This document shows positions 1-55,341 of a DNA stretch of 55,341 nucleotides, piece after piece. The first letter of the stretch is position 1, and every line of letters starts with the position of its first letter. A program made the position numbers and the translations under genes. This DNA is from Bacteroidales bacterium (GTDB lineage Bacteria > Bacteroidota > Bacteroidia > Bacteroidales > UBA932). The DNA is taken from NCBI GenBank assembly GCA_017453565.1, contig JAFTEQ010000043.1, forward strand, positions 1-55,341. The letters are read 5' to 3'. The notes beneath the pieces are model-generated. The model was not told where the DNA came from. It ran no database searches and worked only from the letters and a program-made list of their open reading frames with translations.

Positions 1-1557
<1,557 letters not shown>

Positions 1558-1569
1558 TTACAAAAAAAA

Positions 1570-3159
1570 CTACAAACTGAAGGCCACGCCGAGCGTAAAA
1601 CTGGGCCCCATTTCCATATGCAGGGGCGAACGGGTGATTTCGGCGCCGAACAGGTTCCCAATGCGTGCCCAGGCCTCCGTGCGCCGGTTGAAACGATAGG
1701 AGGCGTCGAGCGAGAGGTTGATGAATCCGTCGAGCGTCCTGAAGGCGCTGTAGCGCAGGCTCTCCGCATCGACCGTGGCGCCGGCGAAAATCCGCCGGTT
1801 CCAGTTATACACCGCACGCAGGTTCGTGCACACGGCCGGAAGGTCGAGGTAGGCCGCGTCCATGTCGGTCTTGTTCCAGCAAAAACGTCCGTCCACGGCC
1901 AGACGGTCCGATTCCCAGGAACCGAGCAGTTCCACCCATGTATGGCGGTAGTCGGAGAAACGCAGCTGATAGACGTAGCGGGCCGGATCGGCGGCCGATG
2001 CAGCCAGCGCATAGACCGACATGCTGGAGAGGTTGCCCCAGCCGCCGTTCAGGTCATACTGGAACTTGTTCCACAGGCTGCCGCGCACGCCCAGGAGCGC
2101 CTTGATTTCGTCGAAGGAACGGTTGAGCGAGTTCGTATAGGCCGGCGAGAACCAGTGGTCGGAACACTTGTAGGAAGAGTAGTCGCGGATGCGCTCCTCC
2201 CCCGTCACAGCAGCATAGACGCCCAGGCGTTCCCCGAAAAGATTCACATTCGCGCGCACATCGGGACGCAGGAACAGATGGTCACCCAGCGCCATGAAAA
2301 CGCCGCCCGAAACGTGCGCCGGGCCGAATTCCATCTCCACGCGCGGACGCACATAAGTGAGCGACACCTCGTCGAAAACGTTCTCCGCATAGGACGACTG
2401 CTGCAAATGGAAGTCTATCAGCAGTTTGTAACGGAAGTCAATGACCGGCCCGAGGGTGGCGTCAATCGAATACATGGGCTCTCTGATAAACGCAGCGCCC
2501 GGCAGGTCCTCATAGGCATAGCCCAGTCCCACCGCAAAGGAGTAATAGAACAGGGTGCTGTCCGGCTCGTTCGAAACCAGGCGGGCCGAAAGGTTCACGT
2601 CATGGAACTTTCCGTCCGCCAGGTCGTCGCGGGTGAACAGGCCCCGGTAATCGGCCTGCCAGCTCATGTCGAAACGCTCCTTGTTCCAGCGACCCTCCAC
2701 CCCGAAGTTCTCGTCGAGGTCGTGCCCGTCGAAACGCGTGCCGTCCACGCTCTTGTAACGCCCCAGGTAGCCCTGCAGGTCCTGATAGACGCTCATGCGC
2801 ATGAGACCCTTGGTCACGGGACTCCAGACGGCCTGCAGCTCCGGATGCAGCGGATAGCCCGCTCCGGCCCGGACATAGAGTTTGCGGGCGTCGAAGCTGC
2901 GGAGTTTGGGCAACACGCGCACGGAGTAAGGCGTAAAGTCGTAGGCGCCGCGGTATGGCGTATCGAACACGGTATAGTCCACCTCGGTCCTGAACTGCGT
3001 CACCGAATCGGGAACGGCCATGGTGAGGTCGTTCTTGCGCACTTCCGACATCCGGGTTTCATAGTCGTTGGTCACCTGCACCTGCGGATTCAGGTTCTGG
3101 GCCGCCGCGGAAAGGGCGCCCAGACCCAGGCAGGAAAGAAGTATGATGGTCTTTTTCAT
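1570..3159 (-). CDS. outer-membrane beta-barrel protein, function unknown
   Basis: A 529-residue protein with a Sec signal peptide (MKKTIILLSCLGLGALSAAAQ). The rest is rich in alternating aromatic/polar strands, with repeated Tyr/Phe/Arg and short turns, and ends in Phe-Ser-Leu, as expected of an outer-membrane barrel. The C-terminal half resembles the barrel part of TonB-dependent receptors (for example 'YRFNRRTEAWARIGNLFG'), but I see no plug domain or TonB box. It starts 7 nt after the stop of the TPR gene, so the two form an operon. By inference the TPR protein works with the barrel in the periplasm or at the outer membrane. No catalytic motif is visible and I cannot name a substrate. Confidence 0.75.
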   Translation of the reverse strand: MKKTIILLSCLGLGALSAAAQNLNPQVQVTNDYETRMSEVRKNDLTMAVPDSVTQFRTEVDYTVFDTPYRGAYDFTPYSVRVLPKLRSFDARKLYVRAGAGYPLHPELQAVWSPVTKGLMRMSVYQDLQGYLGRYKSVDGTRFDGHDLDENFGVEGRWNKERFDMSWQADYRGLFTRDDLADGKFHDVNLSARLVSNEPDSTLFYYSFAVGLGYAYEDLPGAAFIREPMYSIDATLGPVIDFRYKLLIDFHLQQSSYAENVFDEVSLTYVRPRVEMEFGPAHVSGGVFMALGDHLFLRPDVRANVNLFGERLGVYAAVTGEERIRDYSSYKCSDHWFSPAYTNSLNRSFDEIKALLGVRGSLWNKFQYDLNGGWGNLSSMSVYALAASAADPARYVYQLRFSDYRHTWVELLGSWESDRLAVDGRFCWNKTDMDAAYLDLPAVCTNLRAVYNWNRRIFAGATVDAESLRYSAFRTLDGFINLSLDASYRFNRRTEAWARIGNLFGAEITRSPLHMEMGPSFTLGVAFSL

Positions 3160-3166
3160 AAGCGTC

Positions 3167-6154
3167 TCAGGGATTGAGGGTCTTCAGACGTTCCAGCCGC
3201 TGGGCGACGGTCGACGGGATCTCGTCGTCGGCGGAAGAGGCGATGTAACCGCTCTGCACCGACTCGAAAGTGGCCTTCGCCTGGCTGAGGTTCCCCCGTT
3301 CCACGAAGGAGTCTCCGAGCACGATGAAGGCCCTGGCCAGCCAGTAGGTCTGGCCGCCCGCCTTGCCGGCGAAGTCGTAGACACGGCGCTCCACTTCATC
3401 GAAGGCTCCCTTGTCGAAGGCGTCCTGCACGAGCATATAACAGGATTCCGCCCCTTCGGAAGTGGTGCTCTGCCTGGCGAGCGCGGTGAAGATCTCGAAG
3501 GCTTCTTCGCGGCGGCTCGAGGAGAGCAGCGACTTGGCCTTGATGTAGTCGGCCTCGCGCAGCAGGGCGTCACGCCCCTCGGAGGCCGCCTTCACGGCAT
3601 CGGCCGCGGTAATGGCCGATTCGTAGTCCTGCGCCTTGTAGGCGGCGCGCATCATGCCCGTACGGGCCTCGGCCTGGTTGTCGGCGAAAACGGCGATGGA
3701 AGCCAGCTTCCCGTAGCCGCTGTAGGCCTCGAGATAGCGCTCCAGTTCATAGGAAAGACGGGCGTAATGCAGGGCGGAGAGCTCCGCGAACGAACCTTCC
3801 TTGAGGCGCTTGGATACCTCCTGATAGGCTTCGCAGGCCTCTTCCTTACGTCCGAGGTTGCGGTACGACTCGGCCAGGTAGAACCAGGCCTCACCCTGAC
3901 GCGTTCCCTTGGGATAGTCGTCGAGATAACGGCGCAGCGACTGTACGGCCTGGGCGTAATTGCCCGCCAGGTAGACCTGCTCCGCCGTGTTGAAGTAGAG
4001 GCTTTCCTTCTCTACCGGCGTACGACCCGAGTTGAACCCGGTCGTCTCCATGTATTCGAGGTATTTCTCGCTCTGGCCGGTGGTCTGATAGATGGAATTG
4101 ATGGCCAGCAGGGCGTCTTCGGCGAATTCACTGCCGGGCATAAGATCCACCACCTGCTTGTAGTGCGCGAGCGCCTGGTCGTAACTGGCCATGTTGCGGC
4201 AGGCCATGCCTTGTCCGATGAGGGCCTTGGCCACGAAGACGTTGTCGGAGGTGGAGGAGCGGAGCCGTCCGAACACCTCCAGGGCCTCCTGGTTCTGACC
4301 CGCCTCCATGAGGCTGCGGCCCAGTTCGTACATGGCGTCGGCGTACATCGGCGCCTCGGAAGAGGCTTTCTTAACCGTGGACAGCACGCGGACCTTGGCG
4401 CTCTTGTCACCGGCGAGGCCGTAGGCAAGGGCCTGCTGGTAATAGGGATAGATCTTGTCGGGCGAGGGGAACTCGTCGAGCACGCGCTGGTAGGAGGCGA
4501 TGGCCGCCCGGTAGTTGTGCCGTGCGAAATCGCAGTCGGCCCGGCGCTCAAGGGCGTCTTCGTGGGAATGGGCGTCACGGGAGGCGATGTAGGTATCGTA
4601 CCAGCGGGCCGCCGATTCATATTTCTTCTCGCCGTAATAGCAGTAGGCCAGGTTGTAGGGCAGCAGACGCCCTTCCTGTTCCCCGTTCAGGGCAGAGAGG
4701 TTGTAGAGGTCGTTGTACAGGGCCTCGGCGCCGGAGTAATTGCCCGAGTGATAGTAGGCCTCGGCCAGCCAGTAGCGGGTGAGCTGTCCGAAACGGTCCT
4801 GCCGCGGCAGATAGAAACCGGCCGCCTTGAGGCAGGGCACGGCGTCACGCCAGGAGCCTCCGGCGATCAGCTGGTTGGCACGCAGGTAGTTGGCCTTCAT
4901 GAAGTTGCTCTTCTGCTGCGCGTCCAGATTTTCGATGTGGGCATAGGCCGACACGGCGCCCGCGTAGTCGCGGTTCTCCAGGGCCGCGAGGGCCATATAG
5001 TTGTAGATCTGCTCGTCGCGTCCGCTCGAAGGATAACGGCGCATGTATTCACGGAACACGGCGGTATCGGCATTGAGGTCGAAGGCGAGTTTGGCGTAAT
5101 TGAAGAAGGCGTCTTCCTGCAGGCGGGGGTCGTAATCGACCCGGGCGGCGTCGCGGAAGGCCTGTGCGGCGGCCACCTTGTTCTTCAGGCGGATCTGGGC
5201 GTCACCCATCTTGTAATTGGCCACCTGGCCGAGGGAATCACCGCGGTCGCCCATGCGCGTGAAACGCTCCACGGCTCCCGCATAGTCCTGTACCGCATAG
5301 AGCACGCTGCCGGCGTGGAAGAGATCGCTGCGCGAACTGCCTTCCGCCGGTGCTGCGGCCTGGGCCTCTTCCTGCTGCCGGAAGTACTCCAGCGCCTTCT
5401 GCTTGTCGCCCTGCACCAGGTAGGCCTCGGACAGGAGGCGGGCAAGACGGGCCCGGCGGCCGTCGGGGGCGAGTTCAAACAGCGCCGGACCTTCGCTGGT
5501 CACATAGCCGTAGTCGCGCAGCATGAACTTGCTCTCCAGCAGATAATACTGCGAGAGGGCCCGGAAACGCTCGTCCGTGGCCGAACGCGAGAAGGCCTCC
5601 GCCGCCTCGGCGAAATGCTTTTCCTCGTAGGCCATATAACCCGTCATGTAATTGGCGGGCGCAAGATATTCACGACGGCGCTCCTGCTCCACAGCGGTAA
5701 AGGCCCGACGCGCCGCGTCATAATCGCCTTCCGCAAAGGCGCAGTAACCGCTCTTGAACAGATACTCGGAACGCTCGGCCTCACTGAGCGCATCGGCATC
5801 CACCAGGGCGAACTCGGAACGGGCGGCCGGGAAATTCCGCTCGTCGAAGAGATTGTAGGCATACTGCAGGTGCAGCTTCGAATTCAGGACACCCTGCGGA
5901 TACCGGGATTCGTAATCCTGGATGAGATCGGGATAATCGGATGCGTTGACCCGGGCGGCGCAGAGGATGGCATAGGCTTCGGCAAGCGGATCGTCCACCG
6001 CCTCGAAAAGGGCCCTTGCACGCTCATACATCCCGTGTTCATAGAGATTCAGGGCCTGCCGGTACGCCCGCGTACGCTCCCCCGGCCCGGCCTGGACCGG
6101 AAGCGAGAGGAGGAGGGCCGCCGACAAAAAGGTCAGCACAGATTTCATTCGCAT
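3167..6154 (-). CDS. periplasmic tetratricopeptide-repeat protein (995 aa)
   Basis: Large helical-repeat protein. The signal peptide is MRMKSVLTFLSAALLLSLPVQA; ATG at 6154, with Met3 as an alternative start. The remainder is a near-continuous array of TPR/Sel1-like helix pairs with recurring patterns such as 'YNLAYCYYGEKKYESAARWYDTYI' split among many repeats (for example AEGDYDAARRAF and HKNYRAA-type units). Such proteins act as scaffolds, not enzymes. It is first in an operon with the barrel protein 7 nt downstream. The upstream region holds a TAAATTTG box on the same strand, and it is divergent from ftsE. The YbgF/CpoB type of TPR protein is a distant alternative, but the length is much greater than that family. 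A role in envelope assembly is inference. Confidence 0.8.
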   Translation of the reverse strand: MRMKSVLTFLSAALLLSLPVQAGPGERTRAYRQALNLYEHGMYERARALFEAVDDPLAEAYAILCAARVNASDYPDLIQDYESRYPQGVLNSKLHLQYAYNLFDERNFPAARSEFALVDADALSEAERSEYLFKSGYCAFAEGDYDAARRAFTAVEQERRREYLAPANYMTGYMAYEEKHFAEAAEAFSRSATDERFRALSQYYLLESKFMLRDYGYVTSEGPALFELAPDGRRARLARLLSEAYLVQGDKQKALEYFRQQEEAQAAAPAEGSSRSDLFHAGSVLYAVQDYAGAVERFTRMGDRGDSLGQVANYKMGDAQIRLKNKVAAAQAFRDAARVDYDPRLQEDAFFNYAKLAFDLNADTAVFREYMRRYPSSGRDEQIYNYMALAALENRDYAGAVSAYAHIENLDAQQKSNFMKANYLRANQLIAGGSWRDAVPCLKAAGFYLPRQDRFGQLTRYWLAEAYYHSGNYSGAEALYNDLYNLSALNGEQEGRLLPYNLAYCYYGEKKYESAARWYDTYIASRDAHSHEDALERRADCDFARHNYRAAIASYQRVLDEFPSPDKIYPYYQQALAYGLAGDKSAKVRVLSTVKKASSEAPMYADAMYELGRSLMEAGQNQEALEVFGRLRSSTSDNVFVAKALIGQGMACRNMASYDQALAHYKQVVDLMPGSEFAEDALLAINSIYQTTGQSEKYLEYMETTGFNSGRTPVEKESLYFNTAEQVYLAGNYAQAVQSLRRYLDDYPKGTRQGEAWFYLAESYRNLGRKEEACEAYQEVSKRLKEGSFAELSALHYARLSYELERYLEAYSGYGKLASIAVFADNQAEARTGMMRAAYKAQDYESAITAADAVKAASEGRDALLREADYIKAKSLLSSSRREEAFEIFTALARQSTTSEGAESCYMLVQDAFDKGAFDEVERRVYDFAGKAGGQTYWLARAFIVLGDSFVERGNLSQAKATFESVQSGYIASSADDEIPSTVAQRLERLKTLNP

Positions 6155-6176
6155 AAAATTCTCTTTTAGCAGTCTA

Positions 6177-6184
6177 CAAATTTA
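6177..6184 (-). promoter_or_regulatory. -7 box of the TPR/barrel operon
   Basis: TAAATTTG on the minus strand fits the Bacteroidetes -7 consensus TAnnTTTG. It gives a leader of about 17-20 nt before the ATG at 6154. No good TTTG -33 element is seen. Confidence 0.5.
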
Positions 6185-6207
6185 ATCATTTTCTTCGATT
6201 TTTCAGC

Positions 6208-6215
6208 TATATTTG
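6208..6215 (+). promoter_or_regulatory. -7 box of ftsE, 5 nt from the ATG
   Basis: TATATTTG matches TAnnTTTG and ends only 5 nt before the ftsE ATG (6221). Transcription should begin at or just before the start codon, so the mRNA is probably leaderless. A -33 TTTG is not clear. Confidence 0.65.
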
Positions 6216-6220
6216 CGCAC

Positions 6221-6925
6221 ATGGAACCATTGATTTCGCTCAAAAAAGCAGACATCCTGGGCGGGGGTGAAAAGGTCCTCTACGGAGTCGACCTCGAAAT
6301 CGGCCGCGGAGACTTTGTCTACATTGTGGGAAAGGTGGGTACGGGCAAGACTTCGCTCATCCGCAGTTTCACCGCAGAAAACCCTCTGGGCGGCGGTGAG
6401 GGCACGGTTTGCGGCTTCCGGCTCAACCATATCCGCCGCCGCGACATCCCCTTCCTGCGGCGCCGCATCGGGGTGGTTTTCCAGGATTTCCAACTGCTTT
6501 CCGACCGGAGCGTCCACGACAATCTCCTCTTCGTCCTGAAAGCCACGGGATGGAAAGAACGCGAAAAAGCGGAGGCACGCATCGACGAGGTGCTGGAAGC
6601 GGTGGCCATGACGACCAAGGCCCACAAGTTCCCCCATCAGCTTTCGGGCGGCGAGCAGCAGCGCATCGCCATCGCCCGGGCCCTCCTCAACGAGCCGGAA
6701 CTCATCCTCGCCGACGAGCCCACCGGCAACCTCGACAGCGAAACGGCCGACGGCATCATGCAACTCCTCACCGGCCTCAACCGGGAAAAGGGCGCCGCCG
6801 TGGTCATGGTTACCCACAACCGAAGCATTTTCGAGCAATATCCCGGCCGGGTCTTCGTCTGCACCGACGAGAGCTGCCGCGAAAAGGTCATCGACGACAT
6901 CATCGACCTCGACATCACCTTATGA
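6221..6925 (+). CDS. ftsE: cell-division ABC transporter ATP-binding protein FtsE
   Basis: A 234-residue ABC ATPase. Walker A reads GKVGTGKTS (near residue 39), the Q-loop [16 protein letters not shown] is the typical FtsE form, the signature is LSGGEQQR (about 142) and Walker B is [12 protein letters not shown], followed by the H-loop His in MVTHN. FtsE binds ATP and partners with the membrane protein FtsX to control peptidoglycan hydrolases at the septum. No ftsX is adjacent; in this phylum the two are often apart. LolD-type ATPases are the main alternative, but the Q-loop and Walker A favour FtsE. The stop overlaps the ATG of the nth gene (ATGA), indicating translational coupling. The promoter box is 5 nt upstream. 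Confidence 0.88.
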
Positions 6926-7554
6926 CCCTTCTGGAACGATACGAGGGCGTAGTCGGCTATTTCCGCGAGAATGTCCCCCTGGCCGAATCGGAACTGCGTT
7001 TTGAGAACCCCTTCCAACTGCTGGTGGCCGTGGTCCTGTCGGCCCAGTGCACCGACAAAAGGGTGAACCTCACCACGCCGGCTCTCTTCGCCCGTTATCC
7101 CGACGCCGCTGCGCTTGCGCAGGCGACGCCCGAGGATGTCTACCCGCTCATCCGCTCCATCTCCTACCCCAACAACAAGGCCCGGCACCTGGTGGGCCTC
7201 GCCAGAAAACTGGTCTCCGACTTCGGCGGCCGCGTCCCTTCCGGCGTGGAAGAACTCATGAGCCTGCCCGGTGTGGGGCGTAAGACGGCCAATGTGCTGG
7301 CATCCATCGTCTACGACGAGCCTGTCATCGCGGTCGATACGCACGTCTTCCGGGTGGCGCGGCGCATCGGACTCTCCCGCGGCAGCACGCCGCGCGCGGT
7401 GGAACTCGACCTGGAACGTCATATCGCTGCAGAACTGCGTCCCGTGGCGCACCACTGGCTCATTCTGCACGGGCGCTATATATGCACAGCCCGCGCACCC
7501 CGGTGCGCGGACTGCCCGCTGACGGCCTGGTGCCGCCACTATGGTTCCCGCTGA
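6922..7554 (+). CDS. nth: endonuclease III (DNA glycosylase/AP lyase)
   Basis: A 210-residue base-excision repair enzyme that removes oxidised pyrimidines and cleaves at the abasic site. The helix-hairpin-helix [12 protein letters not shown] carries the catalytic Lys (in GRKTA), and the catalytic Asp is in AVDTHVFR. The C-terminus has the 4Fe-4S ligands with spacing C-x6-C-x2-C-x5-C ([18 protein letters not shown]). The start at 6922 is chosen because it gives full family length and its ATG overlaps the ftsE TGA by 4 nt; a longer open frame upstream lies inside ftsE and is not coding. It ends 6 nt short of the convergent pgm stop, with no obvious terminator between them. Confidence 0.95.
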
Positions 7555-7560
7555 CGCGGC

Positions 7561-9219
7561 TTACTGCACGAACTGGGCTTTCAGGGCCTCCAGCTTGGCA
7601 TCGGCGTCGGCGCCCTTCGCTCCGAAATAGAACTTGATCTTGGGCTCCGTACCGGAAGGCCGCACCGAGACCACATCGCCCGCTTCACTGAAGAACTGCA
7701 GCACGTTGCTCGAGGGCTGGCCGGTCTTTTCCGGTTCCAGGTAGTCGACCGTCCGCACCACCCGGCTTCCGCAGATCTCCGCGGGCGGGCAGGAACGCAG
7801 GTCCTCCATCATCCGGGCGATCTCCTCGGCCCCGTCCTTGCCCTTGCGCACCAGGTAGACGAGCGATTCCTTGCGATAGCCGTAGCGGGCGTAGATTTCC
7901 TGCAGCAGCCCCCAGAGGCTGAGGCCCCGGTCGGCCGCCCAGGCGGCGCAGTCGGCGATGAGCGAACAGGCCAGTTGGGCGTCCGTGTCGCGGACGAACT
8001 GCCCGGCGTTGAAACCGTAGCTCTCCTCGCCTCCGCAGACGAACTCTCCGTCGGCTTCGTGGCGCTTCACCACTTCGGCGATGTACTTGAATCCGGTGAG
8101 CACGTTGTAGACCGGCACGCCGAACGAGGCGCAGATATCGGCGATGAGTTCGGTGGTCACGATGGTCTTCACCACGTATTTCCCCGCCCCCAGCGTGCCC
8201 AGTTCAGCGCGACGGGTGAGGATATAATAGGTGAGGATGCTGGCGGTCTGGTTGCCGTTGAGCAGCACCATCCGGCCTTCTGCGTCGCGCACGGCGATGC
8301 CCATGCGGTCGGCGTCGGGATCGGTGGCCATCACGATGTCGGCACCCGTCTGCTCCGCGCGCTCCACCGCCATCTTGAGGGCCGACGGCTCCTCGGGATT
8401 GGGCGATACGACCGTGGGGAAATTGCCGTCGCTGAAATCCTGCTCCGGCACGTGGTATACATTGGTGAAACCCAGCCGCGCGAGGCACTCGGGCACGAGC
8501 CGCACCCCGCAGCCGTGCAGGGGCGTGTAGACGAACTTGATGTCGGCGTGGCGCGCACGCGAATCGGGACTGAGCGTGAGCGAAAGGATGTCACGCAGGT
8601 ACTCCTCGTCCACCTCTGCGCCCATCATTTCCACGGCGCCGGGCCGGACCGAACCGAAACGTACCAGGGAAGGATCCTGCACCGCGGCCACTTCGGCCAC
8701 GATCTCCTTGTCGACCGGCGCCGTGATCTGTCCGCCGTCCGACCAGAACACCTTGTAGCCGTTGTATTCCTTGGGGTTGTGCGAGGCGGTGACCATCACG
8801 CCCGCTACGGCGCCCTTCAGGCGGATGGCATAACTGAGTTCCGGCGTGGGACGGATGTTCTCGAAAATAAAGACGTGGATGCCGTTCGCCGACAGCACGT
8901 CGGCCGTGATGCGGGCGAATTCCTTGCTGTTGTTGCGGCTGTCGTAGGAGATGCAGACACGCGGATCGGGGTCGGAACAGTGCCTGAGGATGTAGTTCGC
9001 CAGACCCTGCGTGGCCATGCCCACCGTATACTTGTTCATACGATTGGTGCCCACGCCCATGATGCCGCGCAGGCCGCCCGTGCCGAATTCAAGGTTCTTG
9101 TAGAAGGCATCCTCGAAGCCCGCGGGATCGTTGTTCCGCAGCTCGAGCACCTTCATCTTGGTCTCCTGATCGAAATCGCCTTCGAGCCAGGACGCAGCTT
9201 TCTGTTTGTAGTCTTCCAT
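7561..9219 (-). CDS. phosphoglucomutase / phosphomannomutase
   Basis: A 552-residue alpha-D-phosphohexomutase that interconverts hexose 1- and 6-phosphates and supplies precursors for polysaccharide and glycogen metabolism. All four family elements are present: the phosphoserine loop TASHNP with Ser146, the metal loop ATDPDADR (residues 298-305), the sugar-binding loop GGEESYG (396-402) and the phosphate-binding RPSGTEPKIKFY near 520. The length fits the long PGM2-like form common in Bacteroidetes. It is the last gene of the minus-strand operon, 5 nt after the dipeptidyl peptidase stop. It is cytoplasmic, and which hexose it prefers cannot be read from sequence. Confidence 0.93.
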   Translation of the reverse strand: MEDYKQKAASWLEGDFDQETKMKVLELRNNDPAGFEDAFYKNLEFGTGGLRGIMGVGTNRMNKYTVGMATQGLANYILRHCSDPDPRVCISYDSRNNSKEFARITADVLSANGIHVFIFENIRPTPELSYAIRLKGAVAGVMVTASHNPKEYNGYKVFWSDGGQITAPVDKEIVAEVAAVQDPSLVRFGSVRPGAVEMMGAEVDEEYLRDILSLTLSPDSRARHADIKFVYTPLHGCGVRLVPECLARLGFTNVYHVPEQDFSDGNFPTVVSPNPEEPSALKMAVERAEQTGADIVMATDPDADRMGIAVRDAEGRMVLLNGNQTASILTYYILTRRAELGTLGAGKYVVKTIVTTELIADICASFGVPVYNVLTGFKYIAEVVKRHEADGEFVCGGEESYGFNAGQFVRDTDAQLACSLIADCAAWAADRGLSLWGLLQEIYARYGYRKESLVYLVRKGKDGAEEIARMMEDLRSCPPAEICGSRVVRTVDYLEPEKTGQPSSNVLQFFSEAGDVVSVRPSGTEPKIKFYFGAKGADADAKLEALKAQFVQ

Positions 9220-9224
9220 ATATC

Positions 9225-11336
9225 TTATTGCTTTTCAATCAAATGTTTACGCCAGAACTCCCGGTCCGCCGCACGGGAATGCTCGCCCTGATAACCGCGG
9301 TAGCCGTGCATCCCGTCGGGATAGAGCATGAGTTCGAACGGCTTGCCCGCCTTCTGCAGGGCGTCGGCGAGCAGGAGTGTGTTCTGCAGGTGCACGTTGT
9401 CGTCGCCCGTGCCATGGGTCAGACGCAGTACGGCCCGGCCGTCGGCGGGATAATCCCCCACCCGGTCCAACACCCGGCAGGCCGCATATCCTTCCGGATT
9501 CTCGGCGGGCGTACGCATGAAGCGCTCGGTATAATGGCTGTCGTAGAGCCGCCAGTCATACACGCCTCCGCCGGCGATGCCGCAGCAGTAGAGGTCGCTG
9601 TGACAGAGCAGAAGCAGGGCGGTGTTGGTTCCTCCGAAAGAGAAGCCTTCCACCCCGATGCGCGCCCCGTCCACGTAGGGAAGGCCCTTGAGATACTCCG
9701 CCCAGGCCACGAAATCCTCTATGGGCTGCGTGGTGAGGTCCCGGAAGATGCCGTCCAGCCCGGCCTTGCCGTTGTGACCGGAGGCCCGCACGTCGGCCGT
9801 GAGATGGATGATGCCGTTCTGCGCGAACCAGCGCGCCATTTCCGAGGGCTTGCGCCAACGGTCACGCACATAGGCGGTGTTGGGGCCGCCGTAGATCTCC
9901 AGATGAACAGGATAGCGCCGCGCGGGGTCGAACCCCTCCGGCAAAGTGAGCGCTCCGGGCACCTTGAGTCCGCCCGGAAGGGAGAGTTCGATGATTTCCG
10001 GCAGCGGCAGGGCGTCGGACCGGAAAGCGGGCCCGGCGGCATCGCTCACCAGGAACATGCGGCCCGCCATGCGCGTATCGAGCCGCACACCCGGCTGCTT
10101 CACGCGGGTGGCGCGTTGCGCATACCAGGCCAGTTCGGCCGTCTCGGTCTCGCAGAGCCAGATACGGGTGGGTGTGCGGCCGTTCGAAAGCGCCGTCACG
10201 AACCACTTGCCCGAAGGCGAGAAACGCACGTCCTGAACGTGGAAATCGGGATCGGTGAGGGTATGCAGCGTACCATCCGGTTCCAGACGATAGAGGGCGC
10301 TGCGCACATGGGAATCGCGCTCAGCGCTGAAGAAGACGCTTCCGTCGGCGCCCAGGCGGAGCAGCTCCACGCGCCAGTTGGGCCCTTCGGAGAGGCGTTT
10401 GAGCGTGGATCCGTCGTACGAAAGATAATAGATCTGCTGCCAGCCGCTGTCGTCGGCACGGGCCATGTAGAGGCCGTCTTTCCCGAAGAGCAGCCCGTCG
10501 GGCCAGTTCACCCAGGTAGTCGATTCTTCCCGGTAGATACGGGTTTTCTTACCGTCCGAGACCGACACGCGATAGAGTTCGAGCAGGTTCTGCGTCCGCG
10601 GCTCACGGCTCACGTAGAGATGCCGGCTGTCGGCGCCCCAGAAAGGCGTTCCGTAACAAGGATCGCCACTGTCGTCGAAATCGGCCCAAACCAGGTCTGA
10701 GGCACGCACAACGCCCTTTTTCACCTTGGCGGAAGAGAGGTCGACCACCGCGATGCGCACTTTCGGATTGGGCTCCCCCGCCTTGGGATAGCGGGTCAGG
10801 CGGAGCGAACCGTAGGTGCCGAAAGGAGACCAGATGGGAAACTCCGGCACCGCGCTGTCGTCGAAACGGTAGAAGGCCAGTTTCCGGGAGTCAGGCGACC
10901 ACCAGAACGCCCTGTACTGCGACTTGCGCCCGAAAATCTCCTCGTAATAGACCCAGGAGGCATAGCCGTTCTGCACCAGGGCGGAGCCGTCGGTGGTGAC
11001 GCGGATGAGCCGCCCGCTCTCCACCTCCGACACATAGAGGTCGCCGTCGAGGGTGAAGGCGACGCGCGAGGAATCGGGCGAGAACGTAGGATTCTTCGCG
11101 CCCTCGAAACGGATGGGTTCCTGCACGGGCGGCAGCGTAAGGTCCTGCTCCCGGTTCCGGCTGAAGGCATGCAGCAGGAAAGCCCGGCCGTCGGCAAAAC
11201 TCCCGTCGTACGAAAACAGGACGGTGTCGTCGCCGGTCCATTTCCAGGCAGTGGGAATATCGTTGAATTCCTGGGCGCGCAGGCTCAGGCCGCACGCGAG
11301 CATCAAAAGGAGAGATAAACGCAGGATTCGGTTCAT
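9225..11336 (-). CDS. dipeptidyl peptidase IV (S9B family), exported
   Basis: A 703-residue periplasmic serine peptidase that removes Xaa-Pro dipeptides. The start at 11336 is chosen because it gives a clean signal peptide (MNRILRLSLLLMLACGLSLRAQ) and its ATG overlaps the helicase TGA by 3 nt; longer in-frame starts lie inside the helicase gene. The first ~440 residues form the WD-like beta-propeller. The alpha/beta hydrolase follows with nucleophile Ser566 in GFSFGG (family usually GWSYGG), Asp645 in HGTGDDNVH and His677 in PDGMHGY. It is the fourth gene of the overlapped operon. In gut and oral Bacteroidetes such enzymes help degrade proline-rich host peptides. Confidence 0.93.
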   Translation of the reverse strand: MNRILRLSLLLMLACGLSLRAQEFNDIPTAWKWTGDDTVLFSYDGSFADGRAFLLHAFSRNREQDLTLPPVQEPIRFEGAKNPTFSPDSSRVAFTLDGDLYVSEVESGRLIRVTTDGSALVQNGYASWVYYEEIFGRKSQYRAFWWSPDSRKLAFYRFDDSAVPEFPIWSPFGTYGSLRLTRYPKAGEPNPKVRIAVVDLSSAKVKKGVVRASDLVWADFDDSGDPCYGTPFWGADSRHLYVSREPRTQNLLELYRVSVSDGKKTRIYREESTTWVNWPDGLLFGKDGLYMARADDSGWQQIYYLSYDGSTLKRLSEGPNWRVELLRLGADGSVFFSAERDSHVRSALYRLEPDGTLHTLTDPDFHVQDVRFSPSGKWFVTALSNGRTPTRIWLCETETAELAWYAQRATRVKQPGVRLDTRMAGRMFLVSDAAGPAFRSDALPLPEIIELSLPGGLKVPGALTLPEGFDPARRYPVHLEIYGGPNTAYVRDRWRKPSEMARWFAQNGIIHLTADVRASGHNGKAGLDGIFRDLTTQPIEDFVAWAEYLKGLPYVDGARIGVEGFSFGGTNTALLLLCHSDLYCCGIAGGGVYDWRLYDSHYTERFMRTPAENPEGYAACRVLDRVGDYPADGRAVLRLTHGTGDDNVHLQNTLLLADALQKAGKPFELMLYPDGMHGYRGYQGEHSRAADREFWRKHLIEKQ

Positions 11337-12766
11337 ACGAAGAAACGATCGGGGAAATTGACAAGATAAACCTGCTCCACAGCACGCGTCAGGGCCGTAT
11401 AGAGCCATTTGAGATCGTCGAGGGTCTGCTCGCTCTGCCAGAAAGGACAGTCGATGAAGACGCACTTCCACTGCCCGCCCTGTGATTTATGGGCGGTGAT
11501 GGCCTCGGCGTATTTGACTTGCAGCGCGTTGTAATAGGGATCTTCCCGCACCGCCTCATAGCGTTTCTTCTTGGAGGCGATGTGGGCGTAATCTTCCGAG
11601 ACCCCCTGGTAGAGGGCGTTCTGCTGCTCATAACTCAGGGAAGCGGCCTCGCTCTCCAGGGTGTCGAGACAGACCTTCGCCCGGATCTCGCGGTCGTCGT
11701 AATCGGGAAAAGAGAGCAGCGCGTCGGCGAAATGCAGGCCGTAGCGCTCTTCGAATCCGCCGATGCGCTGCAGGGTAGCGATGTCGCCGTTGGCGATGTA
11801 GTCCATCCCCTCCACGTCCTCCACGAACTGATAACAGTTACGCACGATCATGAGTTTGTCGCCCCGCACCAGCGGCTCCTCCTTATACTGGACCTGGCTG
11901 CGCACGCCCAGATTGTAACGGATGGCCCTCTTGTTGGAGCGGCACAGGATCACGGTTTCATCCTCGCCGTAGCGCGCATAGGCGTCGGACAGGCTCTCCA
12001 GCAATTCTCCCCCGCTCAGGCGGACGATATCCCCGAATCCCCCGGTCTCGAGCCGCAGCGCCTCGAAGGTCTCCGACGGGTCGGCCCGCTCGATGATGTA
12101 GCGCAGGATGGTGGCGTTGTGCAGGATGCCCGACAGGGCCGCCTGACGCACCACTGTGGTGAGCGTCTCGTAACACACGCCGCCGAAACCGTCCATGAAA
12201 TCGGACGACAGGGCGGGACTCTCCTCCAGCCCCACAGGCGGCAACTGGGCCGCATCGCCGATGAGGATGAGCCGGCAGTCTACGCCGGAACGTACGAACT
12301 GCACCAGGTCTTCCAGCAGATTCCCGGTCCCGAAGGCCGCGGTGGATGCCGACGGCGCCTCGTCGATGCCGATGAGCGACACCTCGTCCACCACGAAAAG
12401 CGTGTCTTTCGCCTTGTTGGGTGCCAGGCTGAACTGGCCGAAACCGTCAGCGCCCACCGATTTCTGCCGGTAGATGTGTTTGTGGACGGTACTGGCCGCG
12501 CGCCCCGCGTGGGCCGACAGGACCTTGGCCGCACGCCCGGTGGGCGCGAGGAGCACCGTACGGACCTTCAGGGCGGAGAGAGCCTCCACCACGGCCGAAA
12601 CGGCCGTCGTCTTGCCCGTTCCGGCATAACCGTTCACCACCAGGATGTCACCCTCGTCACCGGTCAGGAAAGAGGCTACGGTGTGCAGGAAACGCTCCTG
12701 ACAGGGCGTCGCCTCCACGCTCAGAAAGCTGCGGAATTCCTTGTAGAGAAAGTCGGCCCGGTCCAT
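11333..12766 (-). CDS. RecD-like ATP-dependent DNA helicase (AAA_30 / UvrD_C_2)
   Basis: A 477-residue SF1 helicase. Walker A is NGYAGTGKTT (residues 45-54), Walker B is FVVDEVSLIG (124-133), followed by ILIGDAAQLPPVG (motif III). The C-terminal motif is AITAHKSQGGQWKCVFID (about 430), then WLYTALTRA, typical of the UvrD/RecD C-terminal domain. This is the short Bacteroidetes form often annotated as exodeoxyribonuclease V subunit alpha-like; no RecB or RecC is nearby, so it probably acts alone as a 5'-3' helicase. The ATG shares one base with the TrkH TGA (TGATG), and the stop overlaps the next start, so it is translationally coupled on both sides. Confidence 0.9.
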   Translation of the reverse strand: MDRADFLYKEFRSFLSVEATPCQERFLHTVASFLTGDEGDILVVNGYAGTGKTTAVSAVVEALSALKVRTVLLAPTGRAAKVLSAHAGRAASTVHKHIYRQKSVGADGFGQFSLAPNKAKDTLFVVDEVSLIGIDEAPSASTAAFGTGNLLEDLVQFVRSGVDCRLILIGDAAQLPPVGLEESPALSSDFMDGFGGVCYETLTTVVRQAALSGILHNATILRYIIERADPSETFEALRLETGGFGDIVRLSGGELLESLSDAYARYGEDETVILCRSNKRAIRYNLGVRSQVQYKEEPLVRGDKLMIVRNCYQFVEDVEGMDYIANGDIATLQRIGGFEERYGLHFADALLSFPDYDDREIRAKVCLDTLESEAASLSYEQQNALYQGVSEDYAHIASKKKRYEAVREDPYYNALQVKYAEAITAHKSQGGQWKCVFIDCPFWQSEQTLDDLKWLYTALTRAVEQVYLVNFPDRFFV

Positions 12767-14193
12767 CAGTGCCGCCTCCGGTCAAAGATCATGGCCAGAA
12801 CGGCGAGCACCGGATAAATCTCGATGCGCCCCAGGAACATGTTGAAGGAAAACAGGACCTTGGCTCCGTCGGGCATGGTGGAGAAAGCGCCCGGTCCCAG
12901 ATCACCCATGGCCGAAACCGACGCGATCACCGCATCGTGATGATCGACGCCCATACCGATGACCAGCACGGCCGACACGGCGATGAGGACCAGGTAGAGC
13001 GTAAGGTAGAGCATGTGCGGATAGACATCTTCCTCGTGCAGGCTCTTACCGCCCAGACGCACCTCATGTACCGATGACGGATGGAGGCTGTGGCTGATCT
13101 GACGGCCGAGGGCCTTGAAGAAGATGAGGATACGGTCGGCCTTCACGCCACCCGTGGTGGAACCGGCGCAGGCACACATCACTCCGAAGAACAGCAGGAT
13201 CTCAGGCAGGGGCGGCCAGGCATCGGCGCTCACGATGGAAAAACCCGAGGTGGTGGCCACGCACAGGGTTTGGAACGCTCCGTTCCAGAGGGCGCCCGGA
13301 AGGCTCGTCTCCACGCCGCCGGCCTTCATGGCCACGGCATCCAGCACGGTAAAGAGCACCAGCGCCGCCAGGTAGAAACGCAGCACCGGATTGCGCAGGG
13401 GCCGCAGCGAATGGGTCACGATGGCCAGGAAGAGGAGTCCGAAGTGGATGCTCGACAGAAACATGAACAGCATCGTGATGCCTTCGATCCACAGGGAGTT
13501 GTAGGCGCCAATTGAAAGGTTGCGGGTACTGAACCCACCGGTGGCGCACACGCTGAAGGCATGGCAGACGGCGTCGAGCACCGGCATGCCGGCCAGGACA
13601 TAGCAGATGAAAGCACCCAGGCAGATGCCCAGATAGATGTAGGCGAAGACGTAGACCGTGCGGTTGGAACGCGTGAAATAGGTGCTCTTCGACAACGTAG
13701 AGAGTTCCATGTTGGTGAGCCGGAGCCGCACGGGACTCGATTCGGGAATGATCAGCAGCAGGAAGACCACGACCCCCAAACCACCGATGAAATGCGTGGA
13801 GCAGCGCCAGAATTGCAGGCCGGGCGGCAGGGCCTCGATGTCGTTGAGGATGGTTGCTCCGGTGGTGGTGAAGCCCGAAACGCTCTCGAACCAGGCGTTC
13901 GAGACCGTGAAAGGACCGCCCCACAGCACATAGGGCAGCATGCCGAACACAAAGGAGAGCAGCCAGGAGAGGACGATGATCACATAACCTTCGCGCAGGG
14001 TGATGGACGGCGTCCTGCGCACGAAAATCATGGGGAAAACCCCGGAAATGAAGGTAATGAGGAAACTCACAGCCAGCGGCACAAGCGAGGTGTCCCCTTT
14101 TCCCGAAGCCGCGATGATCACGCCCACAAGCATGAATAGCGCGCTCACGAGCAGGGCGTAGCCCACATTCCGGCTGATGACCTTGAAACTCAT
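12766..14193 (-). CDS. trkH: TrkH-family potassium uptake protein
   Basis: A 475-residue integral membrane K+ translocation subunit. The four pore-loop filter regions are visible: SVSGFTTTGATIL, CATGGFSTRN, TTSGFSIVSAD and, near the C-terminus, MGDLGPGAFS. A GSTTGGVKADR motif lies between the last two repeats. Hydrophobic segments alternate throughout. TrkH needs the cytosolic regulator TrkA, which is not in this window. Its ATG overlaps the stop of the upstream HAMP-type gene by 4 nt, and its own stop overlaps the helicase start. Ktr-type transport is the alternative; the length is nearer TrkH. Confidence 0.9.
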   Translation of the reverse strand: MSFKVISRNVGYALLVSALFMLVGVIIAASGKGDTSLVPLAVSFLITFISGVFPMIFVRRTPSITLREGYVIIVLSWLLSFVFGMLPYVLWGGPFTVSNAWFESVSGFTTTGATILNDIEALPPGLQFWRCSTHFIGGLGVVVFLLLIIPESSPVRLRLTNMELSTLSKSTYFTRSNRTVYVFAYIYLGICLGAFICYVLAGMPVLDAVCHAFSVCATGGFSTRNLSIGAYNSLWIEGITMLFMFLSSIHFGLLFLAIVTHSLRPLRNPVLRFYLAALVLFTVLDAVAMKAGGVETSLPGALWNGAFQTLCVATTSGFSIVSADAWPPLPEILLFFGVMCACAGSTTGGVKADRILIFFKALGRQISHSLHPSSVHEVRLGGKSLHEEDVYPHMLYLTLYLVLIAVSAVLVIGMGVDHHDAVIASVSAMGDLGPGAFSTMPDGAKVLFSFNMFLGRIEIYPVLAVLAMIFDRRRH

Positions 14194-15011
14194 TCCTGTG
14201 CCTCTCCGTTGTCGCGCCGCCGCAGGGCCGAGATGCGCCTGCGCAGTTGCTGGTTGTCACGGGCCAGTTCCCCGATACCGGCGTTGAGTTCACCCAGTTC
14301 GTCGTCGCCTTCGAATTCATAGGTATACTGCTTCCCGTAGGAACGGTAACCCTGCAGGCCGTCGAGCATGCGCCGGAGCGGACGCACATAGTTGGCCAGC
14401 AGGAAGAAAAGGAGGAGCAGGACCAGCAGCAGCCCCACACCCACGGCCACCATGCCGGGGATGATGCTGCGGTAGAAGGCCCCTTCGAAGGTCTCGGAAT
14501 TGACCGAAAGGTCGCGGTAAACGGCTGAAGTGAGGGCGTCGATATCGTGGCGGAAGCGGTTGAAACGGGGTTGGAGCCGCTCGAAGTACCAGGTTCGCGA
14601 ATCGATGAAATCGGACAGGAGCACCCCCTGGAGTTCCAGCGAGGTGAGCATGTAGGCAGAGTAGGAGTACTCCACGGAATCGGCCAGGGGCAGCAGGGCG
14701 TCCGACGCGAGCGAGGCGCGCAGGCTGTCGCAGCGCGAAAGAAAGGCGTCGGCGTCGAACGAAGGAAGGGATGTGGCGTGCTCCTCGCCGATGACGGCCA
14801 GGATTTCCAGATTGTAGCTGTTGGTCACATCGGCCAGTTTCTGCGTAACGTTGATGCTGTTGATGTTGTCGGCGATCATATCCGACACATAGGAGCTCAT
14901 GCTCCTGTATTCCATCACCGAGATGAGGCTGGAAAGCAGCAAAACGGCGGCAATGGAACAGAGACTGAGCACCAACTTGGCGCGCATCGACAGACGCGAC
15001 TCCTTCGACAT
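14190..15011 (-). CDS. membrane protein with HAMP-like domain and no output domain
   Basis: A 273-residue protein. One N-terminal membrane segment (about residues 12-32) is followed by an extracytoplasmic helical domain of about 140 residues, a second membrane segment (LLLVLLLLFFLLANYV, about 185-205) and a HAMP-like linker starting NYVRPLRRMLDGLQ. It ends in a short coiled coil (LARDNQQLRRRISALRRR). The topology matches the sensor half of a histidine kinase or chemoreceptor, but there is no kinase, GGDEF or MCP domain. The start at 15011 was preferred over in-frame upstream codons because those fall across the promoter box at 15038-15045. It is first in the operon and its stop overlaps trkH, so a role in sensing linked to K+ uptake is inference. 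Confidence 0.7.
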   Translation of the reverse strand: MSKESRLSMRAKLVLSLCSIAAVLLLSSLISVMEYRSMSSYVSDMIADNINSINVTQKLADVTNSYNLEILAVIGEEHATSLPSFDADAFLSRCDSLRASLASDALLPLADSVEYSYSAYMLTSLELQGVLLSDFIDSRTWYFERLQPRFNRFRHDIDALTSAVYRDLSVNSETFEGAFYRSIIPGMVAVGVGLLLVLLLLFFLLANYVRPLRRMLDGLQGYRSYGKQYTYEFEGDDELGELNAGIGELARDNQQLRRRISALRRRDNGEAQE

Positions 15012-15037
15012 TTTTAAACTTTTTTCAAAAACAAAAA

Positions 15038-15045
15038 CAAATATA
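15038..15045 (-). promoter_or_regulatory. -7 box of the five-gene minus-strand operon
   Basis: TATATTTG on the minus strand fits TAnnTTTG. It lies about 26 nt upstream of the ATG at 15011 and is divergent from the ROK promoter. Confidence 0.6.
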
Positions 15046-15058
15046 GGGATTTTATTTC

Positions 15059-15066
15059 TATTTTTG
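15059..15066 (+). promoter_or_regulatory. -7 box of the ROK gene
   Basis: TATTTTTG matches TAnnTTTG. The leader of about 18-20 nt contains AAGGAG upstream of the ATG at 15090, one of the few clear Shine-Dalgarno-like sequences in the window. Confidence 0.55.
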
Positions 15067-15089
15067 TATGGAAGGAGATTTTCTGCCCT

Positions 15090-16256
15090 ATGACCGATTT
15101 GCAAAAAGGGATATTACGCGAGTGTATCGAGCATGGAGCCTGCAGCATTGCCTCGTACAGTAAAGCTCTGGGTATCAGCGTACCCACAGCCACGAAACTG
15201 GTACAGGAACTCATTGAAGAAGGCTATCTTCAGGACAACGGCAAGGTGGGCACCAGCGGCGGCCGCCGTCCCAGCACCTACGGACTGAACCCCGATGCGG
15301 GCTATTTCGTGGGCGTAGATGTGGCGCGCCAGCATTTCCATCTGGCCATCGCCGACTTCAAGGGCACGGTCAAAACTTTCATTCCCGACATCGAATTCGT
15401 GCTGGAAGCCAATGCGGAGTCGTTCCGCAACATTTGCAGCCGCATCCGCGCCGAGGTGGAACGCTCCGGCATCGCCTGGGGCCAGGTGCTTTCGGTGGGC
15501 ATCAGCCTGTCGGGCCGCGTAAACCCCGAAAAGGGCTTCTCCCTCTCCTATTACGTATCGGACGACCTGCCCCTCAAGGACCTCTTCCAACGCGAACTCG
15601 ACGCTCCCGTGAGCATCGAGAACGACTCCCGGGCCATGGCCTACGGAGAATACATGCACCTGGGGCCGGAAGCCGATCCCGACATGCTCTTCATCAACCT
15701 CAACTGGGGTCTGGGCATGGGCGTCATCATGGACGGAAAACTCTATTACGGGAAATCGGGGTTCTCGGGCGAAATCGGGCACTTCCCCCTGCTCGACAAC
15801 GACATCATCTGCCGCTGCGGCAAAGTGGGCTGCCTGGAGACGGGCGCCTCGGGCTCTGCCCTGCACCGCGCCATCCTGGAACGCCTCGAAGAAGGACGCC
15901 GTTCTTCACTTTCTGAGATCTACCAGAAAAACGGGGACATCCGGCTCCAGGAGATTCTCGACGCCGTGGCCGAGGAAGACGTGCTGGCCATCGAAGAGAT
16001 CGGGCATATCGGCGAAGTCCTGGGACGCGGTATCGCGGGCGTTATCAATATCTTCAATCCGGGCCTGGTGGTCATTGGCGGACGCCTCATCGTGGGGCGC
16101 GACTACCTTATGCTCCCCATCCGCACCGCCGTCAACAAGTATTCCCTTTCGAAGGTGAGCGCCGACACCAAGATCCGCTTCTCCAAACTCGGAGGACAGG
16201 CTGCCGCCACGGGCAACTGCCTGCTCGCTCGCGGGAAATATCTGGGATTGCTGTAG
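15090..16256 (+). CDS. ROK-family transcriptional regulator
   Basis: A 388-residue protein with an N-terminal winged-helix domain (ACSIASYSKALGISVPTATK, residues 11-30) joined to a sugar-kinase-like ROK domain beginning GYFVGVDVARQ. The ROK signature and zinc site are present: GEIGHFPLLD, then C-x-C-x4-C in CRCGKVGC, with E-T-G-A-S-G after it. Relatives such as NagC, Mlc and XylR bind a sugar through the ROK domain and repress catabolic genes. The gene is divergent from the HAMP/trkH operon, so it might control that unit or itself, but no operator can be picked out by eye. The sugar ligand is unknown. Confidence 0.88.
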   Translation: MTDLQKGILRECIEHGACSIASYSKALGISVPTATKLVQELIEEGYLQDNGKVGTSGGRRPSTYGLNPDAGYFVGVDVARQHFHLAIADFKGTVKTFIPDIEFVLEANAESFRNICSRIRAEVERSGIAWGQVLSVGISLSGRVNPEKGFSLSYYVSDDLPLKDLFQRELDAPVSIENDSRAMAYGEYMHLGPEADPDMLFINLNWGLGMGVIMDGKLYYGKSGFSGEIGHFPLLDNDIICRCGKVGCLETGASGSALHRAILERLEEGRRSSLSEIYQKNGDIRLQEILDAVAEEDVLAIEEIGHIGEVLGRGIAGVINIFNPGLVVIGGRLIVGRDYLMLPIRTAVNKYSLSKVSADTKIRFSKLGGQAAATGNCLLARGKYLGLL

Positions 16257-16288
16257 TCCCGGGGACGCGATTGCATCCTACTGAATAC

Positions 16289-16327
16289 AAAAAAAATGAG
16301 TTGTGACCCTCACAGGCAACAACTCAT
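16289..16327 (-). terminator. intrinsic terminator of the candidate small RNA
   Basis: Perfect 9-bp stem: ATGAGTTGT at 16296-16304 and ACAACTCAT at 16319-16327, with a 14-nt loop. On the minus strand it is followed directly by eight T (16289-16296). Confidence 0.75.
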
Positions 16328-16400
16328 CTAACCACATAATTAATAACACTAAAACTAATAACCAATAGGCTGACGGATCAGAACGACCACTTACTCAACC
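16289..16400 (-). ncRNA. candidate small RNA of about 110 nt
   Basis: No gene on either strand fills 16257-16539, yet the minus strand carries a complete transcription unit. An exact promoter (TTTG, 19 nt, TATATTTG) at 16406-16436 is followed by about 75 nt of AT-rich sequence and an intrinsic terminator. The 5' end is placed at about 16400 by the usual distance from the -7 box. A short open frame starting ATGTGG overlaps the terminator and seems unlikely to be used. I do not recognise the family; it is too short for a typical 6S RNA. It stands between the ROK gene and tRNA-Cys, both on the opposite strand. Confidence 0.6.
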
Positions 16401-16405
16401 CACTG

Positions 16406-16436
16406 CAAATATAGTCATTGTTTTTTAGTTTGCAAA
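16406..16436 (-). promoter_or_regulatory. consensus promoter of the candidate small RNA
   Basis: Minus strand: TTTG (16433-16436), exactly 19 nt, then TATATTTG (16406-16413). This is a full match to the Bacteroidetes TTTG-N19-TAnnTTTG consensus. Confidence 0.75.
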
Positions 16437-16499
16437 TAATTTTAAGAATTTTTTCAAAAAATTTTATGAAGGTTTTTAGAATGGCCCGGGCGGCCATTA

Positions 16500-16530
16500 T
16501 TTGCAAATCCAAGAATTAATCGTATCTTTG
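16500..16530 (+). promoter_or_regulatory. consensus promoter of tRNA-Cys
   Basis: TTTG (16500-16503), exactly 19 nt, then TATCTTTG (16523-16530), ending 9 nt before the tRNA. Confidence 0.75.
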
Positions 16531-16539
16531 CGTCCCCAA

Positions 16540-16610
16540 GGTGCGTTGGCCGAGTGGTTAGGCGCAGGTCTGCAAAACCTGTTACAATGGTTCGATTCCG
16601 TTACGCACCT
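16540..16610 (+). tRNA. tRNA-Cys (GCA anticodon)
   Basis: A 71-nt cloverleaf. The acceptor arms are GGTGCGT (16540-16546) and ACGCACC (16603-16609), with a T discriminator. The anticodon loop CTGCAAA gives GCA, and the T-loop reads TTCGATT. No CCA is encoded, as usual in this phylum. Confidence 0.95.
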
Positions 16611-16613
16611 CAA

Positions 16614-16648
16614 AAAAGAAGCCTCTGCAACACTGCAGGGGCTTCTTT
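16614..16648. terminator. shared bidirectional terminator between tRNA-Cys and tRNA-Ser
   Basis: A long stem, AAGAAGCCTCTGCA against TGCAGGGGCTTCTT with a short loop, is flanked by A-rich and T-rich ends. It lies between the 3' ends of two convergent tRNA genes and can terminate both. Confidence 0.75.
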
Positions 16649-16649
16649 G

Positions 16650-16737
16650 CGGAGAGAGCGAGATTCGAACTCGCGATACCCTTTTGGGGTACACACGCTT
16701 TCCAGGCGTGCCTCTTCAGCCACTCGAGCATCTCTCC
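16650..16737 (-). tRNA. tRNA-Ser (GGA anticodon)
   Basis: An 88-nt class II tRNA. The acceptor arms are GGAGAGA and TCTCTCC, the anticodon loop CTGGAAA gives GGA, and a long variable arm (GTACCCCAAAAGGGTAT) follows the anticodon stem. The T-loop is TTCGAAT and the discriminator is G, as expected for serine. Confidence 0.95.
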
Positions 16738-16753
16738 GGAGCTTTGAGGACTG

Positions 16754-16761
16754 CAAATATA
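16754..16761 (-). promoter_or_regulatory. -7 box of tRNA-Ser
   Basis: TATATTTG on the minus strand, 16 nt upstream of the tRNA 5' end and just past the wzc stop. Confidence 0.65.
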
Positions 16762-16796
16762 GCAATATTTTTCAGAATGCGAAGTGCTCCGCCCCG

Positions 16797-19250
16797 CTAT
16801 TCATCGTTTCCGTAGCCGTACTCGTAGCCATAGCCGTAGCCGTAACCCGATCCATAGCCGTATTTGAGGTGCCGGGACCTGATATCCAGGTCGTTAAGCA
16901 GCATACACAGATTGTTGAGCTTACGACGATGCGTGGAATGCTCCGACTGCAACGACTCCAGCCACCTCATCTCCGTATGGTTGGCCCGCACCACGTAGAG
17001 CGTCAGGTCCACGTAGGGATTGATGAGGGTGGAATCGGTCACCGGCAGGAACGGCGCGGAATCAATGACCACGTAGTCGTACAGTCCGCGATAGGTCTTG
17101 ATGAGCCGCTCGAGTCCGCCCTGAGCCAGCAACTCGCTGGGGTTGGGCGGAATGGGACCCGAGAAGAGTACGTCCAGGTTGGGATGGGCCTTGCTGGGAT
17201 ACGGCAGGCTGGCCAGGTCGATATCCGGCCGGAGCAGGGCTGTTACCACGCTGCGCTTGGGATCGTATTCCACCTCGGAGAAAATGTCGGGCAGCGCCGG
17301 CTTGCGCAGGTCCAGACCCAGGAGCAACACCTTCTTGCCAATATGCGAGATGCTGATGGCCAGGTTGGACGACACGAACGACTTGCCCTCACCCGGCATG
17401 GAGGATGTGACCTGGATCACCTGGGCGGAAGGCATGAACTGCAGGTTGGAACGCAGCATGCGGAAGGCCTCCGAGAAGGCGTCACGACCGTTCTTCTTCA
17501 ACAGGATACCGCCGGCTTCCACGTTCTTCCGGGGCAGCACGGCCAGAATGGGCGCATCTACCCGGTCTTCCACATCCTTACGCGTCTCAACCTTGGTCTT
17601 GAGCATGATCTGGAGCCACATCAGGACCGGCGGCAGGCAGATTCCAAGGATGAGTGCAATGAGATAGGTGGTCATGGGACGGGGACGCACCGGAGACGGC
17701 GAACCGAAAGAGGCTTCGATGATGCGGAAATCGTCCGACTGCGAATACATGGCAATCTGAGCCTCCTCCCGTTTCTGCTGCAGGAGCAGATAGAGCGGCT
17801 CAATGATTTCCATCTTGCGCGAGAGCTGCTGGATCTCCAATTGCTGACGCGGAATGTCGGAAATCCGGCGCTGGCTGCGCATGAGGATGTCTTCCAGTTC
17901 CCGCTCCCGGATGCCATAGGCGTTGTCGAGGTTGGCTATGGAAAGATCAATCCCCTTCCGTGCGTCCTCAATGGACGACTGAAGGCTCGTCACTCTTGGG
18001 TTGCTCTCACTCGAATTGGCTACCAGCCGGTTGCGTTCGGCAACAAGGGTATTGTACTGGCTGATGATTCCGTTCAGCCCGGTATCGGTGAGTCCGATGT
18101 TGGACGGAATGACCCGGTACTCACCGCTGGGGGCGCTGTGCATCTCCTTGCCCACCATTTCCAGAATGCGGCGCTGGAGTTTGAGCTCGGTGAGCTGGTC
18201 GCGGTAGCGGAGGTCGGACGAAACAGTCAGGCCTGCCTGGGAATCAAGGTCCACCAGGGAATTGCGCGACTGGTACTCCTTCACGTTCCGCTCCACGTTG
18301 CCCAACTCGTTGGAGATGTCGGACAGACGCTCGTCGATGAAGGCGATGGCACGGTAGGACGCCTCGTTCGTATAGCGTTTCGCCTCCTCGTTATTCTTGA
18401 TTACCAGGGTATTGAGGATATCATCGGCTCGTGCCGGCTTGGTATCCTCTATGGAGAGCGACACCACATCGCACATGGAGATGTAGTAACTGCTCTTCTG
18501 CTTGCCCTGTGCCTCCACGTTCAGGCGGGCGGCGAAGCTTTCGGCCGTCCGGAACGGAGTGGTCCAGGAGCAGCCGTAACGCACACCGTCGGTCATGAGC
18601 AGTGGATCGGCGCACTGGACACACAGGGTCACACGGTCAAGACGGATGGGCTCGCCGTAGGCATAGGACTGCTGCGGCAGATCCACCTTCTTGCCGTCCA
18701 CTGAAACTTTTCTGATTCGGGGCCCCTTTTCGCCGTGTTTGAACTCAACCCAGACGGAACGCACCTGCTGTGCCTCAGGCAGCAGAGAATCGGCCTGAAC
18801 CAGGAAGGTGAAGGGCGAATCTTTGTAGAACTCGTCCCTGCGCTGCGGGAAAAACCAGCGCAGGTGGGTAATATGCTTGTCGCCGAAAGGCAATGTATAA
18901 CGGTAGTATCGCGTATTCAGCCCCAGTTCGTCCACCACCTTGCGCATGAGGGACGGACTCTTGAGAATGTACATCTCATTGTCGATCTTCTTCCGGATGC
19001 GGTTGCCCGTCATCTGGGCCATGATCGAGAACTCGCCGGTAGAACCGTCGTCGCGGTTGAGCATGATCCAGGAGCTGCGTTCATAGACGGGATTCTGCAT
19101 CCTCACCAGGAAGACCGCCAGTACCAGCGCAATGGCAGCTGACGCGATGATCCACCACTTCAAGCGGAAAAGGAACTCGATGATTTCGCGGATGGAGAGG
19201 CCATCGGCCCCTTCATTATCGTTATGCGGATAGGATTTGTACTCTTCCAT
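16797..19250 (-). CDS. wzc: polysaccharide co-polymerase / tyrosine autokinase (Wzc type)
   Basis: An 817-residue inner-membrane protein. It has a Wzz domain after a first membrane segment (residues 33-50), a long periplasmic coiled-coil region with a GNVR-like segment, a second membrane segment (about 528-548) and a cytosolic BY-kinase domain. Walker A is SSMPGEGKS (615-623), Walker A' LLGLDLRKP (643-651) and Walker B YVVIDSAP. The tail (797-814) is a Gly-Tyr repeat with eight tyrosines, the expected autophosphorylation cluster. Such proteins control chain length and export of capsule or exopolysaccharide with the Wza channel, encoded 3 nt upstream. No glycosyltransferase or Wzx/Wzy gene is adjacent. 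The cognate phosphatase is not in the window. Confidence 0.93.
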   Translation of the reverse strand: MEEYKSYPHNDNEGADGLSIREIIEFLFRLKWWIIASAAIALVLAVFLVRMQNPVYERSSWIMLNRDDGSTGEFSIMAQMTGNRIRKKIDNEMYILKSPSLMRKVVDELGLNTRYYRYTLPFGDKHITHLRWFFPQRRDEFYKDSPFTFLVQADSLLPEAQQVRSVWVEFKHGEKGPRIRKVSVDGKKVDLPQQSYAYGEPIRLDRVTLCVQCADPLLMTDGVRYGCSWTTPFRTAESFAARLNVEAQGKQKSSYYISMCDVVSLSIEDTKPARADDILNTLVIKNNEEAKRYTNEASYRAIAFIDERLSDISNELGNVERNVKEYQSRNSLVDLDSQAGLTVSSDLRYRDQLTELKLQRRILEMVGKEMHSAPSGEYRVIPSNIGLTDTGLNGIISQYNTLVAERNRLVANSSESNPRVTSLQSSIEDARKGIDLSIANLDNAYGIRERELEDILMRSQRRISDIPRQQLEIQQLSRKMEIIEPLYLLLQQKREEAQIAMYSQSDDFRIIEASFGSPSPVRPRPMTTYLIALILGICLPPVLMWLQIMLKTKVETRKDVEDRVDAPILAVLPRKNVEAGGILLKKNGRDAFSEAFRMLRSNLQFMPSAQVIQVTSSMPGEGKSFVSSNLAISISHIGKKVLLLGLDLRKPALPDIFSEVEYDPKRSVVTALLRPDIDLASLPYPSKAHPNLDVLFSGPIPPNPSELLAQGGLERLIKTYRGLYDYVVIDSAPFLPVTDSTLINPYVDLTLYVVRANHTEMRWLESLQSEHSTHRRKLNNLCMLLNDLDIRSRHLKYGYGSGYGYGYGYEYGYGNDE

Positions 19251-19253
19251 AGT

Positions 19254-20039
19254 CTAGCGGCTGGCTGAAATAATGAGCGAAATGACCGCGATACTCGTGG
19301 TGATCGAAGAAAGGATGGTGCCCCAGATACCGGTCGCAGCCGTACCGGAAGCCACGCGGGTGGCACTCGGCGGAACGTAAAGGATGTCGTTCTGCTGCAG
19401 GTAGTAATAGGGAGACTCCAGGATATCGCTGTTACGCAGGTCGATGGGATGGTACTGCTGCACGCCGTTCTCCTCGCGGATGAGCAGGATGCCGTCGCGC
19501 TGCGCGGTGAGCAGCAAGTCTCCGGCACGGCCAAGAGCCTGAAGCACATTGCATTTCTCGGAATCGAGGATATAAGTACCCGGATTGCGCACCTCGCCCA
19601 GAACCGTAATCTTATAGTTCTTGAAGGCAACGTAGACGATGGGATCCTTCACGTCCTTGCCGATCTCCTGGGTGAGCATCTGAACCAGCTGGTTGCGGGT
19701 GAGGCCCTCCACATGGAGTTTGCCTAGAATGGGGAAATCGATGTTGCCCTCGGCGTCGACCAGATACGAGAGCGTGGCCTGCTCCGGGTTCGTACTGGTG
19801 GCTCCGGCCGTAAGTTCGGCCAGGGTGAGGTTATAAGGCGCGGTCACCGACTTGTCGGAACCGCTCACCACAATCACGAGCCGGTCATCCTTCTTGATGA
19901 CGGCTTCATATTCGGCGCCCAGCGGCTTGAGCTGACGGCCTTCGATATCCTGAAAATAAAGGATCTGCTTTTTCGTGGCGCAGCCGCAGAGCAGGGCGGC
20001 AAACGCAAGGATAAGCAAACTGCGTACGATGGTTTTCAT
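19254..20039 (-). CDS. wza: polysaccharide export outer-membrane lipoprotein (Wza type)
   Basis: A 261-residue export channel subunit. The start at 20039 gives a lipoprotein signal (MKTIVRSLLILAFAALLCGC, lipidated Cys at 20). A poly-export domain follows (YEAVIKKDDRLVIVVSG) and then SLBB-type beta segments (ITVLGEVRNPGTY; LLTAQRDGILLIRE), with a hydrophobic C-terminal segment. Wza multimers form the outer-membrane pore for capsule or exopolysaccharide, docking on Wzc, whose gene follows 3 nt after the stop. The ATG lies only 30 nt downstream of the tmRNA 3' end with no terminator or good promoter in between, so part of its transcription may come from the tmRNA promoter. Confidence 0.92.
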   Translation of the reverse strand: MKTIVRSLLILAFAALLCGCATKKQILYFQDIEGRQLKPLGAEYEAVIKKDDRLVIVVSGSDKSVTAPYNLTLAELTAGATSTNPEQATLSYLVDAEGNIDFPILGKLHVEGLTRNQLVQMLTQEIGKDVKDPIVYVAFKNYKITVLGEVRNPGTYILDSEKCNVLQALGRAGDLLLTAQRDGILLIREENGVQQYHPIDLRNSDILESPYYYLQQNDILYVPPSATRVASGTAATGIWGTILSSITTSIAVISLIISASR

Positions 20040-20069
20040 GGTCTTTGCTTCAAACAATAACCTTTGTTG

Positions 20070-20464
20070 TGGAGATGGGCGGACTCGAACCGCCGTCCAA
20101 ACAACGCCCCAGAGAGCTTTCTACACGCTTATTCCGCCTTTGATTGTGGGAACCGGGCTGCCGACGGACGGGCCACCCGGAACTTATCCCCTGAGTCTTG
20201 GCGCAGGGACAAGGGAGTACCTGCGTGCATCCGGTTTGAATGATACCCCTGGATCCAGACAGAACCGGCCTAAAGCTGGAGGGATACTCGTCAGGAACGC
20301 AACCTGGGCGCCCCGATTAAGCCGATCCGCTTGGCAGATTAGGCAGCGAGTGCGTAGTTGTTGTTGGCAACTAAATTGGCGAAGACTGAGATTAACGGGC
20401 AAGTCCCCTACGCCCGGCGTGCTTACCTTCCGTGATCGATGCTGTCAAAACCAAAACATCCCCA
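20070..20464 (-). ncRNA. ssrA: tmRNA (transfer-messenger RNA)
   Basis: About 395 nt that rescues stalled ribosomes with SmpB. The ends form the tRNA-like acceptor stem (GGGGATG at the 5' end, CATCTCC at the 3' end), and the 3' part has the T-arm GGCGGTTCGAGTCCGCC. The tag frame follows ATTTAGTT, as in other tmRNAs: resume codon GCC at 20366-20368, stop TAA at 20339-20341, tag ANNNYALAA. The LAA ending marks proteins for ClpXP-type degradation. Pseudoknot-rich sequence lies between the tag and the 3' domain. The promoter box is at 20482-20489; the wza gene starts 30 nt downstream. Confidence 0.95.
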
Positions 20465-20481
20465 GAATCTGATAAGTCTGG

Positions 20482-20489
20482 CAAAGATA
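20482..20489 (-). promoter_or_regulatory. -7 box of tmRNA
   Basis: TATCTTTG on the minus strand, 17 nt upstream of the mature 5' end. It is divergent from tRNA-Val, and the two -33 regions (about 20509-20518) are side by side. Confidence 0.7.
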
Positions 20490-20514
20490 GTGAAAATATT
20501 CCGTTCCGAAAAAT

Positions 20515-20545
20515 TTTGCCGACAAAGGATTTTCGCTTATCTTTG
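20515..20545 (+). promoter_or_regulatory. consensus promoter of tRNA-Val
   Basis: TTTG (20515-20518), exactly 19 nt, then TATCTTTG (20538-20545). It probably also drives the protein gene at 20654. Confidence 0.75.
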
Positions 20546-20563
20546 CAGCCGCTTTATGCTTTT

Positions 20564-20638
20564 GGGAGTATAGCTCAGCTGGTTCAGAGCATCTGCCTTA
20601 CAAGCAGAGGGTCGGCGGTTCGAGTCCGTCTACTCCCA
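20564..20638 (+). tRNA. tRNA-Val (TAC anticodon)
   Basis: A 75-nt cloverleaf. The acceptor arms are GGGAGTA and TACTCCC, the anticodon loop CTTACAA gives TAC, the T-loop is TTCGAGT and the discriminator is A. Confidence 0.95.
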
Positions 20639-20653
20639 CAATCACCCTTCAAT

Positions 20654-21901
20654 ATGAAAAAAGCATTGCTCAACGACTGGTGGAAACAGTTTCTGACCGG
20701 TGTCATGGGTACGGCCATCGGCGTGGGGCTCACGTTTGGCGTGAGCAACCTGGTAGACAACCACAAGAAGGCGCAGGCGCAGCGGCAGACGGCCACCATG
20801 GCGGTCTACGACATTGACGAAATGATCCGCGCACTGAAGGAGGACCTGCAGTTGGAAGACGCACTCTTCCCCATTGCCATGTACCTCTCGAACCACCCAG
20901 ACCGGATGGACAAGGTCGGCATCGACACCCTGAGGCAGGCCCTGACCTATCTGATGGAGGACGTCACGGAAACGCACCCCTGGGCGAACGACGCCAAGGA
21001 AAAGGCCTTCACCGGCAGCATGGACGCATGGCAGAATCTCGAGAACACGCAGTTCTACGACAACGTGCAGCGCTGCTATCTGTGTCGTAAGGAGCTGCTC
21101 GCCATCCTGTCGAAAGACGCCGTTTTCCATAAGCCCCTTTCCGAAGACGTTCTTAACGCTTTCATTGCCAAGACCTCGGGAGACGACCTCGACGATGACG
21201 GAAGCCTTACCTACAAGGCGCTTGGCCAACTGCTCAAACAGATCTACAGGATGCCCGAGACCACCCGTTTCCTGAGGATGTACACGCTGCGCGACCGGGT
21301 GTTCAACCAGTATATCGACGAGCTGAACCGGCTGAATCGGGAGAACAAGTTCCTCATGTCGCTCTCGGACGAAGAGATGGAAGCCTACATCCGCAAGAAC
21401 GTGCAGAAAACCCGGCCCGCCAACCCGAAACTGGTCGCCGGCACCTGGGTAGTCCAGATGAACGAAGGACGCCAGTCTATCCGTTTCCTGCCCGACCATA
21501 CGATGGAACTCATCCTCGAACAGCTGGACGTAGCCAACATACACGTAGACGCAGACAATCAAGACATCCGGATGAAAGTCCCCGTCTCCTGCCGCCTGGG
21601 CGGAGAATGGACCCTGGAGGGCGACTCGCTGTTCTTCACCACAAAGCCCGACAGATCGGAGATCCTCTCCATCGGGCTCGACCCCGAGACGCTGCCGGAA
21701 GCAGCCAGGGAAGCGGGCCGCAAATGGTTGGAGAGCTACAGGGCCAACCTGAACCAACAGCTTCAATCCGGTGAAGTTACGCAGCGGAACTGCGTGTCTT
21801 TCGACCTCACGGGCAATACGATGTTCTGGTCGTACCGGTACACGAATGCCATGGGACAGCCCGAAACCGCCCGTCATCAACTTAACAGGAAACAGGAATA
21901 A
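20654..21901 (+). CDS. membrane-anchored protein of unknown function
   Basis: A 415-residue protein that I do not recognise. One N-terminal membrane segment (about residues 11-31, FLTGVMGTAIGVGLTFGVSNL) is followed by an extracytoplasmic helical region to about residue 255. The C-terminal part begins 'LVAGTWVVQMNEGRQSIRF' and is beta-rich, like lipocalin-type modules that start with a GxW motif. The ATG at 20654 was chosen because it is 15 nt after tRNA-Val and in-frame codons further upstream lie inside the tRNA. No promoter or terminator separates it from the tRNA, so the two are probably co-transcribed. It converges on susD with 11 nt between the stops. Confidence 0.7.
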   Translation: MKKALLNDWWKQFLTGVMGTAIGVGLTFGVSNLVDNHKKAQAQRQTATMAVYDIDEMIRALKEDLQLEDALFPIAMYLSNHPDRMDKVGIDTLRQALTYLMEDVTETHPWANDAKEKAFTGSMDAWQNLENTQFYDNVQRCYLCRKELLAILSKDAVFHKPLSEDVLNAFIAKTSGDDLDDDGSLTYKALGQLLKQIYRMPETTRFLRMYTLRDRVFNQYIDELNRLNRENKFLMSLSDEEMEAYIRKNVQKTRPANPKLVAGTWVVQMNEGRQSIRFLPDHTMELILEQLDVANIHVDADNQDIRMKVPVSCRLGGEWTLEGDSLFFTTKPDRSEILSIGLDPETLPEAAREAGRKWLESYRANLNQQLQSGEVTQRNCVSFDLTGNTMFWSYRYTNAMGQPETARHQLNRKQE

Positions 21902-21912
21902 GCGCTCCCCGC

Positions 21913-23514
21913 CTAATCGGCGTCGTTCCAGCCCTCGTTCTGTTCGAGCAGGCTGTCGGCGCTGATTTCCGTGGAGGGAATGGGCCAGAGCACGTCGCGC
22001 GCTTCGGCGTTCGTATAGAACAGGCGCGCCGAGACGTGCTGCGTGGAAGTATAACTCGCGGGGATGGCCTCCAGCGTGGCCTTCATGGTGGGAAGGAACT
22101 CGCCCCAGCGTACCAGGTCGTCCTTGCGCAGCAGCTCGAACCCCAGTTCCAGGGCGCGCTCGGTCTTGACGGCCGCCAGCAGATCGGCCTTGGTGCTAAC
22201 GGCCAGGTCTACCGACGCGTCGGGCGTGGTGACGGGCTTTCCGTAGCCGCGGCGCCGCACCCGGTTCAGGCATTCCAGCGCCAGGGTGAAGTCGGCCGCA
22301 TCGTCGTTGTTCGGATCGGCCGCCACGGCCTCCGCGAACATGAGCAGCACATCGGAATAGCGCAGCAGCGGGAAATTGATGCCTGAGTAGCTCGAAACGT
22401 GCTTGTACTCGGACAATTCGTATTCGCGGCGGAACTTTCCGCAGAAGTAGCTCCACTTGTCGGAAGCCTTGGAACGGTCGTTCTTGCTGCCGTCGGAGCG
22501 GTACTGATAGGGCGAGATGGTCCAGTCGCGGCGCAGGTCGGCCTTGTTGAACATCTTATAATAGGTACCCGTGGGCCGCAGCATGCCGGCCGAGATGCCG
22601 ATGCTGGGGTTGGTGCCCGTGTAGCTGATGCCGTTGTTGCGCCCCACCATGCCGGCCGCCTTGTTGTAGGCGCCCACGTTGTTGCCGTAGAATTCCACCT
22701 CCCAGAGGCATTCCTTCACATCATAACGGTCCTGGATGAGGTTGATGAACACATCCTGATAGGAAGGATTGAGTTCATGGAAACCCAGGTCGATCACCTT
22801 CTTCGCATAGTCGCGGGCCAGGGCGTTCATCCCGGGCGCCCGCAGCGGATAACCGCCCGCCTGCAGGCAGACACGGGCCATGATGCCCCAAACCACCGAC
22901 TTGCTCACGCGTCCTCCGTGGCCGATGGCCGAAGCGTCGCGCACCAGATCGGCCGCCTCACGCATGTCGGCGAAGATCTGGGCATACACCACGTCGAGGG
23001 GATCGCGCGGCACCTGCAGCGCTTCCAGCTTTTCGGGATCGGCCGAGGTGAGCACCAGGGGGATGGCCCCGAATCGGACGGCAAGCAGGTAGTGGTACCA
23101 GGCCCGCAGGAAGAGGGCCTCGCCCTTGATGGCATTGCGGTCCTCGTCGCTCATACGGGGCTTGTCGATATAATCGAGAATCTGGTTCGCCCGTGCGATG
23201 CCCTTATAGAGCGTGAGCCAGTAGTTCTTTACCTTGTAGTCGGACGCACGCACCTGGTAGTAACCCACCGTTCCCCGGTCGGAGGTGTAGTTCTCATAGC
23301 CCAGGTCGGCCGTGAGCCCCATGCGGCACAGGAGCACGTCGCCGTAGAGCTGCTGCTCGCTCATCACCGCATACACCCCGCGCAGGGCCGATTCCATCTC
23401 GGCCTGCGTGCGGTAGAAGTCCCCCACCGGCGTGTTGTCCTTCATCTCCACGTCGAGGAAATGACAGGCAGACAACGCCAGAAGACTCACGAGATAGGCT
23501 GCAAGACGTCTCAT
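21913..23514 (-). CDS. SusD/RagB-family nutrient-binding lipoprotein
   Basis: A 533-residue surface lipoprotein. The signal peptide ends LLALSAC with the lipidated Cys at residue 17. The SusD fold is recognised from the N-terminal 'TPVGDFYRTQAEMESALRG' region, helical TPR-like segments (GEALFLRAWYHYLLAVRFG, the classic FLRAxYyf motif) and the C-terminal region with ECLNRVRRRGYG and LLAAVKTERALELGFELLR. It caps the SusC transporter and captures an oligosaccharide or peptide. The start overlaps the SusC stop (TGATG), so the pair is translationally coupled. No glycoside hydrolase, peptidase or regulator is adjacent, so the substrate cannot be inferred. Confidence 0.95.
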   Translation of the reverse strand: MRRLAAYLVSLLALSACHFLDVEMKDNTPVGDFYRTQAEMESALRGVYAVMSEQQLYGDVLLCRMGLTADLGYENYTSDRGTVGYYQVRASDYKVKNYWLTLYKGIARANQILDYIDKPRMSDEDRNAIKGEALFLRAWYHYLLAVRFGAIPLVLTSADPEKLEALQVPRDPLDVVYAQIFADMREAADLVRDASAIGHGGRVSKSVVWGIMARVCLQAGGYPLRAPGMNALARDYAKKVIDLGFHELNPSYQDVFINLIQDRYDVKECLWEVEFYGNNVGAYNKAAGMVGRNNGISYTGTNPSIGISAGMLRPTGTYYKMFNKADLRRDWTISPYQYRSDGSKNDRSKASDKWSYFCGKFRREYELSEYKHVSSYSGINFPLLRYSDVLLMFAEAVAADPNNDDAADFTLALECLNRVRRRGYGKPVTTPDASVDLAVSTKADLLAAVKTERALELGFELLRKDDLVRWGEFLPTMKATLEAIPASYTSTQHVSARLFYTNAEARDVLWPIPSTEISADSLLEQNEGWNDAD

Positions 23515-26500
23515 CAGAAGCTCACTTTAAGCCCGCATGACCAGGAACGGCTGCGCGGATAGGAACAATAGTCGAGACCGGGCGTGAGCGCGGTCCTGCG
23601 GATAGACACCTCGGGATCGAAGCCCGAATACTTGGTCCAGGTAAGGAGGTTGAACCCCGAGACATAGACCTGCGCGCTCTGCACTTTCACCTTCTGCAAA
23701 ACCTTGAGCGGCAGCTTGTAGGCCAGTTTCACCGATTTGAGACGCAGGTAGGAGCCGTCTTCGATGGTGCGCGACGAATACACGCCCCGCGGCCCGAATC
23801 CGCCCACGCGGAAGTTGCGCGAATTCTGGTTGTCGTCCGACCAGCGGTCGGCGTAAGACCGGTACTGGTTGATGGTGCTGTCGGCGTAGTTTCCTTCGAA
23901 GATGTAACGGTTGGCGTTCATGATGTCGTTGCCGTAGTTCCACTGCAACAGCGCAGTGAAGGTCCAGTTCCGCCAGGTGAAGGTATTGGTGAGGCCGCCA
24001 TAATGGATGGGGCTGCAGCGCCCGATCACGGTGGCGTCCTGCTCGTTGCAGACCAGATCGCCGTTGCGGTCCTTGTACTTGATGTCGCCCGGCTGGATGA
24101 TTTCGCGCGGATTGCCGTTGGTGGGCACGTCCGCATTCAGGAGCCAGCTGCCGTCGGCCTGCTGGGTAAAGTCTTCGTAACCGTAGCAACCGTCCCATTC
24201 CAGGCCCCAGAACGAAGCCACGGGGCCGCCCACGCGCGCCACGTACAGATTGGTGGCCCGGAAATCGGCGTTGAAGGGAATGGCCGAGTAGAGTTCGTTC
24301 ATGCCGTCGTAGAGCTCGAGCACCCGGTCACGCTGGAAAGTGATGTTGAAGTCGGTGGTCCACATGAAGTTGCGCTTGCGGATGTTCACCGAGGTGAGGG
24401 TCACTTCCAAGCCACTGTTGAGGACCGAACCCGAGTTGCGATAGGTCGTTGTATAACCGCTCGAGGAAGGCAGCTGCGCGTTGAGCAGCAGGTTCGAGGA
24501 AACCTTGCGGTAATAGTCGAGTTTGAGGTTGAGCCGACTGCCGAGCGTGTAGAACTCGAGGCCGGCATCGAGCTGCGTGGCCGTTTCCCAGCTGAGGTCG
24601 CGGTTCCCCAGGCGTATGGGCACGGCAATGCGGCTGGGCGCCACACCGCCCCATCCCGCGTAATAGTCGGTATAGGAGATGGCGTCGGCCCACACGAAAT
24701 CGCCCACGCGGTTGTTGCCGGTGAGGCCGTAACTGAGCCGCAGCTTGGCGTCGTCGATCCACTTGATACGCCGCACGGCCTTCTCCTGCCCCACGCGCCA
24801 GGCTACGGCTCCCGACGGGAATACGCCCCAGCGGTGCCCGGGCACGAAACGCGACGAGCCGTCGGCCCGCCCGGTGAAGGTGAACATGTAGCGGTTGTGG
24901 TACACATAGTTTACACGCATCAGGGCCGAAAGCATCCGGCTTTCCGAAGCGGTGTAACTGGGATTCTGCATGATCCCGGAATCGATGCCCGCCATGCCTA
25001 CCGTATCGTCGTTGATCTGCACGGCCGAAACCCGGAAGAAATGGTTGTTCCAACCCTGCGCCGTGACGCCGAAGGTGGCGTTGACGCGCGTACCCTTGTT
25101 GAAGCGTCGGGCGTAGTCGAAGGTGTTCTCGAACAGCCACGACTCGTTGTGACGGTTGCCGATATTGCCCTGGACCCCGTAGGAATTGGTCGCCCTGGCA
25201 TAACCGGTATAGGTCTTGGAATTGTAGAAATTGTTGGTCTCGGTTCCGGTATAGGTAAAGCCCACGCGCGGCTTCATCTTGATGCGTTTGGTGAGCATGT
25301 ACTCCACGCGGCCGTTGATGCTGAACTGACGCGTGTCGGTGCGCACGATCTCGTTGCGGTTGGAAACGATGGGGTTGATGGTGAACGAGACGTCGCTGTT
25401 CTCGTCGAAGAGGTCTTCGATGGTCTTGCCGCCCGTGAGTACCGGAATGGCGGCCCAGATGCGGTACATCAGGTAGTTGGAGTAGGAATGGCCGTCCTGC
25501 ATCGAGGCCGAGGCCGACTGTCCGTCGGTGCTGTTCTTGAAGAACGACCCCTGCACGAAGACGCGCATGCGGTTGTTCATCTTCTGCTCCAGCGAGAAAC
25601 GGCCCTGATAGCGACGCACGCCCGAATTTTCGATCACGCCGTTCTGCCCCGTGTAGGACATCGAGGCCTGGTAGCGCGTCTGCCGGTTGCCGCCCAGCAG
25701 CGACACCGTATGCTTGTTGAAGAAGGCGTTGCTGAACAGTCTCCCCTGCCAGTCGAGGTCTTCGCAGGTACGGTAATAATCGAGGTCGCGCCCCTCGTTG
25801 GTGAGGTACTTGTTAACATTGGAGGCCGAGCGCTCGATCTGGTACTCCACAAACTCCAGCGGCGTCATGAGTTCGATCATCCTGATGGGCGTGATGACGC
25901 CGTACACCCCGTCGTAGGAGATGGTGGGTTTGCCCAGTTTGCCCGCCTTGGTCTGGATGATCACCACGCCGTTGGAACCGCGCGAACCATAGATGGCCGT
26001 GGCCGAGGCGTCCTTGAGCACCGAGATGGAGGCGATGTCGCTGGCGTTCACCGATGCGGCCGAGAAGTCCTCCATGGGGAATCCGTCCACCACGTAGAGC
26101 GGAGCGTTGCTCTGGGTGAGCGAGCCGCCGCCGCGGATGATCATGTCGAGTTCGCTGCCGGGCTGGCCGTCACCGCCCGAAACCAGCACGCCGGCCAGGC
26201 GGCCCTGCAGGGATTCGTCGAACGACATGGCGCCGGCATCGAAGTTGTCAATATCGAAACTACCCACGGAGCCCGTGGAATCGCTCACGCGCTCGGAGCC
26301 GTAGCCCACTTCCACCACGGCTTCCTTGAGCCGGACCGAATCTTCCTTGAGTTTGAAATTGATGATGGTGCGCCCGTCCACGAACTCGCTCACCGTGCTG
26401 AATCCCATGAGCGAGACGTCCAGCGTGCCGTTCTTGGGGACCTGGATGGAATAGGTTCCGTCGTCGCCCACCTGCACGCCCTTCACGGTGCCGTTGATAA

Positions 26501-26657
26501 GGACCACCGCGCCCGGAAGGGCCTCGTTCTGACTGTCCGTGACCTTGCCCGTCACGGTGATTTCCTTGTTCCCCTGAGCCGCGGCATGGCCGCACAGCAG
26601 CAGGAAGAGGAACAAGGCAAGCGTTATTAAACGCACCGGACGGAGCTGTGGTTTCAT
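23514..26657 (-). CDS. SusC/RagA-family TonB-linked outer-membrane transporter
   Basis: A 1047-residue protein. The order is: signal peptide (ends GHAAAQ near residue 28), CarboxypepD_reg-like domain (ITVTGKVTDSQNEALPGAVV), plug domain (SLQGRLAGVLVSGGDGQPG; MIIRGGGSLTQSNAPLYVVDG; ISVLKDASATAIYGSRGSNG) and a 22-strand barrel ending LKVSF. It imports large ligands across the outer membrane with TonB energy and SusD. The ATG is 26657; the codon before it is TTG. The -7 box TACATTTG ends 7 nt upstream, so the leader is at most a few nt. It is divergent from the glycosyltransferase. The TonB box expected between the regulatory and plug domains is not obvious. Confidence 0.96.
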   Translation of the reverse strand: MKPQLRPVRLITLALFLFLLLCGHAAAQGNKEITVTGKVTDSQNEALPGAVVLINGTVKGVQVGDDGTYSIQVPKNGTLDVSLMGFSTVSEFVDGRTIINFKLKEDSVRLKEAVVEVGYGSERVSDSTGSVGSFDIDNFDAGAMSFDESLQGRLAGVLVSGGDGQPGSELDMIIRGGGSLTQSNAPLYVVDGFPMEDFSAASVNASDIASISVLKDASATAIYGSRGSNGVVIIQTKAGKLGKPTISYDGVYGVITPIRMIELMTPLEFVEYQIERSASNVNKYLTNEGRDLDYYRTCEDLDWQGRLFSNAFFNKHTVSLLGGNRQTRYQASMSYTGQNGVIENSGVRRYQGRFSLEQKMNNRMRVFVQGSFFKNSTDGQSASASMQDGHSYSNYLMYRIWAAIPVLTGGKTIEDLFDENSDVSFTINPIVSNRNEIVRTDTRQFSINGRVEYMLTKRIKMKPRVGFTYTGTETNNFYNSKTYTGYARATNSYGVQGNIGNRHNESWLFENTFDYARRFNKGTRVNATFGVTAQGWNNHFFRVSAVQINDDTVGMAGIDSGIMQNPSYTASESRMLSALMRVNYVYHNRYMFTFTGRADGSSRFVPGHRWGVFPSGAVAWRVGQEKAVRRIKWIDDAKLRLSYGLTGNNRVGDFVWADAISYTDYYAGWGGVAPSRIAVPIRLGNRDLSWETATQLDAGLEFYTLGSRLNLKLDYYRKVSSNLLLNAQLPSSSGYTTTYRNSGSVLNSGLEVTLTSVNIRKRNFMWTTDFNITFQRDRVLELYDGMNELYSAIPFNADFRATNLYVARVGGPVASFWGLEWDGCYGYEDFTQQADGSWLLNADVPTNGNPREIIQPGDIKYKDRNGDLVCNEQDATVIGRCSPIHYGGLTNTFTWRNWTFTALLQWNYGNDIMNANRYIFEGNYADSTINQYRSYADRWSDDNQNSRNFRVGGFGPRGVYSSRTIEDGSYLRLKSVKLAYKLPLKVLQKVKVQSAQVYVSGFNLLTWTKYSGFDPEVSIRRTALTPGLDYCSYPRSRSWSCGLKVSF

Positions 26658-26664
26658 CAAATGA

Positions 26665-26672
26665 CAAATGTA
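26665..26672 (-). promoter_or_regulatory. -7 box of the SusC/SusD operon
   Basis: TACATTTG on the minus strand, 7 nt from the susC ATG. It is divergent from the box at 26686-26693, with 13 nt between the two. Confidence 0.6.
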
Positions 26673-26685
26673 CGTTTTTTTTTAC

Positions 26686-26693
26686 TACTTTTG
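26686..26693 (+). promoter_or_regulatory. -7 box of the glycosyltransferase, 4 nt from the ATG
   Basis: TACTTTTG ends 4 nt before the ATG at 26698, so the mRNA is predicted to be leaderless. Confidence 0.6.
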
Positions 26694-26697
26694 CGCT

Positions 26698-27444
26698 ATG
26701 GACAAGAAAATCGTCATCATTCCCACCTATAATGAGATAGAGAACGTGGAGCGGATCGTGCGCGCCGTCCTGGCGCTGCCGGGCGGCTACGAGGTCCTCA
26801 TCATCGACGACGCCTCCCCCGACGGGACGGCAGACGCCGTACGGGCCCTTCAGACCGAATTCCCGGAGCGCCTGCACCTGCTCTGCCGCAGCGGTAAACT
26901 GGGCCTCGGAACCGCCTATCTGGGCGGCTTCCGCTGGGCGCTGGAACGCGGCTACGACTATATCTTCGAGATGGATGCCGATTTTTCACACAATCCGGAA
27001 GACCTTCCCCGTTTGGAAGCCGCCTGCGCACAGGGCGCCGACCTCGCCGTCGGCTCCCGCTACTGCGACGGCATCAGCGTGGTGAACTGGCCCATCGGGC
27101 GCATCCTCATCTCCTATTTCGCCTCAGTCTATGTACGCAAGATCCTGGGCGTGCGCCTCTTCGACAGCACGGCCGGCTTCGTCTGCTATACCCGGAAGGT
27201 CCTTCAGACCATAGACCTCGACGCCATCTGCATGAAAGGCTACGGTTTCCAGATCGAGATGAAATACACCGCCCTCAAACTCGGCTTCACGCTCAAGGAA
27301 GTGCCCGTCATCTTCGTAAACCGCAAAGAGGGCAGTTCCAAGATGTCGGGCAGTATTTTCGGAGAAGCTTTCTGGGGTGTTATCGGCCTGAGATTCAGGA
27401 AAGTAAGCGCAGCCCGATCCGCATCCGCTCCGGATCGACGCTGA
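26698..27444 (+). CDS. polyprenol-phosphate mannose synthase-like glycosyltransferase (GT2)
   Basis: A 248-residue GT2 enzyme of the DPM1 group. It likely transfers a sugar from a nucleotide donor to a polyprenyl phosphate at the inner membrane. It has PTYNEIENVERIV (residues 8-20), IIDDASPDGTAD (nucleotide binding), GLGTAYLGGF, the DxD-type metal motif EMDADFSHNPEDLP and the C-terminal GYGFQIEM and NRKEGSSKMS motifs, all characteristic of this group. It lacks the C-terminal membrane domain of GtrB. The ATG at 26698 was chosen because in-frame upstream sequence crosses the promoter. The last 50 nt overlap the 3' end of tex on the other strand. Downstream partners are not in the window. Confidence 0.92.
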   Translation: MDKKIVIIPTYNEIENVERIVRAVLALPGGYEVLIIDDASPDGTADAVRALQTEFPERLHLLCRSGKLGLGTAYLGGFRWALERGYDYIFEMDADFSHNPEDLPRLEAACAQGADLAVGSRYCDGISVVNWPIGRILISYFASVYVRKILGVRLFDSTAGFVCYTRKVLQTIDLDAICMKGYGFQIEMKYTALKLGFTLKEVPVIFVNRKEGSSKMSGSIFGEAFWGVIGLRFRKVSAARSASAPDRR

Positions 27445-29530
27445 CCACCGCCACCCGCACCTGCTGGTGCAGCCGCACCACCTTGGAGGGGTCCGTTCCG
27501 CGCGGGCCCATCTGCGACACGTGAATGAGACCGTTCTCGTGCAGGCCAATGTCTACGAACGCCCCGAAATTGGTAATATTGGTTACAATCCCCGGGAGTT
27601 CCATTCCGGGATGCAGGTCTTCGATGTCACGCACATCCTCGGCAAAGCTGAAGGCTGCAGCCTCCTCGCGCGGATCGCGGCCGGGCTTACGCAGCTCGGC
27701 AATGATGTCCCGCACCGTGGGCAGCCCCACTTCTCCCCCAACATAGCGCGCCGGGTCTATGCGTTCGCACAGCGACGCGTCTCCCACGAGTTCGCGGGAG
27801 CTCACACCAAGGTCCCTTGCCATACGGTCCACCAGGGCGTAGGATTCGGGATGCACGGCCGAATTGTCCAGGGGATTCTCGGCTCCGCGGATGCGCAGGA
27901 ACCCCGCGCACTGCTCGTAGGCCTTGGGCCCCAGACGCGGCACCTCCAGCAGTTCCGCACGGGAGCGGAAGGGACCGGCGGCGTCGCGCCGCGCCACGAT
28001 ATTCTCCGCCAGCGCCGGGCCGATTCCCGCCACATACGAGAGCAGGTAGGGACTCGCCGTGTTCACGTCGACCCCCACCGCGTTCACGCAGGATTCTACC
28101 GTGTTGTCCAGCTTCTCCCTCAGGAGGCTCTGGTCCACGTCGTGCTGATACTGCCCCACCCCCAGGTTCTTGGGGTCGATCTTCACCAGTTCCGAGAGCG
28201 GATCCATGAGGCGACGCCCAATGGAGACCGCCCCGCGCACCGTCACATCCTCGTCCGGAAATTCCTTGCGGGCAGCCTCCGAGGCCGAATAGATGGAGGC
28301 TCCGTCCTCGCTCACCAGCCACACGCGGCAGCCCTCCGGCAGGCGGATGCGGCGGAGGAACTCCTCCGTTTCCCTGCTGGCGGTGCCGTTCCCAAGGGCC
28401 ACGGCCTCAATCCGGTAGCGGTCCACCAGTTCCTGAACAGTCTGGATGGCCTTCACCTTCTCATTCTGCGGCGGATGCGGAAAGACGACGGTATGGTCGA
28501 GAAGCTGGCCCTGTGCATCGAGGCAGGCCAGTTTGCATCCGTTCCGGAAGCCTGGATCTACGGCAAGGATACGCTTCTGCCCCAGGGGAGGATCGAGCAG
28601 GAGCTGACGCAGGTTCTCCCCGAACACGCGGATGCTCTCCACGTCGGCCCGCTCCTTGGCCTCGCGGATGACTTCACCGCTGATAGAGGGCTCCAGCAGG
28701 CGGCGATAGGCATCGGCCGCGGCCTCTTTGATCTGCCCGGCCACCCCGGGAGAAGGATTCCCTTTGGTGCGGCAATAGTAACGGAACAGCTGGTCTGCGC
28801 TGCGCTCGGGGTCGGCATCCACGCTCACGGAAAGAAAGCCCTCGCGTTCGGCCCGGAGGATGGCCAGGAGGTTATGCGAAGGGATCCGCGCCAGCGGCGC
28901 TGTGAACTGGAAATAGCTGCGGTACTTGGCGGCTTCCGGGTTCTCCCGCCCGTCCTTGGTTACCTTGGCGCAGAGGCGCCGGCTGCGAAAAACGCTGCGC
29001 AGGCCCTCCCGCACGGGCGCCATTTCCGAGAAACGCTCCGCGATGATGTCCCGCGCACCGGCAAGAGCGGCCTCGGGGCTTTCCACCCCTTCTTTGATGT
29101 ATTTTACGGCTTCGGCAGCGGGGTTGGCCGCGCGGCCGCACCAGATGGCTTCTGCGAGCGGGCCCAGGCCCAGCTCCCGGGCCACGGTGGCGCGGGTGCG
29201 GCGTTTGGGCCGCCAGGGAAGGTAGAGGTCCTCGAGCTCGGTTGCCGAGACGCAGCGCTCAATCTGGTCCTGCAATTCGGGGGTGAGCGCCCCCGCCTCG
29301 GAGATGGTCTTGAGAATGGTCTCCTTGCGGCGCTCCATCTCGGTAAAGACGTCTATCCAGTGCTTGGCTTCCGCCACCGAAGCGTCGTCGAGCCCGCCCG
29401 TCTTTTCCTTGCGGTAGCGGCTGATGAACGGGATCGTGTCGCCCTGGGCAAAAAGCTCCACACAGTTTTCGACCTGCCAGGTTTTGAGCCCCAGCAGGTC
29501 GGAAATGTGTTTAATATATACTTCCTTCAC
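27395..29530 (-). CDS. tex: Tex-family S1 RNA-binding transcription accessory protein
   Basis: A 711-residue nucleic-acid-binding protein. The N-terminal HTH-like region contains TIPFISRYRKEKTGGLD, followed by the YqgF/RNase H-like domain (RILAVDPGFRNGCKLA), helix-hairpin-helix repeats (YVAGIGPALAENIVARRD; VPRLGPKAYEQCAGFL) and a C-terminal S1 domain (GIVTNITNFGAFVDIGLHENG). There is no ATG at the expected start. GTG at 29530 is chosen because it puts the first conserved helix at the same distance from the start as in Bacteroides homologues; GTG at 29548 is the alternative. It is 33 nt downstream of the HEPN gene on the same strand. The 3' end overlaps the glycosyltransferase gene by 50 nt. 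Confidence 0.93.
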   Translation of the reverse strand: MKEVYIKHISDLLGLKTWQVENCVELFAQGDTIPFISRYRKEKTGGLDDASVAEAKHWIDVFTEMERRKETILKTISEAGALTPELQDQIERCVSATELEDLYLPWRPKRRTRATVARELGLGPLAEAIWCGRAANPAAEAVKYIKEGVESPEAALAGARDIIAERFSEMAPVREGLRSVFRSRRLCAKVTKDGRENPEAAKYRSYFQFTAPLARIPSHNLLAILRAEREGFLSVSVDADPERSADQLFRYYCRTKGNPSPGVAGQIKEAAADAYRRLLEPSISGEVIREAKERADVESIRVFGENLRQLLLDPPLGQKRILAVDPGFRNGCKLACLDAQGQLLDHTVVFPHPPQNEKVKAIQTVQELVDRYRIEAVALGNGTASRETEEFLRRIRLPEGCRVWLVSEDGASIYSASEAARKEFPDEDVTVRGAVSIGRRLMDPLSELVKIDPKNLGVGQYQHDVDQSLLREKLDNTVESCVNAVGVDVNTASPYLLSYVAGIGPALAENIVARRDAAGPFRSRAELLEVPRLGPKAYEQCAGFLRIRGAENPLDNSAVHPESYALVDRMARDLGVSSRELVGDASLCERIDPARYVGGEVGLPTVRDIIAELRKPGRDPREEAAAFSFAEDVRDIEDLHPGMELPGIVTNITNFGAFVDIGLHENGLIHVSQMGPRGTDPSKVVRLHQQVRVAVVSVDPERMRIGLRLLS

Positions 29531-29563
29531 TGAAAAAGCCCCGAACACGAGGCAACTGAAATG

Positions 29564-29962
29564 CTAAGCGTAGATGACAGACTTGACTCTCTCGATAAAA
29601 GACTCAACTTTAGGAATATAAGGCTCCACGTCCTCCTTCGTCCAGTCAAGGAAATCATCATAATCCCCAGTGTGACGCATATTCTGAAGCCGGGCTAGCA
29701 AAATACCGTCCTCATTGGAAAGGATTCCCGTACGCACATAGTTCTGTCCAATCATGCCGATAGTTCCTTCATGAGTCTTTGCTGTATGACCGGCGCTAAT
29801 CAGCAAAGCCGAAGACACATAATACGTTGCGTAATACAATCTGTTTGCAGCCAAAGACCAATGGCCCAAAGAAGCGCAATCCCTGGCCTCTACCAAAGCG
29901 TCATCCGCTTTTTCAAGGCGATACACAACAATCGCCTTCCTCTCTTCATCCGTTAACGGCAT
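29564..29962 (-). CDS. HEPN-domain protein of a HEPN/MNT pair
   Basis: A 132-residue all-helical protein. The pattern AANRLYYATYYVSSALLISAG, followed by KTHEGTIGMIGQNYVRTGIL and RHTGDYDDF, is that of the UPF0332 HEPN family. In characterised HEPN/MNT modules the HEPN partner is the toxin, usually an RNase with an R-x4-6-H motif; that motif is not evident here, so nuclease activity is uncertain. The start codon overlaps the last 10 nt of the MNT gene, so the pair is coupled. GC content is visibly lower than in the neighbouring tex, which suggests acquisition by transfer. Confidence 0.82.
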   Translation of the reverse strand: MPLTDEERKAIVVYRLEKADDALVEARDCASLGHWSLAANRLYYATYYVSSALLISAGHTAKTHEGTIGMIGQNYVRTGILSNEDGILLARLQNMRHTGDYDDFLDWTKEDVEPYIPKVESFIERVKSVIYA

Positions 29963-30273
29963 AGGCTAACTCCTTCGGCTTGAACGTTCTTGTAGAAAGA
30001 GGTAATGCTGCGGCGATTCCAATCAGAGAAAGAATAAATCAGAGGATTAATCCGCTCTCCCACGGACCAGCCGTAGTTCACGAAGGGGTAGGCATACTTG
30101 TCGAAATCTGCGCCTGTAGCCCTCTCTCCGTTAATGAGAATCAGGACATCCCAGTCCGAATCCGATCGCGCATCACCCCTGGCACGGGAGCCGAAAAGCA
30201 GCGCTTCCGCCCCCGCTGGCAGCACGGTGGACGCAAGTTCCCTCATTCCCCGTATGATATCTTTCTGACTCAT
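29953..30273 (-). CDS. minimal nucleotidyltransferase (MNT) of a HEPN/MNT pair
   Basis: A 106-residue pol-beta-fold nucleotidyltransferase. The catalytic motif GS-x10-DxD is complete (FGSRARGDARSDSDWDVLI, near residue 30). MNT proteins act as antitoxins to HEPN proteins; in a studied system the MNT AMPylates the HEPN partner. ATG at 30273 is chosen because the frame further upstream has only a TTG inside the -7 box. The box TACCTTTG (30283-30290) is 9 nt from the ATG, so the leader is very short. It is first in the pair, with HEPN and then tex downstream in the same direction. Confidence 0.87.
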   Translation of the reverse strand: MSQKDIIRGMRELASTVLPAGAEALLFGSRARGDARSDSDWDVLILINGERATGADFDKYAYPFVNYGWSVGERINPLIYSFSDWNRRSITSFYKNVQAEGVSLCR

Positions 30274-30282
30274 GGTCAGAGA

Positions 30283-30290
30283 CAAAGGTA
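30283..30290 (-). promoter_or_regulatory. -7 box of the HEPN/MNT pair
   Basis: TACCTTTG on the minus strand, 9 nt upstream of the MNT ATG. Confidence 0.6.
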
Positions 30291-30341
30291 CGGATTATTT
30301 CGGAGAATCAAAAAAAAACAAAAGCCCCGCAAAGTTGCAAC

Positions 30342-30376
30342 GAAAATCCGGCGGAAAGCAAAACTGCTCCGCCGGA
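30342..30376 (-). terminator. intrinsic terminator after the lipoprotein modules
   Basis: Perfect 9-bp stem: TCCGCCGGA/TCCGGCGGA arms at 30347-30355 and 30368-30376. On the minus strand it is followed by a short T run (TTTTCG), 25 nt after the lipoprotein stop. Confidence 0.65.
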
Positions 30377-30401
30377 CTGTCGTGTTCTATAAAACAAAGG
30401 G

Positions 30402-31367
30402 CTACGAGAAGTCTTCGGTGTTCAAAGTAACCGTGCCCAGGTAATTCAGTTTTGCGTTCGTGATGGTATACTTCTTACTCTCATCGCTGGTAACGAGGGT
30501 CACCGTCCTGGTGGCAGTGTGATCGGAGTCGTCGGTGAAGACAAAGGTGAGCGTAGTCTTTCCGCCAGCATCAACGGTATGCCTGCTGGCCATGTACACG
30601 GGGCCCGTAAGTTGGGCGCCACCGTTCTCGATGGTAATGGTCCCACCCTTACCGCCGACGGCATTTGAGAAATTAAGGTTGTCGGCCTTGAAATTGTAGA
30701 TGGGCATGGCCTTGCTGGCTTCGGGATCAGGTCCGACACAGAGACCATAACCTTTAGCAGCCGAATAAGTACCCGAATTCTCGTAATTGACCGTCACCGT
30801 AACCCGCTTTACGAACGCGGTGCCCGCTATATCGAAACGGGTAAGGGCGCTGCGAAGAGCCATGCCGTTGATGGTCAGACTGGCACCGTCATACGTGACA
30901 TCCCTGGTTGCAAACAGGCTATATTTGATGCCGGTACCGTCCTGAGTGGCAGGAATGTTGGCATAGATCATCTTAGTCGATGCACCAGTAACAAAATGAG
31001 TAGTACACGTAGCATCGCTATACACGCTGAACGCCGTATACTTAGCTTGGGTACTCGCCCCCGCCGTGCCGCTGAAACTGGCCGTTGCGCCGCCCGTGGC
31101 GGTCGTGAAGCAGTCCCATTCATTGATGGCTGCCTCGCCAAATGTATAATTGATAATTTGAATCTTGTCCCCGGCTTCCCAGGCAACCGTGTAGGGGCTG
31201 ACGCCCGTGAGTTCAACCGACGTCGCCGGATCCACGTCCACGACGGGCGCACCCACCGTAACTGTAATAGGCTTGCCCGCCACCGGGGCTTTCTCTTCCT
31301 TCGAGCAGGAAAGGGCCGCCGTCATCGCCGCTGCGGCGAGAACGGTCAAAAGGGCTGTCTTATTCAT
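30402..31367 (-). CDS. lipoprotein of duplicated module, copy A (fimbrillin-like)
   Basis: A 321-residue protein. The signal peptide MNKTALLTVLAAAAMTAALSC has its lipidated Cys at 21; the SKEE after it resembles the acidic surface-export signal of Bacteroidetes lipoproteins. The mature part is beta-rich with 'WEAGDKIQIINY' and 'FSGTAG' segments, which I associate with fimbrillin-like and related surface proteins; no enzyme motif is seen. The C-terminus YLGTVTLNTEDFS is shared with copy B. ATG at 31367 is chosen because copy B starts at the same residue and the ATG overlaps the small-protein stop by 8 nt (GATGAATAA); upstream ATGs in frame lie inside the small gene. A terminator follows at 30342-30376. 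Confidence 0.8.
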   Translation of the reverse strand: MNKTALLTVLAAAAMTAALSCSKEEKAPVAGKPITVTVGAPVVDVDPATSVELTGVSPYTVAWEAGDKIQIINYTFGEAAINEWDCFTTATGGATASFSGTAGASTQAKYTAFSVYSDATCTTHFVTGASTKMIYANIPATQDGTGIKYSLFATRDVTYDGASLTINGMALRSALTRFDIAGTAFVKRVTVTVNYENSGTYSAAKGYGLCVGPDPEASKAMPIYNFKADNLNFSNAVGGKGGTITIENGGAQLTGPVYMASRHTVDAGGKTTLTFVFTDDSDHTATRTVTLVTSDESKKYTITNAKLNYLGTVTLNTEDFS

Positions 31368-31521
31368 CGAAAGAAACATTTTCATGGAGATCGTTAACGG
31401 TGAGATTGGCAATGCCCGTACTCACGCAAAGCAGGCCTTCCGCACGGAAGGAAAACACGGACGCGTCGGGACGTTCATACCGAACGTCCTGACGGAGCGA
31501 AGAGATTGTTTTGTTTGTCAT
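31360..31521 (-). CDS. 53-residue small protein coupled to lipoprotein A
   Basis: Starts ATG 31521, ends TAA 31360-31362. The product is MTNKTISSLRQDVRYERPDA continuing with SVFSFRAEGLLCVSTGI and ending FDE. Its sister at 32448-32609 has the same length. Across residues 13-37 the two genes differ at six codons, all synonymous, which is strong evidence of translation and selection on the peptide. It has no signal peptide and no membrane segment. It lies 10 nt after the lipoprotein B stop and its own stop overlaps the lipoprotein A start, so its translation should feed the lipoprotein. Function unknown; similar short proteins ahead of surface lipoproteins are, from memory, frequent in Bacteroidetes. 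Confidence 0.75.
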   Translation of the reverse strand: MTNKTISSLRQDVRYERPDASVFSFRAEGLLCVSTGIANLTVNDLHENVSFDE

Positions 31522-31531
31522 CGTAAAAACA

Positions 31532-32455
31532 CTAACTGAAGTCGGAAGGCTTGAGGTTCACAGCGCCGAGGTAGTTCAGATAGCCTGTCTTGATACTAAT
31601 TGCATCACCCCCGTTAAAAAGGGTAACCGTTCTGGTGCAAGTCTGGGCGGAGCTGTTGGTAAAGACAAACGTGAGGGTAACAGTCCCGTATTTGGCATCT
31701 GACAACGTGTGCCGGCTCACAAAATACACGGGGCCGGAAAGCAAAGCACCGCCGTTGCTGATGGTAATGGTCTTGCCCGGGCCGCCGGAGCCGGCGAACT
31801 TCTTGCCATTCAAGAAATTGCAGACAACGTCATATGCGTCGCCGCTGCTGCACAGGCCAATGGAAGAACCGGCACTTTCCGAATAAGCAACGGTAACGGT
31901 AACTTGACGCACATCGGCCGCCGCCGGAAGGTCGAAACGGGTAAGAGCACTCCTGAGATGCATTGTGGGAATGGAAAGGGTTGCCCCGTCGTACGAAGCA
32001 TATTCGGCAAAACAACAATACTTTGCGCCTGTTCCGTCCTGATTGGCGGGAATATTATACTTGAAACTGTCAGCTGTCGATGAACAAGAAAAAGTATAAC
32101 CGTTATATGCGCGCGCAGCAAGGTATTTTGTGTAGGAGTTGGTTCCGGCCGTGCCCGTAAAACTGGCGGTGGCGCCGCCCTCTGTGGTCGTAAAGTCGCC
32201 CCAGTCGTTATAACCGGCCGTGCCATCCTGATAATTGATAACATGGATCTTGTCGCCGGCCTCCCAAGCAAGCGTATAGGCAGGATCTATACTGGTAAGC
32301 GCCACGGATGTGGCCGGATCCACGTCCACAACAGGCGCACCCACCTCAACGGTAATGGGCTTGCCCGCCACCGGGGCTTTCTCTTCCTTCGAGCAGGAAA
32401 GGGCTGCCGTCATCGCCGCTGCGGCGAGAACGGTGAAAAGGACTGTCTTATTCAT
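31532..32455 (-). CDS. lipoprotein of duplicated module, copy B (fimbrillin-like)
   Basis: A 307-residue protein with almost the same signal peptide as copy A (MNKTVLFTVLAAAAMTAALSC, lipidated Cys at 21, then SKEEKAPVAGKPITV). The first ~40 residues are nearly identical to copy A, the middle is much more divergent, and the end (YLGAVNLKPSDFS) is again similar. The mature part is beta-rich with WEAGDKIHVINY and FTGTAG. The ATG at 32455 overlaps the stop of its small gene by 8 nt. The next small gene starts 10 nt after this stop, so both modules form one operon from the promoter at 32643-32650. No enzymatic motif is seen. Confidence 0.8.
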   Translation of the reverse strand: MNKTVLFTVLAAAAMTAALSCSKEEKAPVAGKPITVEVGAPVVDVDPATSVALTSIDPAYTLAWEAGDKIHVINYQDGTAGYNDWGDFTTTEGGATASFTGTAGTNSYTKYLAARAYNGYTFSCSSTADSFKYNIPANQDGTGAKYCCFAEYASYDGATLSIPTMHLRSALTRFDLPAAADVRQVTVTVAYSESAGSSIGLCSSGDAYDVVCNFLNGKKFAGSGGPGKTITISNGGALLSGPVYFVSRHTLSDAKYGTVTLTFVFTNSSAQTCTRTVTLFNGGDAISIKTGYLNYLGAVNLKPSDFS

Positions 32456-32609
32456 CGAAGGTAACATTTTCAGAGAGATCGTTAACGCTGAGATTGTTGA
32501 TGCCCGTGCTCACGCAAAGCAGGCCTTCCGCACGGAAGGAGAACACGGACGCATCGGGGCGTTCATACCGGACACCCGGACGGAGCGAAGGATTTGTTTT
32601 TCTGGTCAT
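32448..32609 (-). CDS. 53-residue small protein coupled to lipoprotein B
   Basis: Starts ATG 32609, ends TAA 32448-32450. It begins MTRKTNPSLRPGVRYERPDA, has the same SVFSFRAEGLLCVSTGI core as the copy at 31360-31521, and ends FDE. Substitutions between the copies fall in the first 12 residues and after residue 37; the core differs only at synonymous sites. It is the first gene of the duplicated operon, about 28 nt downstream of the predicted transcription start. The stop overlaps the lipoprotein ATG in the string GATGAATAA. Soluble and cytosolic by sequence; function unknown. Confidence 0.75.
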   Translation of the reverse strand: MTRKTNPSLRPGVRYERPDASVFSFRAEGLLCVSTGINNLSVNDLSENVTFDE

Positions 32610-32642
32610 AGTTAGGAATGTGTCAGTTTCATATAAACTCCA

Positions 32643-32650
32643 CAAATATA
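32643..32650 (-). promoter_or_regulatory. -7 box of the small-protein/lipoprotein operon
   Basis: TATATTTG on the minus strand, just beyond the ClC stop codon and 33 nt upstream of the small-protein ATG. No clear TTTG -33. Confidence 0.6.
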
Positions 32651-32669
32651 CGAATAAAAATGAAAATAA

Positions 32670-34397
32670 TTATTCTCCCGAAAGAACTTTCAGTTCCTCG
32701 CGATAGGCCGAGAGGATGCGCGACTTGGAGATGAAGCCCAGATAGGTCCGGTCTCCGGTGAGCACGGGGAGGCGCCAGGCGCCGGTGCGGTCGAACTTCT
32801 CCATCACCGAATCCATCTTTTCGTCGGCGTCCACCACAGCGGGCGCATCGTGCATGAGGTTGTAGACATGCAGGCTCTGCAGGGCGTCGGCATCGAAAAG
32901 GTGCCGGCGGATGTCGTCCATCTCCAGTTCACCCTGGAAGCGCCCCTGCGCGTCGAGCACCGGAAAAACGGCCGCCGTGCTCCCCTTCACCACGGGCATC
33001 ACCTCGGCAAGGCTCGCCTCCAGCGGCAGGCGGGGGTACTTGTCGCGCACCAGGTCGCGGGTCCGCAGGAGCGTGAGTACCGCCTGGTCAGAGTCGTGCG
33101 TGAGCAGGTCGCCGTTCTGGGCAATCCGCTTGGTATAGATGGAATAGCGCTCCCAAATACGGGTAACGCCAAAAGAAACGGTAGAACAGAGAATCAGGGG
33201 CAGCAGCAGGTCGTAGCCACCGGTGGTCTCGGCAATGAGGAAGATGGCCGTCATGGGCGCCTGCATCACCCCGGCCATGAGGCCCGCCATCCCCACCAGC
33301 ACGAAGTTCTGCTCGGGCAGCGATCCGCCCCAGAGCAGGTTGAGCGAGCGAACCAGCACAAAGCCCGTGAGCGCCCCCACAAAGAGCGTGGGACCGAAGG
33401 TTCCACCCACGCCGCCGCCCGAATTGGTGAGGGTCATGGAAACGACCTTGAGCAGCAGCACCAGCAGGAAAAAGAGCGGCACGCCCCAGCCGCTACCCAG
33501 CAGCGAGGAGAGGGGCGACCCGTTCGGCACGGCCGCATGGCCGTTCAGCAGCGGATCGAGGAAATTGTAGCCTTCGCCGAAAAGGGGCGGAAAGAGAAAG
33601 ATCAGAAGACCCAGGCCCAGGGCGCAGCCCAGCCAGCGCAGCCAGGGGTTCCGCCACTGAGCGAGGCGGTCTTCGAGCCCGAGCGTCGTGCGCGTGAAAT
33701 AGAGCGAGCACAGGCCGCACACGGCCCCCAGAACCAGATAGAAGGGCATATTCCCCATGGAGAAGGGCGCCAGGCTGCAGGCGAACACGGGCGTGCGGCC
33801 CAGCAGCAGGCAGGAGACCACCGTGGCCGAAACCGTAGAGATGAGCAACGGCATCATGGCCCGCATGGAAAGGTTGAAGAGCAGGATCTCGAGGGTGAAG
33901 AGCACGCCCGCCAGCGGGGCGCGGAAAATGCCGGCAAGGGCACCCGCCGCACCGCAGCCCACCAGCAGCGTGACATTGCGCCACGACAGGCGGAAGACCC
34001 GGCCCAGGTTGCTGCCGATGGCGGCACCCGTGTAGACGATGGGGGCCTCGGCGCCCACCGAGCCGCCCAGGCCGATGGTGAGGGCGCTCGAAACCAGCGA
34101 AGACCAGGTATTGTGGGGTTTGATGCGCGATTCGTTGCGCGAGACGGCATAGAGCACCTTGGTGACCCCGTGACCGATGTTGTCGCGCAGCACGAAACGC
34201 ACCAGAAGCAGCGCAAGCAGCATACCCAGGGCCGGAAGGACCAGCGCCGCCCAGCGGCTGCCGGGCGTCTGGATGAGCGGCAGCACCAGCCCCTGCAGGA
34301 AGCCGATCGCCTTCACGAGGATGACCGCCGCCAGACCGGCGCACACCCCAACCAGAAGACTCAGCGAGAGAACCCGCGCCGTCTCGTCCTTATGCAT
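32670..34397 (-). CDS. ClC-family chloride channel/antiporter with CBS pair
   Basis: A 575-residue membrane protein with about 10-12 hydrophobic helices followed by two cytosolic CBS domains (from about residue 450). ClC filter motifs are present: GLGGSVGAEAPIV (residues 109-121; the consensus GSxGREGP is altered, but the gating-type Glu117 is kept), GIFRAPLAGVLF and GGGVGGTFGPTLFVGA. The CBS pair suggests nucleotide regulation. Whether it is a channel or a Cl-/H+ exchanger cannot be decided. ATG at 34397 is chosen because it starts just before the first helix and overlaps the upstream stop by 8 nt; longer frames run into the acidic tail of the upstream gene. Confidence 0.92.
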   Translation of the reverse strand: MHKDETARVLSLSLLVGVCAGLAAVILVKAIGFLQGLVLPLIQTPGSRWAALVLPALGMLLALLLVRFVLRDNIGHGVTKVLYAVSRNESRIKPHNTWSSLVSSALTIGLGGSVGAEAPIVYTGAAIGSNLGRVFRLSWRNVTLLVGCGAAGALAGIFRAPLAGVLFTLEILLFNLSMRAMMPLLISTVSATVVSCLLLGRTPVFACSLAPFSMGNMPFYLVLGAVCGLCSLYFTRTTLGLEDRLAQWRNPWLRWLGCALGLGLLIFLFPPLFGEGYNFLDPLLNGHAAVPNGSPLSSLLGSGWGVPLFFLLVLLLKVVSMTLTNSGGGVGGTFGPTLFVGALTGFVLVRSLNLLWGGSLPEQNFVLVGMAGLMAGVMQAPMTAIFLIAETTGGYDLLLPLILCSTVSFGVTRIWERYSIYTKRIAQNGDLLTHDSDQAVLTLLRTRDLVRDKYPRLPLEASLAEVMPVVKGSTAAVFPVLDAQGRFQGELEMDDIRRHLFDADALQSLHVYNLMHDAPAVVDADEKMDSVMEKFDRTGAWRLPVLTGDRTYLGFISKSRILSAYREELKVLSGE

Positions 34398-34755
34398 CCT
34401 GGGAATCGTCGTCGCCCGAGCCGTACTCGGCGATGTTGTCGTCGGGGAGGGTACCGCCCTCATTGCCCGAATTGGTACCGGCCACCTGCTCGTTCTCGGC
34501 TTCTTCCTCGCCTTCAAGCCAGCGTTCGATATCCTCGAGGTCGTCGACTTCGACCTTGATCTTCACTAGATAGATGGCATCGGCCGTTTCGAGCGTGACG
34601 GCATAGAAAGGAGTGCCGTCGGGCTTGGTGTAACGGGTCAGTTCCGGAAGACAGTCATTCATTCCTGCGGGGAAACGAGCCGCGAATGCGGCCGCAACCT
34701 CTTCAGACATATTCTCATAGCTGACGACGTGTCTCTTCTTGCTGTCTTGTGCCAT
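34390..34755 (-). CDS. conserved small protein with acidic C-terminus
   Basis: A 121-residue protein (MAQDSKKRHVVSYENMSEEV at the start). The N-terminal 80 residues form a compact alpha/beta region with PDGTPFYAVTLETADAIYLV. The C-terminal 40 residues are highly acidic and low in complexity (LEGEEEAENEQ; GSGDDDSQDA). I remember similar hypothetical proteins from Bacteroidetes genomes, but no function. It overlaps the ClC start by 8 nt, so the two are coupled. The upstream codons in frame run into the intergenic promoter region, hence the ATG at 34755. Cytosolic; no catalytic motif. Confidence 0.7.
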   Translation of the reverse strand: MAQDSKKRHVVSYENMSEEVAAAFAARFPAGMNDCLPELTRYTKPDGTPFYAVTLETADAIYLVKIKVEVDDLEDIERWLEGEEEAENEQVAGTNSGNEGGTLPDDNIAEYGSGDDDSQDA

Positions 34756-34809
34756 ACTTCTTGCTCTCGATTTGTGCTGCAATTATAAGGCAAATTTTCT
34801 AAACAAGAA

Positions 34810-36534
34810 CTATTTTTTGCGGAAAAAGAGGGATTTCTGTTTTCTTTTTTTCTCGAGCGAGCGTTCCACGAAAACCGGCTTCATGGTGCGGGGGTCGAGT
34901 CCGGTCCAGAACATCACCGACGAAGTGGTCATGGGTGTGGGCGTGAAATCCTGCACCTGGTCCATCCAAATCCCCTGAAGGGCAGGATTTTGCGAGAGCT
35001 TCTCCATGTCGTGAAGCGTACAGCCCGGATGGGACGAGATGAAATAGGGCACCAGTTCGGTGTGCCGTCCCGCCGCGCGGTTGATTTTGTCGAACTCGGC
35101 GCGCAGCCGCCGGAACAGGCGGAACGAAGGCTTTGCCATGTACTGCAGGACCTTGTCTTCGGTATGTTCGGGCGCCACCTTGAGCCGGCCCGAGGTATGG
35201 TTGAGCACCAGTTCCTTCAGGTACGGGAGCGAGGTTTCGTCGACCGGACCGTCCTCGGTGAGGAAAAGGTCGTAGCGGATGCCGCTGCCGATGTAAGCGT
35301 GCCGCACCCCGGGTACGGCCCCCACACGGGCGTACAGCTCCAGCAGGCGCCGGTGCGAACGGTCGAGGTTGGCGCAGGGCGCGGGATAGAGGCACGATTT
35401 GCGCCGGCACACGGCGCATTTGCCGCTGTCGCGCCCGCCCATCCCATACATATTGGCTGTGGGCGCCCCCAGGTCGGAGATGTTCCCTCGGAAGTCGGGC
35501 AGACGTTTGAGCGCCTCAACCTCCGAGACGATACTCTCTTCCGATCGGGACTGGATAAACTTCCCCTGATGGGCGGCGATGGTGCAGAAGTTGCAGCCGC
35601 CGAAGCAACCCCGGTGCGTGATGATGGAGTGCTTGATCATGTCGTAGGCCGGAATGCGCTTGCCCTTGTAGCGCGGATGCGGCAGGCGGGTGAAGGGCAG
35701 ATCCCAGAAGGAGTCCATCTCCTCCTGCGTAGCGGGCGCACAGGGCGGATTCACCTGAACATAACCATCGCCGCAAGGTTCTACCAGCACCGAAGGGTGC
35801 AGCATATTCGCCTGGGTTTCAATCTCATGGAAGTTCTCGGCGAAGGCACGGGGCTCCTTGCAGCAGCGTTCGAAGGAATGCAGTAGGAGGGCGTCCCGGA
35901 CCTTGCTTTTCCCGGATCGGTAAAACGCGAGCTGCGGCAGCTGCTCCATCTGATGCCGGCTCCAGCCCGCCTCGATGGCCCGCACGAGTTCATGCATGGG
36001 CCGCTCCCCCATCCCGTAACAGAGCCAGTCGGCTCCGCTGTCCACAAGGATGGACGGAAACAGGCGGTCCTGCCAGTAGTCATAGTGCGTGAGGCGCCGG
36101 AGCGAGGCTTCAATGCCTCCGATGACCACCGGCACGTCGGGATAGAGCTGTTTGAGGAGCTTCGTGTAGACCGTTACGGCATAGTCGGGTCGCTGCCCGG
36201 CACGCCCTTCCGGGGTGTAGGCGTCGTCGTGACGCAGTCGTTTGAAGGCGGTGTAATGGTTCACCATGGAGTCCATGGCGCCCGAATTCACGCCGAAACA
36301 GAGCCTGGGACGGCCCAGTTTGCGGAAATCGCGCAGATCGTCGCGCCAGTTCGGCTGGGGCACCACCGCCACGCGGTAGCCCTGTTTCTGCAGGTAACGC
36401 GCAATGCAGGCGGTTCCAAACGAGGGATGGTCTATGAAGGCGTCGCCCGTCACCAGGATGACGTCGATCCAGTCCCATCCCAGGGCCTGCACCTCCTTCA
36501 CGGAAGTGGGAATCATGGGCGCGCCTGCCTGCAT
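34810..36534 (-). CDS. YgiQ-family radical SAM protein
   Basis: A 574-residue radical SAM protein. The 4Fe-4S motif is CFGGCNFC with Cys at 310, 314 and 317 (spacing C-x3-C-x2-C). The N-terminal domain is the YgiQ type (GDAFIDHPSFGTA; PQPNWRDDLRDFRKLGRPRL; VVIGGIEASLRRLTHYDYW). The family is conserved, but its reaction is not firmly known. The C-terminus ends in a basic tail (KKRKQKSLFFRKK) and is shorter than in some homologues, which carry an extra disordered extension. The start at 36534 lies 6 nt after the argS stop; Met7 (36516) is an alternative. It is in the degQ-rpoD-argS-ygiQ gene order on the minus strand. Confidence 0.9.
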   Translation of the reverse strand: MQAGAPMIPTSVKEVQALGWDWIDVILVTGDAFIDHPSFGTACIARYLQKQGYRVAVVPQPNWRDDLRDFRKLGRPRLCFGVNSGAMDSMVNHYTAFKRLRHDDAYTPEGRAGQRPDYAVTVYTKLLKQLYPDVPVVIGGIEASLRRLTHYDYWQDRLFPSILVDSGADWLCYGMGERPMHELVRAIEAGWSRHQMEQLPQLAFYRSGKSKVRDALLLHSFERCCKEPRAFAENFHEIETQANMLHPSVLVEPCGDGYVQVNPPCAPATQEEMDSFWDLPFTRLPHPRYKGKRIPAYDMIKHSIITHRGCFGGCNFCTIAAHQGKFIQSRSEESIVSEVEALKRLPDFRGNISDLGAPTANMYGMGGRDSGKCAVCRRKSCLYPAPCANLDRSHRRLLELYARVGAVPGVRHAYIGSGIRYDLFLTEDGPVDETSLPYLKELVLNHTSGRLKVAPEHTEDKVLQYMAKPSFRLFRRLRAEFDKINRAAGRHTELVPYFISSHPGCTLHDMEKLSQNPALQGIWMDQVQDFTPTPMTTSSVMFWTGLDPRTMKPVFVERSLEKKRKQKSLFFRKK

Positions 36535-36540
36535 GGCCGT

Positions 36541-38319
36541 TTACATGCGTTCGGGCAGTTCGAAGCCCAGCAGGCCTGCGGCTTTGCGCAGGACCGAAGC
36601 GAGCACGGCGATGAGCGAAAGGCGCGCGGCCCGCACCGAGGCATCGGCCTCGCGCAGGATCTGCGTCTCGTGGTAGTACTGGTTGAACTCCTTGGCCAGG
36701 TCGTAGGCATAGCCCGCCACGATGGAGGGCGAGAAGGCATCGGCGGCCTCCCCCACCTTCTGCGGGAAGGCGGAAAGGAGCTTCACAAGGCGCAACTCCT
36801 TGGCGCTGAGCGCATCAGCCTTGAGCGCTGCCCCCTCAGCACCGGCTCCCGCCTTGCGCAGAATGCTGCAGATGCGGGCGTGCGTGTACTGGATGAAGGG
36901 CCCCGTGTTGCCGTTGACATCGATCGACTCGCGCGGGTCGAAGAGCATTGTCTTCCTGGGATCGACCTTGATGATGAAATACTTGAGGGCCCCCAGCCCG
37001 ATGAGCCGGTAGAGGCGCTCCCGCTCCTCGGCGGGCACGTCGGCGAGTTTCCCCGACTCTTCCGACATGGCGCGGGCCTCCTGATACATCTTTTCCAGCA
37101 GGTCGTCGGCGTCGACCACCGTTCCCTCGCGCGACTTCATCTTCCCTTCCGGCAGCTCCACCATCCCGTACGACAGGTGGTAGATCTGGTCGGCCCAGGC
37201 AAAGCCGAGCTTGCCCAGGATGAGCTTGAGCACCTGGAAATGGTAGTTCTGTTCGTTGCCCACCACATACACGTGCGAATCCAACTTGAACTCGGAGAAA
37301 CGGCGCTCGGCCGTACCCAGGTCCTGTGTGATATAGACAGACGTGCCGTCGGAACGGAGCAGGATCTTGCGGTCGAGCCCGTCTGCGGTGAGGTCGCACC
37401 AGACGCTTCCGTCGGGGTCGCGCACAAAAACGCCCATGTCGAGCCCCTTCTGCACCAGCTCCTTACCCAGCAGGTAGGTCTGCGATTCGTAATAGACCTT
37501 GTCGAAACTGATGCCCAGGGCCTTGTAGGTCTGTTCAAAGCCGTCGAACACCCAGCCGTTCATCTGTTTCCAGAGGGCGCGCACCTGCGGGTCGCCCTCC
37601 TCCCAACGCACCAGCATCTCGTGTGCGGCGCGGATGCTGGGAGCGGCTTTGGCAGCCTCCTCCTCACTCATCCCTCCTGCCACAAGTTCTTTGATTTCAG
37701 CCTTATAGCGCTTGTCGAAGGCCACATAACAGTCGCCCACCAGATGGTCGCCCTTGATGCCGGTGCTCTCGGGCGTACGGCCCTCGAACTCCTGTTCCCA
37801 GGCGTACATCGACTTGCAGATGTGCACGCCGCGGTCGTTCACCAGCGTCACCTTGATGACCCGGTTGCCCGCCGCTTCCAGCAGGCGCGACACCGAGTCG
37901 CCCAGCAGGTTGTTGCGGATGTGGCCCAGATGCAGGGGCTTGTTGGTATTGGGCGAAGAGAACTCCACCATCACCGTGCGTCCCGTGGACGGCAGGCGGC
38001 CGAAATGGGGATCGGCGGCAATCTCATCGAACACGCCGGCCCAGTAGGAAGCGGAAAGGGAGAGGTTCAGAAACCCCTTCACCACATTGTAGGAGCCGAT
38101 CTCGGGGCAGTTCGCCACCATCCACTCGCCCAGGGCCGTGGCCGTAGCCTCCGGCGCGGCGTGCGAGAGCCGCAGCAGCGGGAAGACCACCAGGGTGTAG
38201 TCACCCTCGAACTCCTTGCGCGTATCCTGCACCTGGAGCGCGGCGGCATCGGCCCCCTCCCCATAGAGCGCGCGCACCGCCTCGGCGGCACGCGCGGAAA
38301 TGAGCTTGTCGGGCGCCAT
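36541..38319 (-). CDS. argS: arginyl-tRNA synthetase
   Basis: A 592-residue class I synthetase that charges tRNA-Arg. The HIGH motif is PLHLGHIRNNLLGDS (near residue 130). The KMSKS-type region reads GKMKSREGTVV, the usual divergence in ArgS. The C-terminal anticodon-binding DALR domain ends LGFELPERM, and the N-terminal Arg-tRNA additional domain covers the first ~110 residues. ATG at 38319 is preferred; a TTG three codons upstream overlaps the rpoD stop. It follows rpoD after 1 nt, so it is probably co-transcribed and perhaps translationally coupled. Confidence 0.96.
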   Translation of the reverse strand: MAPDKLISARAAEAVRALYGEGADAAALQVQDTRKEFEGDYTLVVFPLLRLSHAAPEATATALGEWMVANCPEIGSYNVVKGFLNLSLSASYWAGVFDEIAADPHFGRLPSTGRTVMVEFSSPNTNKPLHLGHIRNNLLGDSVSRLLEAAGNRVIKVTLVNDRGVHICKSMYAWEQEFEGRTPESTGIKGDHLVGDCYVAFDKRYKAEIKELVAGGMSEEEAAKAAPSIRAAHEMLVRWEEGDPQVRALWKQMNGWVFDGFEQTYKALGISFDKVYYESQTYLLGKELVQKGLDMGVFVRDPDGSVWCDLTADGLDRKILLRSDGTSVYITQDLGTAERRFSEFKLDSHVYVVGNEQNYHFQVLKLILGKLGFAWADQIYHLSYGMVELPEGKMKSREGTVVDADDLLEKMYQEARAMSEESGKLADVPAEERERLYRLIGLGALKYFIIKVDPRKTMLFDPRESIDVNGNTGPFIQYTHARICSILRKAGAGAEGAALKADALSAKELRLVKLLSAFPQKVGEAADAFSPSIVAGYAYDLAKEFNQYYHETQILREADASVRAARLSLIAVLASVLRKAAGLLGFELPERM

Positions 38320-38320
38320 A

Positions 38321-39181
38321 TCAGCCAAGATAAGACTTGAGCAATTTGCAGGCCGACGGTTTCTTGAGCTTGCGGATGGCCTTTTCCTTGATCTGGCGCA
38401 CCCGCTCCCGGGTGAGGTCGAGCCGCTCGCCGATCTCCTCGAGGGTCATCTCCTGGCAGCCGATACCGAAGAACGACTTGATGATCTCGCGCTCACGGGC
38501 GGTGAGGATCTGCAGGGCGCGCTCGATCTCGATGCTCAGCGACTCGTTCGTGAGGCCCTTGTCGGCCATGGGACTGTCGTCGTTGGGCAGCACGTCCAGC
38601 AGACTGTTGTCTTCCCCTTCCACGAAGGGCGCGTCCACGCTCACGTGGCGGCCCGAAACGCGCAGGGTGTCGGCAATCTTGTCGCGCGGGATGTCGATCA
38701 TCTCGGCCAGCTCGTCGGTGGAAGGCTGGCGTTCGTGCTCCTGCTCGAACTTGCCCAGCGCCTTGTTGATCTTGTTGAGCGAGCCCACCTGGTTGAGCGG
38801 CAGACGCACAATACGGCTCTGCTCCGCGAGGGCCTGCAGGATGGACTGACGAATCCACCAGACGGCGTAGGAGATGAACTTGAAGCCGCGGGTTTCGTCG
38901 AATTTCTCGGCGGCCTTGATGAGGCCCAGGTTGCCTTCGTTGATGAGGTCGGGCAGGCTGAGCCCCTGATTCTGATACTGTTTCGCCACCGAAACCACGA
39001 AGCGCAGGTTGGCACGGGTGAGTTTTTCCAAGGCTTCCTGGTCGCCCTTGCGGATGCGCTGGGCGAGTTCCACTTCTTCTTCCGGGGAGACGAGCTCTTC
39101 ACGGCCGATCTCCTGGAGATACTTGTCCAACGACGCGCTTTCGCGGTTGGTGATGGATTTGGTAATCTTTAATTGTCTCAT
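38321..39181 (-). CDS. rpoD: primary RNA polymerase sigma factor
   Basis: A 286-residue housekeeping sigma factor of the short Bacteroidetes type, without the long 1.1 region. Region 1.2 is [20 protein letters not shown], region 2 contains [17 protein letters not shown] and [13 protein letters not shown], region 3 follows ([14 protein letters not shown]) and region 4 is [20 protein letters not shown]. This sigma recognises the TTTG / TAnnTTTG promoters seen across the window. It starts 14 nt after the degQ stop and is followed by argS after 1 nt. Confidence 0.95.
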
Positions 39182-39195
39182 ATCGGGTTTTGAAC

Positions 39196-40656
39196 CTATT
39201 TCTCATCCTTGGCGAAGCCGAAGTATCCCGGCTTGCCGGTGGCGTTCACGCCCTCGATGAAGATGGCCCTGCGGCCTTTCTTCGCCTGGTCGAGCACGTC
39301 CTGAGGATTCGAAACGGGCTGGTCGTTGACGTAGAGGATGATGAATCCGTCCGTCGCCCCCGCGTTCCCGAGTTTGCCGCTGCCGGCGCTCACGATCTCC
39401 ACGCCCCGTTTCAGCCCGAGGGCTGCGAGCGTTTCGCGCGATGCCGGGCGGATCTTTCCGCCATAGAAGGCCACCGAACCGTCTTCCGTTACGGTCCCCG
39501 TCTCCTCGCTCGTACCCTGGAAGGTCACGGGCAGATGCAGGGTCTTGCCGCCACGGATGAGCGTGATCTCGGCTTTGTCACCCGGATGGAAGGAGTTCAC
39601 TTTCTCCTGCAGTCCGGCGGGCGTCTTGATTTCGGTGGAATCGATGGCAATGAGTACGTCGCCTTCCTTCACTCCGGCCTTCTCGGCTGCCCCTCCCTTC
39701 GAAACCTCATTCACATATACGCCCTGCGGGGAAGAAAGTTTCAAGTCGGCAGCGGTTTTTTCGTCGACCGGCGTCATGGCCACGCCCAGGCGGGCGCGCT
39801 TCACGCTGCCGAAGTCGATGAGGTCTGACACGATCTTGCGTACGATGTTGCTCGGCACGGCGAAGGAATAGCCGCTGTAGGAGCCCGTGGTGGACACGAT
39901 GGCGGTGTTGATGCCCACCAGCTGCCCCGCCTTGTTCACGAGCGCGCCGCCCGAGTTGCCGGGATTCACGGCCGCATCGGTCTGGATGAACGACTCAATT
40001 TTGAACTCGCCGCTGTAGTTGGGCATGGAACGGCCCTTGGCGCTCACGATGCCGGCGGTGATGGTGCTGCGCAGCTGCTCGCCCAGCGGGGAACCGATGG
40101 CCAGCACCCACTCGCCCAGACGCAGTTCGTCGGAATCGGCGAAAGGCACGATGGGAAGGCCCTCGGCGTCGATCTTGAGCAGCGCCACGTCGGTGGCAGG
40201 GTCGGTCCCGATCACCCGGGCCTCATAGGTCTTGTTGTTGTTGAGGGTAACCTCGATCTTGCTGGCCTGGTCCACCACATGGTTGTTGGTCACGATGTAG
40301 CCATCCTGGCGGATGATCACGCCCGAGCCGCTCCCCTGCTGCTCCCGCTCTCGGGGCTGCGCCTGCCCCTCGTCGCCGAAGAAGAAACGGAAGAAGGGGT
40401 CGATCATCTGGTACTGCTGACGCATTTTCACCGTCACCTTCACAAAGACGACCGCGTCCACGGCCGATTCGGCGGCATAGGTGAAGTCGGGATAGTCGCT
40501 CTGTGCCAAATTGACAGTCCGGTAGGCCGAGCCGTCCAGGTTGTAGGAGGTGGTGGTAGCCGAAGCCGGTTGGGGCGTAGCGGCCTTTACGATGCAGAAT
40601 GCAGTGAGCCCGCTCAGCAGAATGGAAGCGAGCACGGTGATAAGATTCTTGTTCAT
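39196..40656 (-). CDS. DegQ/HtrA-type periplasmic serine protease
   Basis: A 486-residue protein with an N-terminal signal ([20 protein letters not shown]), a trypsin-like domain and two PDZ domains. The catalytic triad is His126 (VTNNHVVD), Asp156 (DPATDVALL) and Ser235 (NPGNSGGAL). PDZ1 begins near residue 285 ([11 protein letters not shown]) and PDZ2 near 395. These enzymes degrade or refold misfolded envelope proteins. The upstream region has only an imperfect -7 box (TACTTTG, one base short). It lies directly ahead of rpoD, an arrangement I have also seen in other Bacteroidetes, and is divergent from dnaN. Confidence 0.94.
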
Positions 40657-40734
40657 ATCTGACAGGTTTTTGTTTTTTTCAAAGTACGCCCCAGAAAAGT
40701 CAAACTTTGTGCCAAAAATCCCACAAAACTTTCT

Positions 40735-40742
40735 TATCTTTG
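40735..40742 (+). promoter_or_regulatory. -7 box of dnaN
   Basis: TATCTTTG, 30 nt upstream of the dnaN ATG. The nearest TTTG (40706-40709) is 25 nt away, longer than the usual 19. Confidence 0.6.
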
Positions 40743-40772
40743 CGAATACGACGAAAAGTAAAAACTACAGAT

Positions 40773-41894
40773 ATGGATTTCAACATTTCCAGCGCAGACC
40801 TGCTTAAAGGCATCCTCGACGTGTCCAAGGCCCTTCCCGCCAAGGCACCCCAGCAAATCTTCGAGAACTTCCTCTTCGAGCTCAAGGGGGAAAGCCTCCG
40901 CATCACCGCATCGGACGGCGACCTGACCCTCCGCACCTCCGTCCATGTGGACAGCACCCGCGAAGAGGGCGACATCGCCGTTCCGGCCCGTCAGTTCATC
41001 GAACTTTTCAAGGCCCTGCCCGATCAGCCCGTGACCGTCCGCACCACCAGCGACAGCAACTTCGAGTGCATCTGGAGCAACGGTAACTCCTCGCTCCCCT
41101 ATTTCCCGGCGGCCGACTTCCCCGAGATCAAGGGTGCCGACGAGACGGCCGAGCAGGTGGTTTTCCCCGCCCAGGCTCTTGTAGAAGGTATCTCGAGCAC
41201 CATCTACGCCACGGCTGACGACGAGATGCGCCCCATGATGAACGGTATCTTCTTCGATATCGCCGAGAAGAGCACCACTTTCGTGGCCTCCGACTCGCAC
41301 AAGCTCATCTGCTACACCACCACAGAAGCCGGAGCCCCGCAGCCCTGCTCGTTCATCCTGCACAAGAAACCCGCCGCCGTGCTGCGCAGCCTGCTCGACA
41401 AGTCGGAGGGTGAGGTACAGATCCGTTTCGATTCCTCCAGCGTGGAATTCCATTTCGACGACGCCCTCATGATCTGCCGTCTGGTGAAAGGCAAGTATCC
41501 CAAATACCGCGACGTCATCCCGCAGAACAACGCCAATATCCTCAAGATCGACCGCGCCCAGCTGCTCAATACCGTGAAGCGTGTGGCCGTGTGCGCCAAC
41601 CGCGCCTCCAACCACATCAAGCTCAACCTCAAGAGCGGTCAGCTGGAAATCACGGCGCAGGACCTCGGCTTCTCCATCGCCGCCTACGAGAAACTCGGCT
41701 GCGACTACAGCGGAGACGAACTCTCCATCGGCTTCAAATCCAACTTCCTCGCTGACATCCTGGGCAACATGAGTTGCAACACGGTGGTGATCAAGTTTGC
41801 CGACGCCCGTCGCGCCGCCCTTATCGTGCCTGCGGAGGAGGAGGCCGAGAGCGAGAAACTCTGCGGCATCATCATGCCCATCATGGTTTCCTAA
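40773..41894 (+). CDS. dnaN: DNA polymerase III sliding clamp (beta subunit)
   Basis: A 373-residue ring subunit that tethers the replicative polymerase. The three clamp domains are readable: domain 1 starts MDFNISSADLLKGILDVSKA; domain 2 includes VEGISSTIYATADDEMRPMMNG (the RPxLxG-like clamp motif is RPMMNG) and FVASDSHKL; domain 3 includes CRLVKGKYPKYRDVIP and NRASNHIKL, and the end is GIIMPIMVS, close to the usual PMR(L) ending. ATG at 40773 is chosen because the clamp fold begins there. It is divergent from degQ and followed 10 nt later by a DnaQ-like exonuclease. Confidence 0.96.
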   Translation: MDFNISSADLLKGILDVSKALPAKAPQQIFENFLFELKGESLRITASDGDLTLRTSVHVDSTREEGDIAVPARQFIELFKALPDQPVTVRTTSDSNFECIWSNGNSSLPYFPAADFPEIKGADETAEQVVFPAQALVEGISSTIYATADDEMRPMMNGIFFDIAEKSTTFVASDSHKLICYTTTEAGAPQPCSFILHKKPAAVLRSLLDKSEGEVQIRFDSSSVEFHFDDALMICRLVKGKYPKYRDVIPQNNANILKIDRAQLLNTVKRVAVCANRASNHIKLNLKSGQLEITAQDLGFSIAAYEKLGCDYSGDELSIGFKSNFLADILGNMSCNTVVIKFADARRAALIVPAEEEAESEKLCGIIMPIMVS

Positions 41895-41904
41895 AGACAA
41901 GGAG

Positions 41905-42771
41905 ATGCAACTCAATCTTTCCAGGCCCCTGCTCTTTTTCGACATCGAAAGCACGGGCCTCAGCATTCCCGACGATTCCATCGCCGAACTCAGTTTCGTA
42001 AAAGTCTTTCCGGGGGGCGAGGAGCGCATCAAGACCTGGCGTCTCAAGCCCTGGGATTATGTGCGCGCCTGCCAGAGGCCCGTCTCGCCCGAAGCCTCCA
42101 AGGTGAACGGCATCACCGACGACATGCTCGCCGGCTGCCCGCGTTTCTGTGACGTAGTGGACGAGATCGTGGAATGGCTGCGCGACAGCGACCTCGCCGG
42201 TTTCAACTCGGCCAAGTTCGACCTGCCGCTGCTGGCAGAGGAGATTGAACGGGTACGCCTTTATTGTAATAAGGTCATCGATCTCGACCTCCATGCGCCC
42301 CTCATGGTAGACGTGCAGAACATCTACCACGCCATGGAACCGCGCAACCTGCGGGCCGCCTACCGCTTCTACTGCGGGGGCGAAGACTTCGAGCACGCCC
42401 ACAGCGCCGAAGCTGACACCGTGGCCACCCTGCGGGTGCTCCAGGCCCAGCTCGACCGCTACAAGGAGCCCGACGCCCACCGCGAACAAGTGCTGCACAA
42501 CGACGTGAAGTCGCTCGCCGCCTTCGTGGGCCGCAAGTACTACGACTTCGACGGCAAGCTGCTCCGCGGTGACGACGGCCAGATCTACGTCAATTTCGGC
42601 AAGCACAAGGGACGCACGGCGCGCGAGGTCTTCGACAACGACCCTTCCTATTTCCGTTGGATTGCCGACGGATCCTTCTCGCTCGACACCAAGCGTTGTT
42701 TCGCCCAACTCGAAGAACAGTTCAAACGGGAACGTCTGGCGGCCAAGTACAGCGCCGGACGGCTTTTCTAG
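41905..42771 (+). CDS. DnaQ-like 3'-5' exonuclease (DEDD family)
   Basis: A 288-residue protein. The DEDD exonuclease motifs are LFFDIEST (Exo I), AGFNSAKFDLPLL (Exo II) and HSAEADTVATL (Exo III with His and Asp, the DEDDh form). A ~90-residue C-terminal extension contains NFGKHKGRTAREVFDNDPSYFRWI, a small domain often fused to such exonucleases. In Bacteroidetes a gene like this commonly follows dnaN and may be the proofreading epsilon-type subunit or an RNase T-like nuclease; the extension favours a repair role. AAGGAG precedes the ATG (41905). It is in an operon with dnaN and nhaA (6 nt). Confidence 0.9.
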   Translation: MQLNLSRPLLFFDIESTGLSIPDDSIAELSFVKVFPGGEERIKTWRLKPWDYVRACQRPVSPEASKVNGITDDMLAGCPRFCDVVDEIVEWLRDSDLAGFNSAKFDLPLLAEEIERVRLYCNKVIDLDLHAPLMVDVQNIYHAMEPRNLRAAYRFYCGGEDFEHAHSAEADTVATLRVLQAQLDRYKEPDAHREQVLHNDVKSLAAFVGRKYYDFDGKLLRGDDGQIYVNFGKHKGRTAREVFDNDPSYFRWIADGSFSLDTKRCFAQLEEQFKRERLAAKYSAGRLF

Positions 42772-42777
42772 CAAAAC

Positions 42778-44199
42778 ATGAGACTCATACCTATTTATAC
42801 CTGGAACAAAGGTATCCGCAATTTTGAACTGCGGCGCAAGAAGTTCCTTCACCGCCCCTGGGCCCAGGGCGTCATCCTGCTAGGCTGTGTGCTGCTCGCC
42901 ATGCTCCTCGCCAACCTCCCCTTCACGCGGGAGGGCTACCGGAGTTTCCTGGAGACCGCTTTCAACATCACGCTCACCACGCCCGGCGGCTCGCAGATCG
43001 TCTTCCCGCGCGGCATGACCATCGAGAAGTTCATCAACGACATCCTCATGGTGGTGTTCTTCTTCACCGTAGGGCTCGAAATCCGGCGCGAAATTGCCCA
43101 TGGTGAACTGTCCTCTCCGCGCAAGGCGCTCATGCCCGTCATCGCGGCCTTCGGTGGCGTCCTGGCTCCGGCCCTCATCTACACCCTCGTCAACCACGGT
43201 ACGGCCGCCGCGGGCGGCTGGGGCATTCCCACCGCCACCGACATCGCCTTTGCCGTCTGCATCCTCTCGGTGCTGGGCAAGCGAGTTCCCGTGTCGCTCA
43301 AGGTGTTCCTTACGGCCCTGGCCATTGCCGACGACCTCATCGCCATCCTGGTGGTGGCCCTTTTCTATGGCGGGAACGTGCAGTTCCTTCCCTTGCTGAT
43401 TGCCGCTGCCGTCATTGCCTTCACGCTGCTGCTGCGCCGCCTGGGCGAGAAACGCATCGCCATCTATCTCACCCTGGCCATCGCCGTGTGGGTCCTTTTC
43501 TACTATTCGGGCATCCACGCCACCATGTCGGGTGTGGTCATGGCCTTCCTCATTCCTGCCACTCCGCGCTACGGAAAGTCGTATTTCGACCACAAATGGC
43601 AGCTCTACCTGAATCGTTTCCGCGAGTATGAGGAGCCGGAAGGCGTCTTCCCCTCCGGTCCGCAGCGTCACTGCCTGCGCAAACTCGACGAGCTGGCCAC
43701 GGGTTCCATGGACATGAGCTACCGGGTGGAGCACGCCCTTTCCGACTGGGTCAACTTCCTCATCATGCCCGTGTTCGCCCTGGCAAACGCAGGGGTGGAG
43801 ATCAGCGACCTCTCCTATTTCAACGTCTTCCATTTCGACGCGGCCCTGGGTTCCGTGGGCATGGGCATTTTCCTGGGTCTGCTGCTGGGCAAGCCTCTGG
43901 GCATTACGCTCACCAGTTTCCTGGCGGTCAAGTGCAAGGCGGGCGAAATGCCGGCCGGAGCCAACTGGCCCATGTTCTTCGCCGTGGCCTGTCTGGGCGG
44001 CATCGGTTTCACCATGTCCATCTTCGTAGACACGCTCTCTTTTGGCGACCAGCTGCCCGAAGTGACGGCCCACATGCGCGACGCCGGCAAGATTGCCGTG
44101 CTGCTGGGTTCGCTCTGCTCCGGCCTTCTGGGCACGGTGTTGGTGGGCATCTTCAGCAAAGGGCGCGGGCCGAAGTGTGCGCAGGATTGCGACGAATAA
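42778..44199 (+). CDS. nhaA: Na+/H+ antiporter NhaA
   Basis: A 473-residue inner-membrane antiporter with about 12 hydrophobic helices. The ion-binding residues are conserved: Asp155 in PTATDIAFA, and Asp185-Asp186 in LAIADDLIAI. The pH sensor region EIRREIAHGEL (about 101-111) is also present. It is longer than E. coli NhaA (388 aa) because of a loop of about 60 residues (about 265-325, rich in charged residues) between helices VIII and IX, and an N-terminal extension. It exports Na+ in exchange for protons. It is the third gene after dnaN, and the stop is 28 nt before tRNA-Thr. Confidence 0.95.
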   Translation: MRLIPIYTWNKGIRNFELRRKKFLHRPWAQGVILLGCVLLAMLLANLPFTREGYRSFLETAFNITLTTPGGSQIVFPRGMTIEKFINDILMVVFFFTVGLEIRREIAHGELSSPRKALMPVIAAFGGVLAPALIYTLVNHGTAAAGGWGIPTATDIAFAVCILSVLGKRVPVSLKVFLTALAIADDLIAILVVALFYGGNVQFLPLLIAAAVIAFTLLLRRLGEKRIAIYLTLAIAVWVLFYYSGIHATMSGVVMAFLIPATPRYGKSYFDHKWQLYLNRFREYEEPEGVFPSGPQRHCLRKLDELATGSMDMSYRVEHALSDWVNFLIMPVFALANAGVEISDLSYFNVFHFDAALGSVGMGIFLGLLLGKPLGITLTSFLAVKCKAGEMPAGANWPMFFAVACLGGIGFTMSIFVDTLSFGDQLPEVTAHMRDAGKIAVLLGSLCSGLLGTVLVGIFSKGRGPKCAQDCDE

Positions 44200-44209
44200 A
44201 AAAAATGTC

Positions 44210-44217
44210 TATATTTG
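44210..44217 (+). promoter_or_regulatory. -7 box of tRNA-Thr
   Basis: TATATTTG, 10 nt upstream of the tRNA; an imperfect -33 (ATTG, 44186-44189). Confidence 0.65.
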
Positions 44218-44227
44218 CAGCCAGAAA

Positions 44228-44300
44228 GCCACTTTAGCTCAGTCGGTAGAGCAGCGCATTCGTAACGCGCAGGTCGTCAGTTCGAGCCTGATGAGTGGCT
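44228..44300 (+). tRNA. tRNA-Thr (CGT anticodon)
   Basis: A 73-nt cloverleaf. The acceptor arms are GCCACTT and GAGTGGC, the anticodon loop TTCGTAA gives CGT and the T-loop is TTCGAGC. The last pair of the anticodon stem is an A-C mismatch (GCGCA with CGCGC). No CCA is encoded. Confidence 0.93.
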
Positions 44301-44302
44301 CA

Positions 44303-44332
44303 GGGCGGGTCAGACTTCGGTTTGGCCCGCCC
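44303..44332 (+). terminator. GC-rich hairpin after tRNA-Thr
   Basis: GGGCGGGTCA pairs with TGGCCCGCCC around a 10-nt loop, starting 3 nt after the tRNA. It has no long T run, so termination is likely but not certain. Confidence 0.5.
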
Positions 44333-44656
44333 CTCGTTTCAGGGGCTCAGCCTCCTTCCTTGGACGCGTCCCCTTACCCGCTCCCGCGGCCCGGTCTCCC
44401 AACGGGGCTCCTTCCATTCTCGCATCCTGCGTCCCCGCTGCGCGGGAACTTGTCTGCTGCGGGTGAGAGTCGCCCCTAACGGGAGACCGGCGCCGCTGTG
44501 GCGAAATGGCACTGGCAACAGGCAAGCGCGGAGCGAGCCGCTCCATCGAGCTCGGCGCAGCGCTTGATCTGTAGCCGCCGGAGATCCTATATTCCGGCGG
44601 CGGTGCCTTCGCAGCCCGCTGAAGCCGGACCGAAATACGTCTCAGTACGGGAAGAA
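44333..44656. other. palindrome-rich non-coding stretch
   Basis: I see no convincing gene here. The sequence has several inverted repeats: CCGGTCTCCC (44391-44400) with GGGAGACCGG (44481-44490), extended by CGGGGC/GCCCC inside; GGAGCG-AGC-CGCTCC within an AAGCGC/GCGCTT pair (about 44524-44565); and CCGCCGGA (44575-44582) with TCCGGCGG (44593-44600). It lies beside a REP-associated transposase and may be a decayed REP-type cluster or a structured RNA. Confidence 0.5.
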
Positions 44657-44694
44657 TCCGTCAGGTCCGTCCCGCAGGCTACTAACCTGACGGA
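44657..44694. repeat. REP-like palindrome, copy 1
   Basis: 38 nt: TCCGTCAGGT (44657-44666) and its exact complement ACCTGACGGA (44685-44694). It lies just after the 3' end of the transposase frame. Confidence 0.65.
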
Positions 44695-44706
44695 CCGATA
44701 TCCCTT

Positions 44707-45183
44707 CTACAGCCCTCCAAACCCAATTCCTCCGTCAGGTCCGCTGGTATTTAATCGAACCTGACGGGAGCGCACAAATCCGTTCACCTCTTCTAGCGTA
44801 AAACCAGAAATACTGGCTAATTGTTTTGCGTTGGTACGAACCGAATGGTACAGTAGTTTAACCAAGGATATCTTCTGTATTCGGGACAGCTGCGACAGAC
44901 TGCAACCATATCGGTCATGCGCCTTGTCTTCCGATAGTTTCAAGAATTCCGAATCGTTCAGCCCCTTTTTGGGATATCGTTCCAGCAACTCTTCCATTTC
45001 TGCATCCAGATTCCGGAACAGAGTGCGCATAAAGAATTCATAATCATTAAAGAATGCTCTTTCTACATATTCATGATACACCGTTGATGCGGGAATAAGT
45101 CGACCACAAGTATCCAAACGCCATGGCAATGTGCTGGGGACATCATGAGAATGGAATCTCTTCCGTTTTTCATCGGGGCCCAT
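44707..45183 (-). pseudogene. C-terminal part of REP-associated transposase, second frame
   Basis: A 158-residue open frame beginning MGPDEKRKRFHSHD. The segment LDTCGRLIPASTVYHEYVE, followed by helical sequence and SLVKLLYHSVRTNAKQLASISGFTLEEVNGFV (HTH-like), matches my recollection of the C-terminal part of Bacteroidetes REP-associated (IS200-like) transposases. It is in the +1 frame relative to the N-terminal part and overlaps it by 14 nt. It has no independent start context, so it is probably the rest of one gene, either broken by an indel or reached by frameshifting. The 3' end contains REP-like palindrome copy 2. GC is lower than in the surroundings. Confidence 0.65.
44731..44768. repeat. 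REP-like palindrome, copy 2
   Basis: 38 nt, same arms as copy 1 (TCCGTCAGGT 44731-44740; ACCTGACGGG 44759-44768), spaced 36 nt from it. It overlaps the coding end of the transposase. Confidence 0.65.
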
Positions 45184-45607
45184 CGTTGAAACTGGTCCAG
45201 GGATACGTATCTATCCGTCCTCCGGGTTGATCTTTTGCATTACGCAGGACATAGGCAATGGCATTGCGGAGGTAACGGTCGTTATCCAGATATACGGCAT
45301 AATCATGACTGCGCCCCAAAGGAGAAGCCGTGGCATATTTCTTCGCATAATACATGGAATAGCGTTTCTTAAAACTGGCTGCCGCGCTACACACTGCCGC
45401 CCTGTCTTTGGCAAGAACGATACAATGATAATGATTAGAAAGCACACAATAGCACGGAAGCAGCATGTTACTGGCTAGCACAGAAAGATGGAGATACTTC
45501 ACTGCCTGGTCGTAGTCTTCGTCGTCACGACACATCACTCCGTGATCCAGCCCCTCCGAACATAGATGAAAAGGGAATAATCCCGACGGGTTTCTGTCGA
45601 ATTTCAT
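45170..45607 (-). pseudogene. N-terminal part of REP-associated tyrosine transposase (Y1, HUH)
   Basis: A 145-residue open frame starting ATG 45607. The Y1 HUH motif is SNHYHCIVLA (His-x-His), and the catalytic Tyr is probably in NAIAYVLRNA. The N-terminal GVMCRDDEDYDQAVKYL and the end TYPWTSFND are typical of REP-associated transposases, which are single-copy relatives of IS200/IS605 that act on REP palindromes. The frame stops at TGA (45170-45172) right after GGG CCC CGA, and the continuation is in the +1 frame. It may be a +1 frameshift site or a recent mutation. No terminal IS ends are visible. Confidence 0.75.
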
Positions 45608-45638
45608 AGCATTTTATTTAGGTTGGCTACAAGGTACG

Positions 45639-45673
45639 AAAAAAACCGGACACCCCGTGATGGGATGCCCGGA
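45639..45673 (-). terminator. intrinsic terminator after the secreted nuclease region
   Basis: On the minus strand CCGGGCATCCC pairs with GGGGTGTCCGG around a short loop, followed by seven T. It is 23 nt after the nuclease stop codon (45696). Confidence 0.75.
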
Positions 45674-45695
45674 AAATGGTGCATGGAGAAAACCG

Positions 45696-46865
45696 TCAGA
45701 AGGAACGGAAAGTGGTCCAGTTGGAATTGGTCTCACAACTGGTCTGCAGGGCCGCAGAGAGGTTGTGGAAGAGGTCGAGGCCGGTCCAACTCTCAAGCTG
45801 GTCCACACTCACCGTGTAGTCGGCGTAGGCCTCGCCCTTGAGGTCGTTGTGGGGCAGCCAGAAACCGATGGCGGAGGCCGAGGTCACCACCCCGGCGCTG
45901 CGTTTCACCTTCAGCAGGGCCTTCCAATAGTAATTGGGAAGGGGCAGTTTCTTGCTGTCGTTACCGTTGGTAATCTTGGTGATGCCTTCCGTACCGTCGG
46001 TTTTCTTGCGGAACGCCGCCCCCGTAACTACATAGACCGTATCGCAACCGGGCAGAAGAGCGCGGACAGCTTCTTCTAGGTCGTTCCAGATGCCGCCGTT
46101 GAATCCGTTCTGGATCTGAGGCGTCAGGTTGGTGTAATAGTAGGTCTGCGCCTGCATGGCATCAACGGCGTTGCGGTCGGCATTGGGAATCTGGTGCCCG
46201 CGTCCGTAGCTGTTACTCGCATAATTGGGCGTGGAGACCGCCACCCCATAGCCACTGCTCGCAAGCGTCTGCTTGGCCGAGGGCACATCGGGATCGTAGG
46301 CCCAGGTCTCCGTACGGCCGCTGGTGCAGTGGGCGGAGCAGAGCGGATAGGCTACCCAGTATGAGGCGTACATTTCGGGGTCGTAGAGAAGGCTGTAGTT
46401 TCGCTGCCGGACGCCGCCCATCATGGCCTTGTGCGTATGGGCATAGAGGTCGGTGAAACTGGACGTGCTGGTACCCGATAACGAAGAGTAACTGTAGTCA
46501 GGCAACTCCAGCCAGCCTGCGCCGAGTACGGGTACGGACACAGACCCGGGCGTCGAGAACGACTGCTCGGAACCGTAGCGGTATACGTAGGCCGATGCGG
46601 ACTCGTCGTACTCGTGGACGTATGCCTTATAATAATAGGTAGTGCCGGAAGTGAGGCCGGTCAGCGCCTTGGAGAAGGGCGAGGACGTGGAACCGGATGA
46701 GACCTGATTGGGTAACACTCCGGAAGAGGTTCCGTAGATGAACCCCGTGTCATCGATTGATCCTGTTGCTCCCGAGAAGGAGCCCTGGAGGGTTGCCCCT
46801 CCAGAACTCACTCCGCCAGTCCCTCCGGTAACTACGACAGCCGTAGCCTGCGGAGTGGGGGAACT
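45696..46865 (-). pseudogene. secreted DNA/RNA non-specific endonuclease domain cut off by in-frame TGA
   Basis: An open frame of 389 codons between a TGA (46866-46868) and its own TGA (45696-45698). It begins SSPTPQATAVVVTGG, continues with a FnIII/Ig-like segment (GATLQGSFSGATGSIDD; TYYYKAYVHEYDES) and then a nuclease domain (from about LGAGWLELPDYSYS). The active-site motif is YGRGHQIPNADRN, with the metal-binding Asn probably in TNLTPQIQNGFNGGIWNDLE. There is no ATG or signal peptide; the only internal start, GTG at 46811, would leave the nuclease in the cytosol. It is in the same frame as the lipoprotein upstream, so the original product was probably one 1083-residue lipoprotein. The nuclease domain is paralogous to the gene at 51918-52946. 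Confidence 0.75.
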
Positions 46866-48950
46866 TCAATTCTTATAGAAAGTTATACCTTTCAGGTCAA
46901 GTCCGTAGTTAGAATTCTTGCTATTAGAACAAGTGAAAACAATTTTGTAGCGATAGCCATCGCAATCTGTGCTGCCAGATTTTGTAAACGTCAGTGTTTT
47001 TGCCGTACCAACAGCGAATGTGAATGTATCGGATGTAGTGAACGTCACACCGTTTGTACCGGCAGTTAAATCATCCGCAGTAGGATACGCCACAACTGTA
47101 ATTGAGCTAACTGTCAAATTAGCGTTAGAGACTCCATTTGTAGAGATTACGATCTCATCGCAATCACCGTCCATGTCAGATTTAGCATAAATGACGCGCT
47201 CGGCATTTGTTAGCGACCTACCTCCAATTCTCCAATAACCATCAAAATTCTGATTGCCGGGAGCATTCCAAGTCATCCCGTCAATCACAACATCATAAGT
47301 ATTCGCATAGGCAGTATTGGAAGCTTGTGCAGGCGTTAATGCATAAACTTCTGTCTTTGAGGACCATTGGGCATAGAGCGTCAAATCGCCTGTAGCCACG
47401 GCAGAAGCACCGGCAGCATAAGAAGACCCGGATCCGTTTGCTGCAGTATTCCATCCTGTAAAGGTACAATCTGTTTTTACGAGGGTTCCGGCTGCCGCTA
47501 CCGTGAAGGGGCCGGAAGTGACAACAGATGCCGGAGCCGTTCCGCCGGTGTTACCATTTCCATTGTATGTAACAGTATAGGGGGTAATCAGGGACGGGCC
47601 GCTTCCGGAACCTTCGAGTTTGTAAAGGGCCTGAAGATCTGATACAGACGAACCAGATGCGTAACAGGAGAAGCGGGAACTGGGGCCATTATATCGTATG
47701 TGATTGTTGTTGGAACTGTCCATGGCGATGAGCGTCATTTCGCCCGTCTCCGCATTTACAATAGTGGGAGTCCAATAACCATTTACATCGTTGGTAGTCT
47801 GGATGCCCAAGCAATTCCCGCCGCCTTTAGCATAGAGATAACCGTTGGTTCCGTTCAGGGCAATCGTATTGGTTGCGCCGCCGGCTTCGATGGTGAAGAC
47901 ATCCACAGTAGCAGCAGGGTTGGTAATCTTACTGTAGTCAAGGCTCTTGGCCTGAGATACTGTGCTGATGAAGTTGGATTCGGTGGTCCCGATACCCGCA
48001 GCATAGGCGGTAGCTCCAACCGCGGCAATAATCACTTTGGAGCCTGCAGTAAGCTCGGAATAGGAAGTGACCAGGTTGTAAACCTTGTCTGACGGAGGCG
48101 TGATGCCGGCGAAATCTACGTCAAACGTAGCCACGTGGCCGGCGGCAAGAGCGGCAGGAGTGTTAATGACCTTAGTGTACACCTTGGAATTCGTGGTGGT
48201 CACGGAAATGGTCAGTTCTGTGCCGGATGCCATGGGAGCGCATGCAAACCAGATGTTTGAAGGAGAATCCGTCAGAATCGTGATGGCGTTTGTGGCTCCG
48301 TTCTCTTCCAATGTCCCCACCTTTGCTCCTCCTACGTAGTAATAGTATCTGTATGCTATGTTTGCATTGGCGGAGACAAGGACAGAAGCCACCTCGTCGC
48401 CGACAGCCAGGTCAAGGTTTGTGATGGACATCTTGACATAAGCCGTGATGTGAGAGAAATCAAGATCGACGGAAGACGGGAAGGTCCCGACGGTAGAAGA
48501 GGTTGCCGCCAGTATCATGGCGCTTTCATCCGGGCCTGTAGCCGTTGGCGTCTGTGTGGTGGGAATCTGGAGGTTCCAGCTGAAATAGGTGGAATTCACG
48601 CCACTTACCACGGCGCTTGCAGGACTTACGGCATAGAACGTATAGGAGCCGCTCCCATCGTCTGAGAATGTTGCATCGAAAGAAGCCTGCGTATCGCTGA
48701 TTTTTGTGACAGTAGCGGCCTGACCTGTAGAATAATTCTGAGCAATCTTGACCTGGCTGTCATTAGCGGTCCAAATGGTAGGATACTTTCCGGCGGTCAG
48801 CGTCCCGAAAGTTGTCCTGGTATCAGGAGAAAGAGCATTGAAGGTCACGGTCTGCGCTTCGCCCACTGGAGCGATCTCCGCTTTCTGGCAGGAAGCAAAC
48901 GCAATCACAGCTGCTGCGATTGCGAAAACAGATTTGATCATCTTTTTCAT
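46866..48950 (-). CDS. multidomain surface lipoprotein (fimbrillin-like, InlB-like repeat)
   Basis: A 694-residue protein ending KGITFYKN-TGA. The signal peptide MKKMIKSVFAIAAAVIAFASC has its lipidated Cys at 21. Residues ~25-285 are fimbrillin-like (TFNALSPDTRTTFGTL; PTIWTANDSQVKI; FTFYAVSP-type segments). About 290-455 is a second beta domain (NLVTSYSELTAGSKVIIAA; NGYLYAKGGGNCLGI), and about 457-526 is an InlB/Listeria-Bacteroides repeat (VTYNGNGNTGGTAP; CTFTGWNT; TLYAQW). The rest, a beta-sandwich, may be carbohydrate-binding. The next codons after the TGA stay in frame with a nuclease domain. ATG at 48950 was chosen for the signal peptide; it is 13 nt after the small-protein stop. GC is clearly below the window average. 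Confidence 0.82.
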   Translation of the reverse strand: MKKMIKSVFAIAAAVIAFASCQKAEIAPVGEAQTVTFNALSPDTRTTFGTLTAGKYPTIWTANDSQVKIAQNYSTGQAATVTKISDTQASFDATFSDDGSGSYTFYAVSPASAVVSGVNSTYFSWNLQIPTTQTPTATGPDESAMILAATSSTVGTFPSSVDLDFSHITAYVKMSITNLDLAVGDEVASVLVSANANIAYRYYYYVGGAKVGTLEENGATNAITILTDSPSNIWFACAPMASGTELTISVTTTNSKVYTKVINTPAALAAGHVATFDVDFAGITPPSDKVYNLVTSYSELTAGSKVIIAAVGATAYAAGIGTTESNFISTVSQAKSLDYSKITNPAATVDVFTIEAGGATNTIALNGTNGYLYAKGGGNCLGIQTTNDVNGYWTPTIVNAETGEMTLIAMDSSNNNHIRYNGPSSRFSCYASGSSVSDLQALYKLEGSGSGPSLITPYTVTYNGNGNTGGTAPASVVTSGPFTVAAAGTLVKTDCTFTGWNTAANGSGSSYAAGASAVATGDLTLYAQWSSKTEVYALTPAQASNTAYANTYDVVIDGMTWNAPGNQNFDGYWRIGGRSLTNAERVIYAKSDMDGDCDEIVISTNGVSNANLTVSSITVVAYPTADDLTAGTNGVTFTTSDTFTFAVGTAKTLTFTKSGSTDCDGYRYKIVFTCSNSKNSNYGLDLKGITFYKN

Positions 48951-48963
48951 AAGGCGCAACTGT

Positions 48964-49113
48964 TTACAGGGTAAGCCAATCATCTTCTGTGGCATCGGCG
49001 ATCCCGCTTCCGCGGTAACTGGTGCAGAGGACCTCCTGAGGACGAAGGTCCACTACGGTGCACAAAGGAGCTGCATAGCCCTCCAGCGCACTAAAACTAG
49101 GTTTTTTAATCAT
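48964..49113 (-). CDS. 49-residue small protein ahead of the surface lipoprotein
   Basis: Starts ATG 49113, ends TAA 48964-48966. It begins MIKKPSFSALEGYAAPLCTV, then VDLRPQEVLCTSYRGSGI, and ends DDWLTL. It has the same position (just before a lipoprotein start) and a similar core (LR..E.LC.S....I) as the 53-residue proteins at 31.4 and 32.5 kb, but the match is too loose to prove homology. It has no signal peptide and no membrane segment. It is first in the transcript from the box at 49155-49162 and 13 nt ahead of the lipoprotein ATG. Function unknown. Confidence 0.6.
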   Translation of the reverse strand: MIKKPSFSALEGYAAPLCTVVDLRPQEVLCTSYRGSGIADATEDDWLTL

Positions 49114-49154
49114 GAGATATAAGTTATGTATTGTTTCTGCTGATTAATAACTTA

Positions 49155-49162
49155 CAAAGTTA
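49155..49162 (-). promoter_or_regulatory. -7 box of the small-protein/lipoprotein/nuclease unit
   Basis: TAACTTTG on the minus strand, giving a leader of about 36 nt before the ATG at 49113. No clear -33. Confidence 0.55.
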
Positions 49163-49223
49163 CCACTCTTTTTGGGAAGAACAACTAAAAAGCGCCGATT
49201 GTTGATAACTTTTCATAACTCAC

Positions 49224-49257
49224 AAAGGCGGACACCCGAAACGGGCATCCGCCTTTT
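49224..49257. terminator. hairpin with terminator look inside a divergent intergenic region
   Basis: AAAGGCGGA (49224-49232) and TCCGCCTTT (49248-49256), with an inner CCCG-AAA-CGGG. Flanking T runs are short on both strands (TTTT on plus, TTT on minus). No coding gene ends here. A TATGTTTG box on the minus strand at 49283-49290 could start a short transcript ending at this hairpin. Confidence 0.5.
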
Positions 49258-49388
49258 CCAACAACACATAATCCTTACGCTGCAAACATAGGGCGTCCGC
49301 TTGGACTTTCCAAGCAATCGAAAGAAACCTATCAAAGGTTTTTCTGTTTGCGACGGTTCGAATAAAATTGTATGTCCTAAAGATTTTG

Positions 49389-49396
49389 TAGGTTTG
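49389..49396 (+). promoter_or_regulatory. -7 box of the AlkZ-like gene, 4 nt from the ATG
   Basis: TAGGTTTG ends 4 nt before the ATG at 49401; an ATTG at 49367-49370 is 18 nt upstream. A leaderless mRNA is predicted. Confidence 0.6.
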
Positions 49397-49400
49397 CAGC

Positions 49401-50150
49401 ATGAAAGAGCGCTGGATTGACTGTGCAGAGGCCATGATTGCCGCCGTGCGGCAGCTGGGCGTGGTGCCCCTTTTCCGTTGCGGCGTGCACGGCTGGTCCA
49501 TCGAGGAGCAGACGGCGCCGGGATTTTGGTTCACAGAAGGCGACGAGCTGGGCCCCTGGGACTGGAAGGTGGAGGTAGTGCGCGAGGGCGATATCGCCTA
49601 CGGCAAGTTCCTGGGCGGGAAGGCCGCTTTTGCCACGCGCGAATGGTACGCCCTGCTCTGCGACGCACGCCGGAGTCTGCCGCGTTACCGAATGGCCCTG
49701 GGCGAGCCCTTCCCGGCCAAAACCAAATACGAGCAGGAAATGCAGCGTCTCTCCCCCATGGCCCTGCAGGCTATACGGGCGCAGGGCTCCTGCAACACGG
49801 GCGAACTGCGCGCCGCCTGCGGCGGGGTGAAGAAAACCATCATCGACAGTGTGCTCCAGTATCTTCAGATGGGTACCTGGTGCCTCACGGGCGACATCAC
49901 GCGGGTCTACCGCGGGCCCGACCTTCATTACAACGGCTGGCAAAAAGCCTCATACACCACGCCCGAGGCGCTTTTCGGCACCGCACAGGGGGAGGTCTCC
50001 GGCCCTTCCTGGGCCAAGCGTTTCGAACAGGAGGCACAGCGACCGAAGCGGGCGCAGCTATCGCCGGAAGCCGCACGTTCGGCTATCATCGACCACATTC
50101 TGGAAATCGCCCCCGCAGCGGAGCGCAGAGCCGTTGAAAAGATGATCTGA
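49401..50150 (+). CDS. AlkZ-related winged-helix protein (tentative)
   Basis: A 249-residue protein. The N-terminus has VVPLFRCGVHGWSIEEQ and a Trp-rich stretch (WFTEGDELGPWDWKVEV). The centre has RLSPMALQAIRAQGSCNTGELRAACG, a winged-helix-like segment, and the C-terminus is helical. It resembles proteins I recall as 'AlkZ-related' in Bacteroidetes, which share the winged-helix fold of the AlkZ DNA glycosylase but are shorter and lack the QxQ-type catalytic motif, so a glycosylase function cannot be claimed. The -7 box is 4 nt from the ATG. It converges with the LytTR gene; the stops are 5 nt apart. Confidence 0.5.
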   Translation: MKERWIDCAEAMIAAVRQLGVVPLFRCGVHGWSIEEQTAPGFWFTEGDELGPWDWKVEVVREGDIAYGKFLGGKAAFATREWYALLCDARRSLPRYRMALGEPFPAKTKYEQEMQRLSPMALQAIRAQGSCNTGELRAACGGVKKTIIDSVLQYLQMGTWCLTGDITRVYRGPDLHYNGWQKASYTTPEALFGTAQGEVSGPSWAKRFEQEAQRPKRAQLSPEAARSAIIDHILEIAPAAERRAVEKMI

Positions 50151-50155
50151 CCCCG

Positions 50156-50971
50156 CTAGAGCAGCGAAGAGAGTTTGTCGTAGTAGCTGCGCGACACCGG
50201 GATGCCGGGAAATCCGTCTACATCGAGTTCGGCCATAATCTGGCTGCCAGTCTCCCGCCGGAGCACCTTCACGTGTTGGGGATTGATATAATAGGAACGC
50301 TGGCAGCGGACCAGTCCGTGCCGGCCGGCCGTTTCCTCGAGCGAACGCATGGACGCGCGGAGCACGAATCGTTTGGCGCGCCCGGCGTCGAGATAATGGA
50401 TGCTCACATAGTTCTCTTCGGCCTGGATGAAGAGCACGGCCTGCTGCGCAATGATGAGGCGCAGTTTTTTATACTCATCGAAAAAGCGGATGAGTGAATC
50501 GTCGTCGGCTGCAGCCGCGGCAGCAGCGGCTTTCTTCTTGGCATCGAGCGCAATGGAGAGGGTGAGCACCAGGTAGGGATAGATGAGGATGGCATAAGAA
50601 ATGCCCACGCACTTGGCCACAACAGAGAAAAATGACAGGCTTCCGTGCAGCATGAGCGTCACATAGAGCGAGATGAACTGCGCCGCAAGGAAGACTTCCC
50701 CGATGCACCAGACCACGTAATGCGCCCAGGTAAAATGCTTCATACGCGCCCGCAGCAGATACAGGGTCAGACGAGAGAGCGCCAGCACACCCAGGATGAT
50801 GCTCGCTATGATGGAAACGTTGAACGCAAAGAGCGAACGACCCATATCCAGGAACCCATCGAGTCCGAAGGGACTGTAGAGGATAGCGAAAACCATGAAA
50901 AAGAGCGGACACACCAGAACGTAAAGAATCTGGGCGTACAGCTTGCGGTATGAGTCGGGCAGTGTATGCAT
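50156..50971 (-). CDS. membrane-bound LytTR-family DNA-binding regulator
   Basis: A 271-residue protein. Four hydrophobic segments (about residues 12-32, 45-65, 85-105 and 115-140) are followed by an Ala-rich linker (KKKAAAAAAAADDD) and a C-terminal LytTR DNA-binding domain (LFIQAEENYVSIHYLD; VLRASMRSLEE; LVRCQRSYYINPQHV). Membrane LytTR proteins of this type regulate envelope or virulence genes in response to unknown signals. No sensor kinase is adjacent, so the membrane domain may itself sense. ATG at 50971 is preferred because in-frame upstream codons sit at the promoter box (50994-51001), 22 nt away. Target sites are not identifiable here. Confidence 0.88.
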   Translation of the reverse strand: MHTLPDSYRKLYAQILYVLVCPLFFMVFAILYSPFGLDGFLDMGRSLFAFNVSIIASIILGVLALSRLTLYLLRARMKHFTWAHYVVWCIGEVFLAAQFISLYVTLMLHGSLSFFSVVAKCVGISYAILIYPYLVLTLSIALDAKKKAAAAAAAADDDSLIRFFDEYKKLRLIIAQQAVLFIQAEENYVSIHYLDAGRAKRFVLRASMRSLEETAGRHGLVRCQRSYYINPQHVKVLRRETGSQIMAELDVDGFPGIPVSRSYYDKLSSLL

Positions 50972-50993
50972 TTGGTCACAATTTTTGTTGGGA

Positions 50994-51001
50994 CAAAGAT
51001 A
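50994..51001 (-). promoter_or_regulatory. -7 box of the LytTR gene
   Basis: TATCTTTG on the minus strand, 22 nt before the ATG at 50971. Confidence 0.6.
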
Positions 51002-51112
51002 CAAAAATCTTTCATTTTATCCCTAAATAATTGCTTTTGTCCCAAAATCAGGCATTTCGTCACTATTTGTTCGTCCCTGTCCCCATTTCTTTTCCGCTCG
51101 GGAAAGGCCCCC

Positions 51113-51120
51113 TAACTTTG
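51113..51120 (+). promoter_or_regulatory. -7 box of the SGNH hydrolase
   Basis: TAACTTTG, 24 nt before the ATG at 51145. Confidence 0.6.
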
Positions 51121-51144
51121 CCCTCGGATCAAAACGAAAAAAGT

Positions 51145-51915
51145 ATGGCACGCAAAGGTATCCTTTCCGCTTTCGGCGACTCCATTGTGAAGGGAGTCGT
51201 CCCCGAGCAAGAGACGGCGGCGTCGTACAGGCTTCTCGAACAGAGTTTCCTCGACCTGTGTGGCGCCCGTTTCGACATGCCCACCGCCAATTACGGCCGC
51301 TTCGGCAGCACCGTTACGGTGGGACAGAAAATCCTGGACCGTCATCTCGACGCCCTGGGCTCTTCTTCCATTACGCTGCTGGAGTTCGGCGGCAACGACT
51401 GCGACTATGACTGGGGCGCCATCGGGGCCGATCCCGAGGCGCAGCATCTGCCCCACACGGGCGTGGAACAGTTCCGGCTCATCTATAAAGATATTATCGA
51501 CAAGGTGCGCTTTGCCGGCAGCGAACCCGTCCTGCTCACCTTGCCTCCACTCGACCCCGACCGCTACTACCGCCACGTCTGCCGCGATATGGACGAGCGC
51601 GGGCACGCCAACGTCCTGCGCTGGCTGGGCGGCAACACCGCCTTCATCTTCAACTGGCACGAAATCTACAATCTGGAAGTCCTCAAGATCGCCGCTGCCC
51701 TGCGGGTGCGTGTAGCCGACATCACCGGCGCCTTCCTGGCCCGACGCAGCTACAGCGACCTGCTCTGCGCCGATGGCATCCACCCCAACGAACAGGGGCA
51801 CAGACTCATAGCCGACACACTGTGCACGCTCCTGAAGCATATTCTGCCAAACCCGGCTTCAGGGGCGTGCGTCGGCTCCGTTTTCCGGGAGCCGGCCCTT
51901 GCAACGGCCAGATAA
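51145..51915 (+). CDS. SGNH/GDSL-type hydrolase (esterase)
   Basis: A 256-residue protein of the SGNH fold. Block I is LSAFGDSIVKG with the nucleophile Ser13, block II includes the Gly of NYGRFGSTV, block III is EFGGNDCDYD with the oxyanion Asn, and block V is CADGIHPNEQGH with the catalytic Asp and His. These enzymes hydrolyse esters of carbohydrates or lipids. There is no signal peptide, so it is cytosolic. ATG at 51145 was chosen because GDS is normally about 10 residues from the start and the upstream frame spans the promoter. The last ~20 residues look like tail sequence. It converges on the secreted nuclease, with stops 2 nt apart. Confidence 0.9.
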   Translation: MARKGILSAFGDSIVKGVVPEQETAASYRLLEQSFLDLCGARFDMPTANYGRFGSTVTVGQKILDRHLDALGSSSITLLEFGGNDCDYDWGAIGADPEAQHLPHTGVEQFRLIYKDIIDKVRFAGSEPVLLTLPPLDPDRYYRHVCRDMDERGHANVLRWLGGNTAFIFNWHEIYNLEVLKIAAALRVRVADITGAFLARRSYSDLLCADGIHPNEQGHRLIADTLCTLLKHILPNPASGACVGSVFREPALATAR

Positions 51916-51917
51916 CC

Positions 51918-52946
51918 CTAAAGTCCCCAGTCCGCAGCGTTAGCCGTAGCCTTGGGCGCGTTGGGCACATTCACGAAATATTGGAATCCGGTAAGGCGCT
52001 CCAGATCGGAGACGCTCATCATATCGGTTGCCTGGGGCTTATGCCCCTTTTCCATGTTGTGGCGCAGCACAAAGGCAGCGCACTGCAGTTCCTCGGCCGT
52101 GCAGTCCTTCACGCTCTTCTTGCTGTTGCCTGCCTTGGTACGGAGCAGGGCATAATACATCATGGTGGGGAAAGACACGTCGCTGCGGGCGCCGAACGAG
52201 ATCTTCTTGGCCTGGCAGGTCTTTCCGTAGGCGTCGGTGTAGTCCTTGAAGTAGCAGCCGATCACCACATAGAGCGTATCGCTAACCACAAAGCCGTCTA
52301 CAAAGTCTTCCAGGTTATTCCAGGCGCCGTTGCCCGTATTGAAGGTATCTGAGAGCTGCGGAGCGATATTGGAGAAATAGAACACCTGGCTGTTGCATTG
52401 GCGGTTCATCAGGCGCTCGGCGCTGCCCAGCATGTGCCCGTTGTTGCAGCCGCTGTCGGCATACTTCTTCTTATATTGGATAGAAGCGGGAATGTCGGGA
52501 TCGGCCTGATAGGAATCCTTGCGCGTGACGCCGCTCTCGTAGATCTTGTGGCGCGGGGCCGCTACCCAGAAGGCGCAGTGGTCGGTGGCGCTAAAACAGG
52601 TGGTGTAGTTGCGCCAGGTCACGCCGTTGTTCTGGAAAGAGTGGCTGGCGTAATAGATATTGGCGTCGTTGTCGTCGATTCCATTGTGGTCGGCGTCCAC
52701 CATGAGCGGCAATTCCGCCCAGCCACTTCCAAGCACATGCGTTCCCTCGCCGCCGGTGCCGCCGGGGTTATCGCCTCCTCCCTGATCGCCGGAGCCGCCC
52801 TCATCACCAGTACCGCCCTCGTCGCCTGGGCCGGTCTGCTCCTGGCCCGGGCCGTCCTCCCCGTTCTGGTTGTTCACATCGGGTTCACAGGCGGCAAAAG
52901 CGAAAAGCGCCGCACAAAGCAGGGAGAGGGAAAGGATTCGTTTCAT
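51918..52946 (-). CDS. secreted DNA/RNA non-specific endonuclease lipoprotein
   Basis: A 342-residue lipoprotein. The signal peptide MKRILSLSLLCAALFAFAAC is followed by a Gly/Glu/Asp-rich linker (residues ~21-68, with tandem GDEGG units) and the nuclease domain (from LGSGWAELP, about residue 73). The active-site region reads CNNGHMLGSAERLMN, where the usual RGH is NGH, and the metal-binding Asn is in YFSNIAPQLSD. The long acidic linker suggests surface display. The start at 52946 is set by the signal peptide, and the -7 box TATCTTTG ends 5 nt upstream (leaderless prediction). A much longer open frame on this strand upstream of 52946 crosses the GH2 gene and is spurious. It is a paralogue of the domain at 45.7-46.9 kb. 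Confidence 0.85.
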   Translation of the reverse strand: MKRILSLSLLCAALFAFAACEPDVNNQNGEDGPGQEQTGPGDEGGTGDEGGSGDQGGGDNPGGTGGEGTHVLGSGWAELPLMVDADHNGIDDNDANIYYASHSFQNNGVTWRNYTTCFSATDHCAFWVAAPRHKIYESGVTRKDSYQADPDIPASIQYKKKYADSGCNNGHMLGSAERLMNRQCNSQVFYFSNIAPQLSDTFNTGNGAWNNLEDFVDGFVVSDTLYVVIGCYFKDYTDAYGKTCQAKKISFGARSDVSFPTMMYYALLRTKAGNSKKSVKDCTAEELQCAAFVLRHNMEKGHKPQATDMMSVSDLERLTGFQYFVNVPNAPKATANAADWGL

Positions 52947-52951
52947 GGGAA

Positions 52952-52959
52952 CAAAGATA
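52952..52959 (-). promoter_or_regulatory. -7 box of the nuclease lipoprotein, 5 nt from the ATG
   Basis: TATCTTTG on the minus strand, 5 nt from the start codon (52946). It is separated by only 4 bp from the divergent GH2 -7 box. Confidence 0.65.
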
Positions 52960-52963
52960 ATAT

Positions 52964-52971
52964 TATATTTG
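52964..52971 (+). promoter_or_regulatory. -7 box of the GH2 gene
   Basis: TATATTTG, 20 nt before the ATG at 52992. Confidence 0.65.
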
Positions 52972-52991
52972 TAGAAGTAAACCACATTCTT

Positions 52992-55190
52992 ATGCTCCGC
53001 ATCCTCCTCCTTCCCCTGATGGCGCTCCAATGGACCGTGGGCGTCGGTTCCCAACCCGCCGAATATGTGCCCGCCACGGTTCCCGGCGCCTGCCAGGCCG
53101 ATATCGCCGCCGCAAGGAACTACCCCGACTGGAAGTTCTCCGACAACTACGAACTCTACCGCTGGATGGAGGACGAGACCTTCACCTATCGCACGGTATT
53201 CGACGCGCCGCGGCGCGAGGCCGGCCAGTCGGTCTGGTTCCGCGCTAAGGGCATCGACTACGAGTGCGTCATCATCCTGAACGGACAGGAACTGGCGCGT
53301 CACGAGGGAGCGCTCTCCCCCGTGAACGTCTGCCTCGATGCGGCGCTGCGCGACAAAGGAAACGAACTGCGGGTGCAGATTGCGCCCGTGCCCAAGCGGA
53401 AAGGCGTGAAGGTGGGCCGCGACGAAGCCTCCTGGTGCTGCAAGCCGCCGGTTTCGTACGGATGGGACTGGCATCCCCGACTTATTCCCAGCGGCATCTG
53501 GGACGAGGCTTCCATAGAGATTCGCAACGCCGCCTGGCTGGAGGACGTGCATCTGGGCTACCGCCTGTCGGACGATTTCTCCCGGGCAGACATCCGCACG
53601 CAGGTGCGTACGGGCGGGCAGGCCGACGGCGCCTGCATCCGGCTGACCCTGCGCGACCGCGACGGCAAGGAGGTCTTTGCGGCATCGGCCGCTGCGGACC
53701 AGGCGATTGAAGGGCGGCTGGACGCTCCCCGTCTCTGGTGGACCTGGGACCACGGCGAACCCTATCTCTATTCCTATGAACTGCGCCTGACCACCGCCGA
53801 CGGACGTCTGCTCGACAGCAGGAGCGGACAGACAGGCTTTAGGCGCGTGCGCCTCGTCATGAACGAAGGCTCGTGGAAACGCCTCAAATCGCGTCCCATG
53901 AGCCGCAACGACGCCCCCACGCAGATTGAACTCAACGGACGCCCCATCTTCGCCAAAGGCTCCAACTGGGTGGCGCCGGAAGTATTCAACGGACAGATCA
54001 CCCGGGAGCGCTACCAAGAACTCATCGGCCTGGCGCGCAAAGCCAACTTCAACATCTTCCGTTGCTGGGGCGGATGCGCCCCCGGCAAGGACTCCTTCTT
54101 TGAGGAGTGCGACCGCGCGGGCATCCTCGTCTGGCAGGAATTCCCCCTCTCGTGCAACAAATACCCCGACGATCCGCACTACCTCGCCGTGCTGGAACAG
54201 GAGGCGCGCGCCATGGTGGAACGCATCCGCAACCATCCCTGCCTCGCCCTCTGGTGCGGCGGGAACGAACTCTTCAACGCCTGGTCGCGGATGGACGACC
54301 AGTCCCTGCCCCTGCGTCTGCTCAACAAGGTCTGCTATGAAATGACTCCCGAGATCGCCTTCCTGCCCACCTCGCCCCTCAACGGCATGGCGCACGGCAA
54401 CTATGTGTTCCGCGACGGCGGCAAGGTGGTGCACGAGTGGATGGACAAGGCCTCCGCATCGGCCTACACCGAGTTCGGCGTGGGCGGCCTCTCGCCCCGG
54501 AGCGTGCTGGAGCGGATCATCCCCGCCGACGAGCTCTTCCCGCCCCGGCGGAGCAAGGCATGGATTGCGCACCACGCCTATGACGCCTGGGACGCCAACC
54601 GCGAGACCTGGCTCTGCATCGGACACATCGAATACTATTATGGCAAGCCCTCCTCGCTCGACGAACTCATTGAACTGAGTTCTATCATGCAGGGAGAGGG
54701 TTACAAGGCCATTTTCGAGGAGGCGCGCCGGCAAAAGCCCTTCTGCGCCATGGCCCTCAACTGGGACTACAACGAACCCTGGCCCGCCGCTGCCAACAAC
54801 TCCATCCTGGCCTACCCGGCCATTGAGAAGGGCTGCTTTGGCGATGTAGCCGCGGCCTGCCGTCCGGTCTGCGCCAGCGCCAAGTTCACCCGCTATCAGT
54901 GGGGGCCGGGCGACGAGCTGGAACTGGGGCTCTGGCTGCTCAACGACAGCTACGACTCGGGCGGACAGACCTACAGCCTCCGGGCCCTGTTGGTAGCCCC
55001 GGACGGAAAGGAGCAGGAGATCGGACGATGGACCTGCGACCCCCTGCAGCCGAACCGCAACGCCAGGGGCCCGCAACTGCACGCCACGCTCCCCCGCTGG
55101 GACGGCGTCCGCCGTTTCGGCATCCGCGTCTGCGTGGACGGCCACCCCGAGATGGACAGCCGGTACACGCTGGCGTACAAAGCGGAATAA
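52992..55190 (+). CDS. glycoside hydrolase family 2, beta-mannosidase-like
   Basis: A 732-residue exo-glycosidase. Beta-sandwich and Ig-like domains precede the TIM barrel. The acid/base is Glu426 in LWCGGNELFN and the nucleophile is probably Glu494 in SAYTEFGVGG. Barrel motifs include NGRPIFAKGSNWVAPE and FNIFRCWGGCAPGKDSFFEECDRAGILVWQEFP, which match beta-mannosidases more than beta-galactosidases. A short N-terminal hydrophobic stretch (MLRILLLPLMALQWTVGVGSQ) may be a signal peptide. It removes terminal sugars from mannose-containing glycans by inference; the substrate is not proven. The -7 box (52964-52971) is 20 nt upstream, divergent from the nuclease lipoprotein. An intrinsic terminator follows the stop directly. 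Confidence 0.9.
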   Translation: MLRILLLPLMALQWTVGVGSQPAEYVPATVPGACQADIAAARNYPDWKFSDNYELYRWMEDETFTYRTVFDAPRREAGQSVWFRAKGIDYECVIILNGQELARHEGALSPVNVCLDAALRDKGNELRVQIAPVPKRKGVKVGRDEASWCCKPPVSYGWDWHPRLIPSGIWDEASIEIRNAAWLEDVHLGYRLSDDFSRADIRTQVRTGGQADGACIRLTLRDRDGKEVFAASAAADQAIEGRLDAPRLWWTWDHGEPYLYSYELRLTTADGRLLDSRSGQTGFRRVRLVMNEGSWKRLKSRPMSRNDAPTQIELNGRPIFAKGSNWVAPEVFNGQITRERYQELIGLARKANFNIFRCWGGCAPGKDSFFEECDRAGILVWQEFPLSCNKYPDDPHYLAVLEQEARAMVERIRNHPCLALWCGGNELFNAWSRMDDQSLPLRLLNKVCYEMTPEIAFLPTSPLNGMAHGNYVFRDGGKVVHEWMDKASASAYTEFGVGGLSPRSVLERIIPADELFPPRRSKAWIAHHAYDAWDANRETWLCIGHIEYYYGKPSSLDELIELSSIMQGEGYKAIFEEARRQKPFCAMALNWDYNEPWPAAANNSILAYPAIEKGCFGDVAAACRPVCASAKFTRYQWGPGDELELGLWLLNDSYDSGGQTYSLRALLVAPDGKEQEIGRWTCDPLQPNRNARGPQLHATLPRWDGVRRFGIRVCVDGHPEMDSRYTLAYKAE

Positions 55191-55237
55191 AAAAGAGGCC
55201 GACTAAAAAGCGATTTTTAGCCGGCTTCTCTTTTTTA
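55190..55237 (+). terminator. intrinsic terminator of the GH2 gene
   Basis: Starting at the TAA stop, GAGGCCGACTAAAAA pairs with TTTTTAGCCGGCTTCTC across GCGA with small bulges, flanked by A6 and T6 runs, so it can act in both directions. Confidence 0.75.
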
Positions 55238-55341
55238 TAGACTTAGTGTCGGGCGGAGCCCTCCAGGAGGACTCCGCTTAGCGAGTTTTAACTCGCTGCG
55301 CTCCGGCCCCTCCCAACGTATCCTGCGTGGTCTGCGACCAC
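55238..55341. other. non-coding end of window with small palindromes
   Basis: No gene seen. It contains GCGGAG/CTCCGC arms (about 55253-55279) and the perfect palindrome AGCGAGTT-TT-AACTCGCT type sequence near 55280-55297. The next gene probably starts beyond the edge. Confidence 0.4.

Follow-up and report, generated by a model that had tools for sequence, protein, structure and literature searches.

Why does a gene of 53 codons run into the start of a lipoprotein gene, and why does this unit occur twice in succession? The question is posed by a stretch of 55,341 nucleotides (the window) from a Bacteroidales genome of the family UBA932 (assembly GCA_017453565.1, contig JAFTEQ010000043.1). As the original prediction stated, two adjacent units are present, each with a 53-codon small gene, and both are on the minus strand. 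The first comprises a small gene (32448..32609), whose product has a head, a leader with Y15, P18, C32 and S34, and a variable acidic tail, and a gene for a 307 aa lipoprotein (31532..32455). The second small gene (31360..31521; 53 aa) begins 10 nt past the stop of this lipoprotein gene and is followed by a gene for a 321 aa lipoprotein (30402..31367) that is 60% identical to the first. Both small genes end in ...GATGAATAA, and thus each overlaps, by its final 8 nt, the lipoprotein gene that follows, whose ATG is at 32455 in the first unit and 31367 in the second. A Pfam search placed the first lipoprotein in no family and gave only sub-threshold matches for the second. The -7 promoter element of Bacteroides has the consensus TAnnTTTG. 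Upstream of the first unit, with 33 nt between it and the ATG, TATATTTG (32643..32650, minus strand; located by eye) fits this consensus and is a weak candidate for the element.

Codon-by-codon comparison of the two small genes upheld the described pattern of change: there are six differences in codons 13-37, all synonymous, and all nine amino-acid changes fall in residues 1-12 and 38-53. The copies are 80-100% identical per 30-nt block over a region that starts near codon 13, spans the signal peptide and reaches approximately window position 32300; beyond this point block identity is mostly 45-75% (range 23-83%), with indels. The near-identical start of the lipoprotein genes followed by divergence is as described, but "diverge strongly" somewhat overstates the case, because the lipoproteins retain their 60% identity over the full length. 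The agreement of their C-termini (LNYLG.V.L...DFS) is real.

The duplicated module represents two members of a large family of small genes. A profile search, which matches both copies, identified 14 members in the window's genome; one relative has 25. Also in the window is a third member (48964..49113, minus strand; 49 aa, beginning MIKKPSFSALEGYAAPLCTVVDLRPQEVLCTS), followed after 13 nt by a lipoprotein gene (46866..48950, minus strand; start picked beside the lipobox). Family members have Y-x-x-P, then a conserved stretch ending in [C/A]-x-S (as E-G-V-I-C-x-S or E-x-G-F-A-x-S) and, last, a tail that is acidic and variable. In a set of 85 different 20-mers from the leader, selected for containing Y..P, Ser occupies position 20 in all 85 and Cys or Ala occupies position 18 in 84. 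Over 73 distinct proteins (the L066 protein is included; L051, L052, L053, L067, L068 and repeats are not) the tails contain 25% D+E and 2.6% K+R. A set designated A2 holds 69 of the 73, excluding L060, L077, L083 and L093; some of its entries were cut to a later Met, with the first residue written as M. The dN/dS over the conserved stretch is about 0.18, from 14 non-independent pairs, which agrees with the view that the small gene is probably translated and under selection. Searches of the small proteins against Pfam, NCBIfam and the PDB gave nothing above chance, the single PDB match of the profile (E 1.9) being a chance one. Across the phylum, matches occurred in 4 of 296 genomes including the window's own; in the three others, two matches contain internal stops and the third is unconvincing.

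The two-gene arrangement recurs at all 14 small genes of the window's genome, each with a lipoprotein gene directly downstream (at L056 the lipoprotein was called by eye), and is thus not due to chance. Small genes also precede lipoproteins in relatives, at 69 of 73 genus and family loci (65 automatic calls and four by eye); the corresponding figure at 40 other loci is 35 lipoproteins (10%) among 346 long ORFs. At the loci followed, the prediction thus withstood its own refutation test, absence of the small gene before most related lipoproteins. The survey comprised 79 rows, and the count of 73 is without L051-L053 and L066-L068 and includes the identical L030 and L031. Pairing in the reverse direction holds in part: all six homologues of the window lipoprotein in the same genome (E < 1e-3) have a small gene, but none was found for some paralogous lipoproteins that adjoin modules. 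Similarity among the variable tails (the predicted core peptides) correlates with that among the paired lipoproteins (Mantel r 0.10, p 0.001), whereas similarity among the leaders does not (r 0.015, p 0.37). The paired lipoproteins vary widely in size, from about 290 to > 1000 aa, and one bears BspA-type leucine-rich repeats. We rejected an identity as canonical fimbrillins: neither of the lipoproteins in the two units, nor any of 10 relatives, matched PF13149 (Mfa_like_1), a PDB search for the lipoprotein gave no match, and no such small gene was found alongside the PF13149 genes of the genome (four matches at two loci).

Genomes with the small genes tend to encode a cluster that includes a discrete RRE (PqqD fold), an archaeal-type SpI (a signal-peptidase-like enzyme), a putative HprK-like kinase and, often, an ABC exporter and an NTP transferase. 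In the window's genome this cluster is on contig C80, in the order kinase, SpI-like peptidase, RRE and ABC exporter; no NTP transferase was seen there. Kinase, SpI and RRE are all present in 51 of 59 loci drawn around an SpI or PqqD gene, and single-sequence queries matched the ABC exporter in 36 and the NTP transferase in 18. The 59 exclude L149, L151 and L152 (PqqD without SpI), L232 and L235 (fetched for precursors), and weaker SpI loci from the family draw (nine) and the order draw (eight). The RRE matches PqqD, and its only plausible PDB relative is the lasso RRE TfuB1 (weak, E 0.013); Asn35 and Asp73 are invariant in 53 of 53 sequences and fall in the same columns as an Asn and an Asp of TfuB1. 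In SpI, Ser33, His71 and Asp86 occur in 59 of 59 sequences and Asp99 in 38; the third catalytic Asp is uncertain, with the invariant Asp86 and Asp99 as candidates. The best NCBIfam match of SpI is sigpep_I_arch, below cut-off (1e-4 for the genome's own enzyme, 6.5e-6 for that of L227), and its best PDB match is SEC11A (weak, E 0.005). The S-G-T-G-K-S-T loop is near-invariant among 53 kinases. Matches to HprK_rel_A are below the curated cut-off (2e-4 for the genome's own kinase, 3e-7 for that of L229) and the L227 kinase has none; in Pfam, seven of seven kinases match PEPCK_ATP (best 8e-5) and two Hpr_kinase_C (best 0.16). Against the PDB, the kinase profile found nothing but unrelated kinases.

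Within the window's family, SpI was identified in 22 of 24 genomes with small genes versus 27 of 75 in which no small gene was detected (p 1e-6), or, counted by genus, in 7/7 versus 5/17 (p 0.002). Across the order the values are 10/12 versus 13/235 (p 4e-10), and 8/10 versus 13/233 (p 3e-8) after removal of the window's family; the genomes are related, so these p-values overstate independence. One order positive, G408, gave one row to the profile used and was also detected by an earlier profile. Small genes occur without detected SpI in G631 and G646 of the family, in G503 of the order, and in G488, whose match is broken by two stops and was kept as a positive that counts against the association. 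Three loci, from three genomes (L227, L228 and L229), have precursor, lipoprotein, kinase, SpI, RRE, in some cases NTP transferase, and ABC genes contiguous on one strand, and a fourth (L230) has precursor, kinase, SpI, RRE and NTP transferase genes on one strand; all four were picked after the linkage already showed in the tables. Precursor-like ORFs are present in 7 of 40 loci fetched for SpI alone, compared with 1 of 59 base-shuffled loci. The precursor-like ORF of L238 (E 0.006) was counted in the synteny survey and is below the cut in the count of SpI loci. In 12 precursors from cluster-type loci (seven from other families, five from the same family), Ser is at position 20 in just eight, by ungapped count. 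In the window's genus, 14 of 15 cluster loci lack a precursor-like ORF, and the exception (L265) has one on the opposite strand at a distance of 5.5 kb; in this genus the link is thus in trans. PqqD alone was discarded as a marker, as it does not discriminate within the genus (small genes in 39 of 52 PqqD-positive and 4 of 9 PqqD-negative genomes).

This gene set is also that of the linear polyphosphorylated peptides (LPP) published in May 2026 and described as restricted to Bacillota (Popov et al., 2026; PMC13381572). Shared with LPP are the discrete RRE and the archaeal-type SpI. The putative HprK-like kinase, and in part of the 59 loci the NTP transferase (18) and the ABC exporter (36), would correspond to the HprK-like kinase, NTP transferase and MsbA-like ABC exporter of LPP; no macrolactam synthetase was seen in the clusters studied here. 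Precursors of both have Y-x-x-P, a conserved N-terminal part and a variable C-terminus. In LPP, LppB N33 and D70 bind the YxxP of the leader (PMC13381572), and Asn35 and Asp73 of the RRE, equated with them by spacing, are the likely counterparts. Of the LPP precursor motif YxxPxVLxHQxIxFETxxS (PMC13381572), HQ and FET are not conserved in the small proteins, and Ser is 19 rather than 18 residues past Tyr (position 20, not 19). LPP precursors are cut after Thr, whereas the cut here is predicted after Cys or Ala. Moreover, an LPP cluster contains its own precursors, one to three of them (PMC13381572), whereas here up to 25 per genome are dispersed, nearly all adjoining a lipoprotein gene. What is new relative to LPP is that the precursors are numerous and scattered, that every one has a lipoprotein as its pair, and that they occur outside Bacillota.

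Other RiPP systems share fewer of these features. Paeninodin-like lasso peptides also involve a discrete RRE with a YxxP/WxxP leader, an HprK-like kinase and an NTP transferase (PMC13381572), but the clusters studied here differ in having SpI. No homologue of an asparagine-synthetase-like cyclase was found in the 59 cluster loci using two L149 proteins as queries, and matches to lasso_cyano (E 0.074) and DUF5972 (E 0.04), each by one of 69 members, are at chance level; a lasso-peptide identity was rejected. PQQ/PqqD systems have the PqqD match of the RRE in common, and the radical SAM/PqqD-domain protein of L152 has no homologue in the 59 loci. The graspetides and other RiPPs of Bacteroidales described in passages of two reports (PMC8939145, PMC10352776) use ATP-grasp/SPASM enzymes and GG motifs. 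Those passages also place lipoproteins near graspetide clusters, a likeness along with the Bacteroidota precursors themselves, and contain no description of the small-protein family.

We conclude that the 53-residue proteins are very probably precursors of an LPP-like RiPP, dispersed through the genome and processed in trans by one cluster, in this genome that of C80. The proposed "conserved leader, exchangeable passenger" is then apt in another sense, with a RiPP-type leader and a variable tail as the predicted core. Given the observed gene spacing, precursor and lipoprotein would be translated, in coupled fashion, from one mRNA. The discrete RRE would bind the leader at Y-x-x-P...E-G, as the motif and the invariant Asn35 and Asp73 suggest, and the HprK-like kinase would phosphorylate the conserved Ser, two residues past the predicted cut, by analogy with LppA Ser3. 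The signal-peptidase-like enzyme is predicted to cut after the Cys or Ala of V-I-C|x-S or G-F-A|x-S. Sites of signal peptidases follow the -3,-1 rule, and these sequences fit it. In clusters that encode an NTP transferase, this enzyme may attach a group to the phosphate. Transfer of the acidic core peptide into the periplasm would fall to the ABC exporter. The lipoprotein, exported to the envelope, may be the dedicated partner of the core peptide (a receptor, carrier or attachment site), as weakly supported by the co-variation of core and lipoprotein sequences.

A different fate for the same C80-type substrates is conceivable, if doubtful: the products could be signals or toxins, and the lipoprotein an immunity protein or receptor rather than a partner in display. 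The many diverged pairs of precursor and surface protein resemble peptides that each have a dedicated receptor or immunity protein, and an exporter is present in 36 of the 59 loci, but the size range of the lipoproteins and the BspA-type repeats of one are unlike usual immunity proteins. We consider it very unlikely that the small ORF is a regulatory leader, the translation of which sets lipoprotein expression by coupling or nascent-chain arrest and the peptide of which has no other role. Its position, nearly always upstream of a lipoprotein gene, would suit such a leader, as would the spacing (an 8-nt overlap in the window; elsewhere gaps of 12-15 nt are commonest). It would not account for conservation at the protein level (the low leader dN/dS and the nearly fixed Y-P-C-S spacing), for co-occurrence and synteny with the RRE, SpI, kinase and exporter genes, or for small genes beside which no lipoprotein is recognised (L088, L091, L182, L192, L196). 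A dedicated chaperone or secretion pilot is hardly credible despite the genetic pairing and the core-lipoprotein co-variation, since co-variation with the lipoprotein is absent from the leader, which is the conserved part, such a protein would not need an RRE/peptidase/kinase cluster, and the Cys/Ala swap at one position suits a peptidase site. The suggestion that the small protein aids translation, secretion or assembly of the lipoprotein is not supported; the evidence favors a RiPP precursor.

The RiPP precursor reading, if true, points to a new route by which Bacteroidales equip their surface proteins, and would tie RiPP chemistry to envelope lipoproteins. An unannotated small-protein family, of which a genome in one genus of Bacteroidales can carry as many as 25 copies, gains a testable function, and a RiPP logic reported for Bacillota alone is extended to another phylum. 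The layout, with central enzymes and scattered lipoprotein-paired precursors, is one that mining for compact clusters would miss. More speculatively, the peptides may serve as a trans-acting "label", with one enzyme set making phosphate-bearing peptides from at least a dozen dispersed precursors, and with each peptide matched, and bound or joined, to the one lipoprotein translated along with it. If so, diverged surface proteins of these bacteria would bear a diversifying modified peptide.

The two tandem modules of the original prediction, in which a small gene overlaps the ATG of a lipoprotein gene, are present on the minus strand of the window. In module 1, the 53-codon small gene 1 (32609-32448) overlaps the ATG of lipoprotein gene 1 (32455-31532) by 8 nt; in module 2, small gene 2, also of 53 codons (31521-31360), overlaps that of lipoprotein gene 2 (31367-30402) by 8 nt. 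Codon-by-codon comparison reproduced the predicted six differing positions within codons 13-37, all synonymous, and all nine amino-acid changes between the small proteins lie outside these codons. DNA likeness between the modules peaks in a stretch that starts near codon 13 of the small gene and reaches into the first mature residues of the lipoprotein. The two lipoproteins are 60% identical. The window also encodes (29564-30285, minus strand) a HEPN protein (PF05168, 3e-15) whose gene overlaps that of a small nucleotidyltransferase (PF01909, 4e-8); the two look like a HEPN/MNT toxin-antitoxin pair.

With a single small protein as query, two more places in this genome matched weakly, and 14 of 61 genomes gave a match. 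Profile A1, built from 15 small proteins, found 13 members in this genome and members in 43 of the 61 genomes of the genus (highest count 25 in one genome); a later profile from 69 members raised the count in this genome to 14. All matches of the small proteins to Pfam and NCBIfam were at chance level, with no fitting model. Close pairs, 14 in number and non-independent, give a dN/dS of about 0.18 for the leader (Y-x-x-P to [C/A]-x-S), 0.40 for the variable acidic tail (the predicted core) and 0.60 for the head. Thus, we infer that the small gene is translated and under selection, as had been proposed, with the strongest constraint on its middle.

All 14 small genes of this genome lie directly upstream of a lipoprotein gene (12 automatic calls, L056 by eye, and a fourteenth). 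Across the genus and family loci, the following gene was automatically called a lipoprotein in 65 of 73 cases and by eye in four more (L056, L071, L087, L090), compared with 35 of 346 long ORFs from 40 other loci. For the 65 automatic calls, gaps of 12-15 nt are commonest and 57 fall within 30 nt either way. Among the remaining loci of the 73, the gene after the small gene in L078 encodes a protein with a Sec-type signal, the lipoprotein of L084 stands 391 nt beyond, and none was recognised in L088 and L091. The arrangement recurs in 22 of 23 loci from database records (two by eye), all uncultured or metagenome-assembled by title, many from ruminants, and five of them, judged by length, contigs already in the set. 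Of the 18 intact members taken from an order-level draw (three from the window's genus), 13 stand before a lipoprotein and a further one (L181) runs in frame into one; three lack a recognised lipoprotein, and the last lies at a contig end.

The L181 ORF (= L067, genome G571) has a precursor-like start and 369 aa; in L114, a precursor start continues into unrelated sequence. These joined ORFs may be either natural fusions or assembly effects. A second tandem pair (L134, contig C36 of the window's genome) encodes small proteins that are identical over their last 32 residues, starting at Tyr, and lipoproteins that share a signal peptide and differ in their mature parts; downstream is a third lipoprotein-like ORF, before which no small gene was found. 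The partner lipoproteins vary in architecture, as one (L135, contig C70 of the window's genome) bears BspA-type leucine-rich repeats (PF13306, 2e-135). On contig C20 of this genome (L137), three tandem, apparently secreted, similar-looking proteins are encoded immediately upstream of a precursor-lipoprotein pair.

With 73 of 86 pairs kept after dropping similar lipoproteins, core similarity tracks lipoprotein similarity (r 0.10, p 0.001), whereas leader similarity shows no such relation (r 0.015, p 0.37); leader and core are weakly correlated (r 0.065, p 0.022). The core-lipoprotein co-variation is small in size, and common descent of a pair can contribute to it.

The Y-x-x-P of the small proteins recalls leader motifs that RREs, here discrete PqqD-fold proteins, read. 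Of the 61 genomes of the genus, 52 have a PqqD match, and the presence of one does not discriminate genomes with small genes from those without. Around PqqD genes, 7 of 10 stretches inspected encode a conserved set of HprK-like kinase, archaeal-type signal-peptidase-like protein (SpI), discrete RRE and ABC exporter, in some loci with an NTP transferase (PF14907); the kinase-SpI-RRE-exporter set also appears in loci taken later for SpI. Of the other three stretches, one is a lasso-type cluster, one has a radical SAM protein and one is unclear. In the window's genus, locus L149 (genome G013) probably represents a cluster for a lasso peptide: together with a PqqD and an Hpr-kinase-like protein it encodes a pair of asparagine-synthetase-like proteins and has a small ORF with W-x-x-P. 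L152, from the genome with 25 small genes (G032), encodes a radical SAM/SPASM protein that carries a PqqD domain; this protein is a separate enzyme of RiPP type.

Kinase, SpI and RRE occur together in 51 of 59 loci. RRE residues Asn35 and Asp73 are invariant (53/53); they fall in the same alignment columns as an Asn and an Asp of the lasso RRE TfuB1 (E 0.013) and, equated by spacing, match the YxxP-binding residues of LppB, the RRE of the linear polyphosphorylated peptides (LPP) of Bacillota. SpI retains Ser33, His71 and Asp86 in 59/59 loci, and Asp99, the other candidate for the third catalytic residue, is Asp in 38/59. The kinase P-loop is nearly invariant (n = 53). Family matches of kinase and SpI fall below curated cut-offs, and for the kinase Pfam places PEPCK_ATP ahead of Hpr kinase.

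Co-occurrence was measured in genome draws not selected for it. In the family draw, SpI is encoded in 22 of 24 genomes with small genes versus 27 of 75 without (by genus, 7/7 versus 5/17), and in the order draw in 10 of 12 versus 13 of 235. Some genomes have small genes without detected SpI, or the reverse. L227, L228 and L229 encode precursor, lipoprotein, kinase, SpI, RRE, (NTP transferase) and ABC exporter in one direction, and L230 encodes precursor, kinase, SpI, RRE and NTP transferase with no lipoprotein between; these four loci were chosen because linkage was already visible in search tables. The precursors of L227 (= L084) and L228 (= L096) were detected by A1, built without either sequence. 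A precursor-like ORF was present in 7 of 40 loci fetched for SpI alone (L245, L252, L253, L255, L265, L270, L274; weaker in L245 and L265, with L252 and L253 near relatives), versus 1 of 59 base-shuffled loci. In the window's genus, 14 of 15 cluster loci lack a precursor.

Among 85 leaders from the window's taxonomic family, 82 have Cys, two Ala and one Met at position 18, counted from Tyr. Of 12 cluster-locus precursors from this and other families (ungapped), eight carry Ala there, two Met, one Leu and one Cys. The -1 site of a signal peptidase would accept Cys or Ala, and a cut is predicted here.

Among the matches listed, titles and abstract openings contain no description of the small-protein family in Bacteroidota (subscription journals and preprints being mostly uncovered), nor do passages of PMC10352776, PMC12710340, PMC7533575, PMC8939145 and PMC13376575. 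LPP are defined in PMC13381572 by the same gene set of RRE, HprK-like kinase, SpI, NTP transferase and ABC exporter; 'bacteroid', 'prevotella' and 'lipoprotein' do not occur in the main text of that paper. The small proteins keep the LPP precursor motif only in part; it does not hold as a whole beyond YxxP, and therefore we do not claim formal LPP membership. The predicted system would work like LPP. The small genes of the two window modules very probably encode precursors in an LPP-like RiPP system, one in which the precursors are scattered and each is linked with a lipoprotein.
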